60,574 bases of DNA from Bacilli bacterium (GTDB lineage Bacteria > Bacillota_I > Bacilli_A > RFN20 > CAG-826): assembly GCA_017626815.1 (NCBI GenBank), contig JAGAHY010000063.1, forward strand, positions 1 to 60,574, given 5' to 3'. Numbering within the stretch: position 1 is the stretch's first letter; each line of letters begins with the position of its first letter. A model generated the notes under the pieces. The model saw only the letters and a list, made by a program, of their open reading frames with translations, was not told the DNA's origin and ran no database searches. Shown here in pieces: positions 1-60,574 of this stretch. Both the position numbers and the translations under genes were made by a program.

Positions 1-48
1 GCGCACGACGTGCTCTATCGCTCTCTTGGTCTCGATCGTGGCGGGCAT
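1..48 (-). CDS. 5' end of a gene running off the left edge
   Basis: An ATG on the minus strand at 46-48 opens a frame that stays open to the window edge (first residues MPATIETKRAIEHVVR). A GAGG Shine-Dalgarno lies 8 nt upstream and a perfect TATAAT box lies just beyond it. Only 16 residues are visible, so I cannot name the product. Confidence 0.6.
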   Translation of the reverse strand, partial: MPATIETKRAIEHVVR

Positions 49-56
49 TTTCTTTT

Positions 57-72
57 CCTCGCGCACATTATA
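57..72 (-). promoter_or_regulatory. Promoter -10 and RBS of the left-edge minus-strand gene
   Basis: The minus strand reads TATAAT (67-72), and the expected start site falls near 60. That leaves a leader of only about a dozen bases that begins with the GAGG ribosome binding site (57-60). No good -35 hexamer is visible at 16-18 bp. Confidence 0.5.
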
Positions 73-229
73 CGCGAAAGGGCCGGAAGCTTCCACATTT
101 AAGTTACGAAAGTTTCATGTTATTTATTTACAGTTCCTTAGTATTTCCAAAAAAGGAGGGGTTTTGCAAAACTTTGTACACTGTATAGACGAATCATCCC
201 TGCCTCTAAAATATTAATATTTTAAGGAA

Positions 230-235
230 TACAAT
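230..235 (+). promoter_or_regulatory. Possible -10 box for the helicase-truB-ribF operon
   Basis: TACAAT at 230-235 lies 45 nt before the helicase start. No convincing -35 hexamer is present. The leader carries a short GGGC/GCCC hairpin (about 246-259) and an AAAGG Shine-Dalgarno at 266-270. Confidence 0.35.
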
Positions 236-280
236 ATAGGAGATACGGGCCTCGAAGCCCTGTGGAAAGGCGGCAATATT

Positions 281-3200
281 ATGGAAAACGAAGAATCTTT
301 ACTTCCTCTTAGCGAAGAGAAAATCGATGAAACCTCCCCTTACGACCGCCTTAGCGTCTCTTGCGAGATCCTCAATGAGTTTTCCTATCCTTTATATCAT
401 GTCGACGCCTTAACCCGCGCGAGCAAGGGGCTTCCTTATACCCCTTGGTCCTTTTTCCAACGCCTGGAAGTCAAAAACCCCTCAGGGGAGACTCTGCCGG
501 GCCTCATGTTGGAATTCTCCTTTGAGTCGGAGGCTTTTGGGGTGGACGACATCGTCTTGCCGCCGCTACCTTCGCCTTCTTCTTCGCTACGCTTGCCTTA
601 TTTGAAGGTGAGCCTGTCCAAACTTCCTTCTTTGACCTCGACATTACCTTCCAGTGTTACCATAAAACTCATCCGTACCGATGATGGGCGCGTCCTTTGC
701 ACGCTGACGAAGGAATTCAAAATCCTTCCCTTAGGACAATTGACCCGCGATATCAATGACGATCCACGCATTTACGCCAAATATGTCACCCCGCTGGAGC
801 CCCGCGTCAAAGAACTTGCCAACAAGGCGGTCTTATATCATGACGGCACGCCTTTTTTAGCCTACCAAAACAAAGACGCCAACGACATGCTCAAAGAGCT
901 CAAAGCCCTCTATGATGCCTGCCATGACGCGAATATCCTTTATCAGAACCCTCCCGCCGGGGAATCGGTTTTCCAGCGCCTTCGCCTTCCTAGCGAGTGC
1001 CTCCGCGACAAAAAGGCGACCTGCATCGACATGACCTTGCTTTTCGCTTCGCTTGTTTTAGAAGTGGGGTATCATCCGATTCTTGTCGTCACCAAAGACC
1101 ACGCCTTCGTCGGCGTGTTCTTGAAAAACAACGATTCCTTCCAAGGCGGCAAGACCGAAAAGGTCAATGATCTCCATTCTCGGCTTGGAGGCGGCGCGGT
1201 TTTCCTCGAGACCACGTTGCTTTGTTCGGGCAGCAGCGCACCCTTCCAAGACGCCTTAAGCCAAGGGAAGGAGCACCTCACTTTATTTGAGGATAAAGAC
1301 ATCGTCGGCATCGACGTGGCCTGGTGTCATCGTTCCACCTATGGCCCGATCCCGAGCCTAGAAGAGGAAGTGGAGCTCGTCAATTACCTCAATGCCAAGG
1401 AAATTGAGGACAAAGACCTTTCGCCCCTTCTGGTGGAAGAGCACGACAGAGTCGACACCGGATTCCATTTCGACCGCTTTGAGACGTGGAAAATCAAACT
1501 CCTCGACCTCAGCGAGAAAAACCGACTCGTCCGTTTTAACATCGATCCTTCTTCCTGCGTCCGTTTGCTTAGCGCGGATGTCATTCAAAGCCTCCTTGGC
1601 CAAGATGAGCTCCGTTTGGTTTTGCCTGACGCCCCAAACGCCGATATCGTGGCCACGTTCATGACCGTCGGCAACGACGCATTCGATGCTTACCTGCAAA
1701 CTCTTTCCTCCGATCAAATTTTGGCTTTTGGCCTAGAAAGGACCTTGCAGACCTTGCTTAAGAAGGCCAAATCCGCCGAAGAGGAAACCGGTGCCTCGCC
1801 GTTATACCTTTGCCTCGGCATGCTTTCTTATACCTCCCCAAAATCGCGGAAAAGAAGCCGCGCGCCTTTCTTGCTTTTGCCCGTTTCCATCAAGAAAACG
1901 GGGATGGGGAAAAACTACGTCCTTTCCTATGACTTGGGCGATTTGACGGTCAACGAGACCTTCTTTGAATATTACAAATCGCAGGTGGACCGTGATGCCA
2001 ATTACGCTTCCCTGTATGGTTTTAATGACCTTTCCCGCTATGGCAATTTGTCCGCCACCTTCAAGTCGATGGGGGACGATATCACCTTAGACGAGAATTT
2101 CTTCTTCCTCAGCAACGTCTCCTTCGCCCATCAGGTGATGTGGCTCGACATGGAAAAACGCAAACAAGAACTCTACGATAACCTCATCGTCAAATCCATC
2201 GTCGATTCCCGTTCCTATATCCATGAAGAGACGATCGGGGAGGACGTGAACATCGATTTGCTGGAGAATTACCGCGATTTCGCGGCGCCTTTGTATTACG
2301 ATTCGAGCCAATTGAAAGCTATTTTGGATTGCGGCGATGGCAAATCCTTCATCCTCGACGGCCCGCCGGGGACGGGCAAATCCCAAACCATCGTCAACAT
2401 GATCGCCAACGCCTTCTACCAAGGCAGGAAAGTGCTTTTCGTCGCCGAGAAAAAAGCCGCTTTGGACGTGGTCGCCGACCGTCTGCAACGCCTTGGCCTA
2501 GGCAATTATTGTCTAGAACTTCATAGTTCAAAGGCCACCAAAGGCGATTTCTTCCGGAAACTTGGCAAAGTCATGGAATTCGGGCCGACGAAGAGCCCTG
2601 AGGAATACGAGAAGCTCTGCGAGGACCTCACCGCGAGGAAAAACGCCCTCCGCGCGACTTTAGACAAGATGCATGACACCTCGACTTGCCCTTATTCCTT
2701 ATATGATTCCATCCTCGCCACGCGGGAACTCCAATACCTCAAAGACCACATCATCCCTCTAAGCGAGGAATTCGTCCGCGGCTACGACGAAGAGAAGTCG
2801 CGGCGCGTCACCCAGCTATTGGATACCTTCCAAAGTCTAAGCAAAGAGGTTCCGCATTTTGAGACATCGCCACTTCGCGCCCTAGGGAAAAAGCAACTGA
2901 GCTTCATCCTCGATAAGCCCGTCCTCCTAGAGGACTTCGCCAAGGCCGATGCTTCTTTCGACACGTTCTTCATGGCCGTCAAAGCCTTCTTCTCCCGCCT
3001 TCCCTTTAAGGTGGAGATGAACCTTAAAAACATTGATTCGATGCTGGTTTTATTCCATTATGCCTATGAGGAGAAACTACTCCGCTCGGGCATGGACGCC
3101 TTCCTTCGCGGCAGCGCCGACCTCGAGGAGGCCTTGAAGAAAGCAAAACAGTTTAAGGACCATATCGCCTCGCTAGAAAAGCGTATGGACGCCTTGGCTA

Positions 3201-6043
3201 TCCTGGAAAACCTTGATGTCCAATCTTTGGTTTCCTCCTTCCGTAACGCGAATGGCATTTTCAAACGCCACGCCGTCTATAAGAACATCAAGGCGGAACT
3301 AACCCCCTATGTTCATGAAAACATCAGCGCCGAATCCTTAGGCAACCTAATGCTCGTCCTCGAGGATTTAAGTCGCCGTTACAAAGAACTCTCTTCCCTC
3401 GACGAAACGTTCCATTCCTATACCGGCAAAAATGCCTTCGCCGTCATCAAAGAATACGAGGAAATCCTCGCTTCCTACGAAAAGACCGATGAATATTTGC
3501 GGCTAAGCAACGAATTCGCCCGCTCCACCGCGGAATTTTTCGAGGCCACCTTATATTTCCTTTCCTTGGCGAAGACCCAAGATGTCGGCAACAAGATTTC
3601 CTATGATTCCTTAAAAGCGGCCCGCGAAGAATTCCAAGCCACCTTGGACCTGCTGCGGCAGAAGTACCTCCTGCGCGAAGAGATTCTGTCCAAAGGCGAC
3701 TATTTCACCAACCTCAAGTCGCTTCTTGCTTATGCCAAAGACGGTCGTCATTACGAAGAGGTCGTCTCCCTCATCAACGTCAATAAACTCGACGACGGCT
3801 TTGCGGAAGAAGGCCTTTCCGCCCTCCGCGACAAAGTCCTTTTCGGGGAGATCGCCAGCGAGGAAATGGCCGATTTACTCAAGCTTAGTCTGTGCGAGGA
3901 AAGTCTGCGCATCTATTTCGCGGATGAGGATGTCAATTCCTTCTCTTCGGCCTATTTCAATGACCAAATCGAGGCTTATAAGAAAGCCATCGACGAATAT
4001 AGCAAGGTCTGCGTGGAGGCGATTTCCGCGAAAATCTCTGCAAAATTCGCCCGAAATGATATGAATTACGCCCCAAGCGGGGCCATCGGCACCTTGCGCA
4101 GATTCTGCGCCAATAACGGTAGGGGGCTATCCATCCGCCGCGCTTTAACCGATTATGGCGAGGCGATTTTGGAATACCTCCCTTGCTTCTTGATGTCGCC
4201 ACTAAGCGCCGCGCAATACCTTTCCGTCGATAGCAAAGACAGTGCCTTTAATAAGTTCGACATCGTCATCTTCGACGAAGCCTCCCAGATCCCGACCCAT
4301 GAAGCCATCGGCCCCATCGCCAGGGGCAAATCCCTCATCGTCGCCGGCGACCCCAAACAGATGCCGCCTTCGCCATATTTCTCCGCAGGCTTGCAAATCG
4401 TCGATGATGATGAAGAGAATGATCTTGGCGCCTTCGCCGACTCGCCTTCGCTTTTAGACGAATGCCTGGCCATCTCTTTGCCGCGCCATCGCCTCAATTA
4501 CCATTACCGCAGCAAACACGAATCCTTAATCGAGTTCTCCAACGCCAATTTCTACCATGGCGGGCTTTATACCTTCCCTTCCTCCTCCACCAACGAAAGC
4601 GAAGTGCGGTTTGAGTTCGTCAAACCTAAGGTGGCGAAAAAGGATTCCTCCCTGAGCAATGAGGAAAAAGAGGCGATCCTGGATATCTTCAAAGACATCT
4701 ACACTTCGCCAAAGACGAAGATGCGCTCCCTCGGCGTCATCTGTTTCAATATCACCCAAGCCGAGAAAGTCAATGACGCCATCAGCGCCCTTCTTTCCCA
4801 AAACCCGCAGCTAAACGAAGCCTATGAGGCCGCCAAAAACAAAACCGGCGAACCTTATTTCGTCAAATCCATCGAGAACGTCCAAGGGGACGAACGCGAT
4901 ATCATCATCCTTTCCATCGGCTTTAGCCTAGGCAAAGACGGGCATCCCGTCATCCGCGGGCCGCTTGTGGCCGGGGACAACAATGGCTCCCGCCGCCTTA
5001 ATGTTGCCGCCAGTAGGGCGAAAGAAAGGATGTATATCGTCTCCACCATCAAATCCAGCCAGTTCCTTCCCGATTCCGAGATTAAAAACCCCGGCGCCAA
5101 ATGCCTCAAGAACTTCCTTAAATACGCGGAAGAAAGCGCCAATGGCGCGCTTAAAACCAGACGTTTGCCGCAGTCAAGTTTGCTGACTTACCTCAAGGCG
5201 GACTTAGAAAAGCGCGGTTATATCTGCCAAAGCAACGTCGGTAACGGCTGCTTCGCCGTCGACCTTGCCCTCCGCAAGCTGGAGCAAGACCATTATGAAC
5301 TTGGCATCATTTTTGATGAACGTGGATTATCCTCATCCATCACTTGCCGCGACAAACTCTACGTCCAAGAAAGCGTCCTCAACGCGATGAAATGGAAAAT
5401 CCTCCGTGTCTATGGGTTGGAGTATTTCAAGATGCCAAAGGCCACATTGGAGAAAATTGATCAGGCTTTTGCGGCGGATTATGTCCAAATCGAGCATCGT
5501 CTCGATGTGCAATTGCAGCAGGAAGACGCCTCCGTCCTCGGCGACGCCTATGGGGCGAAGGATTTCAAGTTGCCCGCTATCGTGCCGCTATATTATGATT
5601 CCGAATACGGCTTTGACCCGAGCATCGTCGAGATCATCGACGCCTTAATCACCGAAACTTCGCCGATTTCCTATAACCTTATCCGCGCCTATATCGCCTC
5701 CTGCGCCGACTTCCATCAGTTCAATCCCGAACGCGAAAAGCGCCTCAAAGCCATCCTCAACCAGCATTTCTACACCCGCCGCAAAGCGGAACAAGGCCAG
5801 TATTTCTATTACGCGGATGAAGAGATGAAGGTCTTTGGCTTCCGCAAGGCCGGCATCCGCGAGATCGAGGACATCTGCGATGAGGAAATCGTGTTGGCCA
5901 TGAACGCCATCCTCGAACGCGACCCCGGCATCACCCAAGATGACCTTTACCACCAATTGATGCTCGCCTTCGCCTTCAAGACGCACGCGCTGACGCGCAT
6001 CTATAAAGAACGCTTTGACTTAGCCTACCGTTCTTTAAGATAA
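281..6043 (+). CDS. DUF4011-type SF1 helicase with C-terminal Vsr-like nuclease domain (Hhe-like)
   Basis: Very large (1920 aa) nucleic-acid translocase. Residues about 235-285 look transglutaminase-like, with a Cys near 248 in ATCIDMTLLF and a His near 274 in KDHAFVGV. The helicase has Walker A GPPGTGKS near 694, Walker B FDEAS near 1331 and an SF1 motif VI (NVAASRAKER) near 1575. The C-terminus has a Vsr/MTES_1575-like fold (VDLALRK, then LGIIFDERG, then RDKLYVQESVL) and a DUF3320-like tail. The usual acidic residue before the FD (family pattern GIECDG) appears replaced by Ile, so the nuclease may be altered. From memory, this architecture matches proteins proposed as single-gene anti-phage systems (DUF4011-helicase-Vsr, 'Hhe'). 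It starts at an ATG 10 nt after AAAGG and leads an operon with a 436-aa unknown, truB and ribF. Base composition resembles the neighbours. Family confidence is high; a defence role is inference. Confidence 0.85.
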   Translation: MENEESLLPLSEEKIDETSPYDRLSVSCEILNEFSYPLYHVDALTRASKGLPYTPWSFFQRLEVKNPSGETLPGLMLEFSFESEAFGVDDIVLPPLPSPSSSLRLPYLKVSLSKLPSLTSTLPSSVTIKLIRTDDGRVLCTLTKEFKILPLGQLTRDINDDPRIYAKYVTPLEPRVKELANKAVLYHDGTPFLAYQNKDANDMLKELKALYDACHDANILYQNPPAGESVFQRLRLPSECLRDKKATCIDMTLLFASLVLEVGYHPILVVTKDHAFVGVFLKNNDSFQGGKTEKVNDLHSRLGGGAVFLETTLLCSGSSAPFQDALSQGKEHLTLFEDKDIVGIDVAWCHRSTYGPIPSLEEEVELVNYLNAKEIEDKDLSPLLVEEHDRVDTGFHFDRFETWKIKLLDLSEKNRLVRFNIDPSSCVRLLSADVIQSLLGQDELRLVLPDAPNADIVATFMTVGNDAFDAYLQTLSSDQILAFGLERTLQTLLKKAKSAEEETGASPLYLCLGMLSYTSPKSRKRSRAPFLLLPVSIKKTGMGKNYVLSYDLGDLTVNETFFEYYKSQVDRDANYASLYGFNDLSRYGNLSATFKSMGDDITLDENFFFLSNVSFAHQVMWLDMEKRKQELYDNLIVKSIVDSRSYIHEETIGEDVNIDLLENYRDFAAPLYYDSSQLKAILDCGDGKSFILDGPPGTGKSQTIVNMIANAFYQGRKVLFVAEKKAALDVVADRLQRLGLGNYCLELHSSKATKGDFFRKLGKVMEFGPTKSPEEYEKLCEDLTARKNALRATLDKMHDTSTCPYSLYDSILATRELQYLKDHIIPLSEEFVRGYDEEKSRRVTQLLDTFQSLSKEVPHFETSPLRALGKKQLSFILDKPVLLEDFAKADASFDTFFMAVKAFFSRLPFKVEMNLKNIDSMLVLFHYAYEEKLLRSGMDAFLRGSADLEEALKKAKQFKDHIASLEKRMDALAILENLDVQSLVSSFRNANGIFKRHAVYKNIKAELTPYVHENISAESLGNLMLVLEDLSRRYKELSSLDETFHSYTGKNAFAVIKEYEEILASYEKTDEYLRLSNEFARSTAEFFEATLYFLSLAKTQDVGNKISYDSLKAAREEFQATLDLLRQKYLLREEILSKGDYFTNLKSLLAYAKDGRHYEEVVSLINVNKLDDGFAEEGLSALRDKVLFGEIASEEMADLLKLSLCEESLRIYFADEDVNSFSSAYFNDQIEAYKKAIDEYSKVCVEAISAKISAKFARNDMNYAPSGAIGTLRRFCANNGRGLSIRRALTDYGEAILEYLPCFLMSPLSAAQYLSVDSKDSAFNKFDIVIFDEASQIPTHEAIGPIARGKSLIVAGDPKQMPPSPYFSAGLQIVDDDEENDLGAFADSPSLLDECLAISLPRHRLNYHYRSKHESLIEFSNANFYHGGLYTFPSSSTNESEVRFEFVKPKVAKKDSSLSNEEKEAILDIFKDIYTSPKTKMRSLGVICFNITQAEKVNDAISALLSQNPQLNEAYEAAKNKTGEPYFVKSIENVQGDERDIIILSIGFSLGKDGHPVIRGPLVAGDNNGSRRLNVAASRAKERMYIVSTIKSSQFLPDSEIKNPGAKCLKNFLKYAEESANGALKTRRLPQSSLLTYLKADLEKRGYICQSNVGNGCFAVDLALRKLEQDHYELGIIFDERGLSSSITCRDKLYVQESVLNAMKWKILRVYGLEYFKMPKATLEKIDQAFAADYVQIEHRLDVQLQQEDASVLGDAYGAKDFKLPAIVPLYYDSEYGFDPSIVEIIDALITETSPISYNLIRAYIASCADFHQFNPEREKRLKAILNQHFYTRRKAEQGQYFYYADEEMKVFGFRKAGIREIEDICDEEIVLAMNAILERDPGITQDDLYHQLMLAFAFKTHALTRIYKERFDLAYRSLR

Positions 6044-6051
6044 TACCGACT

Positions 6052-7362
6052 ATGGAACGCACATCTTCCCGATTGAAAGCCGGCGCCGCCATGTACAAAC
6101 AAACGTATATGGCCGTTACCGCCGAGGAAAGCAAGAAACTGATTCCCATCGAATACCCCAATAAGGTCACCAAATCGTTTTTCGTCGGCATCAAAAAGAG
6201 CCAAACCAAATGCGATGCCATCATCAAGGAAGTGACTTTTTTCCGGAAAGTCGACGGCTATAAGAACGTCAATAACAAGAAATACCGCATCTATTCCGCC
6301 GTCCAGACCAAGGAGAGGGAGATATTGATTCCTTTTTTCGCGACCGGCGCCTTCTTCCGCAGTCTCCCCAATCACCCTAATCCCACGTTGGCCGAGAACG
6401 CTTTGGCCATCGTCTCTTGTTTCGATGACCCTTTCCTTTATCCCCTTTACGCGCAGAAGAAATTCTTAGAACTCATCCATGAAGCGCGCATCAAGGAAAT
6501 CCGCAGCAACGCCGATGAGACGGCCAAAACCGATGCGGCCTTGGTGGAAAAGCTGCAAAGCGAATCCGCCAACAACACCCTCCTCATCCAAGAATACGAA
6601 AAGCAGTGGGACGTCTACCTCGAAAAGCAGTTCCGGGACATCGGCAAATTCGTCGATTATGGCTTTTTGCCCCATAAGAGGCTCAAAACCGTCTTAAGCT
6701 TTGGCCTATACCGTCCCTCTAACATCGCCAAAGGAAGTAGCCTCAAAGCCTATAAGAAGCAATTGAAGCTCGATGAAATCGATGGCCTCCTTTACCAAGC
6801 CATCCTCGACCATCACTGGTATAGCGATGAGCTTTGCCGCCAACGCCACGTCCAAGAACGCAACCTCGCCAAGCAAAAATACGACTTTGACCAAGAGCAG
6901 GCCCAATACGCCTTCGACTGTGCCAATCTTGGCGACCGTCTCAAAGACCCTAAGCCCAACGAGGATGTCGCGCCGCCAGAATTCCCTTACGACAAAGCCG
7001 AATATGAATTCGAGCTTCCCGAAAACCTCGTCGAGGAACAAGAAGGCATCGATTTCCTTCCCTTTGAGGACCCCAGTTTCTTCCAATACGAGGGGCTTTC
7101 GGTCGTCGGCATCGCCCTCATCCAGAACCTCGATGAACGATCTTATTGCATTGGCATCAGTTTCGACCTCGGCCTATCGATGCACAAAATCTTCGATAAA
7201 AACGGCTCTTTTGTGGAGCAAGGCCTAAGTTTGCAGCTCCGTAAAGCGGGTGGTTTATCCCATTTCCGCCTCGCGGTGAAGCCTTGCTATAGCAAAGAAG
7301 AACTCTACGATTCCTATTGCCGATTGCATAAAGCCTACCATGCGCGGTACATCACCTTATGA
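6052..7362 (+). CDS. Unknown protein encoded directly after the DUF4011 helicase
   Basis: A 436-aa soluble protein I do not recognise. It begins 8 bp after the helicase stop and its own stop overlaps the truB start, so it is translated as part of the operon. An ATG at 6091 (residue 14) is an alternative start. There is no signal peptide or clear membrane segment. Residues about 145-215 are charged and probably helical or coiled-coil, and about 285-345 are rich in Asp/Glu/Pro. The tight placement suggests a partner or substrate-handling role for the helicase, but nothing in the sequence gives an activity. Confidence 0.75.
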   Translation: MERTSSRLKAGAAMYKQTYMAVTAEESKKLIPIEYPNKVTKSFFVGIKKSQTKCDAIIKEVTFFRKVDGYKNVNNKKYRIYSAVQTKEREILIPFFATGAFFRSLPNHPNPTLAENALAIVSCFDDPFLYPLYAQKKFLELIHEARIKEIRSNADETAKTDAALVEKLQSESANNTLLIQEYEKQWDVYLEKQFRDIGKFVDYGFLPHKRLKTVLSFGLYRPSNIAKGSSLKAYKKQLKLDEIDGLLYQAILDHHWYSDELCRQRHVQERNLAKQKYDFDQEQAQYAFDCANLGDRLKDPKPNEDVAPPEFPYDKAEYEFELPENLVEEQEGIDFLPFEDPSFFQYEGLSVVGIALIQNLDERSYCIGISFDLGLSMHKIFDKNGSFVEQGLSLQLRKAGGLSHFRLAVKPCYSKEELYDSYCRLHKAYHARYITL

Positions 7363-8207
7363 CGAATATGGACGACGGACTATTGCTCATCGATAAAGAA
7401 GAAGGCGTCACCAGCCGTTACGTGGATAATGCCATCCAGCGCCTTTTCCATACCCGCAAAGTCGGGCATTTGGGCACTCTCGACCCCTTTGCCACGGGGC
7501 TTTTGATCGTCGCGGTCAACAAAGCCACAAAATACCTCCAATTCCTCCCCGATGAGGAAAAGACGTACCAAGCGCGGCTGATTTTAGGCAAAAAGACGGC
7601 TACCGGCGATAAAACTGGCGAGGTCATTGATGAATGCGACGTCCCTAACCTTGACCAGACGCGGATCCAAGACGTCCTTTCTTCCTTCCTTGGGGAATCA
7701 ACGCAAATCCCCCCGATGACTTCGGCCATCAAAATCGATGGGGTGGCCTTGTATAAATTGGCTCATAAAGGGAAGGAAATCGAGCGTCAGCCGCGGCTGG
7801 TTTCCATCCATGAGATTTCCTTACTCCATTATGAAGGCAATATCATCGATTTCCGCGCCAAAGTCTCTAAAGGCACCTATATCCGGACGTTGGGTGAAGA
7901 TATCGCCTCCGCGCTAGGGACGGTTGGCTATTTGGAGTCCTTACGCCGCCTTGAGGTGGGCAATATCACCCTGGAAGGGGCCAAAAAACTTTCCGAAGTG
8001 GATTCTTCCTGCTTCAAAGAGCCTTCGTCCTTTGTCGTTTATCCGCGTATCCACCTTCCTTTCTCTCTAGGCGTCAAGGCCCGTAATGGGGTGAAACTGA
8101 CCTTAGATAGCGACGCGGAGAAAGTCCTCCTCGAGGACGAACAAGGCGTCATCGCCATCTACGAAAAAGAAGGGCAGGGGCAATATCATTGCCTGCGGGG
8201 GTTATGA
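7359..8207 (+). CDS. truB: tRNA pseudouridine(55) synthase TruB
   Basis: Converts U55 to pseudouridine in the T-loop of tRNAs. The conserved GHLGTLDPFATG motif places the catalytic Asp at residue 42. The length (282 aa) is near normal for bacterial TruB, with the usual KGTYIRTL motif in the second half. The start ATG overlaps the stop of the preceding 436-aa gene (ATGA), and a second ATG lies at 7368. ribF follows with another ATGA overlap; truB-ribF adjacency is the common Bacillota order. The downstream neighbours rpsO and pnp are displaced here by several kilobases. Confidence 0.95.
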   Translation: MTNMDDGLLLIDKEEGVTSRYVDNAIQRLFHTRKVGHLGTLDPFATGLLIVAVNKATKYLQFLPDEEKTYQARLILGKKTATGDKTGEVIDECDVPNLDQTRIQDVLSSFLGESTQIPPMTSAIKIDGVALYKLAHKGKEIERQPRLVSIHEISLLHYEGNIIDFRAKVSKGTYIRTLGEDIASALGTVGYLESLRRLEVGNITLEGAKKLSEVDSSCFKEPSSFVVYPRIHLPFSLGVKARNGVKLTLDSDAEKVLLEDEQGVIAIYEKEGQGQYHCLRGL

Positions 8208-9088
8208 TGGAAACCTTGCGCTTTACGTTATCTTCCCTCCCCGAAAAAGAGGAGAACTTATCCTTGGCTTTAGGCAACTTCGATGGCTGCCACAAGGGCC
8301 ATCAACGCCTCTTCGTGGAGACAAGTCTGCACGCGAAAGGGGTAGCCGCGGCCTTGTTTTTCTCTTCACCCTTCCAAAAAGGACCCTACTTAAGTAACGT
8401 CGAGGATAAGGTCCGTTACGCCTTAGTAAGCCGCCTCGACCGGCTTTACGTCCTCGAAAACGAGGCTTCTTTATTTGAATTGACCCCAGAAGAATTCATC
8501 CAGAAAGTCCTGCTTCCCTTAGGCACCAAGCGCGTGGTAGTAGGGGAGGATTTCCGTTTTGGCAAAGGGGGTCTAGGCACGCCAAAGACCTTAGAGGATT
8601 ATTTCGATGTCGACATCGTCCCTTTGCTTTACCAAGAGGAACGGAAAGTCTCTTCCTCTTCCATCAAGGAATTCTTGTCGTTAGGGCAGGTCGGCAAAGC
8701 TCGCGAATACCTCGGCAGGAGCTATGAAATCTCCGGCAAAGTGGTGACGGGTCTCCATAATGGCGAGAAACTTGGCTATCCAACGGCGAATATCGGCCTA
8801 TCCTTCGATTACCTATTGCCCCGTCCTGGCGTCTACGCGGGTTTCATCTATATCGGGGGCATCGCCCATAAGGCCATGATCAATGTCGGCGATAACCCCA
8901 CCATCGGCAAACTCGACCACCCCATCGTGGAAGTCCATATCCTCGATTATGACGAGGATTGTTATGGGCGGTTTGTCTATGTCGGTTTCCTCGCCTATAT
9001 CCGCGAGGAAATCAAATTCGCCTCTTTAGAGGAACTAAAAAAGCAGCTTCGCGTCGACGAAATTAACGTCCGCAAAGCCCTGAGCTAA
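8204..9088 (+). CDS. ribF: Bifunctional riboflavin kinase/FAD synthetase
   Basis: Makes FMN from riboflavin and then FAD. The N-terminal nucleotidyltransferase motif is GNFDGCHKGHQ near residue 25. The C-terminal flavokinase has GEKLGYPTAN near 190 and the usual YGRF-type ending. The length is about 294 aa, as expected. I chose the ATG at 8204 because it overlaps the truB stop (ATGA). The adjacent ATG at 8207 sits better relative to the GGGGG stretch just upstream and may be the true start; a TTG at 8189 is less likely. The 3' end overlaps the convergent DUF2974 gene by 4 bp. Confidence 0.94.
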   Translation: MMETLRFTLSSLPEKEENLSLALGNFDGCHKGHQRLFVETSLHAKGVAAALFFSSPFQKGPYLSNVEDKVRYALVSRLDRLYVLENEASLFELTPEEFIQKVLLPLGTKRVVVGEDFRFGKGGLGTPKTLEDYFDVDIVPLLYQEERKVSSSSIKEFLSLGQVGKAREYLGRSYEISGKVVTGLHNGEKLGYPTANIGLSFDYLLPRPGVYAGFIYIGGIAHKAMINVGDNPTIGKLDHPIVEVHILDYDEDCYGRFVYVGFLAYIREEIKFASLEELKKQLRVDEINVRKALS

Positions 9089-10176
9089 GCTTTCTTTTCT
9101 TCGATTCCTATCCGCGGCGGCTCTTCTTTGGTGAAGGCCTTCACCGCGCTTTTGCCAAGGCACTTCAACACGAACTGGAAGAATTTCTTGTCGCTTTCGT
9201 CGAGAATTCGGTACTGGTGGAACAAGGGCCCGATTTGGCCTAAGAAAGACTTGAAGAAGCGGGTGAAGTTGGTGACGTCCATCTTGCCTAAGGCGCGGAA
9301 AAGAATATCGGAGAAACGCTTCTTTTCCTCGTCGCTAAGGCCGTTGACCCAGCCATTGAAGGCGCGGTCGACGTATTTGGAGGTCAAGGTGCGTTTTTTC
9401 AGGTACACGAAATCGTCGTCCTTGATGACCCAGGAGAAGGGGTTATGCTGCAATACCCCAAAACCCGTAGAACGGATGATGTTCATCTTGGCTTCATCTT
9501 CGAAGACGATACCCACGATGGAACATTGGGGAACGTATTTATGATGCTTGGCTAACCGCGCCTTCTTGCCCGCGAAGATATCCTTTTCGTGGAAGCCGGG
9601 GCCTTCGAAGGAATAGGCTCCCTCGATGCGTTCGACGGATTTGGCCTTGGCTAAGACGTAAGTCGCGATGTTGCCTCCTTTGGAATGGCCCGCGAGGATG
9701 ATGGGCTCACGATATTTGGCGTGGACGTGGTTAAAGAACTTCAAGGCCAAAGAATAAGAGGCGATCTCGTCGCTATAGGACATCATGAAATCTTCTTTCC
9801 AACCTTCGTAACTAGGGTCGGTGCCTTCATAGGCGATGAGGATGCGACCATCGATGCGGAAGGCCATCGCGGAGAACTGGACCGCTTTCTCGCGGTCCTT
9901 GGCGGCTTCGTATTCCAGCAATTCGACATCTTTATAACGGGGGCATCTGGCCATGGAACGGACGAAGATGACGGACTTATCGGGCATGAAGGATTCCTCG
10001 AAGGCGTCTTCTTTCTTGTAGTAGGGCAGATAAGCGATTTGGGGTAATGGGAAAGGCAGCGTCAGCGGCGCGTAGTCCCCATAGGTGAACCAAGCGAAAG
10101 CCAGGATGTCGAGGACCCCAAGAGGCAACTCATCGAAACCTCTTTTTTGCTTTTGAATGTAGCCCATTAGTTCCAT
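9085..10176 (-). CDS. Lipase-like alpha/beta hydrolase, DUF2974 (Mbeg1-like)
   Basis: A 363-aa predicted cytoplasmic or peripheral hydrolase. It has a GHSKGGN nucleophile elbow (Ser near residue 160) preceded by an AYEGTDPS segment typical of DUF2974 proteins. The expected catalytic Asp/His cannot be placed with certainty. The substrate is unknown; lipid or acyl ester is inferred from the fold. The frame could extend to 10227, but ATG at 10176 is preferred because a promoter (TTGTCC-17-TACAAT) ends 8 nt before it and would make the message nearly leaderless. No ribosome binding site is visible. An ATG at 10167 is an alternative. Convergent with ribF. Confidence 0.8.
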   Translation of the reverse strand: MELMGYIQKQKRGFDELPLGVLDILAFAWFTYGDYAPLTLPFPLPQIAYLPYYKKEDAFEESFMPDKSVIFVRSMARCPRYKDVELLEYEAAKDREKAVQFSAMAFRIDGRILIAYEGTDPSYEGWKEDFMMSYSDEIASYSLALKFFNHVHAKYREPIILAGHSKGGNIATYVLAKAKSVERIEGAYSFEGPGFHEKDIFAGKKARLAKHHKYVPQCSIVGIVFEDEAKMNIIRSTGFGVLQHNPFSWVIKDDDFVYLKKRTLTSKYVDRAFNGWVNGLSDEEKKRFSDILFRALGKMDVTNFTRFFKSFLGQIGPLFHQYRILDESDKKFFQFVLKCLGKSAVKAFTKEEPPRIGIEEKKA

Positions 10177-10184
10177 ACACCCAT

Positions 10185-10213
10185 ATTGTATGCCCGCGTG
10201 AAAATAAGGACAA
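10185..10213 (-). promoter_or_regulatory. Promoter of the DUF2974 gene, leaderless type
   Basis: The minus strand shows TTGTCC (10208-10213), a 17-bp spacer and TACAAT (10185-10190). The -10 box ends 8 nt before the ATG at 10176, so transcription should start at or within a base or two of the start codon. Confidence 0.6.
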
Positions 10214-10304
10214 CGAAAGCCAAGCAAAAAAGGGAAAAGTGCCCTAGAAAATCCAAAATATTGCCTTTTTGCTGGCGATTATTGGAAATTTGCAGACCTT
10301 TTGC

Positions 10305-10345
10305 AAAAAAAGAAAACCGTCGCTATCCTTAGCGGGTGACGACGG
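10305..10345 (-). terminator. Rho-independent terminator of typA
   Basis: On the minus strand, CCGTC pairs with GACGG and encloses an inner GCTA/TAGC stem. A TTTTCTTTTTTT run follows. It lies just downstream of the typA stop. Confidence 0.75.
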
Positions 10346-10357
10346 TCAGTGAACTCT

Positions 10358-12199
10358 TTATTGGTTGGCTTCCGCTTCCTTGAGAGCCTTTTGTTTGGCT
10401 TCCCATTTCTTGCGGTCCGGAGTGGAGAGGATGCGCTTCCTCATGCGGAAGGCGCTGGGGGTGACCTCCACGAGCTCATCGGAATTGATGTAGTCCAGGC
10501 ACGCCTCGAGGGTCATCTTCCTGGGGGACTTCAAGACGACGGTCTGGTCTTTGTTGGAGGAGCGGACGTTGGTTTGCGGCTTGACGGCGGTGACGTTGAC
10601 GGCGAGGTCGCTGGGGTAGCGGTGCTCACCGACGATCATGCCCTCATAGCAGACGGTGCCCGGGGTGATGAACATCGTGCCATGGTCCTCAATCTTCTCG
10701 ATGGAATAGGGGGTCGCGGGTCCTTTGTCGGTGGAGACGAGGACGCCGATGGGACGCTCGCCAACGCTATGGCCATACACCGGGCGATATTCGCGGAAGG
10801 TGTGGTTGATGATGCCATAGCCCTTGGTCAAGGTGAGGAAGTTGTTGACGAAGCCGAGCAAACCACAGCTAGGAATGACGTAGGTCAGCCGGGTTTGGCC
10901 GTTGCTCTCTAGCATGTCGATCATGGACGCGCCGCGGGTGCCGAGGGTCTCCATGATGTCGCCGACGAATTCGCTTGGGACGTCGATTTGGAGGTCTTCG
11001 TACGGTTCACATTTGACGCCATCGATTTCCTTGACGATGACGTGGGGCTTGGAGACTTCGAGTTCGTATCCTTCCCTGCGGAGGGTCTCGATTAAGACGC
11101 CAAGATGAAGCTCGCCACGGCCGGATACCGTCCAACTTTCGGTGTTGGGGATGCGGCTATAGCGGAGGGAGACGTCGCGCTGGACTTCCTGATAAAGGCG
11201 GTCTTCGATGACCCTGGCGGTCACGAATTTTCCTTCCTGTCCGCGAAGGGGGCTCGAATTGGTGCCGAATTCCATCTGCAAGGTCGGTTCGTCGACGCGA
11301 AGCGGGGGCAAGGGATCGTTATGGCCTTGGGCGCAGAAGGTCTCGCCGACGTTGGTGTCTTCGTTGCCGGCGATGGCGCAGATGTCACCGCATTCGACGG
11401 AATCGACTTCCACGCGGCGCAAGCCCATGAACGTATAGAGCTTCATGACCTTGAAATCTTTGGTGGTGCCATCGACGTGGACGGCGGTGAGGGTGTCGCC
11501 GACGTGGGCGGAGCCACCGCGGATGGTGCCGATGCCGATGCGTCCGACGAAGCCGTTATAGTCAAGCAACGCGGGCTGGAAGCGGAAAGGGGCGCTAGGA
11601 TCGCAAACCGGTTCGGGGATTTCCTTTAAGATCGTCTCGAAGACCGGCTCCATGCCTTTGGCTTGGGTGGAGGGGTCGGAGGAGAGGGAGGAGGTGCCGT
11701 TTAAGGCGCTGGTATAGACGACGGGGAAATCCAACATATCTTCCGGCGCGCCAAGCTGGATGAAGAGGTCGAGGACTTCGTCGACGGCTTTGTCCGGGTC
11801 GGCGTTAGGACGGTCGACTTTATTGATGACGACGATCGGTTTGATATGGTTCTCGAGGGCGTTTTTCAGGACGAAACGGGTCTGCGGCATCGTGCCTTCG
11901 AAGGCGTCGACGAGCAATAAACAGCCGTCCACCATGTGCATGATGCGCTCGACCTCGCCGCCGAAGTCGGCGTGCCCCGGGGTGTCGACGATGTTGATTT
12001 TGGTGTCTTTGTAGACGATGGAAGTCGTCTTGGCCAAAATCGTGATGCCGCGTTCTCTTTCTTGGGGATTGGAATCCATCACGCGGTCTTGGACTTCCTC
12101 GTTTTCGCGGAACGTGCCGGAAGAGGAGAGCAGGGAATTGACGAGAGTGGTTTTGCCATGGTCGACGTGGGCGATGATGGCGATGTTGCGCATTTTCAT
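10358..12199 (-). CDS. typA: Ribosome-associated GTPase TypA/BipA
   Basis: Translational GTPase that binds the 70S ribosome and aids subunit assembly and stress growth. The G1 motif is AHVDHGKTT near residue 8, followed by [14 protein letters not shown] and NKVDRP. EF-G-like domains III and V and the BipA-specific C-terminal domain follow. The length (613 aa) is standard. GGAGG lies 8 nt upstream of the ATG at 12199; an ATG two codons later is possible. Transcribed alone from its own promoter, divergent from the MATE gene, and ended by a strong terminator. Confidence 0.95.
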
Positions 12200-12207
12200 G
12201 GTGAGTA

Positions 12208-12254
12208 CCTCCGAAAACCGCGCGTATTTTACCCTACGTATGCGCGCCGGTGAA
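12208..12254 (-). promoter_or_regulatory. Promoter and RBS of typA
   Basis: The minus strand has TTCACC (12249-12254), a 17-bp spacer and TAAAAT (12226-12231), then the GGAGG ribosome binding site at 12208-12212. Confidence 0.6.
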
Positions 12255-12285
12255 GAATTTCTTTTATGTAACCCCTTGCAAAGCC

Positions 12286-12314
12286 TTTATCTTGGCCTAG
12301 AAAACCGCTACACT
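12286..12314 (+). promoter_or_regulatory. Promoter of the MATE gene, leaderless type
   Basis: TTTATC (12286-12291), a 17-bp spacer and TACACT (12309-12314). Exactly 7 nt separate the -10 box from the ATG at 12322, and no ribosome binding site can fit. Confidence 0.5.
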
Positions 12315-12321
12315 AGCGCTC

Positions 12322-13680
12322 ATGAAAGGTTTCGAACTCGGTCGTCACGTCAGCGTCAAACAACTATTATTGGGCGCCGCGCCTTCGGTATTGATGATGA
12401 TCTCCATCTCCGTCTATGGCGTGTTCGACGGCTTTTTCGTCTCCAATTTCGCGGGCAAGACGCCTTTCGCCGCCTTGAATCTCATCTATCCCGTGATCAT
12501 GATTTTGGGCTCGCTGGGGTTTATGATGGGAAGTGGCGGCAGCGCCTTGGTGGCGAAATGTCTTGGCGAAGGCAAACAAGAAGAGGCCAACCAGCAATTC
12601 TTTAACGCCGTCGCCGGGGCCATCGTCCTCGGGGTTGTCTCTAGTTTGGCGACTTATTTTGCCTTGCCCTCGTTGGCGATAGGCTTAGGGGCGGATGAGG
12701 CGATGCTCGAAGATTGCGTCAACTATGGCCGCATCATGGTCCTCGGGGTCACCGCCTTCAACCTCCAAAACCTGTTCCAGAACTTCATGGTCACATCCGG
12801 GAAGGGGAGGCTCGGCTTCCGCGTCACCTTACTTGCCGGAATCGTCAATATAGCCTTCGACGCCATCTTTATCGTCGGCTGCCGCATGGGGGTCGTCGGG
12901 GCGGCGATCGGGACGGTGCTCGGACAGGTCGTCGGCGCGGTCATACCGATCATTTACTTTTCGCGAAGGAATTCCTCTTCCTTGCGTCTAGCGCCCTGCA
13001 AACCGATGTGGGGCGCGCTAGGTAAGATGGTGGGGAATGGCATGAGCGAATTCGTCAATACCATCAGCGCCTCCGGCGTCTCTTTGGTCCTCAATGCTTC
13101 CTTGATGCAATACTTTGGGGAAGACGGGGTAGGGGCCTATGGCATCATCTGCTATGTTTGGCTGGTGTTCGCGGCCGTCTTCATCGGCTATAACGTCACC
13201 ATCGCCCCGCGCGTCTCCTATTGCCTTGGGGCGAAGGATTACCGCGAGCTGCGTAGTCTCTATGTCAAAAGCTTATGGATTCTATTGGCATTCGGCTTAT
13301 TGCAATTCGCCTTGGCCGAAGCTCTTGCGGTACCTTTAAGCCACGCCTTTGGCGGATATGACGAATCGTTGCTGCAACTGACCATCCGCGCCTCCTTGAT
13401 CTACGGGCTGACGTATCTTTTCTTAGGCGTAAATATGTTTGGCAGCGCCTTCTTCACCGCCCTCAATAACGGGGTGGTTTCGTTATTGCTTTCGTTTTTT
13501 CGCTTGGCGGTGCTTGAAATTGGCTCGGTGGCCATCTTGCCCCGGGTTTTTGGCGGCGAGGCCATCTGGTACGCGGTCCCGCTGGCGGAGGCGCTAGGGC
13601 TAGTGATGGTCGTGGCAGTGATGCAGTCTTTTTCCAAAAAATATGGCTACGACAAAAACTTTTCCCTCGTCAAGCATTAA
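12322..13680 (+). CDS. MATE-family multidrug/cation antiporter
   Basis: A 452-aa inner-membrane protein with about twelve hydrophobic segments arranged as two similar halves. Residues 15-90 match the MATE start: a hydrophobic helix, FDGFFVSNFAG, and later GSGGSALVAK with LGEGKQEEAN. Members export drugs, dyes or metabolites using Na+ or H+ gradients; the substrate here cannot be told. The start is fixed by the -10 box 7 nt upstream. The promoter of the next gene overlaps this gene's stop codon. Confidence 0.9.
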   Translation: MKGFELGRHVSVKQLLLGAAPSVLMMISISVYGVFDGFFVSNFAGKTPFAALNLIYPVIMILGSLGFMMGSGGSALVAKCLGEGKQEEANQQFFNAVAGAIVLGVVSSLATYFALPSLAIGLGADEAMLEDCVNYGRIMVLGVTAFNLQNLFQNFMVTSGKGRLGFRVTLLAGIVNIAFDAIFIVGCRMGVVGAAIGTVLGQVVGAVIPIIYFSRRNSSSLRLAPCKPMWGALGKMVGNGMSEFVNTISASGVSLVLNASLMQYFGEDGVGAYGIICYVWLVFAAVFIGYNVTIAPRVSYCLGAKDYRELRSLYVKSLWILLAFGLLQFALAEALAVPLSHAFGGYDESLLQLTIRASLIYGLTYLFLGVNMFGSAFFTALNNGVVSLLLSFFRLAVLEIGSVAILPRVFGGEAIWYAVPLAEALGLVMVVAVMQSFSKKYGYDKNFSLVKH

Positions 13681-13705
13681 CGTAGCCCCATAAATCGGGT
13701 ATGAT
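13677..13705 (+). promoter_or_regulatory. Promoter of the TerB-like gene, leaderless type
   Basis: TTAACG (13677-13682, overlapping the MATE stop codon), a 17-bp spacer and TATGAT (13700-13705). The ATG at 13713 follows after exactly 7 nt. Confidence 0.6.
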
Positions 13706-13712
13706 GTGCGCC

Positions 13713-14150
13713 ATGAGAACCAAGAAACCCATCGACCAGGACATCGAGAACATGTCCGCTTTGACCAAGACGCAGCGCGAGATGTCCTGCAAAGAAGCCT
13801 ATGAGCGTCTGAAAGAATATTTCCTCGCCCATGGCAAGAAGGAGAAAGACGCCTTCGCTTTCGTCAAAGACCTTTTCCGCCTTTGCGTCAGCGCCGACCG
13901 CGGCGTCCATGACGAGGAATTCGCCTTATACCGCGATATTTTCGACCCCGCCATGACCGAGAAGGCTTTCTTCAAGTTCACCAAATACGGAGGCGACCCC
14001 GATTTCGTCGATCGGATGGACGATTTCGTCGATTCGCTGGAGGAATCCGCCAAAAAAGACGTCTGCCACATCGCCTTGTGCATCCTTTGCTCCGATGGGC
14101 TGCCTAGCCGTGGCGAATATAATTTGCTCGTCCGCCTTTATGAGGATTAG
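13713..14150 (+). CDS. TerB-like helical protein of unknown function
   Basis: A 145-aa, probably all-helical cytosolic protein. The segment SADRGVHDEEFALYRDIF and the later CSDGLPSRGEYNLL resemble the two acidic helix-loop repeats of TerB/DjlA-type domains, which may bind metal. This is a fold-level impression only. An in-frame ATG at 13701 lies inside the -10 box, so the ATG at 13713 is chosen. The next gene (a lipoprotein) starts 3 bp after the stop and is probably cotranscribed. Confidence 0.7.
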   Translation: MRTKKPIDQDIENMSALTKTQREMSCKEAYERLKEYFLAHGKKEKDAFAFVKDLFRLCVSADRGVHDEEFALYRDIFDPAMTEKAFFKFTKYGGDPDFVDRMDDFVDSLEESAKKDVCHIALCILCSDGLPSRGEYNLLVRLYED

Positions 14151-14153
14151 ATC

Positions 14154-14993
14154 ATGAAAAAAACGTTGTTGTCTTTGATTGCCTTGGCGCTAATTTCCTG
14201 TGGGGGCAGTGGGGAATCCCTATCCCGACAATCACTTCCTAGCTCCAGCGAGGAGTCTTCCCTTCCCTCAGCGGGTGAAACTACCCTAGAATCCAGCGTC
14301 CCATTCGCTTGGCCCAAAGTCACCGAACTCCCGGAAAGCGAATACAAAACCGCCTTCTTCCCCAATTATTTCAAACGCTTGCAGGCCTATGCTTCCTATA
14401 AAGCGGTCACCGAAGGCAAAACGGCCTCGACCGTCGACCAAAGCATCGCCGTCACCGTCCTCAAAAGCGGTGAATATGGCTACATGAAGAACCAATCCGA
14501 CAGTTTCTTCGTCCATACGAGCCACGAGGCCTATTACCATGGTCAGCAAACCTATTGCCGCGACAAAGACGCCGCCTTTGCTTTGATGGGCCTTGAAACC
14601 TACCTCAATACCTACGGCACATACCCCTTCGAGAATTCCGTGGAAGGCTATGATGTCCTCGGGGAGGGGTTAGTTTCCATCGAAAAAGCGGAAGTGGCGC
14701 AAGGCCACGGCTTCAAAATCACCCTCGACCCCAAGAAAGCGACCACCAACGTGCGCATCCAAATGAAGCGCTTCGGCGGACTTGACGAATATCCTTCCTT
14801 CAGTTCCATCGTCATCACCATGTCGGTGCAGGACGACTACACGCCCATCAAAGTGTCCGTGGACGCGCAATATAAAGCCAAGATGCTCTTCGAGGCCGAT
14901 TGCCACCAAACCTATGACGTCACCTATTCCGACTTCGGCCAGAATCTGGAGATCCCTGGCCTAGAAGACGCCAAAAAAGTCGAAGGTTTTTAA
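14154..14993 (+). CDS. Predicted lipoprotein of unknown function
   Basis: 279 aa. A short signal peptide ends in the lipobox ALISC (Cys near 16), followed by a Ser/Glu-rich spacer of about 30 residues and a globular domain of about 230 residues. The mature domain is predicted to be beta-rich and is not recognised. Three further lipoproteins with the same Ser-rich tether style lie at 47083, 57038 and 59395. GAGG lies 8 nt upstream of the ATG. A clear terminator follows. Confidence 0.8.
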   Translation: MKKTLLSLIALALISCGGSGESLSRQSLPSSSEESSLPSAGETTLESSVPFAWPKVTELPESEYKTAFFPNYFKRLQAYASYKAVTEGKTASTVDQSIAVTVLKSGEYGYMKNQSDSFFVHTSHEAYYHGQQTYCRDKDAAFALMGLETYLNTYGTYPFENSVEGYDVLGEGLVSIEKAEVAQGHGFKITLDPKKATTNVRIQMKRFGGLDEYPSFSSIVITMSVQDDYTPIKVSVDAQYKAKMLFEADCHQTYDVTYSDFGQNLEIPGLEDAKKVEGF

Positions 14994-15012
14994 TCTTAAC
15001 GATACGTAACCT

Positions 15013-15036
15013 AGGCCCTTTGCGGGGCCTTTTTTG
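15013..15036 (+). terminator. Rho-independent terminator
   Basis: AGGCCC and GGGCCT flank a TTTGCG loop and are followed by a T run. It ends the TerB-like/lipoprotein unit. Confidence 0.8.
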
Positions 15037-15121
15037 ACGACCTCAAGCCCAAATTACGAAACAAATGTTCTTATTCGCGATGTTTATGCGAAGAATCTCA
15101 ATAAAAACCACGCGTGTGCGA

Positions 15122-15127
15122 TATAAT
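15122..15127 (+). promoter_or_regulatory. -10 box of the GGDEF gene, leaderless type
   Basis: Perfect TATAAT at 15122-15127, exactly 7 nt before the ATG at 15135. The -35 region is poor (CAATAA at 17 bp), so an activator may be needed. Confidence 0.5.
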
Positions 15128-15134
15128 GTCTAGC

Positions 15135-16469
15135 ATGAACGCGAAAAGTCGAAAACTTCACCTTAGCGCGCCCATTGTTTTCTTGCTGGTCTTGATTCCT
15201 TTTATCATCGTCTTGACCGCCGGTTTAGGGACGACATTGGCCGTCCAGTCCATCAATAGCCAAAAGGCCATGGTCTCCGACAAAACCATCGAGATGGCGA
15301 CCACCGCCGCCGAGCTCATCCGCCCTTACCGCGATGAAGTCGGCAGCATCCAAGAAGGGGATGAAGACACCCCAGCCTACCATCATGTCTATGACATCCT
15401 CGCCGCCTTCCGCATCGCTAACGCGGGCACTTCCGGCGAACTTGCCTTTATTTATGCCTGCCGCGAACGCGCCGACGGCACCTTCGAATTCACCATCGAT
15501 CCCTCACCAGACCCCGCCGAATTCGGCGAGGACCTCGAGGAAACCTATGCCCTCCGACAGGCCTCTTTGGGCACGGCCGCCTTCGATAGCGCCCCCTATA
15601 CCGACCGTTGGGGCACCTTCTATAGCGCCTATGCCCCCGTGTTTGATTCCAACAACAAAGTGGTGACGATCATCGGCATCGACGTATGGGCCAACTGGTT
15701 TGATAACGCGATTTGGTCCAACTCCCGTTCGATCATCATCGTCACCGCCATCGCCGTCGTCTCGGGCGCGGTCATCGCGGCGGTGCTGTTTGGCCGACTA
15801 AGCCGCCGCCTGCGCTTGCTTTTATCCGAATTCACCGACCTCGAAGACGATGTTCGCCTACTCACCGCCGACTTGAAAAAGTCCGAAGCCACCGAGGTTT
15901 CCGTCCCTGATGACGGAGATGAAGTGGTGGCCCTTCGCATGAAGATCCGGGCCGCGCAGAAAGAGCTTCATGACTACATCGAATACACCAAGCACGCCGC
16001 CTATGTCGATCCCCTCGCCAACGTCGGCAGCCGCGTTTCTTATACCGAGCGCATCGAAACCCTCGATGGCAGCACATTCTTCGGCGTCCTCGTCGTTGAC
16101 ATCAACGACTTGAAGCACATCAACGACACTTATGGCCATGATAAAGGCGACGCCGCCATCGTCGGCATCGCGGATGTCTTGAAGACGCAGTTCCCGGAGA
16201 AAGATATCTTCCGCATCGGTGGCGATGAATTGGTTGTCTTGATCTTCGAAAGTGCCGAGCAAGTTAAGCCTCGCTTGGTTTCCTTGACCGAGGCTTTGGC
16301 CGCCTTTAACCAGAATTCCGGAGTGCCTTTCGCCGTCTCCGCCTCCAAAGGAATCGCCTTCTTCCAAGAGGACGACCGCGGTTATCCTGACGTCTTCCGC
16401 CGCGCCGACGCCGCGATGTATGTGGAGAAAAACGAATATCACCGCACCCATAAGCCGTTTGAACGGTAA
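15135..16469 (+). CDS. Membrane-bound diguanylate cyclase with extracytoplasmic sensor
   Basis: A 444-aa protein predicted to make cyclic di-GMP from GTP. One N-terminal helix (about residues 10-32) is followed by about 165 extracytoplasmic residues of possible Cache/CHASE type. A second helix lies near 200-222, then a short HAMP-like or coiled linker. The C-terminal GGDEF domain carries DINDLKHINDTYGHDKGD and RIGGDEL, a GGDEF variant with Leu at the fifth position. I see no RxxD inhibitory site five residues before GGDEL. The ATG at 15135 is chosen over the upstream 15114 because the latter precedes the -10 box. No EAL, HD-GYP or PilZ partner is in the window. Confidence 0.88.
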   Translation: MNAKSRKLHLSAPIVFLLVLIPFIIVLTAGLGTTLAVQSINSQKAMVSDKTIEMATTAAELIRPYRDEVGSIQEGDEDTPAYHHVYDILAAFRIANAGTSGELAFIYACRERADGTFEFTIDPSPDPAEFGEDLEETYALRQASLGTAAFDSAPYTDRWGTFYSAYAPVFDSNNKVVTIIGIDVWANWFDNAIWSNSRSIIIVTAIAVVSGAVIAAVLFGRLSRRLRLLLSEFTDLEDDVRLLTADLKKSEATEVSVPDDGDEVVALRMKIRAAQKELHDYIEYTKHAAYVDPLANVGSRVSYTERIETLDGSTFFGVLVVDINDLKHINDTYGHDKGDAAIVGIADVLKTQFPEKDIFRIGGDELVVLIFESAEQVKPRLVSLTEALAAFNQNSGVPFAVSASKGIAFFQEDDRGYPDVFRRADAAMYVEKNEYHRTHKPFER

Positions 16470-16501
16470 GCCTCGCATTTCTCGGATAAAACCCAAAAAT
16501 A

Positions 16502-16526
16502 GGCCGCTTTTGCGGGCCATTTTTTG
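16502..16526 (+). terminator. Rho-independent terminator of the GGDEF gene
   Basis: GGCCGC and GCGGGCC (one bulged G) flank a TTTT loop, followed by a T run. Confidence 0.7.
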
Positions 16527-16612
16527 ATTTTCGGATCAGCGGTAGTGGCGCCATTTCCAACGATAAAGGCGAACCTTTATCTTGCCCTTTTCTTTAAAAA
16601 GAAAGAAAAACG

Positions 16613-16640
16613 TTGCATTCCCCATCCAATTCCGTATGAT
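16613..16640 (+). promoter_or_regulatory. Promoter of rpsO
   Basis: TTGCAT (16613-16618), a 16-bp spacer and TATGAT (16635-16640). Transcription should start near 16647, giving a leader of about 78 nt. Confidence 0.65.
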
Positions 16641-16646
16641 TACACC

Positions 16647-16724
16647 TGCGGCTAGACGAAGTCGGCATGTAACTCCTGCATCCGGCCTTGCCTCAGCTAA
16701 GTATTCACGAAAGGAGAAAACACC
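16647..16724 (+). promoter_or_regulatory. rpsO leader, possible S15 autoregulatory element
   Basis: This leader is long compared with its neighbours. CTCCT at 16673-16677 is complementary to the AGGAG of the Shine-Dalgarno at 16712-16716, so an alternative fold could hide the ribosome binding site. S15 is known to repress its own mRNA through varied leader structures in other bacteria; the case here is inference. Confidence 0.4.
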
Positions 16725-16994
16725 ATGGCTTTGTCCAAAGAAACGACCGCCAACATCGTCAAGAAGTTCGGCAAAAACGACAAGGACACCGGCTCCACCG
16801 AAGTCCAAGTCGCCCTTCTCACCGAAAGGATCAAAGACCTCACCGCCCACCTCAAAGCGAACCAGCAAGACGCGGGTGCCCGTAGGTCCCTCCTCATCCT
16901 CGTCGGCAAGAGGCGTTCCTTGCTCGCTTACCTCAGCTCCACCAATCCTGAGGGCTATTCCGAGCTCATCAAGAAACTCGGCATCCGTAAGTAA
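16725..16994 (+). CDS. rpsO: 30S ribosomal protein S15
   Basis: 89 aa, the normal length. It binds the central domain of 16S rRNA early in 30S assembly. The family segments TGSTEVQVALLTERI and RRSLLILVGKRRSLLAYL are present, ending in LIKKLGIRK. AAGGAG lies 8 nt before the ATG. It is transcribed alone with its own promoter and terminator. pnp, the usual next gene, is about 4.7 kb away. Confidence 0.98.
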   Translation: MALSKETTANIVKKFGKNDKDTGSTEVQVALLTERIKDLTAHLKANQQDAGARRSLLILVGKRRSLLAYLSSTNPEGYSELIKKLGIRK

Positions 16995-17012
16995 TCGGGC
17001 GTCAACAAGACA

Positions 17013-17039
17013 AGCCACCTTCGGGTGGTTTTCTTTTTG
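17013..17039 (+). terminator. Rho-independent terminator of rpsO
   Basis: CCACC and GGTGG flank a TTCG tetraloop, followed by TTTTCTTTTT. Confidence 0.85.
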
Positions 17040-17117
17040 CCCGATATCCTGTCTTCGCCCATTCCAGATCTCATTGACGCAGTGAAACAAGGAACTTTTG
17101 ACTTTTTTCGACTTTTT

Positions 17118-17154
17118 TTGTCAAATTCGCCCCTTTCCGGCATATAGGTTAAGT
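17118..17154 (+). promoter_or_regulatory. Promoter of the rpn-like gene, matching the comEA promoter
   Basis: TTGTCA (17118-17123), then 19 bp, then TATAGGTTAAGT (17143-17154). Spacing and the whole 12-base downstream block are identical in front of comEA at 54183. A conventional 17-bp reading would use CATATA as the -10 box. Confidence 0.55.
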
Positions 17155-17167
17155 GAAAGGAGCCATT

Positions 17168-18037
17168 ATGGACGGACCGAAAATGACATTGAAAGAAGAG
17201 GCTGTCGCCGCTGCGCATAAAAAACTTTGTCTCGCCGACGACGCGGCCATGACCGTGGTTCTTCAGAACAATCCGCGCCTAGCCAAGGCGATTCTTGTGC
17301 CGATCCTTGGTAGAAGCGACTTTGCCGTCGTCAAGGTGCAGACCCAAAAACACGTCGAGGGCTTCGATGGCCATAGCGTGAGGTTCGACTGCCTCATCCG
17401 CTTCCAAGACGGCACGCTCTGCGACCTCGAGATACAGAAAAGCGGGGGCGGGATGAACGCCGAGCGCGTTCAGACATACCAGGATGCCCTGGGCAGCCTC
17501 GCCCTGAGGAAGAGGGAAGACTACACTAAGCGCAAAAGGACGGTCCTCGTCGTCATCAATGACGGGGACCTGCTCGAGGCGGGCCTGCCGCTTTATGAGA
17601 TTAGGCCCATGGTATTGCAGACGGGCAAGCCGTTCCACGACAAAAGCGTCATCTACATCGCGAACCTGCGGGACAAGGACCCCACGACGGAGCTCGGCAG
17701 GCTTATGGCGGATTTGGAGTGCACGGAACCCGACAAAATGCAAATTGCACCTCTCCGGGAGGGACTGGAGATGATACAATCGGAGGCAGGAGAAGAAATG
17801 ATGGAAAGGGAAATGGAGAATCTCTACGAGAGGATCATGGCGGAAGGCCGCAGATTGGGCTTTGAGACCGGCCACAAAAAAGGTCAGAAGGAAGGCCGTT
17901 TAAAAGGCCAAAAGGAAGGCGGCTCTGAAATGCTCATCAAGCTCGTCCGCAGCGGCAAAATCACCGTCGAAGACGCGGCGGATGAACTCGGCATAAGCGT
18001 CGAGGACTTCGAAAGAATGATGAAGGCCAAAGCCTAG
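17168..18037 (+). CDS. Rpn-family PD-(D/E)XK nuclease (recombination-promoting nuclease/transposase-like)
   Basis: 289 aa. The N-terminal nuclease core has RFDCLIRFQDGTLCDLEIQ, matching the family's D-x-n-ExQ pattern at residues of roughly 80-100. The C-terminal tail has Gly/Lys-rich repeats (GHKKGQKEGRLKGQKEGG) and a helical hairpin. Rpn proteins are DNA endonucleases linked to recombination, and some are linked to phage defence. AAAGGAG lies 5 nt before the ATG at 17168; the GTG at 17153 precedes the ribosome binding site and is rejected. Inserted between rpsO and pnp. A strong internal in-frame start at 17798 probably yields a separate small protein. Confidence 0.85.
   Translation: MDGPKMTLKEEAVAAAHKKLCLADDAAMTVVLQNNPRLAKAILVPILGRSDFAVVKVQTQKHVEGFDGHSVRFDCLIRFQDGTLCDLEIQKSGGGMNAERVQTYQDALGSLALRKREDYTKRKRTVLVVINDGDLLEAGLPLYEIRPMVLQTGKPFHDKSVIYIANLRDKDPTTELGRLMADLECTEPDKMQIAPLREGLEMIQSEAGEEMMEREMENLYERIMAEGRRLGFETGHKKGQKEGRLKGQKEGGSEMLIKLVRSGKITVEDAADELGISVEDFERMMKAKA
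17798..18037 (+). CDS. Putative internally initiated Rpn C-terminal protein (intragenic antitoxin candidate)
   Basis: In frame with the rpn-like gene, an ATG at 17798 follows AGGAG by 5 nt, with a second GGAGG just before that (17782-17786). A TACAAT hexamer lies at 17775-17780. The 79-aa product would contain only the charged tail and the terminal helices. In other bacteria, rpn genes are reported to encode a small C-terminal protein from within the gene that blocks the toxic nuclease; the match here is by layout, not by measured homology. Confidence 0.5.
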   Translation: MMEREMENLYERIMAEGRRLGFETGHKKGQKEGRLKGQKEGGSEMLIKLVRSGKITVEDAADELGISVEDFERMMKAKA

Positions 18038-18054
18038 ACAAACCTCATCTTTTG

Positions 18055-18082
18055 ACGCGCCCTTTTGGGTGTGTTTTTTATT
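18055..18082 (+). terminator. Rho-independent terminator of the rpn-like gene
   Basis: ACGCGCCC and GGGTGTGT pair over eight positions (two G-U) around a TTTT loop. TTTTTATTT follows. Confidence 0.75.
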
Positions 18083-18112
18083 TGACTAGGAAATTGTATT
18101 TGACCTCCCCCG

Positions 18113-18139
18113 TAAGAAAACCGGCCTCCCTGGGCCGGC
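18113..18139 (-). terminator. Rho-independent terminator of the 1038-aa helicase gene
   Basis: On the minus strand, CCGGCCC and GGCCGG flank a short loop and are followed by TTTTCTT. It lies about 125 bp downstream of the helicase stop. Confidence 0.7.
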
Positions 18140-18262
18140 TTGGGGCTCCCGCATTCTTCTAGACGGAACTGTTCCATAAAACTGAAAAAGGTAAATACCG
18201 GATGTCGATGCTTATTCCTTGCTGATGCGAAATAGCCCGTTTTCCTCTGTTCACCATCGCCG

Positions 18263-21200
18263 TTACGCTGAGGGCTCGTCTAATTCGAAAAGCGATCCTT
18301 GGACGTAGCCGGTTTCGATGTCGGGGATGGCTTTGACCACGCATTCGAATAAGGCGATGATCAGCTGATAATCTTTCACTTGGCTGTTAGCAATGCGGAT
18401 GAGTTTGACCCCATAGTTGGCGCAGATATTCTCCTTGAGGCGGTCGTTTTTGGCGCTTTGCTTGGACCCGATATGCTCGCCGCCGTCGATTTCAAAGGCG
18501 ACGATGGTGCGGTAACGCCGTTTGACCATCCCTTCCGAAACTTGGATGATGACGTCGAATTCCTTTTTGCCGGTGAGTTGGAGGTCCGCCATCGCCAAAT
18601 TGGGGATGGCCTTCTTCATGGGGACGTTGCGTTCCACGCGCATGCGCTGTTTCCTTTTATTGAAATAAGGCGCGATGGTCTCGAAGAATTCTTTCTCGGA
18701 CTCGGAATCGTTGGAATAATTGGAGAAGGAGCGGTCGGTGATCGCGGGAACGATGGACTCTCCATTGGAATAGACATAGTCGGAAAGGGATTTGATGTCG
18801 TTATTTTCTTTGCCGCTAAGAAGGTTGATGGCCTCTTTGTCCCCAACGAAGACGAAACGTTCCTTCGCCCTAGTCACGGCGACATTGATGAGCTCGTGGT
18901 TGTTCTTAATCCAATCCATGGTCTTGCTGCCGGTGCGTGGGGACAATGCGGCGGAGAGAATAATAGTCGATTTCTCCGAGCCTTGGAGCATGTGGACGGT
19001 GCCCGCTTTGACCCCTTCGATTCCTTTGGCGCGAAGTAAGTCGTTGATGAGGTTGGCCTGGTTGACGAAAGGCGTGATGATGCCGACGTCCTCATAATGG
19101 TTCTTGGCGATGAGATTGACGATTCCCTCCGCTTCCTCGATGGAGGAATTGCGCTTGGTTTGGTGACGGATGTTCTTAACGTCGCAGTACACCAGTTTGC
19201 CTGGCGTGGCGTTTTCTAACTTCAATTGCCCTTGGTAGAAGCGGTCGTTGGAGAAACCGGCGATCTTTTTGCCGCACCGATAATGGTAGGAAAGCAAGAT
19301 GGACTTGGAATTCTCGTCTTTGCGCTGCATGGCCGAGAGAATGGAGTTGCTCATGTAGTCATAATCATCGCTGACCGCGTATTTGCCGCGGAGGCGTTCG
19401 TTGACCGCCGGCTCGATGACGGTGACGGGCTGAAGCTGGTTGACATCGCCGACAAGAAGCAAGGCTTTGGCGCGGATGACGGGGGTGAGGGAGGTGGCGA
19501 CGTTACATTGTCCCGCCTCATCCATGATGCAGAGATCGAAGTGGGGCTTGGGGGTGGCTAAGCGGTCGCTAGAAAGGTTCGTGGTGGCGATTAACGGGTA
19601 AATTTCTAAGAATTTACGCAGGTTTTCGGGGTCTTTGAGATAACGGTTTAAGCGCGAGGAAGCTTCGGCGAGGTCCTTGGTGAGGATGATGGAACGTAAC
19701 TCTTCGTTGACCGGGGAGAGCAATTTCTTCAGGCAGAGGACGCCCGAATAGAACATGTAATTATGGAAAGAGTCGCTGTCTTTGGCGGAGATGACGTAAT
19801 TCCCGATCATCTCGTTGCGGATTTTGGGAATGGCGGATAAGCGGGCGGACAAGATGGCCTTCTGCTTTTGGATTTCCTTGGCCATGGCGTCGTTTTTGGC
19901 GAGGGTTTCGATTTTGCTGAGCTTATCGAGGCGTTCTTTGACGTCGATGCGCTGCTCAAATTGAACCAAAAGGTCGCGAAGCTCGGAAAAACTCGATAGC
20001 GCGCCTTCTTTGCTGCGAAGCGTGGAGACTTCGTTGGCCTTAAGTTTTTCGTAGTCTTCGGCGCGGGAAAGATCCTCGCGGAGGGTGAGGATGGCTTTGA
20101 TGGTCTCTTGGCTGTTCCCCAACCGCAAAAAGGGGAGGCGGACGCTGACTGGCTTGCCTTGGTAGGTCCTGGAAAAGGTGGATCGCATCATTCTGGCGGC
20201 GATATCGTCGATGGGGTGGTTGTTATTGGAGCAGATCAGGACCTTTTTGGCGTTAGCGTAGGCGGAGAGGAGGACATTGAAAATGGTCTCCGTCTTGCCA
20301 GTCCCCGGCGGCCCTTGGACGTAGGTGACGGGGCTTACCATGGCGTTATAGACGACGCGCATTTGGTCGATGTTGACTTTGCTTTTGTCAAAGACGACGA
20401 CGCTGGCGTCTTTTTTAGGGCTGGCGATGGCGCGGTTGCGACCGAAGAAAGCCTTGATGGGCGTCTGCAGTTTCCCTTCTTTTTCTAATTCGGCGATGGA
20501 TTCGAACGTGGCGTCGACGTTATTGGAGAGCGCGCGTTCGATGAGGAAGATACTTGGCCTGGTGTTGACCATTTCGCCATGGCTGAAATTCTCCTCGATC
20601 ATGCGGATGAGGGCTTGCTTGGCTTCGTCGCTGCCGTTATAAGAGACGCAGAATTCCCTTTGGTCCATCTCCAAATACGACGACAGCGAGACTTTCTTGT
20701 CCTCGATGAGGAAAGAGGGGTTGATGGAGACGTCTTTCTCCACGCTTAGGGCTTTGGTGGCGAAGTTGAGGTTCAACTTATAGTAGGCGACCACATATTG
20801 CTTGCCGTTGATGTCGATGGAGAACGAATTGATGGCCATGTCCACGTAGCGGTAGTGGAATTCGGCTTCCGCCCTGGAACGTTTGAATAGGCGTTCCAAA
20901 ATCAGCTCGAAATCCTCGTCCGACAAGGTGATGGAGCGGTTCTTTTTGAGCTCGCGGATGTCGATCCCATCGAGCATCAACGTGTCTTTGATGTAGGGGT
21001 CGTTATCCATTTTGTAGCAATCGGAAAGATAGCCGAGGATATTGTTGTCGAAGGCTTCGGCTTCGAGGTAACTAAGCAACGCCTCATCTTTTTCGATGCG
21101 GCGAAGAAGCGAAGCGTCGCTAAGGTAAAAGCTTTGCTCGATGACCCTCGCGGAGAGGATGCCTTCGATGCGGATTTGGATGTCGCGGTCTTTTTTGAGG

Positions 21201-21379
21201 ATGTGCTGTTTCTTGAAGCAATTGAAAATGTCGCAGGATATCCGCCCGGACTTGATATCGATGTCCTTGATGCCGATGAAATAATCCGTGCGTTCTTGCT
21301 TTTGGTTGACGTAGTCGATGTCCAACCATTTGTTTTCGTTGACAGCGCGGTATATAGCCTGCTTGACGCTGAGCTTCAT
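18263..21379 (-). CDS. SF1 (Upf1-like) helicase with C-terminal DUF2726/REase-like domain
   Basis: 1038 aa. The N-terminal 50 residues look like a small WYL/SH3-type barrel (KWLDIDYVNQKQERTDY), an impression only. The helicase core has GPPGTGKTE near 355, CIMDEAGQ near 618, GDVNQLQP, SYHYRCGKKI, HMLQGSEKS and NVAVTRAKERFVFVGD. The end carries a PD-(D/E)XK-like domain with KKEFDVIIQ and later AFEIDGGEHIGSKQ near 961, as in DUF2726/DUF559. Such helicase-nuclease fusions often belong to defence loci, but repair is equally possible. Start ATG at 21379, six nt after TATCAT, with no ribosome binding site. Single-gene unit, inserted between rpsO and pnp. Confidence 0.85.
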   Translation of the reverse strand: MKLSVKQAIYRAVNENKWLDIDYVNQKQERTDYFIGIKDIDIKSGRISCDIFNCFKKQHILKKDRDIQIRIEGILSARVIEQSFYLSDASLLRRIEKDEALLSYLEAEAFDNNILGYLSDCYKMDNDPYIKDTLMLDGIDIRELKKNRSITLSDEDFELILERLFKRSRAEAEFHYRYVDMAINSFSIDINGKQYVVAYYKLNLNFATKALSVEKDVSINPSFLIEDKKVSLSSYLEMDQREFCVSYNGSDEAKQALIRMIEENFSHGEMVNTRPSIFLIERALSNNVDATFESIAELEKEGKLQTPIKAFFGRNRAIASPKKDASVVVFDKSKVNIDQMRVVYNAMVSPVTYVQGPPGTGKTETIFNVLLSAYANAKKVLICSNNNHPIDDIAARMMRSTFSRTYQGKPVSVRLPFLRLGNSQETIKAILTLREDLSRAEDYEKLKANEVSTLRSKEGALSSFSELRDLLVQFEQRIDVKERLDKLSKIETLAKNDAMAKEIQKQKAILSARLSAIPKIRNEMIGNYVISAKDSDSFHNYMFYSGVLCLKKLLSPVNEELRSIILTKDLAEASSRLNRYLKDPENLRKFLEIYPLIATTNLSSDRLATPKPHFDLCIMDEAGQCNVATSLTPVIRAKALLLVGDVNQLQPVTVIEPAVNERLRGKYAVSDDYDYMSNSILSAMQRKDENSKSILLSYHYRCGKKIAGFSNDRFYQGQLKLENATPGKLVYCDVKNIRHQTKRNSSIEEAEGIVNLIAKNHYEDVGIITPFVNQANLINDLLRAKGIEGVKAGTVHMLQGSEKSTIILSAALSPRTGSKTMDWIKNNHELINVAVTRAKERFVFVGDKEAINLLSGKENNDIKSLSDYVYSNGESIVPAITDRSFSNYSNDSESEKEFFETIAPYFNKRKQRMRVERNVPMKKAIPNLAMADLQLTGKKEFDVIIQVSEGMVKRRYRTIVAFEIDGGEHIGSKQSAKNDRLKENICANYGVKLIRIANSQVKDYQLIIALFECVVKAIPDIETGYVQGSLFELDEPSA

Positions 21380-21385
21380 GCCCTA

Positions 21386-21391
21386 ATGATA
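21386..21391 (-). promoter_or_regulatory. -10 box of the 1038-aa helicase, leaderless type
   Basis: TATCAT on the minus strand ends 6 nt before the ATG. TCGTCA lies 17 bp further upstream as a fair -35 hexamer. Confidence 0.45.
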
Positions 21392-21658
21392 TAGCAAATG
21401 ATGCTTCTTGACGAAAGAATTAGGCTAGATGGGCCTTTTCTCCAGCCTTCATCCGCGATTTCAAGGTAAATCGAAGAACGCTTTCGGGTCCGATGGCGGG
21501 AAAACGTCGTGACCTCACCCTGGCAGGAGACTTACTTTGACAAAAAATAAGACCTAGGTTTAACGTTCTCCAATCGGCGCGGGGGTTTGCATTTCCACCA
21601 TATAGGCATGGGGATTCAGGCAAAGCGAAACACATTCTTGATTTAAGGCTTCTTCTTT
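21392..21658. other. Intergenic region with no recognised gene
   Basis: Part of the 331-bp gap between the helicase start and pnp. Open frames here lack ribosome binding sites and do not read as protein. A TTGACA at about 21537 lacks a matching -10 box. I see no tRNA-like or other known RNA. Confidence 0.5.
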
Positions 21659-21678
21659 CACCCTTAAGGGTGTAAGAT
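21659..21678 (+). promoter_or_regulatory. Perfect palindrome abutting a -10-like box upstream of pnp
   Basis: CACCCTTAAGGGTG (21659-21672) is a 14-bp perfect palindrome directly followed by TAAGAT (21673-21678). If TAAGAT is the -10 box of pnp, the palindrome fills the spacer and is a natural operator position. It could instead be a short leader hairpin if transcription starts upstream. Confidence 0.4.
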
Positions 21679-21710
21679 ATCGCCGTTGTGAATTAAGAAA
21701 GAGAGTAACA

Positions 21711-23957
21711 ATGAAGAAAGTGTTTGAAACCGAATTCGCCGGACGCCACCTCAGCGTCGAGTTTGGCGAAATCGCAAAACAGGCCGACGGCTCGGCCTTC
21801 GTCCGTTTCGGTGACACGGTGGTACTTGGTACCGTCTGCTGCGCCGACGAACCCAAAGAGGGTGATTTCTTCCCCCTCACCGTCAACTATGAAGAAAAAT
21901 CCTACGCGGTTGGCAAAATCCCCGGCTCCTTCCTTCGCAGGGAAGGACGTGCAGGGGAGCACGCGACCTTAAGCGCCCGCCTCATCGACCGCCCGATCCG
22001 CCCGCTTTTCGCGGAAGGCTTCCGCAACGAAGTCCAAATCGTGGCCACCGTCATGTCCGTCGACCGCGACAATACCCCGGAGATGACCGGCATGCTCGCC
22101 GCCTCCTTGGCCCTTTGCACCTCCGACATCCCCTTTGACGGACCTGTCGCCGGCGTCTATGTCGGACGCGTGGATGGCAAGCTCATCATCGATCCTTCCG
22201 AGGAAGAGCGCGAGAAATCCGACATCGACCTCGCCGTCGCCGGCACCAGCGACGCCATCATGATGGTCGAAGCCGGCGCCGCCCAAGTCCCCGAAGAGGA
22301 GATGCTCGACGCCATCATGTTCGGCCACGAGGCCATCAAGGAACTCTGCGCCTTCCAAAAGAAAATCATCGATGAAATCGGCAAACCCAAGCGTGAGATC
22401 AGCCTCTATGCGCCCGATCCCGCCATCAAAGCCGACATCGAAGGCCGCATTGGCGAGCGTCTGGTCAAGGCCATCTCCATCTTCGACAAGCTCGAAAGGC
22501 AGCATGCCATCGACGCCCTCAAGAAAGAGATCACCGACGACTATGAGAAGCGCGAATACGAAGATGAGCACGACTACAAGATGTCCATGCTCATGGTCAA
22601 CGACATCCTCGAAGGCATGGTCGCCGCGGAAGTCCGCCGCCTCATCACCGACGAGAAGATCCGCCCCGACGGCCGCAAAGTCGACGAAATCCGTCCGTTG
22701 GACTGCCAAGTCGACCTCCTTCCCCGCGCCCACGGTTCGGCTATGTTCACCCGTGGTCAGACCCAAGTCATCGGCACCACGACCTTAGGGCCTTTAAGCG
22801 ACAAGCAACTCATCGATAACCTCACCGGCGAGACCGAGCGCCGCTTCATGCACCATTACAATTTCCCACCCTATTCCGTTGGCGAAATCGGCCGCATGGG
22901 CGCCCCTGGCCGCCGCGAAATCGGACACGGCAAACTCGGCGAGCGCGCCCTTAGCTATGTCCTCCCCTCCGAAGAGGAATTCCCGTACACCATCCGCTGC
23001 GTCGCCGACGTCGTCGAATCCAACGGCTCTTCCTCCCAGGCTTCCATCTGCGCCAACTGCATGTCCCTCATGTCCGCCGGCGTCCCCATCAAGGGCATCG
23101 TCTCCGGCATCGCCATGGGCCTCATCAGCTCCGGCCCGTTAGATGGCAACCATCCCTATACCATCCTCACCGATATCCAAGGCCTCGAAGACCACTTCGG
23201 TGACATGGACTTCAAATGCGCCGGCACCGAGAAGGGCCTCACCGCCCTCCAGATGGATATCAAGATCCACGGCGTCACCCGCGAAGTCCTCGCCGAGGCC
23301 CTCGCCCAAGCCAACAAAGCCCGCGCCGAAATCCGCGAAGCCATCAAGGCCTGCATCCCTGAGCCGCGCAAGGAAGTCTCCAAATACGCGCCTAAGATGA
23401 TCACCTTCAAGATTGACCCCGCGAAGATCCGCGAAGTCATCGGCAAAGGCGGCGAGACCATCCAAGGCATGATCCGCGCCTGCGACAACGCCACCATCGA
23501 CGTCGAAGATGACGGTACCGTCACCATCTACCACCATAACCAAGAGATGATCGCCAAGGCCAAAGCGATGATCGACGAGATCACCAAAGAAGCCCAAATC
23601 GGCGAAATCTACGAGGGTCAAGTCACCCGCGTCGAGGATTATGGCGCCTTCGTCAACCTCTTCGGCGAATGCGACGGCCTCTGCCACGTCTCCAGACTCA
23701 AATGGGACTATGTCGATAACGCCAACGACATCGTCAAAGTCGGCGATACCCTCAAAGTCGTGGTCATCGGCATTGAGATGGGCAAAGTCAAAGTCTCCCA
23801 CCGCGAATTCGAAGAGAAGCCCGAAGGCTTCGTCGAGCGTCCCGAACGCCCCGAAAAGCCCCGTGGCGGCAAGCCTCATGGCGGCCATAACGACCACCGT
23901 GGCGGCGGAGACCGCAAAGGCGGTAACCGCGGCGGCGATCGCGGCGGACGTCGTTAA
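21711..23957 (+). CDS. pnp: Polynucleotide phosphorylase
   Basis: 3'-5' phosphorolytic exoribonuclease of RNA turnover. 748 aa in the usual order: RNase PH-like domain 1, helical linker, RNase PH-like domain 2, KH domain (VIGKGGETIQGMI near 585) and S1 domain (GQVTRVEDYGAFVNLFGE near 635-700). The last 40 residues are an unusual Pro/Arg then Gly/Arg/His-rich tail (RGGG, GGDRGGRR) that may bind RNA. A weak GAGAG site precedes the ATG. In most Bacillota it directly follows rpsO; here an rpn-like gene and a helicase intervene. Confidence 0.97.
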   Translation: MKKVFETEFAGRHLSVEFGEIAKQADGSAFVRFGDTVVLGTVCCADEPKEGDFFPLTVNYEEKSYAVGKIPGSFLRREGRAGEHATLSARLIDRPIRPLFAEGFRNEVQIVATVMSVDRDNTPEMTGMLAASLALCTSDIPFDGPVAGVYVGRVDGKLIIDPSEEEREKSDIDLAVAGTSDAIMMVEAGAAQVPEEEMLDAIMFGHEAIKELCAFQKKIIDEIGKPKREISLYAPDPAIKADIEGRIGERLVKAISIFDKLERQHAIDALKKEITDDYEKREYEDEHDYKMSMLMVNDILEGMVAAEVRRLITDEKIRPDGRKVDEIRPLDCQVDLLPRAHGSAMFTRGQTQVIGTTTLGPLSDKQLIDNLTGETERRFMHHYNFPPYSVGEIGRMGAPGRREIGHGKLGERALSYVLPSEEEFPYTIRCVADVVESNGSSSQASICANCMSLMSAGVPIKGIVSGIAMGLISSGPLDGNHPYTILTDIQGLEDHFGDMDFKCAGTEKGLTALQMDIKIHGVTREVLAEALAQANKARAEIREAIKACIPEPRKEVSKYAPKMITFKIDPAKIREVIGKGGETIQGMIRACDNATIDVEDDGTVTIYHHNQEMIAKAKAMIDEITKEAQIGEIYEGQVTRVEDYGAFVNLFGECDGLCHVSRLKWDYVDNANDIVKVGDTLKVVVIGIEMGKVKVSHREFEEKPEGFVERPERPEKPRGGKPHGGHNDHRGGGDRKGGNRGGDRGGRR

Positions 23958-23973
23958 TCCCAATTCAATTATG

Positions 23974-24006
23974 AAGCCTAGGTAAGCTCGTTCTTGCCTA
24001 GGCTTT
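23974..24006 (+). terminator. Rho-independent terminator of pnp
   Basis: AAGCCTAGG and CCTAGGCTT form a 9-bp stem with extra internal pairing. The T run is short (TTTT then C). Confidence 0.65.
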
Positions 24007-24014
24007 TCATACTC

Positions 24015-24043
24015 TTGATAAGCAGTAAAAATTCCTTTACTAT
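24015..24043 (+). promoter_or_regulatory. Promoter of the AbrB/PIN pair
   Basis: TTGATA (24015-24020), a 17-bp spacer and TACTAT (24038-24043). An AAAGGAG ribosome binding site follows at about 24050. Confidence 0.65.
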
Positions 24044-24062
24044 CTTTACAAAGGAGAAAAAC

Positions 24063-24320
24063 ATGATTGAAACAACAACGATTTCATCGAAAGGACAGGT
24101 TACTATTCCTGCTTCTTTTCGGGATAAATTAGGTTTATCCGCAGGCTCAAAAGTCGCGTTTATTGATGGTGAAGACGGGAATGTTTACGTCATGAATGCG
24201 TCTATTCTTTCCTTGAAACGGCTTCAAGACATCTTTCAAAAGGTGGCTGATGAAAAGCCTTTTGAGAATGAAGAGCAAGCCATGGCGTTTGCTATCGATA
24301 CGAGAAAGGGGCGCAAATAA
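24063..24320 (+). CDS. AbrB/MazE-type antitoxin
   Basis: 85 aa. The N-terminal swapped-hairpin DNA-binding domain is clear (TTISSKGQVTIPASFRDKLGLSAGSKVAF). The C-terminal half is helical and acidic, as expected for a segment that wraps a toxin. AAAGGAG lies 7 nt before the ATG. The gene pairs with the PIN-domain frame 5 bp downstream and probably represses its own promoter. Codon use is more AT-rich than the neighbours, which suggests acquisition by transfer. Confidence 0.85.
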   Translation: MIETTTISSKGQVTIPASFRDKLGLSAGSKVAFIDGEDGNVYVMNASILSLKRLQDIFQKVADEKPFENEEQAMAFAIDTRKGRK

Positions 24321-24325
24321 GCTTC

Positions 24326-24737
24326 ATGCGTGTCTTATTCGATACCAATGTATTGTTTTCTGCGCTAGTTTTCCCTTCCGGCCTTTGCCATAAAGCGCTT
24401 TCGACGGCTATTCTTCTCGGCGACGAAATCGTTATCCCTGACTACGTTAAGGAAGAACTGGTCGAAACCATTGAACGGAAGTTCCCGAATAAGATACCCG
24501 ATATTTTGCCTTTTTTAGAAACGATTAGCCATGTCTCGTTTTCGTCGAAAACGGTTTTTACCGAAAGGAATGCCTAAACTAAGAGATGAGAAAGATCAGC
24601 CGGTGCTCGCTGCCGCGATCATGACAGGCTGCGATTTCATTCTTACTGGCGATCGCGATTTTCTTGAATCGGGGATAAGCCGCCCACAACCAATTCACCC
24701 AAAAGATTATCTTGAGATTCTCTTGTTACGGTTCTAG
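24326..24737 (+). pseudogene. PIN-domain toxin interrupted by a frameshift
   Basis: The first frame (24326-24577) gives MRVLFDTNVLFSALVFPSG with the first catalytic Asp and a later acidic EE segment, then stops. The continuation is in the +1 frame from about 24570 (PKLRDEKDQPVLAAA, then LTGDRDFLESG) and ends at 24737. Joined, they make a complete PIN protein of about 136 aa, like COG1569 toxins, with all expected acidic residues. One extra base (or two lost) near 24545-24575 explains the break; a T5 run at about 24556 is a candidate site. It could be a real inactivation, phase variation or an assembly error. Confidence 0.8.
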
Positions 24738-24766
24738 GGAAAGAATTCAAGACTCGACAGCCGCGT

Positions 24767-24796
24767 CAAGAAAAGCCGCGCCAATTCCGGCGCGGC
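24767..24796 (-). terminator. Rho-independent terminator of the minus-strand 365-codon gene
   Basis: GCCGCGCC and GGCGCGGC form an 8-bp stem (loop of 6), followed on the minus strand by TTTTCTT. Confidence 0.8.
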
Positions 24797-24814
24797 AAGT
24801 CGATGGGGGCAGCG

Positions 24815-25909
24815 TTAGATCTTTAAATCCCTGAGGATGTTCCTTAAGGTATCGTCCTCGAGAAGCTTAGCGATGTCCGCCTCGTTATCGATGACGTAGT
24901 TTTTGAGGTGGTGGTGGAGGGCGTAATAGAGGTCGTTCTCGAATTCGCCGTTTTTGACGTAATCCCCATCTTCATAGCCTTCGCATTCCTCTTGCAGCAA
25001 GGCGATGACGAAACGCCGGAAGTAGGCTAGCAGCGCCTTCTCGATCCAGACGTCCATCTCCTTCGCGAAACCTTCCTTCTTTAATAAGGATATATATAGG
25101 GGGAGGCCGTCCTTCGCGTCATGGTGAAGGTCGGCGAAGGCGTAGTCGAAAGGATTCAGGGGCTGATGCTTTAAGGCATCGTCGATGCGGATGATGGTGA
25201 CTTTCTCCGGATGGGGGAATAAGGGCAAAAAAGTGGACATAAACAAATCGATGACTTCCTGATCGCGTTCAAGGACGGTGACGGAGTTGACCTCCTCCTT
25301 ATTCGCGGCCATGAACGTGAAGTAGCCCATGCCCAAGCCTAAAGTCACGACGTTGCCATGGGCTTTCTCAATGGGCCCCGCCATGGTATTGATCTCGTGG
25401 GGGATGAGGGACATGTAGACCGTGTCGCCTTTGCTTAAGGCGGGGAAGGGGAATTTCTCCTTGAAGAAGCCCACCGGGGAATAGGAGTTCTTCGCCGCGT
25501 CAAGGATGGGGCGCACCTCGTCATAGACGAAAAGTTCATAAGGTTCATAGGACTTCATCTCCAAGGTCCAATCGCCGATTTTCTTGTTCTTGAATGTTTC
25601 CTTGCATATGGCCTTGTAGTAGGGGTCATCACGATAATCCTGGACCCAAAGGCATTTGATTTCGTCAAAGCCATAGCCGACTTGCACCTCGGCGAAGGCT
25701 TCCTTTTCCTCTTGGCTAAGCAAGGGGATGACGGCTTTGCGGAAGGACAAACTAGGTTCCATGCCTTTCTCGATGAAAAGCTTGGCTTCCGCGCGCTTTT
25801 CCTTGGTGAGCTGGAAGAAATGGGTGTTGAGAATATAATCGGCGTTTTCGCCGCTTTCCTCTTCGAAGAAGACTTCGTCGAGGAGCTCCATATTGACGTT
25901 GAGTTTCAT
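24815..25909 (-). CDS. SAM-dependent methyltransferase-like protein
   Basis: 364 aa, cytosolic. A Rossmann-type motif VVTLGLGMGYFTFMAA followed by VTVLERDQEVIDLF resembles the nucleotide-binding half of class I methyltransferases and spermidine synthases, and IIRIDDAL fits the adenine-binding Asp. The N-terminal 170 residues and the helical C-terminus are unfamiliar, and the substrate is unknown. AAGGAGG precedes the ATG at 25909, so the longer frame to 26011 is rejected. Single-gene unit divergent from the redox operon. Confidence 0.7.
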   Translation of the reverse strand: MKLNVNMELLDEVFFEEESGENADYILNTHFFQLTKEKRAEAKLFIEKGMEPSLSFRKAVIPLLSQEEKEAFAEVQVGYGFDEIKCLWVQDYRDDPYYKAICKETFKNKKIGDWTLEMKSYEPYELFVYDEVRPILDAAKNSYSPVGFFKEKFPFPALSKGDTVYMSLIPHEINTMAGPIEKAHGNVVTLGLGMGYFTFMAANKEEVNSVTVLERDQEVIDLFMSTFLPLFPHPEKVTIIRIDDALKHQPLNPFDYAFADLHHDAKDGLPLYISLLKKEGFAKEMDVWIEKALLAYFRRFVIALLQEECEGYEDGDYVKNGEFENDLYYALHHHLKNYVIDNEADIAKLLEDDTLRNILRDLKI

Positions 25910-26051
25910 GGGTGAGAACCTCCTTGCCTTAAAGGTAGCATAAACGGAAGGCGAAATGTTGCTTTTTGGGAAAACTTTCGTAAAAAACCCGTGCCTTTTC
26001 GCGGCCCTCAAGAAAAACCTCTTTTCTTTAAGAAATAATCCCTCTCATCGC

Positions 26052-26080
26052 TTTATAAACCTCAGCCAGAAGACTATAAT
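26052..26080 (+). promoter_or_regulatory. Promoter of the GlpA-like redox operon
   Basis: TTTATA (26052-26057), a 17-bp spacer and TATAAT (26075-26080). The ATG at 26091 is 10 nt after the box, so the leader would be only 3-4 nt and has no ribosome binding site. Confidence 0.6.
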
Positions 26081-26090
26081 TGAGCCACAT

Positions 26091-27518
26091 ATGGAAGACA
26101 TCATCATTATTGGTGGGGGAGCCGTCGGCGCTTTTATCGCCCGAAATCTCTCCCGTTACGACTGCGACGTCCTCGTAATCGAAAAAGAAAACGACGTCGG
26201 CGATGCGACTTCAATGGCCAATAGCGCCATCGTCCATAGCGGGTATGATCCCGTCCCAGGCACCAAGAAGGCCCGTTTTAATGTCGAAGGGAACCGCATG
26301 TTCCCTCTCCTTTCCGAGGAACTTGACGTCGAATTCGAGCCCTGTGGCTCTTTGACGTTGGCCACGGAGGAAAGCCAGTTGCCCATGCTTGAGGAACTAT
26401 ATAAGCGCGGGCAGGAAAACGGCGTCCCCGTGGAAATCCTCACCCCCGAGCAAGTCTTGGCCTTGGAGCCGAACGTCACCAAGGACGTCAAAGGGGCGCT
26501 TCGTTGCCCAACCGCGGGCATCATCAACCCCTTCACTTTAGTGGCCCATGCTTTTGAAAACGCCATCGATAACGGCGTGAAACTCCATTTAGGAGAAGAA
26601 GTGAAGGACATCCATAACCTTGGCGACCGCTTTGAGGTCATCACCTCCAAAGGCGCCTATCAAGCCAAGATGGTCATCAACGCCGCCGGCGTCGCCAGCG
26701 AGCAGATCGCGAAGATGATCGAGGATGTCCCTTGGTCCATCCACGCCCGCAAAGGCGAGTATTTCGTGCTGGACCATTTCGCGCCGAATTTCGTCAACCA
26801 TGTCCTCTTCCCCCTCCCCAGCGAGAAAGGCAAAGGCGTGCTTGTGACCCATACCACCTCGGGCAATTATTTAGTCGGCCCCAGCTCCGAATGGGTAGAC
26901 GACAAAGACGATACCTCCACCGATTCGCCGACGTTAGAAGCCGTCCGCGCCTCGGCCCTAACCATGGTCCCCAATATTCCGTTCCGGCAGCAAATCCGCA
27001 CCTTCGCGGGACTTCGTTCCACGCCCTCGACGCACGACTTCATCATCGAGCCCTCGAAAGCGGCCCCGAACTTCATCAACGTCGCCGGCATCGAATCCCC
27101 GGGGCTAGTCTCCTCGCCCGCCATCGGCAAATACGTGGCCGAGGAACTTGTGGCCCCCAAGCTAGGCCTCAAAGAGAAGGCTAACTATAACCCCAGAGTC
27201 CGCAAATACGTCTGTGTCCACAAACTTTCCCAAGAAGGCAAGGAGCGTCTTGTCGCGGAAAACCCGCACTTTGGCGAGATGATCTGCAACTGCGAGAAGA
27301 TTTCCCTCGGCGAGATCGAGGATGTCTTGTCCCGTTCTCTCCCCGCCCTCACCATCAAAGCCATCAAGAAACGCACCAGGGCCGGCTTTGGCAAATGCCA
27401 AGGTGGCTTTTGCCAGCCCAAAGTCCTCTTCCTTTTGGCGAAGAAACTTGGCGTCTCGCCCATGGAGGTCCTCTACGACCGCGAGGGCAGCGAAATCTTA
27501 GATAAGGAGAGCAAATAA
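26091..27518 (+). CDS. GlpA-like FAD-dependent glycerol-3-phosphate dehydrogenase family protein with BFD-type [2Fe-2S] domain
   Basis: 475 aa. The N-terminal dinucleotide motif is IIIIGGGAVGAFIAR. The DAO fold continues with SMANSAIVHSGYD and a C-terminal GIESPGLVSSPAIG. The end carries a BFD-like cluster domain, CNCEK, then GKCQGGFC. In anaerobic Bacillota this protein is encoded with an FAD/NAD oxidoreductase and a DUF1667 protein, and the trio is thought to oxidise glycerol-3-phosphate or a similar hydroxy acid. No glycerol kinase or facilitator gene is nearby, so the substrate is inferred. The start is set by the promoter. The next gene overlaps by one base (TAATG). Confidence 0.85.
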   Translation: MEDIIIIGGGAVGAFIARNLSRYDCDVLVIEKENDVGDATSMANSAIVHSGYDPVPGTKKARFNVEGNRMFPLLSEELDVEFEPCGSLTLATEESQLPMLEELYKRGQENGVPVEILTPEQVLALEPNVTKDVKGALRCPTAGIINPFTLVAHAFENAIDNGVKLHLGEEVKDIHNLGDRFEVITSKGAYQAKMVINAAGVASEQIAKMIEDVPWSIHARKGEYFVLDHFAPNFVNHVLFPLPSEKGKGVLVTHTTSGNYLVGPSSEWVDDKDDTSTDSPTLEAVRASALTMVPNIPFRQQIRTFAGLRSTPSTHDFIIEPSKAAPNFINVAGIESPGLVSSPAIGKYVAEELVAPKLGLKEKANYNPRVRKYVCVHKLSQEGKERLVAENPHFGEMICNCEKISLGEIEDVLSRSLPALTIKAIKKRTRAGFGKCQGGFCQPKVLFLLAKKLGVSPMEVLYDREGSEILDKESK

Positions 27519-28774
27519 TGGAAACGCGCGAACTCGTCATCATCGGCGGCGGCAGCGCCGGCATGGCCGCGGCCATTAGCGCCTACGACCAAGGCATCCG
27601 CGACATCCTTATCTTGGAGCGCGGCCCATTCCTCGGCGGCATCTTGAACCAATGCATCCATAATGGCTTCGGGCTCACCTATTTCAAAGAGGAGCTTACC
27701 GGGCCCGAATTCCTCACCCGTTTTGTCAACGAAACCAAGAAGCGGGGCATCGAATACAAACTCAATTGCAACGTAACCTCCCTTAGCCGCGACAAAGTCG
27801 TGTCCTATATTTCCCAAGAGGGGGCGAAGCAAATCCAGGCCAAAGCCATCATCATGGCCACGGGCTGCTACGAACGTAACGCCGGCGCCATCGGCATCCC
27901 CGGCGAGCGCCCCGCGGGCGTCATCACCGCCGGCCAAGCCCAGCTTTACCTCAACGAATACGGCTACCTCGTGGGCAAGAAAGTATTCATCTTAGGCTCG
28001 GGCGACATCGGCTTGATTATGGCCAGGCGCATGACCTTAGAAGGCGCCAAAGTCTTAGGCGTGGCCGAAATCATGCCTTATTCCAACGGCCTAAACCGCA
28101 ACATCCAGCAATGCCTCATCGACTTCGATATCCCTCTTTACCTCAGCCACACCGTCTCCAAAATCATCGGCAAAGGCAAACTCGAGGCCATCGAAATCTC
28201 CAAAGTCGACGAGAAAATGCGTCCCATCCCAGGCACCGAGAGACGTTTTGAATGCGATACCTTGATGCTTTCCATCGGCCTCATCCCCAATAATGATCTG
28301 CTCGATAACATCGGCGTTTCCGTCTCTTCCACCCGCGGCTCCAAAGTCAACGAGCACATGGAGACGGAGATCCCGGGCGTCTTCTCTTGCGGCAACGTCC
28401 TCCACGTCCATGACCTCGTCGACTATGTCGTCGAGGAAGGCAAAGTGGCGGGGCTTGGCGCCGCCAAATACCTCCAAGGCCAGCTCCCCACCCACGAAAA
28501 CGTCCTATACACCAAAGCGGGGGAGGGGATTGGCTATGTCGTTCCTTCCTGCATCGACCTCGCCAATGCCGAAGATAAAGTCCAACTCAAATTCCGCGTC
28601 CGCAAGCCGCGCAAAGACGTCTACGTCGAGTATCGCCTCGGGGATAAAGTGCTCCGCCGCATGCTCAAACCCGCGATCATCCCCAGCGAGATGGAAATCA
28701 TCTCCCTGGACAAGAAATTGCTTGAAGGAGAAGGGGAACTCACCGTCTCCCTCGTCGAAAAGGAGGCAAAATAA
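27518..28774 (+). CDS. NAD(P)/FAD-dependent oxidoreductase of the GlpA/DUF1667 trio
   Basis: 418 aa. It opens with VIIGGGSAGMAAAISAYD (FAD site) and has a second dinucleotide fold at KVFILGSGDIGLIMARR. ATGCYERNAGAIGIPGERP and TEIPGVFSCGNVLHVHD are typical of the family; the latter replaces the usual GD motif of pyridine nucleotide-disulphide reductases. I see no CxxC redox pair near the N-terminus. It probably passes electrons between the GlpA-like subunit and NAD. Translationally coupled to both neighbours. Confidence 0.88.
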   Translation: METRELVIIGGGSAGMAAAISAYDQGIRDILILERGPFLGGILNQCIHNGFGLTYFKEELTGPEFLTRFVNETKKRGIEYKLNCNVTSLSRDKVVSYISQEGAKQIQAKAIIMATGCYERNAGAIGIPGERPAGVITAGQAQLYLNEYGYLVGKKVFILGSGDIGLIMARRMTLEGAKVLGVAEIMPYSNGLNRNIQQCLIDFDIPLYLSHTVSKIIGKGKLEAIEISKVDEKMRPIPGTERRFECDTLMLSIGLIPNNDLLDNIGVSVSSTRGSKVNEHMETEIPGVFSCGNVLHVHDLVDYVVEEGKVAGLGAAKYLQGQLPTHENVLYTKAGEGIGYVVPSCIDLANAEDKVQLKFRVRKPRKDVYVEYRLGDKVLRRMLKPAIIPSEMEIISLDKKLLEGEGELTVSLVEKEAK

Positions 28775-28776
28775 CC

Positions 28777-29124
28777 ATGGCCACCTCATTAACCTGCATC
28801 ATCTGCCCCCGCGGCTGTCATCTTACCGTGGACGATAATCTCAACGTCAGCGGCAATTTCTGCCCCCGCGGAGCATCCTACGCCAAGCAAGAGCTCCTCG
28901 ACCCGCGGCGCACCCTCACCACGACCGTCCGCTGCAAGTCCAAACTGCTCGAAGTCTGCCCCGTCAAGACCAACGGAGCCATCCCTAAGGGCATGCTCCT
29001 AGAGGCCATGGCGGAAGTCAACAAGCTGAACATCCTCCCGCCCGTCCATATCGGGGACGTCCTCATCAAGGACTTACTCGGCACCGGCATCGACCTCGTC
29101 GCCACCCGCGACATCGACGAATAA
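28777..29124 (+). CDS. DUF1667 cysteine-rich redox partner
   Basis: 115 aa. The N-terminus holds CIICPRGCHL and CPRGASYAKQE, cysteines that suit a small iron-sulfur or zinc site, and a fifth Cys at EVCPVKTNG. This is the third member of the trio; its exact task is undefined in the family. AGGAGG lies well placed before the ATG, two bases after the previous stop. A terminator follows. Confidence 0.88.
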   Translation: MATSLTCIICPRGCHLTVDDNLNVSGNFCPRGASYAKQELLDPRRTLTTTVRCKSKLLEVCPVKTNGAIPKGMLLEAMAEVNKLNILPPVHIGDVLIKDLLGTGIDLVATRDIDE

Positions 29125-29130
29125 CTTTCC

Positions 29131-29166
29131 ATCCTGGTTCCCCGGAAAGAGCCAGGATTTTTCTTT
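29131..29166 (+). terminator. Rho-independent terminator of the redox operon
   Basis: ATCCTGG and CCAGGAT make a 7-bp stem followed by TTTTTCTTT. Confidence 0.8.
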
Positions 29167-29441
29167 GGAAACTCCTACGAAATCGGAGGCTTTTTCGGTT
29201 TCTTGTATCGATACTTAGATATCGGCGACGATCCTTTGGGGCGTCCCTAAGCATCAAGATTAAGCCTTGGCTGCCCCCTGTTTTCAAAAACTGAATCCGC
29301 TTCCCTAAGTGCAGCCGGTTTCCACCTCAAAACCGTCTCGTTTTCCGTGGCGGCAAAAGGCATTTTCATGCGCCTGAAATTTGAAGCGTTTTCATGTGTG
29401 AAAAATGGCCCTAACGTCTTTAATAAAACGTTGTTTTACGT
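29167..29441. other. Intergenic region with no recognised gene
   Basis: It holds a weak second hairpin (CTCC/GGAG then CTTTTT, about 29172-29195) and a near-repeat TTTTCATG at about 29363 and 29391. No frame looks coding, and no known RNA family is apparent. Confidence 0.45.
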
Positions 29442-29447
29442 TACAAT
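29420..29447 (+). promoter_or_regulatory. Promoter of the phosphodiesterase/RNase J unit
   Basis: TTAATA (29420-29425), a 16-bp spacer and TACAAT (29442-29447), then an AGAGG ribosome binding site at 29463-29467. Confidence 0.5.
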
Positions 29448-29475
29448 TTTGCTAAGCACCAAAGAGGTATCATTT

Positions 29476-30018
29476 TTGCGTATCATTCTAGCCAGCGACA
29501 TCCATGGACGACTTCTCGCCGCCAAGCGGTTTGAGCAGATCGTCAACAGCCTGAAGCCCGAACGGGTCGTTTTGCTTGGCGACTATCTCTATAACGGGCC
29601 AAGAAACGGCGTCCCCTCGGACTACGACCCGATGGCCACTTGCTCCATCCTCAACCGCATGGCGCGCAAAGTCATCGGCATCCGCGGCAACTGCGATTCC
29701 CGCATCGACGAGACGTTGCTCCGCTTCCCCATCACCGACGCGAAAGTCGTCTACCTCAATGGCTTCCGCTGCGACCTCATCCATGGCGACCTCACCACCA
29801 GCGACCTCATCTCGGTCGAACGCGGGGACGTCGTGATGTATGGCCACACGCACCTACCCTTGCTCCACAAGGCCGACGGCGTCACCTATATCAACCCCGG
29901 ATCCATCTCCTTCCCCAAAGGCGGCAACCCCGCCACCTACGGGATCATGGATGGGGGCCACGTCGAGATCCGCAAACTCGACGATGACGTCGCCATCCTC
30001 TCCATGGACATCATTTGA
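29476..30018 (+). CDS. YfcE/MJ0936-type metallophosphoesterase
   Basis: 180 aa. The signature ASDIHGR, then LLGDYL, RGNCDSR, LIHGD and YGHTHLP gives the full dinuclear-metal calcineurin-like set. The family hydrolyses phosphodiesters; the physiological substrate is unclear. The start is a TTG at 29476, which gives MRIILASDIHG and sits 8 nt after an AAGAGG site. The in-frame ATG at 29347 lies before the promoter and would add an unrelated leader. The RNase J-like gene follows after 16 bp. Confidence 0.9.
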   Translation: MRIILASDIHGRLLAAKRFEQIVNSLKPERVVLLGDYLYNGPRNGVPSDYDPMATCSILNRMARKVIGIRGNCDSRIDETLLRFPITDAKVVYLNGFRCDLIHGDLTTSDLISVERGDVVMYGHTHLPLLHKADGVTYINPGSISFPKGGNPATYGIMDGGHVEIRKLDDDVAILSMDII

Positions 30019-30034
30019 AAAGGATAAGCACGAT

Positions 30035-31708
30035 ATGAACGACAAAATCAGGATATTTGCATTAGGCGGTCTCGACGAAGAAGGCAAAAACTGCCTCGTC
30101 ATCGAGATCAATGACGACATCTTCGTCGTCGAAGGCGGCGTCATGGAACCCGACAAGACGATGCCTGGCATCGACTATGTCATCCCCAGATACGACTACC
30201 TCGTCGAGAACAAATCCCGTCTGCGGGCTTATTTCCTCTTGCACGGGCACGACGATGAAATCGGCGCGCTTCCCTATATGTATCCCGAGGCCCCGGCCCC
30301 GGTATATGGCTCGGCGGTCACTTTGGCGATGCTCAAGATTTTCACCGCCCATGTCAAAAAAGACCCCAAGATGTACGAGCTTCGCCCCGTCGAGGCGACC
30401 TCGACCTTCAAAGTCGCGGGCAGGGAGATCAATTTCTTCCACACCGCCCACAATATCGCCGATAGCAGTGGCATGGCCATCGCCACGAGTTTAGGCAACA
30501 TCGTCATCACCGGCGATTTCGTCGTCGAAAACGCGGCCGATCCTTCGTTCCTTAACGACATGAACGCCATCGCCAGACTCGCCGAGAAGCCGACGTTGGC
30601 CTTGCTTCCCGAATCCATCTACGCCGAGCGTCCGGGCTACACGGCCCCGCTATATAAGCTCACGCCCCATATCGACGGCATCTTCAAAAACGCCCAGGGC
30701 CGCATCTTCGTGTCGGTCTTTAGCACTAACTTATATAACATCACCGAAATCATTCGCCTGACCGTCGCCCATCGGCGCAAAATCGCCTGCTATGACGCGG
30801 GCACCCTCGACACCATCCGCGCGATGCAGGACTGCGGGTCCTTGCAAATCCCCAGGGATTCCTTCGTCTCCACCGACGATATCCTCCGTCAGAAAGACAG
30901 CGACCTCGTCATCTTAATGACCGGCTTTGGCTCCAAACTCTTCCGCAAGATCGCCTTGCTGGCTTCGGGCCAAAACGAGGATAAGCGCATCAAGGTCAAG
31001 GAGACCGATTCCTTCATCATCGCCTCCCCAAGCGACGACAACACCGAAATCGAGTTCACCGACGCGGCCGACGAGCTCTTCCGCACCAACGCCGAAGTGT
31101 TCATCGTCCCTAAGAAGACCTTCCTCCGCATGCATGCCTCCGAGGAGGACCTGCGCATGATGGCCTCCATCTTCAAACCCAAATACTACATCCCCATCAA
31201 AGGCTTCTATAAGTCCTTGCTCAAAAACGCCATGTCGGCCCTTTCCATGGGCATCAACCTGAGCCACCAAAACGTCTTCGTCATCGAAAACGGCATGTCC
31301 GTCCTCATCGACGAGAAAGGCGGCCGCGTCTTCGATGAGAAGATTCCCCATGGCGACTTGATGATCGACGGCGATGGAGTAGGGGACATCTCCCACAGCG
31401 TCCTTCAGGACCGTCAAAAGCTCGCCGAAGGCGTCATCATCATCTCCCTCGCCATCTCCAAAGGCGAAGCCCGCATCGTGGCCGGCCCCGAGGTGCAGAT
31501 GAGGGGCCTATTGGTCGCCAAAGACGCCGATGGGTTGCAACGTGAAGTCAGCCGCCTCACCATGGGCACCGTCGAGGATTTCCTCTCCTCGCCGCTATAT
31601 AACATCGAGGAAATCAAGCAAAACGTCTACGAAAAGGTACTGCGCATGGTGCGCCGCGTCACCGGCAAAGAGCCGATGGTGCTGCCCTTGTTCGTCGAAG
31701 TTGAATAA
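30035..31708 (+). CDS. RNase J-family protein (J2-like) with a degenerate metal site
   Basis: 557 aa beta-CASP metallo-beta-lactamase protein that opens with IFALGGLDEEGKN. The usual HxHxDH zinc motif reads HGHDDE near residue 70, so its last His is replaced by Glu. ITGDF is kept. The late SGHG-type segment reads MHASEEDLRMM, and the NGEYR/HGEYR segment reads KGFYK. Loss of these ligands resembles the non-catalytic RNase J2 of Bacillus, which assists J1. No second RNase J is in the window. AAAGGA precedes the ATG by about 10 nt. An upstream in-frame extension to 29840 overlaps the previous gene and is rejected. Confidence 0.85.
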   Translation: MNDKIRIFALGGLDEEGKNCLVIEINDDIFVVEGGVMEPDKTMPGIDYVIPRYDYLVENKSRLRAYFLLHGHDDEIGALPYMYPEAPAPVYGSAVTLAMLKIFTAHVKKDPKMYELRPVEATSTFKVAGREINFFHTAHNIADSSGMAIATSLGNIVITGDFVVENAADPSFLNDMNAIARLAEKPTLALLPESIYAERPGYTAPLYKLTPHIDGIFKNAQGRIFVSVFSTNLYNITEIIRLTVAHRRKIACYDAGTLDTIRAMQDCGSLQIPRDSFVSTDDILRQKDSDLVILMTGFGSKLFRKIALLASGQNEDKRIKVKETDSFIIASPSDDNTEIEFTDAADELFRTNAEVFIVPKKTFLRMHASEEDLRMMASIFKPKYYIPIKGFYKSLLKNAMSALSMGINLSHQNVFVIENGMSVLIDEKGGRVFDEKIPHGDLMIDGDGVGDISHSVLQDRQKLAEGVIIISLAISKGEARIVAGPEVQMRGLLVAKDADGLQREVSRLTMGTVEDFLSSPLYNIEEIKQNVYEKVLRMVRRVTGKEPMVLPLFVEVE

Positions 31709-31764
31709 ATCACTTCATCCCTTATTTGTTTCCCCTTAGCCATCCTTTTCTCTCGCCTAAACCT

Positions 31765-34700
31765 ATGAAACCCAAGAAAACCTTCTCCAAAACCAAAGTA
31801 TTACTCGCCTTGGGCGCCGCGATTTTCCTTTTCGGCGCCTTATTGTTGCTTTCCCCCTTCACCCATGTGCGTTACGTCGCCTTCCCCGTCCATTACCTCG
31901 TCGGCGACGTGGGCTTATGGATCATTGGGTTTTTGCTGCTATTCTCCGGCGCGCATTTGATGCTATCGAAGTGGTGGCGCAAATTCCGCCTCAATGAAAT
32001 CGTGGCGATGGTTTTCTTTAGTTTAGGTCTTTGGTTTCTTCTCTCCTGCGCCTTAGGGGGCGAAGTCTATGCTTCCTTAGACGCCTCCGCGTTCCAAGAG
32101 AAACTCTCCGCCGCCTACGCTAGCGGCGGGCAGGCGTTATATTTCGACGCCCATCTCCTCGGTGGGACCTTCGGGACGGCGCTGCTTTTTGGCATTTACC
32201 CCGTCTGGCGTTACCTGCCTTATGTGATTTCGGGTTTATTGCTGGCCGTCGGTATCGTCTCCTTCTTCCTGCCGATGCTCCGCAAAGGGGAAGACAAACC
32301 CCGCAAAGAGAATGCGAGGAACCTCCGCCGCGAAGAACAATCCCTCATCCGCCAGGAAGAAGAAGGGGAATACGCGATCGAAGCCAACGACCCTCTTCCT
32401 TTCCAACCTCAGACCTTGGCCACCGAAGCCACTTTCCCCTCTTCCCCGGAGCTTTCCTTCAGCTCTGCCAGCGAAGAAGCCGTCGATTCCCCCTCGGGGA
32501 TGGATGGCTATGTTTTCGCCCCGGCTGGCGGCTCGACCTTGCCCTCAAGGAAGCAACTCCGCGCCGAACGGGCCGAAAAAGCCATCAAGATCACCGGCGA
32601 CCCGACCCCTGAAATGTCGCCTTACGCGCCTAAGGAGATCATCTCCCCCGCGCCGATGAGCTACGCCCAAAACCCCATCAAATCCACCGGGCTTCAGGAA
32701 GCCGTCTTTTGTCCCGCCGCTCCCACGGAGGCGCAGATGCCAGCCCAATCCGCCCCCGCCCAGGCCGCGCAGCCTAAGCCCGCGCCCGCAGCGCCGGCGC
32801 AGCCCCAGCAAAGGCCGACCACCACGTTCCAGCAGATGCAGCAAAAGCCCGCAGAACCCGCGTCAAAGCCCGAAGAAAAGCCTCTTTCGCCTAAATTTGA
32901 GCCTAAGCCGCAGCCCGCCCTTGCGGAAACCAAACCCGAACCCGAGCCCGTGGTCGAAGAAAAACCCGCCTCTTTCGCGCCTTCTTTCCTCGACAAGAAA
33001 CCCGCTCCCGCGACGAAGCCGATGCCGACGGCGCCCATCAAGCCCATCCTCCCCGCCGAAGAACCCGCCGAGGAAGAAGAAGTGGCCGCGCCTATCCCCA
33101 CCAAGCCCATCGCCAAGCCGCTTCCCACCGCGCCGCTGCACGTCGAGCCCGAGATGACCCCCGTCACCGCCATCGACGAAGACGAGGAAGACCCATATGT
33201 GCCACCCAGCAACGACCCCATCGTCATCGCCCCCAAATCCGCGGGCATTTTGACCCCCGAGACCATGGCCCCGGAAGCGCCAAAGCCTCAGCCGGCTTCG
33301 GCCTCGATCCCCGATTACGATATCCCCGAGGAGCCCAAGGAAGAAGACGACACCGAAGGTCCTTTACCCGATTACATCTTCCCTGGCCCCGAGCTTCTTT
33401 CCGACGGCCCTGGCGGCACCGACATCGCCAGAATGCAGGAAGAAGCGGAGCAAAAGTCCCATCTCATCGACCAAATCTTCGCGGACTTCGGCGTCGGCGC
33501 CCATGTCACCGACTTCCTTATCGGCCCCTCCATCACCCGCTATTCCATCGCCGCCGACCCTGGCGTCTCCATCGCCTCGATCGCCCGTTATATCCCTGAC
33601 CTCGAGGTGCGTATGGGCGGCGTGGCCGTGCGCTTTGTCGAGCGCGTCCTCGGCCAAGCCTGCTCCGCTTTGGAAGTCCCTAACGAATCCCGCCGCGTCG
33701 TCCCCTTCAAGGAAGTCTTCGTCGGATTGCCGCCGCGCAAGGAGACCGCCGATTTGCGCATCCCCTTCGGTTTGGATATCGCCGGCGCCTTAAAAGAAGC
33801 CGATTTGGCCAAGTTCCCGCATATGCTCGTGGCCGGCACTTCCGGCTCTGGTAAATCCATCTTCGCGCACGGCATCTTGATGTCCCTCATCATGCGCAAC
33901 CGCCCCGAGAACCTAAAGCTGGTCTTAATCGACCCTAAGCGCGGCGTCGAAATGGCCCCCTATAAAGACATGCCGCACCTCCTTTGCCCGATCGTCAAAG
34001 AAGCCAAACCCGCGCGCAACTGCCTCAAAAAGCTCTGCGACCTCATGGACGAACGCTACAAGAAGTTTGAGGAGAAAGAAGTCCGCGACATCAAGGACTA
34101 TAACGCCGAATACGCCCTTCCTAACGGCAAAAAGCGCATGCCTTACATCGTCGTTTTCGTCGATGAATTCGCGGATTTGGTCGGCGAATGCAAAGAAATC
34201 AGCGAATACGTCCTGCGCATCGCCCAAAAGGCCCGCGCGTGCGGCATCCACCTCATCGTTGCCACCCAACGCCCCGACGTCAAAGTCATCACCGGCACCA
34301 TCAAGTCCAACTTGCTTTGCCGCGTCGCTTTGACCGTCGCTAGCGCCACCGACTCGCAGACGATCTTAGGCATGAGCGGCGCCGAGGAACTTTATGGCTA
34401 TGGCGACATGCTCATCGATTGCCAAGAGCTCAGCAAGCGTGACTTCGTCCGCGCCCAGGGCTGCCTTACCACCATCAAGGAGATGAAGAACGTCTGCGAC
34501 TTCGTCCGCAAGCAGTTGCCGGCCAACTACGATCCCGACTTCCTTAACCTCGAAGATGACGAGGATGGCGATTCCTCCTCCGGCCCCGAGATTCGCGATG
34601 GCGGCTATGCCCCGATCGCCGCGCCGCAGCTTTCCTCCCAGGAGATGCGCAAAATCTCCGACGAGGAGAAGTACCAATACGTCAAATCCGTCATCATGAC

Positions 34701-34887
34701 CCGCGACTATTGCTCGATTTCCATGATCCAGAGGGAATTCGAGGTCGGCTTCCCCCGCGCGGGCAAGATCCTCAACCGCCTCCAGCAAGAAGGCATCGTG
34801 GCCACCCCCGGCGACACGCCCAATAACTCCAAAGGCTGCCGCGTCTTGGTCCATGAAGACCCCGGAATCAACGGCGGTGGGGCTTGA
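31765..34887 (+). CDS. ftsK: FtsK/SpoIIIE DNA translocase
   Basis: 1040 aa. Four hydrophobic N-terminal segments (within about residues 10-175) anchor it at the septum. A Pro/Ala/Glu-rich linker of about 350 residues follows. The alpha-beta motor has DFLIGPSITRY, Walker A GTSGSGKS near 691, and Walker B VVFVDEFADLV near 799. A gamma winged helix at the end (FEVGFPRAGKILNRL) would read KOPS-like sites. It moves chromosome ends through the closing septum. The start is the ATG at 31765 just before the first helix; no good ribosome binding site is seen, and the TTG at 31726 is an alternative. Confidence 0.93.
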   Translation: MKPKKTFSKTKVLLALGAAIFLFGALLLLSPFTHVRYVAFPVHYLVGDVGLWIIGFLLLFSGAHLMLSKWWRKFRLNEIVAMVFFSLGLWFLLSCALGGEVYASLDASAFQEKLSAAYASGGQALYFDAHLLGGTFGTALLFGIYPVWRYLPYVISGLLLAVGIVSFFLPMLRKGEDKPRKENARNLRREEQSLIRQEEEGEYAIEANDPLPFQPQTLATEATFPSSPELSFSSASEEAVDSPSGMDGYVFAPAGGSTLPSRKQLRAERAEKAIKITGDPTPEMSPYAPKEIISPAPMSYAQNPIKSTGLQEAVFCPAAPTEAQMPAQSAPAQAAQPKPAPAAPAQPQQRPTTTFQQMQQKPAEPASKPEEKPLSPKFEPKPQPALAETKPEPEPVVEEKPASFAPSFLDKKPAPATKPMPTAPIKPILPAEEPAEEEEVAAPIPTKPIAKPLPTAPLHVEPEMTPVTAIDEDEEDPYVPPSNDPIVIAPKSAGILTPETMAPEAPKPQPASASIPDYDIPEEPKEEDDTEGPLPDYIFPGPELLSDGPGGTDIARMQEEAEQKSHLIDQIFADFGVGAHVTDFLIGPSITRYSIAADPGVSIASIARYIPDLEVRMGGVAVRFVERVLGQACSALEVPNESRRVVPFKEVFVGLPPRKETADLRIPFGLDIAGALKEADLAKFPHMLVAGTSGSGKSIFAHGILMSLIMRNRPENLKLVLIDPKRGVEMAPYKDMPHLLCPIVKEAKPARNCLKKLCDLMDERYKKFEEKEVRDIKDYNAEYALPNGKKRMPYIVVFVDEFADLVGECKEISEYVLRIAQKARACGIHLIVATQRPDVKVITGTIKSNLLCRVALTVASATDSQTILGMSGAEELYGYGDMLIDCQELSKRDFVRAQGCLTTIKEMKNVCDFVRKQLPANYDPDFLNLEDDEDGDSSSGPEIRDGGYAPIAAPQLSSQEMRKISDEEKYQYVKSVIMTRDYCSISMIQREFEVGFPRAGKILNRLQQEGIVATPGDTPNNSKGCRVLVHEDPGINGGGA

Positions 34888-34892
34888 TTCCC

Positions 34893-34909
34893 ATACCCCT
34901 AAAGGGTAT
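34893..34909 (+). repeat. Inverted repeat after ftsK (weak terminator or operator)
   Basis: ATACCC and GGGTAT flank CTAAA. The following ATTTAAGCGC is a poor T run, so termination would be weak. It lies directly before a cre-like site upstream of the pullulanase. Confidence 0.4.
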
Positions 34910-34910
34910 A

Positions 34911-34924
34911 TTTAAGCGCTTTTC
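34911..34924 (+). promoter_or_regulatory. cre-like site upstream of pullulanase
   Basis: TTTAAGCGCTTTTC keeps the AAGCGCTT core and 11 of 14 positions of the CcpA consensus TGNAARCGNWWWCA. It lies 24 bp before the start codon, a typical repression position. Confidence 0.4.
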
Positions 34925-34948
34925 CTCACAGAAAACTTCATTATTGAT

Positions 34949-37048
34949 ATGAAAGATACCTACCTCAACGCTAAATTGGTCGAACCGGATTTGCTCCGAC
35001 TCGTCGTGTTCTCTTCCCTTCCTTGGGAGCGCATCGAACCCGTTTTGCTGATCGATGGCGTCCCCGGGCGGAAGATGAAGCCTACGCGACTCAACACCCT
35101 TTCGACCTTGGCCATCGCCGATTTCCGGCTGGATGCGCCGCTAGAGCTCGGCCATTCCTATTTCTTCGTCATGCCCCAATATGGCGGCGTCCCCGTCGAC
35201 GTCAGCGAAGCCACGCGCTTCCCGGGTTTTGACGAGCATTATTACTATGATGGGGATGACCTGGGCGCGACGTATTCGAAAAAAGACACGCGCTTCGCCT
35301 TATGGGCGCCTTTGGCCAGCCACGTCGTGCTGGCTTTCCGCGACAAACCGAGCGAACCTTTTGTCCCCGTGAACATGGTGCGCACGGACAAAGGCGTCTA
35401 CCGCGCCATCCTCCCTGGCGACCATGAACTTGCCGAATACCATTATTTCGTGACCAACAGCGAAGTCACCCGCAAAGTCACCGACCCCTACGCGAAAGCC
35501 TCGACCTTAAACGGCGAGGAATCGGTGGTGGCCGACTTCAGTAAACTCAAAGTCCCTTCGCACCGCGAGAATCTGCCTTTGCTGGATTCCTATACCGACG
35601 CGGTCATCTACGAGGCCCACGTCCGCGACATGACCATCTCCCCAGACACTGACATCGTCCATAAAGGGACGTTCCTCGGCATGGTGGAGAAGGGCAGGAA
35701 GACCAAAGGCGGCCATCCGGCTGGCTTAGACCATCTTCTCGCCCTCGGCGTGACCCACATCCAATTGCTGCCGATCTATGACTATAAGTCCGTGGATGAA
35801 GCCCATCCCGGGACCACCTATAACTGGGGTTATGACCCCGCCCAATATTTCGTGCCCGAAGGCAGCTACGCCTCGAAGCTTAGCGACCCTTATTCCCGCA
35901 TCATCGACTGCAAGAAGATGATCTCCGCCTTCCACGAATCCCGCATCCGCGTCATCATGGACGTCGTCTATAACCACGTCTACGAATACGAATCGAGCGT
36001 CTTCGAGGCGGTCGTGCCCAATTTCTATTTCCGTCACAAGCAAAACGGCAAGATGGCGAATACGTCGGGGTGCGGCGATGACCTCGCCTCCGAACGCCCG
36101 ATGGTGCGCAAGATGATCGTCGACGCGTGCCGCTTCTGGATCGAGGAATATGGGATCGATGGCTTCCGCTTCGACCTCATGGGCATCCTCGACGTCGAGA
36201 CCTTGAACCAAATCGCCAAGATGGCCAAAGCCCACGACAAATCCTTCATCCTCTATGGCGAAGGCTGGAACATGGGCGGGGAGGTCCATAAACCCCTCGG
36301 CCACATGGGCAATTACCGCGACATGCCCGATTATGGTTTCTTCAACGACTGGTACCGCGAATCCTTCAAGAGGTTGCTCATCGAGGACCGCGGCGTGGTC
36401 AACGATTGCAAGAACCTTCTCTGCGGGTCCTGCGTCGATTTCATCGTCGGGGCCAAATTCCTTAACGCCAACCAGACCATCAACTACGTCGAATGCCACG
36501 ATAACGCGACTTTATTCGATTTCCTTAGCGCCCGCCGCGGCGATTTAAGCGAGCAGGAGAAGCTGCGCCTTGTCCAGCTTGCCAACCTCACCATCCTCTC
36601 TTCCTTCGGCGTGCCTTTCTTCCACATGGGGCAGGAAATCGGCCTAACGAAGTTCGGCGAAGACAACACCTACAACAAAGGCGACCATTATAACCAGATG
36701 GACTATGGCCTCCTCGATAGCCGTTACCCGATGGTGGAGACCTTAGCCAAGGCCATCCGCCTGCGCAAGAAGCTGCGCGCCCTCCATGTGTTTGACCCCC
36801 GCGTCATCATGCCCTCGGTCAACGTCTATGACGAAGGCGAGGTCATCCGCGTCAATTACGTCGACGCCAACCTCATCGCGCCACTGAAGACCCTCGATAT
36901 CCTCATCAACCCCTCGCCGCGGGAATACCGTTGCTCCGTGGCCCTGGATTCCGAAATCGAGATCGGGGAAGGGCGGATCACGCCTAAGGACGACCATTCC
37001 GAAGTGCTCGTCCCCGGCAGAAGCCTGCTCATCGTCACATCCAAATAA
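34949..37048 (+). CDS. pulA: Type I pullulanase (GH13, intracellular)
   Basis: Debranching enzyme cleaving alpha-1,6 bonds in pullulan, glycogen or limit dextrins. 699 aa. An N-terminal beta domain and CBM48-like region lead to the GH13 barrel with the diagnostic YNWGYDP near 291, DVVYNHVY, GFRFDLMG (nucleophile Asp near 408), YGEGWNMG (acid Glu near 437) and ECHDN (Asp near 517). There is no signal peptide, so it acts on imported dextrins or stored glycogen. The start ATG lacks a visible ribosome binding site. An upstream cre-like site suggests glucose control. Confidence 0.95.
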   Translation: MKDTYLNAKLVEPDLLRLVVFSSLPWERIEPVLLIDGVPGRKMKPTRLNTLSTLAIADFRLDAPLELGHSYFFVMPQYGGVPVDVSEATRFPGFDEHYYYDGDDLGATYSKKDTRFALWAPLASHVVLAFRDKPSEPFVPVNMVRTDKGVYRAILPGDHELAEYHYFVTNSEVTRKVTDPYAKASTLNGEESVVADFSKLKVPSHRENLPLLDSYTDAVIYEAHVRDMTISPDTDIVHKGTFLGMVEKGRKTKGGHPAGLDHLLALGVTHIQLLPIYDYKSVDEAHPGTTYNWGYDPAQYFVPEGSYASKLSDPYSRIIDCKKMISAFHESRIRVIMDVVYNHVYEYESSVFEAVVPNFYFRHKQNGKMANTSGCGDDLASERPMVRKMIVDACRFWIEEYGIDGFRFDLMGILDVETLNQIAKMAKAHDKSFILYGEGWNMGGEVHKPLGHMGNYRDMPDYGFFNDWYRESFKRLLIEDRGVVNDCKNLLCGSCVDFIVGAKFLNANQTINYVECHDNATLFDFLSARRGDLSEQEKLRLVQLANLTILSSFGVPFFHMGQEIGLTKFGEDNTYNKGDHYNQMDYGLLDSRYPMVETLAKAIRLRKKLRALHVFDPRVIMPSVNVYDEGEVIRVNYVDANLIAPLKTLDILINPSPREYRCSVALDSEIEIGEGRITPKDDHSEVLVPGRSLLIVTSK

Positions 37049-37065
37049 CCCAAGGAGGAGAACCC

Positions 37066-37395
37066 ATGTTATCCAGCGTCTATTTGACCGGTCGCCTTGG
37101 CGAAGTCCTCGCCGACGACTTACGTTACGTCGAACTCGACGACCTCGTCCCCGGACCGGATTCCCGTTTCGATGTCCATCGTATCCCCGTGCGCAACCCC
37201 CGCGGCGTCAATTCCGAGTTCATGCGCGCCAAAGCGGGGCTATACGTCGTCATCAAGGGACGTCTTTCCACCGATGAGCGCATCGGCTTGCTCGTGGTCT
37301 CCGAACTGGAAGAAGTGCTCGGGCCCTTAGCCATCACGCCCATGCAGATGCCTCCCTTAAGCGAGGAAGAAAATGATTATGAAGAAGACCGCTGA
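37066..37395 (+). CDS. Small OB-fold-like protein (possible SSB-type)
   Basis: 109 aa. LTGRLGEVLADDLRYVEL and later AGLYVVIKGRLSTDERIGLLVV alternate like the strands of an OB fold, and the C-terminus is strongly acidic, as in single-strand DNA-binding proteins. This is a fold guess only. AAGGAGG lies 7 nt before the ATG. It follows pullulanase by 17 bp and is probably cotranscribed. Its stop codon lies in the loop of the terminator that follows. Confidence 0.6.
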   Translation: MLSSVYLTGRLGEVLADDLRYVELDDLVPGPDSRFDVHRIPVRNPRGVNSEFMRAKAGLYVVIKGRLSTDERIGLLVVSELEEVLGPLAITPMQMPPLSEEENDYEEDR

Positions 37396-37412
37396 GGCGG
37401 TTTTCTTTTTTT
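37385..37412 (+). terminator. Rho-independent terminator overlapping a stop codon
   Basis: ACCGC and GCGGT flank TGAG, with the TGA stop of the 109-aa gene in the loop, followed by TTTCTTTTTTT. Confidence 0.8.
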
Positions 37413-37513
37413 GGCGGGAGAAAGCCTATAGACGCGGCGCGAAAATCGTGGTGACAGGGGGAAATCTTCCACAAAAACGGGGTCTTTTCCTTTTTCGTAA
37501 TGAAAACTAGGTA

Positions 37514-37519
37514 TATCAT
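37514..37519 (+). promoter_or_regulatory. -10 box of plsC, leaderless type
   Basis: TATCAT ends 6 nt before the GTG at 37526. The same TATATCAT-6-start layout occurs at the 1038-aa helicase. The -35 region is weak. Confidence 0.4.
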
Positions 37520-37525
37520 ATAGCC

Positions 37526-38338
37526 GTGGTAAGTTTTCTGAAGTACGCACGCATCGGCATCATCTGCATCTGGAGGGTAATCTTCGATTATTTCACCTGG
37601 ATTTTGCCTTATTCCAGACATCCGGAAAAATACCCGTTGGAGAAGCGCTACCGCAAAGCCCGCGGCCTGATTCTCTATTTGCTGCGCCATTACCGTTTTG
37701 AGCCAAGGCTAATCAACCCCGAAATTCTGGCCACCGATAAACCCGTGGTCTACGTGGCCAACCACCTTTCCGCGCTCGACCCGTTGATGCTCATTGCCTT
37801 ATCGCCGCGCCCGGTTTCCTTCATCGCCAAGAAAGAAGCGAAGAAAATCCCCGCCGCGGGGCGTCTCATCACCGCGATCAATGGCCTTTTCCTCGACCGC
37901 GATGACCCCTTCCAAGCCGTGAAAGTGTTCCGCCAAGCGGTCAAAAACATGGAAGAGACGGGCATTTCCTACGGCATCTTCCCCGAAGGCACGCGCAACA
38001 AAGACCCCTATAGCGCAAGGACCCTCGATTTCCATCCAGGCGCCTTAAAACTCGCCTACAAAGCCAAATGCCCGATCCGCCTCTATGCCCAATTCGGCAG
38101 TTTCCACGCCATGGATAACGTCGCGGGTAGAAGTCATCTTTGGACGATCCGCGGCGTCAAATCCATCGAATATGACGAATATCAGGACGTGAAGTCGGTG
38201 CTTTTGGCGACCCACCTTCGTTCCCAAATCGAAGAATATCTGCCTTCCCTCGCCCAAGAGGACAAGAAATATTACGACACGAAGCAACAGAAGCATCGGC
38301 CTTCCAAGTGGCAGGAAAAGTTACCCAAGACGGAGTAA
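37526..38338 (+). CDS. plsC: 1-acyl-sn-glycerol-3-phosphate acyltransferase
   Basis: 270 aa membrane-associated enzyme that acylates lysophosphatidate in phospholipid synthesis. It has the HX4D motif in ANHLSALDPL near 78 and FPEGTRN near 152, with FIAKKEAKKIP and INGLFLDRDD between them. An N-terminal hydrophobic stretch (IGIICIWRVIFDYFTW) may be an anchor. The start is a GTG 6 nt after a TATCAT box with no ribosome binding site. The next gene follows after 4 bp. Confidence 0.9.
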   Translation: MVSFLKYARIGIICIWRVIFDYFTWILPYSRHPEKYPLEKRYRKARGLILYLLRHYRFEPRLINPEILATDKPVVYVANHLSALDPLMLIALSPRPVSFIAKKEAKKIPAAGRLITAINGLFLDRDDPFQAVKVFRQAVKNMEETGISYGIFPEGTRNKDPYSARTLDFHPGALKLAYKAKCPIRLYAQFGSFHAMDNVAGRSHLWTIRGVKSIEYDEYQDVKSVLLATHLRSQIEEYLPSLAQEDKKYYDTKQQKHRPSKWQEKLPKTE

Positions 38339-38342
38339 GAGC

Positions 38343-38759
38343 ATGAGAGACGTCCGCGAAGAAACCCCCAATAAAGGCGAGTCGTTATTTAAGACGCTCG
38401 CAGTCGCCATGATCATCGCCGCCGTGATGTCCTTCGTGGCCATGTTTTTCCCGTTACGTAACCTCGCCCCGGAAGGCGCGGGGGCCCCATATTACCTGCC
38501 TTATGCCTTGCCTTATGGCATCGTCAATTTGATTATCGCGGGATTAGGCGTGTTCTTCACCACCAACGCGAAAGAGAAACCAGGGCTTTATTTCCCTGGC
38601 TTCATCATCGGCATCGTGGCCGGTGGCTTATTGACCTTAGAGGCCCTGCCCATCGGCATTTTTCTCCATAACGTCGAATTCTGCATCTCGGTCGCGGTGA
38701 TCGGCGCCTGCGTGATCGCCATCGCCATCACCGGCCTAAAAGCCCTTAAAGGCGACTAA
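38343..38759 (+). CDS. Small four-helix membrane protein of unknown function
   Basis: 138 aa with four hydrophobic segments (about 17-38, 55-72, 83-103 and 110-132) and short loops. It is not recognised. GGAG lies 9 nt before the ATG, four bases after plsC, so the two are cotranscribed and may both act on the membrane. The 3' end overlaps the convergent methyltransferase gene by 4 bp. Confidence 0.75.
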   Translation: MRDVREETPNKGESLFKTLAVAMIIAAVMSFVAMFFPLRNLAPEGAGAPYYLPYALPYGIVNLIIAGLGVFFTTNAKEKPGLYFPGFIIGIVAGGLLTLEALPIGIFLHNVEFCISVAVIGACVIAIAITGLKALKGD

Positions 38760-40036
38760 TAACGCCGTCTTAATCCCTTGGGGTAGTGGTTCTTCGCGGT
38801 TCCCTTGACGAGCTTAACGTAACCTAAGGGGATCCCTAGATAGGAAACCACCGCGTAACCGTCTTCCCCTTGGAGAGGGAATGTCTCGCCCGCAAGATAA
38901 CGCAGGGCGTTTTCTTTTTCTAGGGGGATGGAGGCTTTGGCAAAGCTCGCAAGGGCATGGTCAGGCTGGAAGGGGGTCTTTTCTTCGCCGATGCGGACTC
39001 CATAACGAAGCAAGGAAAGCTTTGGGGTTTTCATGGCTTCGGGAAGCGCGTAGGCGCTATCTTGATGGGAAAGGTAATCATAGCCTTCTAGGCCGTATTC
39101 AAAGGCCGGTTTCTGCAATGTTTTTGGCAGTTGATGTATCTTTTCCTGCTTATGCGCCACCTTATCGCCTTTATGTCTTAATAGGCATAAAAACTGTCCT
39201 TCGCCCGCGTAACGATGCGGGAACAGATGGATGCCCTGCGGCAAATCGGGGTGGTGGTAAAAGGAGGGGTCATCGGGTAAAAAGACAGCTTCAAAGTCTT
39301 CATGACGCTTCAAGAAGGAAAGGATGATTTCTTCATCTTCCTCATAGGAGAAGGAGCAGGTGGAATACATGATGCGGCCGCCCGAAACCAACATTTTCGC
39401 CGCGGATTCTAAAAGGGACTTTTGGATGGATTGCGTCTTTAAGACTTTTTCATACGTCCAATCGTCAAATAGGCGCCTATCTTTGCGGAACATCGCCGAG
39501 CCCGAGCAGGGGGCATCGAGCAAAATCGCGTCAAAATAGTCTTCGTAATTATCCTCAATCCCGACGAAATCCCCGGAAGTCACGACGACGTTTCCTAAGC
39601 CTAAACGTTCGACGTTGCCGGAATTCTCTTTGCTGCGGGGGTAGGAGATGTCGTTGGATAAAATGGTGCCGTTATTTCCTAAAAGCAGGCTTAAGACGCT
39701 GGTTTTGCCTCCAGGGGCGGCACACATATCCAAAATCCGTTCGCCTTTTTGGGGAGAAAGGAAATAAGGGGGCAACATGCTTGCGGCGTTCATGATATAA
39801 AAGGCGCCTAAATTAAATAGCATGCTTTTCCCAAGGGGATATTCCTCTTCGTCGTAATAGAAGGCGTTTTCGATGAAAGGGTGGGGTTTTAGATGCGGGT
39901 AAAGCGAAAGGAGGGTCTCCTTATTTACCTTATTATTAAGGTATAGGGAATGGATGGCTTTGCCTTGCTGGGCGAGGCGAAGTTCCTGGATTTCTTTTTC
40001 AGGATAATATGGGGTTAAGGAAGCGTAAAAATCCAT
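38756..40036 (-). CDS. rsmF: RsmF-type rRNA (cytosine-C5) methyltransferase
   Basis: 426 aa. The NOL1/NOP2/sun core has DMCAAPGGKTS (SAM site near 104), LDAPCSG (Cys of motif IV) and YSTCSFSYEE (catalytic Cys of motif VI). The C-terminal third matches the RNA-binding/PUA-like half of RsmF. It methylates a cytosine in 16S rRNA, and the precise base is not decided by sequence alone. The ATG at 40036 lies 6 nt after a TTGCCT-17-TACGAT promoter, with no ribosome binding site. Confidence 0.92.
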   Translation of the reverse strand: MDFYASLTPYYPEKEIQELRLAQQGKAIHSLYLNNKVNKETLLSLYPHLKPHPFIENAFYYDEEEYPLGKSMLFNLGAFYIMNAASMLPPYFLSPQKGERILDMCAAPGGKTSVLSLLLGNNGTILSNDISYPRSKENSGNVERLGLGNVVVTSGDFVGIEDNYEDYFDAILLDAPCSGSAMFRKDRRLFDDWTYEKVLKTQSIQKSLLESAAKMLVSGGRIMYSTCSFSYEEDEEIILSFLKRHEDFEAVFLPDDPSFYHHPDLPQGIHLFPHRYAGEGQFLCLLRHKGDKVAHKQEKIHQLPKTLQKPAFEYGLEGYDYLSHQDSAYALPEAMKTPKLSLLRYGVRIGEEKTPFQPDHALASFAKASIPLEKENALRYLAGETFPLQGEDGYAVVSYLGIPLGYVKLVKGTAKNHYPKGLRRRY

Positions 40037-40042
40037 CGCTTT

Positions 40043-40071
40043 ATCGTAGGGAAATTTGACGTTATAGGCAA
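40043..40071 (-). promoter_or_regulatory. Promoter of the rsmF-like gene, leaderless type
   Basis: The minus strand has TTGCCT (40066-40071), 17 bp and TACGAT (40043-40048), ending 6 nt before the ATG. The flanking direct repeat begins just beyond it. Confidence 0.55.
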
Positions 40072-40075
40072 GAAA

Positions 40076-40185
40076 GAAAATGGTGGCGGGATAGGGAAAC
40101 TACGTCGCTTGCGCCGGATAAAACCTCGTCGATTTTTCATAAAGAATCGATGCTAGGCCTTAACCAAGCCCCGAAATCCAAAAAA
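40076..40185. repeat. Left 110-bp direct repeat bounding the two-gene island
   Basis: It aligns with 42551-42659 in the same orientation, with about 8 mismatches and one single-base gap (about 92% identity). A shared uninterrupted block includes ATAGGGAAACTACGTCGC and the adjoining GCGCCGGATAAAACC. It lies between the rsmF promoter and the end of the island gene at 40262. Confidence 0.9.
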
Positions 40186-40261
40186 AAGGTCAAAATTTGC
40201 ACAGTGTTGGTGAAAGCCTAGATTTTTCCGCGCGTTTTTGACATGAACTTGCGTACAACCT

Positions 40262-41626
40262 TTATTCCGCCAACGTAAAGATATAGTTGTCGGAAAAACG
40301 CCCTATTAACTTTTCGGTGTTTTCAAAGGTTTCCTTGAATTCGTCGTCCAATTTGCCTGAAATGTACTTATCTCTTAGCTGACCTTTATCGACTAAAACC
40401 CATTTCAATTCTTTGAAGGAATATTTTGCAAACGCGATCCACTGGGGGTAGTTGATGGCCATCGGGTTCTTAGTAAAGTAAACCTTGCCTGCATTGATTG
40501 CTGTTGCGGCCGTATGCGCGATAAATAGCATCGACGCGAGTTTCGGGTGTTTCTCGCGATTCAAAGAGAACGGAATGGACTCTTTTATTGAGAAACCTGC
40601 GCGGATTCTTCTAATGGCGTAGCAAATCCGGACGATGACTTCCGTTAAAAGCACGGGGATGGACGCGGAGCAGAAATGGATGAAGTCATATCCTTCGTAA
40701 TACATGCCTTGGACGATTTCGGCGATGGTTTGCTCTTCTTCGCCGATACTTCCAAACTGCAACAAGTTGAATAAGCCCATCAAAGGCGCCGGAAGTCCCA
40801 TGGGGGTGGTAATGTCGGATTTGAAGTGGATAAACTGCTTCGCGATTGCGGAAAAGATGTTGGTTTCTTTTCGATCCGCGTAATTGCTCATGATTTGGGA
40901 GACAATCTTGCCCTTCTTATCAATGGTCGTCATCCGGCCCGTCATGATATCAAAAACACCGACAATAAAACCGAGCAGCGGATCATGGCCGAGCGAAAGC
41001 ATTCTATGGTAGTAGGCCGAAAGTCCTTCTACATGCACGGTCGTATACCGATTATCTTGGGCGTCGAAAGATACTTTGCTAATACTGGAATTGGCAAGCT
41101 TTTCCATTTCTTCGGGTGGGAATGCTTTGTCAAAGCGTTGACGGATAACGTTAGATAGCGGGCCCGCCTTTAATCCATCGGGTGTGGCGTGAGGGATGCC
41201 GACCATTAGGATATCGATCGCACCGGACAAGATTCCTGCGATGGCACAGATGGAATAATCGATTAAATCCATGTGGTGCATAGCGTTGAAGTCACTCGCC
41301 AATGCCCTTATGTAGTCTTCATTCTCCTGGAGTTCTTTTTCGGAGAAGAAATCCGTTAGTTCTTTATATTGAGCGTTGTCTGCGGACGCCTTCGTAAGCA
41401 ATTGCTCCCATGTAGGGATAACGATTTCCGTCTTTCTGGAAGACACTGAAGGCTGCGCCTTTTGCGGTGGCAAAGCAATGCCTAAAGATTTCAACAACGC
41501 TTCGCTTTCGGCAATTGCCTTTTCGTCCACCTTGGGAATTTCAATTTCCGAAAGGCTTTTCTCTTGATGCGATAAAACGGTGTTTAGTTCAATCTCTTCC
41601 TGAGTGTAACTATATTTCTTTTTCAT
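40262..41626 (-). CDS. Unknown 454-aa membrane-like protein of the repeat-flanked island
   Basis: An N-terminal charged region of about 80 residues (KKYSYTQEEIELNTV) precedes a large domain with several hydrophobic stretches (SICAIAGILSGAIDILMVGI, PLLGFIVGVFDIM, ASIPVLLTEVIVRICYAI). The AGILSG-ID pattern and NPMAINYPQWIAFAKYSFKELKW recall unnamed hypothetical proteins I have seen in gut Firmicutes and Bacteroidetes; no function is known to me. Codons are more AT-rich than the chromosome around it. The start overlaps the stop of the coiled-coil gene (4 bp), so the two are coupled. A membrane effector or pore is one guess. Confidence 0.8.
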   Translation of the reverse strand: MKKKYSYTQEEIELNTVLSHQEKSLSEIEIPKVDEKAIAESEALLKSLGIALPPQKAQPSVSSRKTEIVIPTWEQLLTKASADNAQYKELTDFFSEKELQENEDYIRALASDFNAMHHMDLIDYSICAIAGILSGAIDILMVGIPHATPDGLKAGPLSNVIRQRFDKAFPPEEMEKLANSSISKVSFDAQDNRYTTVHVEGLSAYYHRMLSLGHDPLLGFIVGVFDIMTGRMTTIDKKGKIVSQIMSNYADRKETNIFSAIAKQFIHFKSDITTPMGLPAPLMGLFNLLQFGSIGEEEQTIAEIVQGMYYEGYDFIHFCSASIPVLLTEVIVRICYAIRRIRAGFSIKESIPFSLNREKHPKLASMLFIAHTAATAINAGKVYFTKNPMAINYPQWIAFAKYSFKELKWVLVDKGQLRDKYISGKLDDEFKETFENTEKLIGRFSDNYIFTLAE

Positions 41627-42201
41627 TGCGCTTGGATGCCAAGGTCATGTTGCAAATCCTTGAGGGCTTGGGTCAATAGAATATTCAAGCCTTGAAGATA
41701 GTCGAGCCTTTCCTTTGTGGCATTGAGCTCGTCTTTTAAAGCCTCGATTATGGCCTCGTGCTTACGGACGACTTCTTGATAGAGCCGTTCTTTTTCTTTC
41801 TTTAACTGCTTGCTTTTCAGATGGACGGTTAAACCAACACCGCCTGCGGCTAAAGCGGCCACTGGCGCAGCGAGAACAAAGATGCCTGCGACCATGCCGC
41901 CTCCGACAAGTGTGCCGGCGGCCGCTAGTCCAGAGGTGATTCCTACGGCGCTAAGGCCGACGGTTCCTAGCCCATATAACGCGGCGAAAGAGACTGCACC
42001 GCCTATACCCGCACCAACAGCGCCGGCAATGACTTCGCGCATGGGGCTATCTTTTGCCGTTCGCATTTTATCGGCTGTTGCAAACGTCACTTCATTCACA
42101 ACGTCGACGACGGGCTGAAGAGCGGCTGTGTCTTTAAATTTCATGTCCCTCTTCCTCGGCGCTTTATTTTTCACAACGTGAGTCGTTGCTTCATTTCCCA
42201 T
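41623..42201 (-). CDS. Glycine-rich membrane hairpin plus coiled-coil protein of the island
   Basis: 192 aa. Residues 1-50 are polar and basic (HVVKNKAPRKRD). Residues about 57-125 form a Gly/Ala-rich hydrophobic double segment (AGAVGAGIGGAVSF, GTLVGGGMVAGIFVLAAP). Residues about 128-185 form a heptad-like coiled coil (LKKEKERLYQEVVRKHEAII). I do not recognise the family. The ATG at 42201 has AGGGG 8 nt upstream and TATCAT at 42225-42230; the frame could extend to 42270, but that start has its purine-rich site too close. Translationally coupled to the 454-aa gene. Confidence 0.78.
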   Translation of the reverse strand: MGNEATTHVVKNKAPRKRDMKFKDTAALQPVVDVVNEVTFATADKMRTAKDSPMREVIAGAVGAGIGGAVSFAALYGLGTVGLSAVGITSGLAAAGTLVGGGMVAGIFVLAAPVAALAAGGVGLTVHLKSKQLKKEKERLYQEVVRKHEAIIEALKDELNATKERLDYLQGLNILLTQALKDLQHDLGIQAQ

Positions 42202-42224
42202 GTTTTGAACCCCTGTTTTTTCTA

Positions 42225-42230
42225 ATGATA
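42225..42230 (-). promoter_or_regulatory. -10 box of the island operon
   Basis: TATCAT on the minus strand, 23 nt before the ATG at 42201, with an AGGGG ribosome binding site between. The -35 candidate (TTTCCG, 17 bp) is poor. Confidence 0.35.
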
Positions 42231-42291
42231 CTTTTATCTCATCCGTTCGGAAACAATTTATAGCCTTCATTCCTTCCTATGAAGAACGTAA

Positions 42292-42519
42292 CTACCCGCC
42301 CGCTGCCTGAATAATCTCTTTTAGATAAGGCTCTTTTTGCCACACCATGACACCGAATGGGCAAATTATGTACATCGGTGTGACGCAATTGGGCTCGCAA
42401 GCGCTTGCTCGGATTGGTAAAACCATGCATGGAAAAAGGCCTCCTTCGAACGGAAGATGGTAGTTGTGGAAAACGACCATATTATATTCGATGGGAAGCC
42501 ACTTTTTAGTTCCTAGCAA
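42292..42519 (-). CDS. Possible small Cys-containing gene or gene remnant in the island
   Basis: A 75-codon frame starting with TTG 6 nt after AGGA. The translation has a protein-like run (IEYNMVVFHNYHLPFEGG, then CEPNCVTPMYIICPFG) with four cysteines. I do not recognise it. It lies upstream of the two island genes on the same strand and could be a third member, a remnant, or non-coding. The whole stretch 42271-42550 holds nothing else I can support. Confidence 0.3.
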   Translation of the reverse strand: MLGTKKWLPIEYNMVVFHNYHLPFEGGLFPCMVLPIRASACEPNCVTPMYIICPFGVMVWQKEPYLKEIIQAAGG

Positions 42520-42550
42520 GCCAATTCCTAAAAAGCCTAGAAAGTCAATA

Positions 42551-42659
42551 GAAAATGGTGACGGAATAGGGAAACTACGTCGCTTGCGCCGGATAAAACC
42601 TTGTCGTTTTTCACAAAGAATCGATGCTAGGCCATAGCAAAGCCCTGAAATCCAAAAAA
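42551..42659. repeat. Right 109-bp direct repeat bounding the two-gene island
   Basis: Second copy of 40076-40185, in the same orientation. It ends about 65 bp before the promoter of the nucleoside phosphorylase gene. Together the repeats enclose about 2.37 kb. Confidence 0.9.
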
Positions 42660-42722
42660 TCCAAAATGGCTTCGCGAAATCATCGTTCCTGGAACGCTAA
42701 GCGAAAAACGGACGCAAACACA

Positions 42723-42751
42723 TCGAAACCTTGCCATTATCATGGTATGAT
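42723..42751 (+). promoter_or_regulatory. Promoter of the pdp-dtd-mnmA operon
   Basis: TCGAAA (42723-42728), 17 bp and TATGAT (42746-42751). The ATG at 42761 is 9 nt after the box, so any leader is only 2-3 nt. Confidence 0.5.
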
Positions 42752-42760
42752 TCTTCCCGT

Positions 42761-44065
42761 ATGAGAATGGTAGATATAATCGAACGTAAACGCGATGGCC
42801 ACGCGCTTACGGAAGAAGAGATTCGTTTCTTTGTCAAAGGCTACTCCTGCGGGGAAATCCCCGATTATCAGGCCTCGGCTTTGACGATGGCCATTTATTT
42901 CCGCGGCATGAATAAGGAAGAGACCGCGATTTTGACCGACGCGATGATGCATTCGGGCGAAACCGTGGACCTTTCCGTCATCCCCGGCATCAAAGTCGAT
43001 AAACATAGCACGGGCGGCGTCGGCGATAAGACCTCCCTCGTGGTCGGGCCTTTGGTGGCCGCCTGCGGCGCCAAGATCGCCAAGATGTCGGGCAGGGGCT
43101 TAGGCCATACCGGCGGCACGCTAGACAAGATGGAGTCGATCCCGGGCATGAACGTCTTCGTGGATAAGGAAGACTTCATCCGTCAGTTAAACGACATCGG
43201 CATCGCCATCATCGGCCAGACGGCCAAAATCGACCCCGCGGACAAGAAGCTTTACGCCCTCCGCGACGTCACCGCGACCGTCGAGTCCATCCCCTTAATC
43301 GCCTCGAGCATCATGTCGAAGAAGCTCGCCTCGGGCAGCGACGCCATTTTGCTCGACGTCAAATTCGGCACCGGCGCCTTCATGAAAACCCTGGAAGACG
43401 CGCGTAAATTAGCCCGCGCGATGGTCGAAATCGGCGATTCGCTCGGCCGCGATACGCGCGCTGTCTTAACCGACATGAACCAGCCTTTAGGCAAGGCCGT
43501 CGGCAATTCCCTCGAAGTCATCGAGGCCATCAACACCTTGCAAGGCAAAGGCCCCAGGGATTTGGTGGATCTCGCGATCGATTCGGGCGCGATCATCTTG
43601 GAGCAAGCCCATTTGGTCCAAACTTACGAAGAAGGCTGCGAACGCATCATGAAAGCCATCGATGACCGTTCGGGCTTCCGTAAGCTCGTCGAACTCGTCA
43701 AGGCCCAAGGCGGCGATCCTTCCTATATCGAAAACCCCGATAAGTTCGAAAAAGCCAAATACATCATCCCCGTGGTCTCTAGCCGCGCTGGCTATGTGCA
43801 CCGCATCGATTCCCTTTCCATCGGACTTGCCGCCATGAAATTCGGCGCCGGACGCGCGACCATGGACGATGTCATCGACATGTCCGCGGGCATTTACTTG
43901 GAAAAGAAAGTCGGGGACAAAGTCGAATCCGGCGATGTCCTTTGCTATTGCCATACCAACAAAACGGACATCAAAGACATCCTAAAGGAAGTGGAAGAGG
44001 CGTTCCTCGTCGACGAGAAGAAAGTCGTCCTCGAGCCCATCGTCTACGATTATATCCACGCTTGA
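42761..44065 (+). CDS. pdp: Pyrimidine-nucleoside (thymidine) phosphorylase
   Basis: 434 aa. It splits thymidine, deoxyuridine or uridine with phosphate in nucleoside salvage. KHSTGGVGDKTS near 80 is the phosphate/nucleoside signature; SGRGLGHTGGTLDK and the C-terminal domain (ATMDDVIDMSAGIYL) complete the family. Thymidine-only DeoA and broad-range Pdp are not separable by eye; Pdp is usual in Bacillota. The start is ATG 42761 or 42767; the upstream 42731 frame precedes the -10 box. First gene of an operon with dtd and mnmA. Confidence 0.93.
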   Translation: MRMVDIIERKRDGHALTEEEIRFFVKGYSCGEIPDYQASALTMAIYFRGMNKEETAILTDAMMHSGETVDLSVIPGIKVDKHSTGGVGDKTSLVVGPLVAACGAKIAKMSGRGLGHTGGTLDKMESIPGMNVFVDKEDFIRQLNDIGIAIIGQTAKIDPADKKLYALRDVTATVESIPLIASSIMSKKLASGSDAILLDVKFGTGAFMKTLEDARKLARAMVEIGDSLGRDTRAVLTDMNQPLGKAVGNSLEVIEAINTLQGKGPRDLVDLAIDSGAIILEQAHLVQTYEEGCERIMKAIDDRSGFRKLVELVKAQGGDPSYIENPDKFEKAKYIIPVVSSRAGYVHRIDSLSIGLAAMKFGAGRATMDDVIDMSAGIYLEKKVGDKVESGDVLCYCHTNKTDIKDILKEVEEAFLVDEKKVVLEPIVYDYIHA

Positions 44066-44067
44066 TT

Positions 44068-44520
44068 ATGAGAGTCGTCTTGCAAGTCGTCACGGACGCT
44101 TCCGTGACCATCAATCAGGAAAAAGTCGCCCACATCGATAAGGGCTTCCTTTGCTTCGTCGGCTTCACCGAAGGCGATGACCTTAACCTCGCCAAGAAAA
44201 TGGCCGATAAAATCTGCAAGCTGCGGGTTTTCCCCGATGAAAACGGCAAAACCAACCGCAGCCTCAACGATGTCGGCGGGAAGATCTTAAGCGTCTCCCA
44301 GTTCACCCTCTACGCCTCGGTGAAAGAAGGCAATCGCCCGAGTTTTACGAATTGCCTCAACAAAGATATCGCCGCATGCCTCTATGAGGATTTCTTCACT
44401 TACCTCAAGTCGGTCGCCCCTGGTGCGGAATCCGGCGTCTTCCACGCGGATATGGACGTGGGTCTTGTCAACAACGGGCCCTTTACCTTAATCTTAGATT
44501 CCAAGGAGCTTTTCCAATGA
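44068..44520 (+). CDS. dtd: D-aminoacyl-tRNA deacylase
   Basis: 150 aa. It hydrolyses D-aminoacyl-tRNAs to keep translation homochiral. SVSQFTLYAS is the active-site segment, and NNGPFTLILDS is the Gly-cisPro motif (family pattern NxGPVT, here with Phe). The ATG at 44068 lies two bases after the pdp stop; a longer frame from 43942 lies inside pdp and is rejected. The stop overlaps the mnmA start (ATGA). Confidence 0.95.
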   Translation: MRVVLQVVTDASVTINQEKVAHIDKGFLCFVGFTEGDDLNLAKKMADKICKLRVFPDENGKTNRSLNDVGGKILSVSQFTLYASVKEGNRPSFTNCLNKDIAACLYEDFFTYLKSVAPGAESGVFHADMDVGLVNNGPFTLILDSKELFQ

Positions 44521-45656
44521 AAGTCTTGGTCGGGCTTAGCGGTGGCGTCGATAGCGCCATCGCCGCGTATCTACTGAAGAAGCAGGGCTATGAAGTCAGC
44601 GGTGGCTTCATGCGCAACTGGGACGCCTTGGCCAATAACGACTATCTGGGCAATCCCACCATCGGCAACAGCCAATGCCCCCAGGAAGTCGACTACTATG
44701 ACGCGGTCGAAGTCGCGAAGAAGCTCGATATTCCCTTGCTTCGCGCCGATTTCGTGAAGGAATATTGGGATAACGTCTTCTCCTTTTTCTTAAGCGAATA
44801 CGAAAAAGGCAGGACCCCAAATCCCGATGTGTTCTGCAACAAATACATCAAATTCGATTCCTTCTACGAATTCGCTTTGTCCCAGGGATTCACCAAAATC
44901 GCCATGGGCCATTACGCTAAACTGGGAAAAGACCAGTGGGGGAACCCACGATTATTCAAAGCCGCCGACCGTAACAAAGACCAGACTTATTTCCTTTGTC
45001 AGATCTCGGATAAGCAAGTCGCGAGTTGCTTTTTCCCGCTCGGTGACATCGATAAACCCGAAGTCCGTCGCCTCGCCCACGAGTTAAACCTCAACTCCGT
45101 CATGGACAAGAAAGATTCCACCGGGGTGTGCTTCATCGGCGAACGTCACTTCAAGCAGTTCCTCCAAAACTACATGCCCGCGAAGCCTGGCAAAGTCGTG
45201 CTGCTTCCCAAAAACAAGGAAATCGGCACCCATAGCGGCGTCTATTTCTATACGATTGGCCAACATAAAGGCCTGGGCATCGGTGGCGTCAAAGGGGAAG
45301 AAGAAGGGGGCTACTTCGTGGTCAAGAAAGACGTGAAGAACAATATCCTCTACGTCTGCCAGCTTAAAGACCGTTACCTGTTGTCCTCGACGTCCTGCGA
45401 TATCTCCCATCTGAATCTTCAAGGTCCCGTCGAAGGAAACGATATCGAAGTCTCCGTCAAATTCCGTTACCGTCAAGCCGACCAGCCCGCCATCCTCCAT
45501 ATGGAGGAAGGGGGCAACGCCAAACTCGAATATTCCTTCCATCCGGTGGAGGCGGTCACGCCAGGGCAGATCGCGGCCATCTACCAAGGGGATATGCTCC
45601 TTGGCGGGGGCATCATCGAGGCCACTTACCGCGATGGGGGGCGTACCGACATCTAA
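44517..45656 (+). CDS. mnmA: tRNA 2-thiouridylase MnmA
   Basis: 379 aa. It thiolates U34 of tRNA Lys, Glu and Gln. The PP-loop is GLSGGVDSAIAA (residues 8-13 SGGVDS). Catalytic Cys are at about 106 (PDVFCNKY) and 204 (TGVCFIGER). The C-terminal beta domain is present (GQIAAIYQGDMLLGGGIIE). Translation is coupled to dtd. A strong bidirectional terminator follows. Confidence 0.97.
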   Translation: MKVLVGLSGGVDSAIAAYLLKKQGYEVSGGFMRNWDALANNDYLGNPTIGNSQCPQEVDYYDAVEVAKKLDIPLLRADFVKEYWDNVFSFFLSEYEKGRTPNPDVFCNKYIKFDSFYEFALSQGFTKIAMGHYAKLGKDQWGNPRLFKAADRNKDQTYFLCQISDKQVASCFFPLGDIDKPEVRRLAHELNLNSVMDKKDSTGVCFIGERHFKQFLQNYMPAKPGKVVLLPKNKEIGTHSGVYFYTIGQHKGLGIGGVKGEEEGGYFVVKKDVKNNILYVCQLKDRYLLSSTSCDISHLNLQGPVEGNDIEVSVKFRYRQADQPAILHMEEGGNAKLEYSFHPVEAVTPGQIAAIYQGDMLLGGGIIEATYRDGGRTDI

Positions 45657-45660
45657 GTCA

Positions 45661-45687
45661 AAAAGCGCCGAAAAATGGCGCTTTTCC
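45661..45687. terminator. Bidirectional-looking rho-independent terminator
   Basis: AAAAGCGCC and GGCGCTTTT form a 9-bp stem with a 7-nt loop. It ends the pdp-dtd-mnmA operon. Confidence 0.85.
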
Positions 45688-45694
45688 GTATCCG

Positions 45695-45722
45695 TTGCAA
45701 ACCCAAAAAACATAACTATAAT
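45695..45722 (+). promoter_or_regulatory. Promoter of the 392-aa membrane protein gene, leaderless type
   Basis: TTGCAA (45695-45700), 16 bp and perfect TATAAT (45717-45722), exactly 7 nt before the ATG at 45730. Confidence 0.65.
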
Positions 45723-45729
45723 CCAAACC

Positions 45730-46908
45730 ATGGCCACCCCAGACTTCCCCGAAAGCGAATATAACCCTACGCCCGATAAGCCATTACGTTACCCGGGAAT
45801 TGTAGGTATTTCTTTGCTTTTGGCCGCGCTAGGATCTTCGCTTTTGTCCCAAGCCATCAGCAATCAGCCGTGGCGCCTGTTTTTCCTTATCTTATGTCTT
45901 TGCTTGCTTATCGGCGCCATCGTCTTCGGCGCGCTTGGGGTGAAGAAATCGATCAACTTTTATCATGCGCTTTCCATCGTCACCACCGCCTTAAGCGGCC
46001 TCTCCCTCGTGGGTTTCCTTATTGTCCCCGCGTTTGGGCTTGCCCTAGGCGCCGACATCTTTTGGCCATCGTCGGCTTCGATGAAAGAAAGCGAATACAG
46101 CAACGTCATCAACGCGCTTTCCGAAAAAAGATACCCGTTGATGCTCTTGGATGGGCGGACGGGGAATGCCTATCAAGATAGTCAAAAGGCGTTCCTGCCG
46201 TCTCTTAAAGAACTAAAACTGACGGAGGTGGAGGAACAATCCCTCCACGAGGATTTCGCCTTCGCGAATGCCTTCGATGGCAATCAGCCAACCTATCGCG
46301 TCAGCGTCGATGCAGCTAAAGGCTACCTCAAATCCCAATATTCTAGCGGGGGAACCTGGTCCAAGGCGACGAGCCATACGTATCGGGTTCGCGATTTTGG
46401 GAAACTGAAACAGGACGTCTATTCCTTCGCCCGCGAGGAAGAGGACCGCGAGTATTCTGCGGAGTGGGAGAAATTTCAAAGCTACGCCGAATTCGCGGAA
46501 GTCTTCCGTGGGAATAACGCCATATTTTCCTGCAACCCCGATTGCCGCACTTTTGACGCCGCCCGCATCCGCGAGTCGGGGACGGAGCTAAAGAAATTGA
46601 CCTTCACCCCGAAAGAGGAGACGAAGCGTTATATCGACCTCCTCGATGACCCGATCCATTACCATGAAAACTATCTTGTCTTCGGCCGCTCCATCGTCCC
46701 GACTGATGGCACTTACGTCGAATATCGCCTTCTGTTCCAGCAAAAACGGTGTTTCCTTCTCGTCCGTGCCACGCAGACCTACCTTACCCCACGCGAAGGT
46801 TTCAGCGAGCGGGAAACGCACCAATTTGCCTATTGCCAGGAATACGTTTTATCCGACGAAGACTATCAGACTGCGCTTAATATCTTGCGCTCCGCGCTAG
46901 ATTGCTGA
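45730..46908 (+). CDS. Membrane protein with large extracytoplasmic domain, unknown function
   Basis: 392 aa. Three hydrophobic segments lie within residues 22-125 (GIVGISLLLAALGSSLLS, FFLILCLCLLIGAIVFGALG, LSGLSLVGFLIVPAFGLALG), followed by a soluble domain of about 265 residues. The topology suggests the domain faces outside. I do not recognise it. The frame continues upstream to 45601, but that part overlaps mnmA and precedes the -10 box. Confidence 0.75.
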   Translation: MATPDFPESEYNPTPDKPLRYPGIVGISLLLAALGSSLLSQAISNQPWRLFFLILCLCLLIGAIVFGALGVKKSINFYHALSIVTTALSGLSLVGFLIVPAFGLALGADIFWPSSASMKESEYSNVINALSEKRYPLMLLDGRTGNAYQDSQKAFLPSLKELKLTEVEEQSLHEDFAFANAFDGNQPTYRVSVDAAKGYLKSQYSSGGTWSKATSHTYRVRDFGKLKQDVYSFAREEEDREYSAEWEKFQSYAEFAEVFRGNNAIFSCNPDCRTFDAARIRESGTELKKLTFTPKEETKRYIDLLDDPIHYHENYLVFGRSIVPTDGTYVEYRLLFQQKRCFLLVRATQTYLTPREGFSERETHQFAYCQEYVLSDEDYQTALNILRSALDC

Positions 46909-46957
46909 TAAAAGAAACCTAATTCGTCTCTAAGCGCCAAAATAGCGTACATTGTTT

Positions 46958-46971
46958 TGAAAGCGCTTTCC
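46958..46971 (+). promoter_or_regulatory. Strong cre-like (CcpA) site
   Basis: TGAAAGCGCTTTCC matches 13 of 14 positions of TGNAARCGNWWWCA and contains the perfect palindrome GAAAGCGCTTTC. It is centred about 80 bp before the expected start site of the starch-binding-like lipoprotein, where CcpA sites often activate. Confidence 0.6.
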
Positions 46972-47011
46972 GCGGAAAACCCACGGAAGCAGGGAAAAGA
47001 GTTGTAAATGA

Positions 47012-47039
47012 TTCTCAAGTAGTGCGACTTTGCTACAAT
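47012..47039 (+). promoter_or_regulatory. Promoter of the repeat lipoprotein gene
   Basis: TTCTCA (47012-47017), 16 bp and TACAAT (47034-47039). Confidence 0.5.
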
Positions 47040-47052
47040 TCATGCCATTAAA

Positions 47053-47067
47053 ACGGGTATAACCCGT
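47053..47067 (+). repeat. Leader hairpin before the repeat lipoprotein
   Basis: ACGGGT and ACCCGT flank ATA, near the 5' end of the expected transcript and 5 nt before the GAGGAG ribosome binding site. It may stabilise the mRNA end or bind a regulator. Confidence 0.45.
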
Positions 47068-47082
47068 CAACGAGGAGAAAAA

Positions 47083-48009
47083 ATGAAGAAAATCTTAAAA
47101 TTGGGCTTATCTGCGTTAGCCCTCTCCGTCCTTGCGGCCTGCGGCAATTCCGGCTCTTCTGAAGCGAGTAAAGCCACGGGCTCGTCCAGCGAAGAGAGCA
47201 AGTCCACCGGCCTTTCCACCGAAAGCAGCAAGGCCACTGGTTTATCCACCGAAGAGTCCCACGACACCGAAGACTTCAGCGACGACACCGAAGACTTCAG
47301 CGACGACACCGAGGACTTCAGCGACGACACCGAGGACTTCAGCGACGACACCGAAGACTTCAGTGACGATACCGAGGACTTCAGCGACGACACCGAAGAA
47401 TACAGCGACGAGAGTGACTTCTCTTCCGAAGAATCCGGTATGCCCGCTTTATATCTTGCCGGTACCTTCAACGACTGGACTAAGTACGACGACACCTATG
47501 CGCTTGAATGGGACGAGCTTACGGAAATGTATAGCATCGAAGACGTGGGCCTCAAAGCCAACGCCCAATTCAAAGTCATGGGTCTTGTCGACGGGGAAGA
47601 AAAATGGTACCCCAATGACAACGTCACAGTTGCTGAGGCGGGTCAATACGACATTGATTTTGATCCCGTGACCCATTACGTCACTACGATTTGGGTTGGC
47701 GAATACGAAGGCGATATCGAAGAAGTCACCTATCATCTCTCCGGTTCTTTCAATGGTTGGGCAGTGCATGACCATAATTACCAGTTGAGTTATGACGCAT
47801 CGGCTGATTACTACGCGATCGAAGGGATTTTATTTGAGGAAGGTTACGCACTGAAAGTCACGGATTCCGACGGACACTGGTATCCTGATGGCATGGGCAA
47901 CGATTATTTGGTCCAAGAAGAAGGCATCTACGATGTCCATTTCGATCCTAAAGGCGGCCATGATGGCTGGCACTCTGGCTTCTTCGAGGTCGTCCCGACT
48001 GAGAATTAA
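47083..48009 (+). CDS. Lipoprotein with acidic heptapeptide repeat stalk and two starch-binding-like domains
   Basis: 308 aa. The signal peptide ends at the lipobox VLAAC (Cys20). A Ser/Thr-rich segment with about 10-residue near-repeats (TGLSTE-S-K) leads into seven copies of DTEDFSD (residues 61-109, the last as DTEEYSD). Two similar beta domains follow, LYLAGTFNDW (about 122-215) and YHLSGSFNGW (about 218-305), each with a KWYPND/HWYPDG motif, like SusE/SusF or CBM48-type starch-binding folds. It probably holds alpha-glucan at the cell surface, consistent with the upstream cre-like site. GAGGAG lies well placed before the ATG. Confidence 0.82.
   Translation: MKKILKLGLSALALSVLAACGNSGSSEASKATGSSSEESKSTGLSTESSKATGLSTEESHDTEDFSDDTEDFSDDTEDFSDDTEDFSDDTEDFSDDTEDFSDDTEEYSDESDFSSEESGMPALYLAGTFNDWTKYDDTYALEWDELTEMYSIEDVGLKANAQFKVMGLVDGEEKWYPNDNVTVAEAGQYDIDFDPVTHYVTTIWVGEYEGDIEEVTYHLSGSFNGWAVHDHNYQLSYDASADYYAIEGILFEEGYALKVTDSDGHWYPDGMGNDYLVQEEGIYDVHFDPKGGHDGWHSGFFEVVPTEN
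47263..47409 (+). repeat. 21-bp in-frame tandem repeat (7 copies)
   Basis: The unit begins GACACCGAAGACTTCAGC and encodes DTEDFSD. Copies differ by synonymous changes only, except the last. Such arrays change copy number by slippage and would lengthen or shorten the surface stalk. Confidence 0.9.
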
Positions 48010-48030
48010 TTTCCACTAAATGAACACTTA

Positions 48031-48057
48031 GGCTCTTGCCTCGGCAGGGGCCTTTTT
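48031..48057 (+). terminator. Rho-independent terminator of the repeat lipoprotein
   Basis: GGCTCTTGCC and GGCAGGGGCC pair over ten positions (two G-U) and are followed by TTTTT. Confidence 0.8.
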
Positions 48058-48074
48058 CGCTACCAAGAAGCGGA

Positions 48075-48262
48075 AGTGGCGAGTTTCTCTTGTACCTCGC
48101 CTATTAGGCGACTAAGATATGTCCATCGGGAACTTGCCACTCCCCCTTACGCGGGTAATGCCGCCGTCGTTGACGCGTTAAGTCATTAATTGAGCGCACC
48201 GCTAGGTGAAGAAGGATGGTACCGCGCCACTAGGCGTTCCTTCGTCCGGGGGCGTTTTTATT
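48075..48262 (+). promoter_or_regulatory. T-box leader of alaS
   Basis: The core T-box AGGATGGTACCGCG is at 48213-48226, with TGGT available for the tRNA acceptor end. A stem I candidate pairs 48075-48085 with 48131-48141 over 11 bp and encloses a CGCC/GGCG hairpin. A GC-rich region then T-rich run (to about 48262) acts as the terminator. T-boxes read uncharged tRNA; with alaS downstream the tRNA should be Ala. I could not place the GCN specifier codon with certainty (a GCC lies at 48136). Confidence 0.8.
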
Positions 48263-48280
48263 TTTTTGGAGGTTACCTCA

Positions 48281-50884
48281 ATGAGAAAAATGACAGGAGC
48301 CGAAATCCGCAAGACCTGGATTTCCTTCTTCAAAGGCAAAGGCCATGCCTATATTCCCGGCGTCAATCTGATTCCCCAAGGCGACAAGTCGCTTTTGTGG
48401 GTCAACGCCGGCGTCACTGGCCTAAAGAAATACTTCGATGGCTCGTTAATCCCGCCATCCCGCCGCATCGTCAACGTCCAGAAGTGCATCCGCACCAACG
48501 ACATCGAAAACGTCGGCCATACCGCTAGGCATCATACCTTCTTTGAGATGCTTGGCAATTTCTCCATCGGCGACTATTTCCGCGACGAGGTCATCCCTTG
48601 GGCGTTTGAGATCCTCACCAGCGAGGAAGTCGGCTTCGGCATTCCCGCGGAGAAACTCTACATCACCTATCAGCCCGACGACAAAGCGACCTTGGAACTC
48701 TGGGTCAAATGCGGCATGGCCCGCGACCACATGATCCCCATGGAATCCAATTTCTGGGAGATCGGCGAAGGTCCCTGCGGCCCCGACACCGAGATGTTCT
48801 TCGACCGCGGCGAGGCCTATGATCCCAAGCACATCGGGGTCGACTTGCTCCGCAACGACATCGAAAACGACCGTTATATCGAGATTTGGAACATCGTCTT
48901 CTCGCAGTATAACTCCGTCGCCGGCGTCGCTAGGAAAGACTACAAGGAACTGCCGTCGAAAAACATCGATACCGGCAGCGGCTTGGAACGTATCGCCTGC
49001 GTGTTGCAAGGCACCGACACCAACTTCGAGACCGATTTGTTCTTCCCCATCATCGAGGAGGCCATGAAGATCTCGGGCAAGCCTTACGAAGGGGAGAATT
49101 TGATGAGCTACCGCGTCATCGCCGACCACGCGAGGAGCCTTACCTTCGCCTTAAGCGATGGGGCCTATTTCTCCAATGAGGGTAGGGGCTATGTCCTCCG
49201 CCGCATCATCCGCCGCGCGATGCGCTATGGACAGAAACTGGGCATCCGCGAGCCGTTTATGTACCGCCTGGTGCCGGTAGTCTGCGACCTCGCCCATGAT
49301 TTCTATCCCGAATTAGCCGACCACGCCGAGATGGTCGCGAAGATGATCAAGTCCGAGGAAGACAAATTCCTCAAGACCCTCTCTTCCGGCGAAGCCATGC
49401 TTCTTGAGGCCATCAAAGGCAAGAAGGAACTCTCTGGCGAAGACGCCTTCCGCCTCTACGATACCTTCGGCTTCCCCTTGGACATGACCAAGGAAATCTG
49501 CTTAGAAGCCGGGGTAGGGGTCGATGAAGAAGGCTTTGACGCCTTGATGAAACAACAGAAGGAAAGAGCCCGCGCGGCCAGGGAGAACACCGAATCCTTC
49601 CATAAACAATCCAAAGACCTCTTGGCCTTTGAGACGCCTTCCACCTTCACTTACGAAGAAACCTGCGTCGCCGCCAAAGTCACCGGGCTTTTCAAAGACG
49701 GCGTCGCCGTCGAGGAATTAGACGAGGAAGGCGAAGTGGCCTTAGACCTCACGCCTTTCTATGCCGAAAGCGGCGGCCAAGTCAGCGACAAAGGCACCTT
49801 GGTGGGCGAGAATTTCTCCGCCCAGGTCTCCGCGGTAGGCAAAGCGCCCCGCGGCCAGCACCTCCATCACGTCAACGTCGAATTCGGCAGCCTCCATAAA
49901 GGCGACGAAGTGACCGCCAAAATCGACGCCACCAAGCGCGCCTTGACCGCCAGGAACCATTCGGCCACCCATTTGCTTCACGCCGCCATCGGCGAAGTCT
50001 TAGGCGGCCACGTCGATCAGAAAGGTTCCTATGTCGATGAGGATATCTTGCGCTTCGACTATACCGCGATGAGCAAGACCTCGGCTGAGGATTTACGTAA
50101 AATCGAAGGGCTCGTCAACCGCAAAATCTTAGAAGCCATCGAGGAAAAGACCCTCATCCTCCCCATCGAGGAAGCCAAGAAACTCGGCGCCGAGATGGAA
50201 TTCTCCGAGAAATACGGCGATACCGTCAGGGTCGTCACCTTCGGCGAATTCTCCAAGGAATTCTGCGGCGGCACCCATGTCGCCAATTCCGCCGACATCG
50301 GCCTCTTCGTCCTCGAATACGACACCGCCGTCTCCAGCGGCGTCCGCCGCATCCAAGGCCGCACTTCCTTCGGCGCGTACCGCTATCTCGCCGATAAGGC
50401 CCTTGCCTTAGCGGATGTCTCCGCGGAGTTTGGCGGGGCCAAAGACGCTGAGCTCGTGGGCCGCGTGGAAGGCTTGAAAGAGCAGCTTGTCGCCGCCAAC
50501 AAGACCATCGCCTCCCTCAAGGACAAAATTGCCAGCGCCTCGGCTACCAACCTCGAGTTCGAAACGATCAACAACGTATACTTCATCGCCAAAATCTTCG
50601 ATGGCATGGGCCGCGATGACCTGCTTAAAGTCGGCGACTCCCTCAAGACCAAGCATGCGGATTACCTGCTCTTCTTGGTGGGTAAGTCCGACGCGGGCAT
50701 CGCCCTTACGGCTTTTGCCGGCGGCGAAGGCTTGAAAAAGCTTGGCGCGGGCAACGCCATCAAGAAAGCCGCCCCCTTGCTCAAAGGCAATGGCGGTGGC
50801 CGCCCCGAGATGGCCCAAGGCTCCGCCAAGGACCTTAGCGCCTATGAGGAGGCTACGAAACTCCTCCGCGAAGCGTTAAAATAA
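48281..50884 (+). CDS. alaS: Alanyl-tRNA synthetase
   Basis: 867 aa, normal length. The class II core starts TGAEIRKTWISFFKGKGH and includes RTNDIENVGHTARHHTFFEML. The editing domain has the zinc ligands HSATHLLH (near 558) and FCGGTHV (near 661). The C-Ala/DHHA1 part ends with GGGRPEMAQG. GGAGG lies 9 nt before the ATG at 48281; the frame upstream belongs to the T-box leader. DUF1292 follows after 20 bp. Confidence 0.98.
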   Translation: MRKMTGAEIRKTWISFFKGKGHAYIPGVNLIPQGDKSLLWVNAGVTGLKKYFDGSLIPPSRRIVNVQKCIRTNDIENVGHTARHHTFFEMLGNFSIGDYFRDEVIPWAFEILTSEEVGFGIPAEKLYITYQPDDKATLELWVKCGMARDHMIPMESNFWEIGEGPCGPDTEMFFDRGEAYDPKHIGVDLLRNDIENDRYIEIWNIVFSQYNSVAGVARKDYKELPSKNIDTGSGLERIACVLQGTDTNFETDLFFPIIEEAMKISGKPYEGENLMSYRVIADHARSLTFALSDGAYFSNEGRGYVLRRIIRRAMRYGQKLGIREPFMYRLVPVVCDLAHDFYPELADHAEMVAKMIKSEEDKFLKTLSSGEAMLLEAIKGKKELSGEDAFRLYDTFGFPLDMTKEICLEAGVGVDEEGFDALMKQQKERARAARENTESFHKQSKDLLAFETPSTFTYEETCVAAKVTGLFKDGVAVEELDEEGEVALDLTPFYAESGGQVSDKGTLVGENFSAQVSAVGKAPRGQHLHHVNVEFGSLHKGDEVTAKIDATKRALTARNHSATHLLHAAIGEVLGGHVDQKGSYVDEDILRFDYTAMSKTSAEDLRKIEGLVNRKILEAIEEKTLILPIEEAKKLGAEMEFSEKYGDTVRVVTFGEFSKEFCGGTHVANSADIGLFVLEYDTAVSSGVRRIQGRTSFGAYRYLADKALALADVSAEFGGAKDAELVGRVEGLKEQLVAANKTIASLKDKIASASATNLEFETINNVYFIAKIFDGMGRDDLLKVGDSLKTKHADYLLFLVGKSDAGIALTAFAGGEGLKKLGAGNAIKKAAPLLKGNGGGRPEMAQGSAKDLSAYEEATKLLREALK

Positions 50885-50904
50885 GTTACCTAGGAGGTCC
50901 ACCC

Positions 50905-51180
50905 ATGATTGAGATCAAAAACGACAACGATATGGTCATCACCCGCGACGACGGGACGGAAGTGTTGATGAAAATCCTCTTCTATTTCCATAACGACCAG
51001 CGCAACAAAGACTACTATTTCCTTTACGAGGAAGGTAACGAAGACGAAGTCATCGTCATGGGCACTTCCGACGGGGAATCCCTCGAGGATTTAAGCGAGG
51101 AGGAGTTCGACGAAGCCGAACAAGTCTTCGAAGCCTACGAGCAAGATCCGACCATCCAAACCCTCAAGGAAGGGGAATAA
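50905..51180 (+). CDS. DUF1292 (YrzB-like) protein
   Basis: 91 aa, very acidic. It contains DDGTEVLMKILFYF followed by KDYYFLYEE, the usual DUF1292 layout. The function is unknown. In Bacillota such genes sit near alaS, yrrK and yrrL. AGGAGG precedes the ATG by 7 nt. Likely cotranscribed with alaS. Confidence 0.88.
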   Translation: MIEIKNDNDMVITRDDGTEVLMKILFYFHNDQRNKDYYFLYEEGNEDEVIVMGTSDGESLEDLSEEEFDEAEQVFEAYEQDPTIQTLKEGE

Positions 51181-51202
51181 GCACAATTAGGAGCAAATAA
51201 CC

Positions 51203-51231
51203 TTGTCCGAGGTTTATGCAGAGCATATAAT
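51203..51231 (+). promoter_or_regulatory. Promoter of greA
   Basis: TTGTCC (51203-51208), 17 bp and perfect TATAAT (51226-51231). A CAGGA ribosome binding site follows before the ATG at 51257. Confidence 0.7.
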
Positions 51232-51256
51232 TCACGGGCAAGGCAGGAATCACACC

Positions 51257-51745
51257 ATGGCAGATAAAAAAATCATCCTCACGCCGGAAGCGCGTGAACA
51301 ATTAGAAAAAGAATACCGCGACCTCATCGACGTCCAGCGTCCCGATGTCATCGAAAAGCTCTCGTTGGCCCGTAGCCAAGGCGACCTTTCCGAAAACGCC
51401 GACTATGACGCCGCGCGTGACCGTCAGGCCCAAATCGAATCCCGCATCGCCCAAATCGAGGAGATCCTCAATAACGCCGTCTCCGCCGAAGAAGCGGGGC
51501 TTGGCGCCAACTCCAAGAAGATCGGCATCGGCGACGTCGTCGAGTTCGAGGAAGTGGCCACTGGCGAAAAGGCGACCGTCCGCATCGTCGGCCAAGTCGG
51601 CGCCGACCCCTTCGCGGTCCCTCCGACCATCTCCAACGAATCGCCCATCGGCTTAGCCCTCATCGGCTCTGAGCCCGGCAAGACCGCTTGGGTCGAATCC
51701 CAAGAACGTTACGAGATCCGCATCCTTTCCTCCGAACGTAAATAA
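51257..51745 (+). CDS. greA: Transcription elongation factor GreA
   Basis: 162 aa. It rescues backtracked RNA polymerase by stimulating transcript cleavage. The N-terminal coiled coil has LSLARSQGDLSENADYDAARD with the acidic tip (ENADY), and the C-terminal FKBP-like domain ends in YEIRIL. The ATG at 51257 follows a good promoter; the TTG at 51203 lies within the -35 hexamer and is rejected. Confidence 0.96.
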   Translation: MADKKIILTPEAREQLEKEYRDLIDVQRPDVIEKLSLARSQGDLSENADYDAARDRQAQIESRIAQIEEILNNAVSAEEAGLGANSKKIGIGDVVEFEEVATGEKATVRIVGQVGADPFAVPPTISNESPIGLALIGSEPGKTAWVESQERYEIRILSSERK

Positions 51746-51768
51746 ACGTTCAAACAGTTTGACAAACA

Positions 51769-51796
51769 GGGTATCCGTAGGGGTGCCCTTTTATTT
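51769..51796 (+). terminator. Rho-independent terminator of greA
   Basis: GGGTATCC and GGGTGCCC pair over eight positions (two G-U) around GTAG, followed by TTTTATTT. Confidence 0.8.
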
Positions 51797-51902
51797 ACCA
51801 AGGAGGAAATTCAATCGGCTTTTTGGATTCTCTCCGCGTTAAAAACGCGAATTTAAACAAGTTTTGAAACTATTTGGCCGATTTTCCACTCTTATTTCAT
51901 AT

Positions 51903-52388
51903 ATGACCAACGCAACAAAGCACAAAGACGAAAACTATTACAGGTCGATCTACGAGGATTACAAACCATTGGTCGTTTTCATTGCCTCCATCTACCTGAC
52001 GAATAAAGATTATGTCGATGACGTCGTGCAGGAAGTCTTCCTTGAGACCTATGCCCATGAAGGCGCGATCAAGGACCTGAAGAACTATATCGGCGCCTTG
52101 GCAAAAAACAAGGCGCTCGCCATCAACAAAGCCAACGGATTCGCCACCAATGAGGGTGGCATGGATGATTTCCTCGTCTCCAACCTCAACGAGAATGAGA
52201 CTTTCGCCTCAATTGTGGAGGAGTTGCTTTCGGTTTTGAGCTCGACGGAAGCCGACATCCTCCTTCTCCATCTTTATGGCGGGTATTCCTTCAAGGAAAT
52301 CGCGGAAAAGATGAAGAGCAACGAAAACACCGTCAAAAGCAAATACTTCCGCGCATTAAGAAAATGCAGAAAGGAGCTTCGCCGATGA
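51903..52388 (+). CDS. ECF-like RNA polymerase sigma factor
   Basis: 161 aa. Region 2 is seen in DYVDDVVQEVFLETYAH, and region 4 in LHLYGGYSFKEIAEKMKSNENTVKSKYFRALRKCRKEL. It should direct transcription in response to an envelope signal relayed by the membrane protein whose gene overlaps it (ATGA). The start is uncertain: ATG 51903 has no ribosome binding site, and TTG 51864 would add 13 residues. A GGAGG at about 51802 and a CGCGTT/AACGCG hairpin near 51836-51850 lie upstream. No standard promoter is visible. Confidence 0.85.
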   Translation: MTNATKHKDENYYRSIYEDYKPLVVFIASIYLTNKDYVDDVVQEVFLETYAHEGAIKDLKNYIGALAKNKALAINKANGFATNEGGMDDFLVSNLNENETFASIVEELLSVLSSTEADILLLHLYGGYSFKEIAEKMKSNENTVKSKYFRALRKCRKELRR

Positions 52389-54013
52389 ATAACACAGAGA
52401 AAAAACTAACCGCCTTCCTTTCTGCCTCGCTGCCAAGCGGCCATAGTTATGACCGCCTTGAAGGCGCGGAACGTAAACTCCTTCAAAAGCCCAAGTCCAA
52501 ATGGAAAATCGGCCTTGCCGTCGCTATCCCATCCGCCGCCATTATCGGTGTCGTTGCGGTCACGGTCTCTTTGGGTGTCTTCCTCGCCGAACCACCCAAG
52601 CCTTTGGAAACCGGTAAGCTGAAGGACTTCTCTTCCATCAAAGGCTTTGGCATCCGCGCGAAAGAGACGGAAAATGTGGCCAAAACGGCATTTTTAAACC
52701 CAAAACGCCTCGTATCCAGTAGCACAATGACCGGCACACCGGTGAAGTTCTACCAATATAACCTGCAGGGGAACTATGAAGAGGCCATTGTCTTCAACGA
52801 AGGGGACACTCAAGTCCGTGACTACCACGTTGCCGAGTACTACGAAACCCATGACTTCGTGACCGCCTTCCTTTGCAGCGAAGCCGTTGGGAAAAAGTAT
52901 ACCTATTCCCCCTATTATAGTTCCTATACTTATTCCAATGAGTCCAATAGCATCGCGCTTTGGACTGGGCCTAATCCTTGGCGCGAAGAACGCGGTGGAA
53001 AACTCTATCCGTATCTCATTTCCAAGAGGACGGGCAAAATCTATAGCGGGGACATCCCCGATAAAACCTATGGAGCCTATCGGCTTAGCGGAGACCTCGC
53101 GGGAAGCAGCAGCGGAAAGAATCCCTATGACCTTAATTTCTATGGATATGAGGATGGCTGCGTTTTCTTTGCCGCGGAGGAAGGCTGGATGGATAACTCC
53201 GCCATGTTCCTGGTGAAAGAAGAGGAAGGGGGATTAAAGTTCCAGCGGGTGCTAACGGGGACGCAGTATCAAGCCTTGAAAAAACTTGGCAGCGGCGCAA
53301 GCGGCTTCTTCGTCGACCGCTTTGGCAATCCCTTCCACGAAAGCGCCGGTGCCGTCATTGGGGGAAGAGTCGTCGAAAACACCTGCCTCGATCCCTATAA
53401 CAACACGATTTACCAAGTGGAATTTGAGGACGGCCATGCGCGATTCTCCTATCTGAACAAGAACGGGGAATTCATCCTTGACCCGAAGAAAGAAGGCAGC
53501 TTCATTTTCGGGGGCGTCAGCCTTCCAACGGATAAAGAAATCGACAATATCTTCGATCTTGGCCGCATCTACTACCGTGGCGAGGATTATGTCATCACCG
53601 ATTCGCCCTCAGGTTCATCCTATAAACTGACTTTCCTCGCGAAAGGGGCCGACGCGGATTACCGAGACTACACGATCGAACCTTTGCCCGTTGACCTGGA
53701 CATCGATTGGGGAAACGTGAACCATGGAGGCAATGTCATCGCCCAAGGAGACACCCTCTACACGTTTGATTCGGCCCAGCAGCAAATCTTTCAAATCGAT
53801 TGCAAAACCCTCGCCTACGAGGCTTTTGATATCGGCGATGATGATTGGAAGATTGATGAATTTGGCCTGGAACCTAATGGCGATATCTGGGTGAAAGGCT
53901 ACTCTAAAGACCTCAAAGAAGTGGTCGGTTATATCGTCGATGGCCAATTTACCTACGAAAAACGGGGTGAAGACGCCGATGGATACGTCTATTACGTCAG
54001 ACCGCTGAATTAA
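52385..54013 (+). CDS. Probable anti-sigma/sensor membrane protein coupled to the ECF-like sigma
   Basis: 542 aa. About 40 cytoplasmic residues are followed by one membrane segment (IGLAVAIPSAAIIGVVAVTVSLGVFL) and a large extracytoplasmic domain rich in Tyr, Gly and Asp that looks like a beta-propeller. It has no named family I recognise. The ATG at 52385 overlaps the sigma stop, and GGAG lies 10 nt upstream, which fits a sigma/anti-sigma pair. The sequence does not show the usual zinc-binding anti-sigma motif, so the inhibitory role is inference. Confidence 0.72.
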   Translation: MNNTEKKLTAFLSASLPSGHSYDRLEGAERKLLQKPKSKWKIGLAVAIPSAAIIGVVAVTVSLGVFLAEPPKPLETGKLKDFSSIKGFGIRAKETENVAKTAFLNPKRLVSSSTMTGTPVKFYQYNLQGNYEEAIVFNEGDTQVRDYHVAEYYETHDFVTAFLCSEAVGKKYTYSPYYSSYTYSNESNSIALWTGPNPWREERGGKLYPYLISKRTGKIYSGDIPDKTYGAYRLSGDLAGSSSGKNPYDLNFYGYEDGCVFFAAEEGWMDNSAMFLVKEEEGGLKFQRVLTGTQYQALKKLGSGASGFFVDRFGNPFHESAGAVIGGRVVENTCLDPYNNTIYQVEFEDGHARFSYLNKNGEFILDPKKEGSFIFGGVSLPTDKEIDNIFDLGRIYYRGEDYVITDSPSGSSYKLTFLAKGADADYRDYTIEPLPVDLDIDWGNVNHGGNVIAQGDTLYTFDSAQQQIFQIDCKTLAYEAFDIGDDDWKIDEFGLEPNGDIWVKGYSKDLKEVVGYIVDGQFTYEKRGEDADGYVYYVRPLN

Positions 54014-54064
54014 CCATTTCGAAGGCCTAAAAAGGCTATCGGTCAGAAATAGGCGCGACAACTA

Positions 54065-54086
54065 GGTCACCTCGGTGGCCTTTTTG
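54065..54086 (+). terminator. Rho-independent terminator of the sigma/anti-sigma unit
   Basis: GGTCACC and GGTGGCC pair with a very small loop, followed by TTTTT. Confidence 0.75.
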
Positions 54087-54182
54087 AATGGTGGGAACAA
54101 AAAAGTCCTGTAGAATACCGCATCAATGGAATCAGTAATAATGACGCTATTCCTAGACACTGTCTAAAATAATGAAAGTCGT

Positions 54183-54219
54183 TTGTCAATTTTGGCCTGA
54201 ATCTTTCTATAGGTTAAGT
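54183..54219 (+). promoter_or_regulatory. Promoter of comEA-comEC, matching the rpn-like promoter
   Basis: TTGTCA (54183-54188), 19 bp, then TATAGGTTAAGT (54208-54219). It has the same hexamer, spacing and 12-base block as at 17118. AGGAGG follows within 8 nt. Confidence 0.55.
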
Positions 54220-54233
54220 AGGAGGTTCAAAAT

Positions 54234-54773
54234 ATGAAAACCATTCTCATCATCTGCATCGTCGCGGCCATCGGCTTGGTCGGCTTTGGCGCGGTTCATT
54301 ACATGACCACCAACGTGGGCAATAGCCCAACCTCGCAAGTCGACTCCGTCGCCGCCGACGCCTTAAGCGTCACCATCTCGGGAGAAGTCAACTATCCTGG
54401 CGCCTATGTCGTCGCCAAAGGGAGCAAGCTCCTCGACCTCATCAACGCCGCCGGCGGCACCAACTCCAACGCCGACTCCCTAGCCTTCAACACCGATTAC
54501 GCCATCGAGAACAAGGGCACCTATTTCATCGCGCCGCTCTACGATAATTCCAATACCTGCAGCGCCTCGCCCATCGTCAAGACCAACATCAACATGGATG
54601 ACGTCGAAACCATGCAATCCATCGCCGGTTTCACCAAAACCGTAGCCAACGCCATCGTCTCTTACCGCGCCTCCGCGCCATTTAAAGCCATCGAGGAAAT
54701 CAAGAACGTCTCCGGCGTCGGAGCGGCGACTTATGAAAAGGTGAAGGCCAAGATCGTCCTTCGCGCCGCCTAA
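54234..54773 (+). CDS. comEA: ComEA-like DNA receptor for competence
   Basis: 179 aa. An N-terminal membrane anchor (IICIVAAIGLVGFGAVHYM) is followed by an SLBB domain (VTISGEVNYPGAYVV, LLDLINAAGG) and a C-terminal helix-hairpin-helix pair (NINMDDVETMQSIAGF, NVSGVGAATYEKV). It binds incoming double-stranded DNA outside the membrane. AGGAGG precedes the ATG. comEC begins 2 bp after the stop, the classical arrangement. Confidence 0.92.
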   Translation: MKTILIICIVAAIGLVGFGAVHYMTTNVGNSPTSQVDSVAADALSVTISGEVNYPGAYVVAKGSKLLDLINAAGGTNSNADSLAFNTDYAIENKGTYFIAPLYDNSNTCSASPIVKTNINMDDVETMQSIAGFTKTVANAIVSYRASAPFKAIEEIKNVSGVGAATYEKVKAKIVLRAA

Positions 54774-54775
54774 GC

Positions 54776-56797
54776 GTGAACGCCCTTTTTCTCTTAATCG
54801 GCTCCATCCTTGGGCTCTACCTCGGCCATAGCGATGATCCCGTTCGCCTGGTGATTGTCGCCTTGGCCCTGGTGGTGGCCTTCTTTTGGGCCAAAAGCAG
54901 GGGAGCGTTAGTCTATTTGCTTATCCCTACCTTTATTTGCTTTGGCCTATCCGCGGCTTTGTTTTGGATTCCTTACCCGGAGGGGACGAGCGAATTTGAC
55001 GCGGTCGTGATCCGCCAGAGCGACAACTATGTTCTCGTGCAGCATTTCTTCCGACGTTATTATGTCTCCTGCAAAGGTAACCATTATGAAGTGGGGGATA
55101 TCCTCCATCTTCGAGGCAAAGTGACGCCTTTTTTGTCCACGACTTATGAGTCGCGCTTCGACTTTGGGGCCTACCTTAAGGATTATGGGGTCCGTTATGA
55201 ACTTGCTTCCCCAAAAATAGCCACCAATTTCCAGACGCCTTTTCGCTTACGCGCCTTTGAGCTAGGCTTCCTCAACCATTTTAGTCCAAGCGGCAAAGCC
55301 ATGCTGGACTCGTTGCTTTTTGGGAAGAAGGATTATTCTTCCTCCTTGATTGAGAAAGCCTCCTCGATGAACCTGATCTTCGTCCTTTCCTCTTCGGGGA
55401 TGCTTTATACCTTATTCTTAGGGGTGGTGAAGAAAGTCCTTTGCTGGAAAATCAAAGAGGGAACCGCGGATGTGGTCGTGGTCTTCCTTGGGTTGTTCTT
55501 CCTGCCGTTTGGGTTTAAGAAAATCGGCATCTTACGCGCCTTTTTGGTGCGCGCCATCAAACTTTTCAATATCCACATCCTCAAGAAGGAACTTTCCTAT
55601 TTATCTCGGTTAGGAATCGCGGGCCTCGTCATTTTGCTATTGGACATCCATAACGCCTTTAACACCGGCTTCCTCATCGGCATGGGCATCTGCTTATTGA
55701 TGGTCGTGGTCCGTCCTTATATCGAGCATAAGAAAAAAGCGGTGGAGAAAGTGCGTTCCTCCTTGGTCATCCGCGTCTTTTTGATCCCGCTTACCTTAAC
55801 CGGGGGAGGCGTCCACCTGTTTGGGATGCTGTTCATGTTCATGCTACTGCCGTTAAGTGGGTTTATCGTGACGTTAGGCTATCTTTCCTTAGTAACCGTC
55901 CCCTTTACGGGCCTATTCAATGGGCTAGGGGATTTCATGGTTTATTTATTAACCCGATTTGAGGCGGTGGACCTAGCGTTCCCTTTGCCCGCGCTTAGCG
56001 TGGCGGGGGTAGGGATATTCTACGCGGTGCTTTTCGTTTCTTTGTTCTTACATGAAAGCGCGATGCACCTTAGCCGCAACATCCTCGTCTTTTCCTCGAT
56101 TGGCTTATATGTCTGCTCCCTTGTCCCCATCGTCCCTTATCTCACGAATTCAGTCAGTTTCATCAACGTTGGGCAGGGGGATTGCGCCCTAATCCAAAGT
56201 GGCAACGTCAACGTCCTTATCGACACCGGAGGGGTGACGTCTTTTGATATCGCGGAAGAATGTTTGCTTCCTTATTTCCGGAAGCGGCGCATCTACCATC
56301 TAGACGCGATCATCGCCTCCCATCAAGACTATGACCATATGGGTGGGGTGGAGACGTTACTAAAGAAATTCAAGGTCGGGACGTATATCAAAGACCCGAC
56401 CCCCTTTCCGGTGAGTTTCGGTAATCTCACCTTCTATAATTACAATAACTACGATGCGACCGAGGAAAACGATAAATCCCTGGTCTTATCCCTAGATTTC
56501 ATGGGCAAAAACTGGATTTTCACCGGGGATGCCCCAATCTGGATCGAGAAGAAAATCATCGCCGATTACCCGCATCTAGACTGCGATATCCTCAAAGTCG
56601 GCCACCATGGCAGCGACACCTCCACCTGCGCGGAATGGCTCGACGCGATCACCCCGCGAACCGCCATCATCTCCTGCGGGGCGAAGAATAAATACGGCCA
56701 TCCGATTCCTTCCGTCCTCAAGCTCTTGGAAGAACGTCATATCGAGATTCGGCGCACGGACTTAGAAGGGACGATCGTGTATTCAAGCCTGAGGTGA
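54776..56797 (+). CDS. comEC: ComEC/Rec2 DNA uptake channel
   Basis: 673 aa polytopic membrane protein that passes single-stranded DNA into the cell. An N-terminal hydrophobic and OB-like region leads to the competence domain with about eight helices (LIFVLSSSGMLYTLF). A C-terminal metallo-beta-lactamase domain has NVGQGDCALIQSG, SHQDYDHMGG near 515 and KVGHHGSDTS, so metal ligands appear intact. The start is a GTG 2 bp after comEA. No comEB, dprA or pilus genes are in the window. Confidence 0.92.
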   Translation: MNALFLLIGSILGLYLGHSDDPVRLVIVALALVVAFFWAKSRGALVYLLIPTFICFGLSAALFWIPYPEGTSEFDAVVIRQSDNYVLVQHFFRRYYVSCKGNHYEVGDILHLRGKVTPFLSTTYESRFDFGAYLKDYGVRYELASPKIATNFQTPFRLRAFELGFLNHFSPSGKAMLDSLLFGKKDYSSSLIEKASSMNLIFVLSSSGMLYTLFLGVVKKVLCWKIKEGTADVVVVFLGLFFLPFGFKKIGILRAFLVRAIKLFNIHILKKELSYLSRLGIAGLVILLLDIHNAFNTGFLIGMGICLLMVVVRPYIEHKKKAVEKVRSSLVIRVFLIPLTLTGGGVHLFGMLFMFMLLPLSGFIVTLGYLSLVTVPFTGLFNGLGDFMVYLLTRFEAVDLAFPLPALSVAGVGIFYAVLFVSLFLHESAMHLSRNILVFSSIGLYVCSLVPIVPYLTNSVSFINVGQGDCALIQSGNVNVLIDTGGVTSFDIAEECLLPYFRKRRIYHLDAIIASHQDYDHMGGVETLLKKFKVGTYIKDPTPFPVSFGNLTFYNYNNYDATEENDKSLVLSLDFMGKNWIFTGDAPIWIEKKIIADYPHLDCDILKVGHHGSDTSTCAEWLDAITPRTAIISCGAKNKYGHPIPSVLKLLEERHIEIRRTDLEGTIVYSSLR

Positions 56798-57037
56798 ATC
56801 TAAGGCATTCCGCGAAGATAAGGCCGCTAGTTGCGGCGGAGATTTTCCTTCCTTTGGGGAAACTAACGATAGCGTCATGCCCATAAAGGCACAACAAAGC
56901 GAAGTCCTATGTCTTGAAGCAAAGCGCTGGGATCGCCTCCGCTTTCGTTGGCTTGGCAAAAGAATCATAGCCATGGGTACCGATGCAAAAGAAAAACGCA
57001 CCACCGCCGATCGATGGTACGTTTCGGAACACTACGA

Positions 57038-59113
57038 TTACCAAATCGCCAGGCGATCCTCCGGGGCGACGTACATGCCATCCCCGGGCTTGACGTCATA
57101 GGTTTTGAGGAATTCGTCGAATTGGCTTAGCGTGACGTTGATGCGGAGATATTCTTCGGGGTGGATATCGGTGGCGATGCGCTTGATGAGAAAATCGCGC
57201 GTCGCCTGGATGGCGAAGTTATCCGCGAAGGCGCGGAAGAATTCGTCATAATTAAACGATTCTTGCTTTTCGGCGAGCCGTAACATGACCCGGACCCCAC
57301 CCATATCGGCGATGACTTCGCCCGTGAGGTTGGCGCCGTCATAATTATGGTCATGGAAGCCATGGAGATAGTTGGTGTAATAGTCGGCGATTTTATTGAC
57401 TTTGCCTTGGAAGGAGGCACGGTCCTCCGCCGTCCACCAATCATGCCTTTTGCCGTTTTTGTCGAAATTCGCGCCGGTGGAATCGAAACCATGGCTGATT
57501 TCGTGCCCGATGACCACGCCAATGTAACCATATAGCTGCTCGGTGGAAAGGTTTTCGGCCTCGATGTAGGAGGAGCAGACGCCATGGTAGATGGCGAAAG
57601 CGTTATCGGATGTGGAATACGCCGCGTTGACGGTGGTGGTGGACGTCCCGTTAACGAGAATATTGCCCGACCAAGGGCAAGAAGCCAAAATCCCCGCGTA
57701 CCAGTCGTAATAATCCTCGGCTAAACCGAAGGCGTCGGTGGCGGTGACCTTGAAAAGCTTGTCCTCATCCATGAAACCGTCGCCATAGAAGGACATGTGC
57801 CACATATTGCTCAGCTTGTCTTTGGCGGCTTGCTTGGTTTCCTCCCCGAGCCATTCCTGCTCGTCGAAAAGGATTTGGTATTCGTCGATGATGTCGCCGA
57901 TTAGATCATCGATGCGCTGCTTTGTGGAGGGTTTGACGAACTTGTCGATATAGACTTGGTCAAAGGCTTTCGGGAAGGCTTCGAGATAAAGCGCGCGGGC
58001 GACTTCATCGTCGCTGCTATCCGCGTTATATTTAGCGGATTCGAATCCTTGAAGGGAAGCGAAATGATTCACGAACAGGTCGCGGTAATCCGATGCGCCG
58101 ATGAAGAAACGGCTATCAAACAATTTGCTTAGGGCAAGATATTCGGCGAGGGCCTCTAGGCTGATGGAGCCGACGGAGGTTAAATAACGGTAGGCTTGAT
58201 CGTTTAGCACGACCTCCGTATCCGGGCCCAACCCGAGGTCGAGCAACGCCGATTTCAAATCGATGGAACCGAAGTCGAAGTTCATTTGGCCAAGGGTGGT
58301 TTCATGGTCGTCAAGGGAAGCTTCCGTGGTGGCGATGATGGCGTTCATCGCCGTGCCGGTGGCGGACAGGAAAAGCTTTTCCGTCGGTTCTTCGTCAATG
58401 CCAAATAATTTTAAGTAGGCGGCGAGCGCCAGACGGTAATCCGTCGCTTTCTTCGTGGTTTGAGCCAAATAAAGGAAGTAAGATAAGCTGAAATTTTGCG
58501 CGCTAAACAGGAAGGAGACGTGGACTTTCCCGGATTCATCGATTTCCGCGGTGACAAGCCGGGAATTCCCTTGGAAGATGGCCTTGCTCGCGGATAGGCT
58601 TTTGGCGGCGGAAGCGGAGGCCTTCGGGTCTAAAAGGTCGGCGACGCTTTCGCGGATTTTGTCTTTCGCGCCCGTTTTTAGCAAGCGGAGGATGGCTTGG
58701 ACGTCGGCGTTATCGCCGTTAAATATTTCCTTGATGCTATCCTCGGTGAAACTTTTGGATTCCATGATTTTGCCGCCAGATCGGTCAACCCCCTTGGGCA
58801 AGGGGTTTTCCGTGAAAGCCTCGTAATTGGCGTGGCCGAAGAAATCGTGCTTGGCTTCGGGCTTTTCCACTTTGCCTAGCATCCCCGGAATATTGCTGTT
58901 GATCCACGGGTAGCCTTCGATTTCGGAAAGGTCCTTGACGCTACTTTTCAAGGTGTAGTGACCATAGGCCATTTTCGTGGGCTCTGAGGATGAGCAGGGT
59001 TCATAGACGGGGCAACTAGACTCGGAAACGGCGGAGGCGGGCGAAGATTGCCCGCCGCAGGAAGTCAGGGCGAGCAACGCCACGGCGGAAAGAACTAAGT
59101 GGGTGTGTTTCAT
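57038..59113 (-). CDS. pepO: M13-family zinc endopeptidase, lipoprotein
   Basis: 691 aa. The signal peptide ends in a lipobox (LLALTSC), then a Ser-rich tether. The M13 catalytic motif is VIGHEISHGFDSTG near 538 (HExxH), with EVIADMGG (third zinc ligand Glu) about 60 residues later and the family ending MYVAPEDRLAIW. The usual NAYY and GGIRVAL-type motifs are seen as NAAYS and GGVRVML. It degrades peptides at the outer membrane face. An AGGAGA ribosome binding site precedes the ATG. Confidence 0.93.
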   Translation of the reverse strand: MKHTHLVLSAVALLALTSCGGQSSPASAVSESSCPVYEPCSSSEPTKMAYGHYTLKSSVKDLSEIEGYPWINSNIPGMLGKVEKPEAKHDFFGHANYEAFTENPLPKGVDRSGGKIMESKSFTEDSIKEIFNGDNADVQAILRLLKTGAKDKIRESVADLLDPKASASAAKSLSASKAIFQGNSRLVTAEIDESGKVHVSFLFSAQNFSLSYFLYLAQTTKKATDYRLALAAYLKLFGIDEEPTEKLFLSATGTAMNAIIATTEASLDDHETTLGQMNFDFGSIDLKSALLDLGLGPDTEVVLNDQAYRYLTSVGSISLEALAEYLALSKLFDSRFFIGASDYRDLFVNHFASLQGFESAKYNADSSDDEVARALYLEAFPKAFDQVYIDKFVKPSTKQRIDDLIGDIIDEYQILFDEQEWLGEETKQAAKDKLSNMWHMSFYGDGFMDEDKLFKVTATDAFGLAEDYYDWYAGILASCPWSGNILVNGTSTTTVNAAYSTSDNAFAIYHGVCSSYIEAENLSTEQLYGYIGVVIGHEISHGFDSTGANFDKNGKRHDWWTAEDRASFQGKVNKIADYYTNYLHGFHDHNYDGANLTGEVIADMGGVRVMLRLAEKQESFNYDEFFRAFADNFAIQATRDFLIKRIATDIHPEEYLRINVTLSQFDEFLKTYDVKPGDGMYVAPEDRLAIW

Positions 59114-59138
59114 GGATGGTTCTCCTATTGACCCTATA

Positions 59139-59166
59139 AGGATAGCTAGATGGATGGAATTGTCAT
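59139..59166 (-). promoter_or_regulatory. Promoter of the M13 peptidase gene
   Basis: The minus strand has ATGACA (59161-59166), 16 bp and TATCCT (59139-59144), then AGGAGA before the ATG. Confidence 0.55.
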
Positions 59167-59394
59167 CTCATACGCATAGATTGATACGTTGTCCCCACAT
59201 CTTCAAGGTGGAAAGCGGTTCATTCCGGGAATGGATTCGACTGTTTTGGAAACTTTATCCATCACCAAGCGGTTTTTTTGGCGTTACCGGAACGAAATCA
59301 TGAGATTTCTCATTTCCCCATTGTGAAACGAGAATGTCTTGGGTATCTTAAACGTATTCAAGAAGCCTAAATGAGCAAAAGGACTTTAAAACTT

Positions 59395-60258
59395 ATGAAA
59401 AATAAAGCCATTACGACCCTCATGGGACTCGCCTGCATCGGCGCTATGCTTTCCTGTGGGGAAAGCGTCGCCCCCGCCTCCACCCCCGCGCCGTCCGCGG
59501 TCTCCGGCGTCGTTTCCGACGAATCGTCTGCGCCTATCTTTAATGATGCCTATACCGATATCGATGCCATCGCTTTGGAGTCCGGCGAATATATGGTCGC
59601 CGACACCGTCTACGCCTTCGACAAGGCAAACAAGAGAATCGCCGTCGCCAAATACGCGGACTATGATGCCTATAAGGCCAAACAAGGAACATCGCTATTT
59701 GACGGCGCCGTCCGCTTTGTGAAAGTCACATCGATGATGCTTGGTACCTTCGATGCCGTCTATTTTGAAATTGGGGATACCATCTACCTTCTCCACCGCG
59801 ACGCTTCGAACCGCATCTGCGTCTCCACTCGTTCCGGCACCGCTTGGTCGACCTCCGGCGCCGTGGCCGTCAGCGAGATCCCCCTCTTCTCCATGGGCAA
59901 TTATGTCTCCGACAAGCAAACCCAGAACAAAGCGGATGAGCAAGGAAACTATATTTATGATTCCGCCGGCGGCACGATCCGCGAGGAATTCTACCTCTTC
60001 CTCGAGCTTACCGAGACCAAAGCCTCAATTTACCTAAGCGATAACCCGACCACCCATGGCGAGACCCCGCTCCATTTTGTGGAAAACTACAAGACCCGGA
60101 TCGTCAGCGGAAAACTTCAGATCAAGATCCCCCACAAAGACGGGGACTTTGACTGCAGCCTCACCTCGCACTCCGAGAACGAAATCAAATTCGTGAACTC
60201 CATGGAGAGAAAAGGCGACTATTCCTGCTCGGGCACGTTTACCAAGATCGCCAAATAA
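59395..60258 (+). CDS. Predicted lipoprotein of unknown function
   Basis: 287 aa. The signal peptide ends in a lipobox (GAMLSC), followed by a Pro/Ala/Ser-rich tether and a beta-rich domain that I do not recognise (VRFVKVTSMMLGTFDAVYFE). An ATG eight codons earlier (59371) lacks a ribosome binding site; the ATG at 59395 has AGGA 10 nt upstream and gives a normal signal peptide. Divergent from the M13 peptidase, and ended by a long-stem terminator. Confidence 0.78.
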   Translation: MKNKAITTLMGLACIGAMLSCGESVAPASTPAPSAVSGVVSDESSAPIFNDAYTDIDAIALESGEYMVADTVYAFDKANKRIAVAKYADYDAYKAKQGTSLFDGAVRFVKVTSMMLGTFDAVYFEIGDTIYLLHRDASNRICVSTRSGTAWSTSGAVAVSEIPLFSMGNYVSDKQTQNKADEQGNYIYDSAGGTIREEFYLFLELTETKASIYLSDNPTTHGETPLHFVENYKTRIVSGKLQIKIPHKDGDFDCSLTSHSENEIKFVNSMERKGDYSCSGTFTKIAK

Positions 60259-60266
60259 CCCATAAG

Positions 60267-60324
60267 CCCCAAAGCGTAACGGCGTCTTTGCTTCCTGCGT
60301 TGACCCATGCTTTGGGGTTTTCTT
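60267..60324 (+). terminator. Rho-independent terminator with extended loop
   Basis: CCCCAAAGC and GCTTTGGGG make a 9-bp stem separated by 33 nt, followed by TTTTCTT. Confidence 0.7.
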
Positions 60325-60467
60325 GCGCCTAAAGATGCGGCATCCTGCTTTTTTCGTTACGGGGCGAGGAATGCGAAATGGGCGACTTATCTATCTTTAC
60401 TCGCGCGCGCAAAGGCTAGATAATTAACCTATGATCACATCTTTGACAGTTTATAATTGCTCCAATT
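60325..60467. other. Intergenic stretch with no recognised gene
   Basis: No frame of interest. A TTGACA at about 60442 is too close to the following TATAAT to form a standard promoter. The sequence becomes clearly AT-rich after about 60420, unlike the rest of the window. Confidence 0.5.
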
Positions 60468-60497
60468 AAAAAAAGTTCGATTTGCTCGAACTTTTTT
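60468..60497. terminator. Bidirectional terminator near the right edge
   Basis: GTTCGA and TCGAAC, with A7 before and T6 after, form a 12-bp stem that works on either strand. On the minus strand it would end a gene entering from the right. Confidence 0.85.
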
Positions 60498-60574
60498 GAT
60501 GACTTTTCACTTCAATGAAATGTAGCAATACTTTTTCATCTAAATTTTTTTCTAAATTCTTTATTCAGGTATGA

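Follow-up and report, generated by a model that had tools for sequence, protein, structure and literature searches.

Candidate internal translation start, conserved among homologues, in an rpn-type nuclease gene of an uncultured Bacilli bacterium: a probable intragenic toxin-antitoxin

Results

Features of the locus

The stretch of DNA that we analysed (60,574 nucleotides of contig JAGAHY010000063.1; hereafter, the window) comes from a Bacilli bacterium of the genus CAG-826. On its forward strand, an rpnL-like gene at 17168-18037 encodes a full-length protein of 289 amino acid residues with a PD-(D/E)XK nuclease domain. In this part of the window (16725-23957), the gene has rpsO on one side and, on the other, a helicase-like gene encoded on the opposite strand, which is followed by pnp. 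The helicase gene (18263-21379, reverse strand) encodes 1038 residues with AAA_11/AAA_12 and DUF2726 domains and matches the PADLOC models MkoC and MkoA; it is a possible defence gene adjoining rpn. A putative promoter, TTGTCA ... TATAGG (17118-17148, forward strand), was recognised by eye upstream of the rpn gene and was not called by the promoter scan; its spacing is shared with a truncated paralogue (L002). The scan found a terminator-like hairpin directly after the gene (18054-18075, forward strand).

In a profile search, the window protein scored 28.4 bits against PF12784 (PDDEXK_2; cut-off, 27.4). With TIGR01784 (Rpn), it scored 24.8 bits over residues 25-282, which is below the curated cut-off of 52.1; thus, we assigned the gene to the broader PF12784 family and not to the TIGR01784 subfamily model. 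The name of PF12784, "PD-(D/E)XK nuclease family transposase", implies transposition. We saw nothing at this locus in favour of such a role, and Zhong et al. (2023, PMC10327210) argue against it. Matches of the protein to the FliH and Yae1 profiles were taken as low-complexity coiled-coil matches, and no PADLOC model matched the protein itself (P0001).

The nuclease domain covers about residues 21-204 (17228-17779, forward strand), as judged from the catalytic residues, the published RpnA mutants (PMC5350276), and the alpha/beta core in the structural model. Residues D25, D74, E88, Q90, and R100 correspond to D11, D63, E82, Q84, and R94 of RpnA, a correspondence that rests on the family alignment and on spacing relative to the published RpnA positions rather than on direct alignment to RpnA. 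Mutation of these positions in RpnA abolished or changed its activity (PMC5350276). In our alignment A3, D25, D74, E88, and R100 were conserved in at least 90% of the sequences.

The AlphaFold2 model of the window protein (mean pLDDT 88.9, pTM 0.74) consists of the alpha/beta nuclease part followed by helices at residues 206-261, 267-274, and 278-288. The predicted C-terminal anatomy, a long first helix with two further helices, is that of RpnA-S. A profile of the C-terminal family matched the solved RpnA-S domain (7TH0) weakly (E = 0.061). Within the long helix, four 12-nucleotide repeats encode GHKK GQKE GRLK GQKE (17870-17917, forward strand); four-residue repeats of the same kind are known in Rpn proteins (PMC10327210). 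A Foldseek search gave nothing below 1e-3; several of the weak matches were to PD-(D/E)XK folds such as McrC, NucS/EndoMS, and SfsA.

Internal start sites in the window gene

A preliminary description of this DNA had proposed that a second protein may be translated from within the gene. The in-frame ATG at 17798 on which this proposal was based is indeed present, preceded at a gap of 5 nucleotides by AGGAG (17788-17792, forward strand), a Shine-Dalgarno (SD) site that is kept at the aligned place in homologues; the additional purine-rich, SD-like GGAGG (17782-17786, forward strand) and the TACAAT hexamer (17775-17780) were also found as described. The resulting rpnS-like ORF (17798-18037, forward strand) would encode a predicted antitoxin of 79 residues, a designation drawn from the alignment, the 7TH0 profile match, and the model helices. 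A second ATG at 17801 immediately follows (Met-Met, residues 211 and 212); the internal Met of a homologue from the same genus (L004) aligns with this second one, and a product starting there would have 78 residues. In the model, both Met residues lie close to where the long first helix of the predicted C-terminal domain begins.

We ranked SD sites by an ungapped anti-SD pairing energy of our own construction, which uses approximate stacking values and serves as a ranking measure rather than as an exact energy. The SD of ATG 17798 scored -9.8 kcal/mol; on this scale, E. coli rpnE and rpnC have internal starts of -10.7 and -13.4. The preliminary description overstated the case in ranking the site above most of the window's gene starts: when the best start within the first 40 codons was chosen for each of 42 long ORFs, 20 had a start as strong or stronger. 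Since, in addition, 12 of the window's 310 internal in-frame ATGs were as strong, the site is not exceptional by itself.

The TACAAT hexamer is part of TGATACAAT (17772-17780, forward strand), an extended -10-like element that, speculatively, may belong to an internal promoter. Its TGNTANAAT is common to L002 and L004. The promoter scan called no sigma-70-like promoter upstream of the internal start, and TGATACAAT has no good -35 element.

Conservation of the internal start

Relatives of the gene were sparse, being present in 4 of the 31 genomes of the genus (including that of the window) and in 6 of the 279 genomes of the order. A scan of contigs with alignment A2 as the query retrieved the contig of genome G023, from the same genus, and two Spirochaetaceae loci; the same scan with P0001 as the query gave no match, and no relatives were found in the viral contigs and plasmids searched. 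We aligned 35 homologous ORFs with MAFFT. In 30 of them, an ATG lies within four columns of the Met encoded at 17801, and in 23 of the 30 the SD of this aligned ATG scores -9.7 kcal/mol or better, compared with 9 of the 266 other in-frame ATGs. After dereplication at 60% identity, the values were 15 of 21 homologues and 3 of 155 other ATGs (Fisher's exact test, 2e-14); we set the threshold by the score of the window gene itself and, for each homologue, chose the strongest ATG close to the column, two choices that bias the result slightly in favour. Thus, the conservation of the internal SD and ATG, the check proposed in the preliminary description, was borne out. The SD was below the threshold in the remaining 6 of the 21 homologues, and a subfamily from genome G017 (L005, L009, and L016) has no SD and ATG at the aligned place. 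The contig of the paralogue L002 ends right after AAAGGGAGGTAAGAA; thus, its internal ATG is out of view.

The small protein might instead, or in addition, start at an ATG at 17771 (17771-17773, forward strand), which is in frame, 27-30 nucleotides from the other two, and would give a product of 88 residues. Its SD, GGGAGG (17757-17762, forward strand), is the strongest in the gene (-13.4 kcal/mol), and an SD is also present at the aligned ATG of L002 (-10.3); however, that of L004 is weaker (-7.3), the other homologues and most of the stand-alone copies described below begin at the Met aligned with 17801, and the SD region of ATG 17771 is predicted to be less accessible (unpaired fraction, 0.42, versus 0.61 for 17798/17801). 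We therefore regard ATG 17771 as a possible, though not the likely, start.

It is also conceivable that the internal SD and ATG are incidental, a stretch rich in Glu and Gly before a helix-starting Met resembling an SD by its composition, and that the full-length protein alone is made. The frequency of equally strong internal ATGs in the window is in keeping with this explanation, as are the tests on the window gene alone: within-gene synonymous shuffles gave p = 0.30, and a position-specific synonymous test was not significant (p = 0.11). On the evidence of the window by itself, chance could account for the site. However, strong SDs among the homologues cluster at a single aligned Met although the preceding residues change: the SD is written via different residues and codon registers (EGG GAAGGAGG, KGR AAAGGGAGG, RR AGGAGG, and KED AAGGAGGAC), and stand-alone copies in other genomes keep the same SD and Met. 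Given the residues, synonymous codon choice across the homologues was biased towards the SD (combined p = 0.0015, or 0.0008 when the EGG-type sites were left out). The support expected from synonymous sites was accordingly obtained for the homologues taken together and not for the window gene by itself. An earlier within-gene shuffling test, which took the maximum across every ATG, gave a weak result (combined p = 0.014) and counted L004 and L001 more than once via overlapping loci; it was replaced by the aligned, dereplicated tests. The conservation makes the site more than a chance occurrence, and we consider an incidental origin unlikely.

Stand-alone copies of the C-terminal domain

In G023 (contig C83; MAG RGIG5035, from roe deer rumen), two stand-alone copies of the C-terminal domain lie downstream of the rpn gene (L004/L040). 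Each begins at an SD and ATG resembling the internal start, and in the first copy the internal AAAGAAAGGGAGG..CACCATG context recurs almost unchanged. The genome from which the window derives (G000) has stand-alone copies downstream of rpn at two other loci, L003/L054 (contig C141) and L018 (contig C128), the latter being assigned to rpn by tblastn with no Pfam match. G027 (L008) also has a copy downstream of rpn, as do several other Bacilli (for example, L007, L023, L024, and L027). Most of the stand-alone copies begin at the same SD and Met as the internal start, the copies at L072, L051, and L048 not being counted in this majority; the SD is weaker in L007 (-9.0) and L024 (-8.6). One copy, of 73 residues, scored just above the cut-off of UPF0175. 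These downstream copies support the view that the C-terminal domain can be an independent gene. The window gene has no such copy downstream and is followed instead by the terminator-like hairpin. A downstream C-terminal fragment at L038 has no SD start and was hence excluded from the antitoxin count. Tandem full-length rpn genes were seen at L038, L025, and L031 (G462).

The number of four-residue repeats in the stand-alone copy differed from that in the intragenic copy in 11 of 13 Bacilli copies. For ten copies, the difference in length from the intragenic domain was -4, +8, +12, -24, -4, +9, +8, -8, -8, and +15 residues; at L027, the stand-alone copy has 58 residues versus 107 for the intragenic one. 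The copies at L068 and L072 showed no difference in repeats (L072 as judged by eye). For the intragenic copy in E. coli rpnE and the stand-alone ypaA (L073 and L101-L116), 17 genomes were read and gave 16 pairs, nine of them distinct, and none of the 16 matched in repeat number; this sample was non-random, being picked from 60 evenly ranked matches to cover different lengths, whereas 5,371 E. coli genomes had a match in all. The idea that matched repeats are avoided in E. coli was not supported: independent variation gave no match in 27-37% of permutations (P = 0.27-0.37), and thus the pairs show a lack of coupling, not avoidance.

Discussion

Intragenic toxin-antitoxin systems of the RpnL/RpnS type have been described for RpnA-E of E. 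coli, RpnP2 of a plasmid, and an Rpn of C. difficile, and the published E. coli and C. difficile genes work as genes within genes (PMC10327210). The window gene resembles them in having a PD-(D/E)XK nuclease with the catalytic residues of RpnA, a helical C-terminal domain that contains four-residue repeats and is preceded by an internal SD and ATG, and relatives some of which are accompanied by stand-alone C-terminal copies. It differs from the E. coli systems in that its sequence is distant, with a TIGR01784 score below the cut-off; it also has two possible internal starts and no adjoining stand-alone copy.

The conserved SD and ATG, the synonymous excess across the homologues, and the stand-alone copies support the preliminary description's reading of the locus as an intragenic toxin-antitoxin, the function being taken from the published family (PMC10327210). 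In our view, the window gene is probably a gene within a gene of the RpnL/RpnS type that makes two proteins. The full-length protein would be a DNA nuclease of the Rpn family, RpnL-like and toxic when unrestrained. Inside the gene, translation from ATG 17798/17801, directed by the ribosome binding site at 17788-17792, would yield an RpnS-like C-terminal domain of 78-79 residues, a predicted helical oligomerisation domain. Because the small protein would have the same sequence as the end of the large protein, it could bind that end and keep the nuclease inactive. Its release, for example in phage infection, would then allow DNA cleavage, and the system might serve in defence.

The C-terminal product could alternatively be a structural subunit for assembly or activity of the nuclease, like Cas11d, a small C-terminal subunit likewise translated from an internal start within the larger type I-D gene cas10d (cited in PMC10327210); the two have this anatomy in common, but we consider such a role quite improbable, since the small protein is inhibitory in the Rpn systems tested (PMC10327210), whereas Cas11d is required for activity.

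If the window gene is of the RpnL/RpnS type, it is a credible further member of a kind of system already described in E. coli, not a new kind. Tests of gene-within-gene Rpn toxin-antitoxins have so far covered E. coli and a single gene of C. difficile; the window gene would widen their range to uncultured Bacilli of the gut, and the comparison of homologues adds evidence for conservation of the internal start in the nucleotide sequence itself. The many stand-alone copies whose repeat numbers differ from those of the intragenic ones pose a question that can be tested, namely what the extra antitoxins recognise. The repeat rule comes from tests on one protein, RpnC, in which neutralisation is abolished by an additional repeat (PMC10327210); on this basis, the stand-alone copies would be predicted not to inhibit the neighbouring toxin. 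It is conceivable, though less likely than not, that they counteract different Rpn toxins instead, in the manner of orphan immunity genes.

The surroundings of the gene vary among relatives. In several members of the genus, pnp follows rpsO at about 0.1-1 kb, and in G017 a distant rpn gene of another subfamily adjoins rpsO on its downstream side. Together with the rpn and helicase genes between rpsO and pnp in the window, this suggests that the rpsO-pnp interval may be an insertion-prone site. The small protein encoded at 23994-24320 has an antitoxin domain of the MazE type (PF04014).
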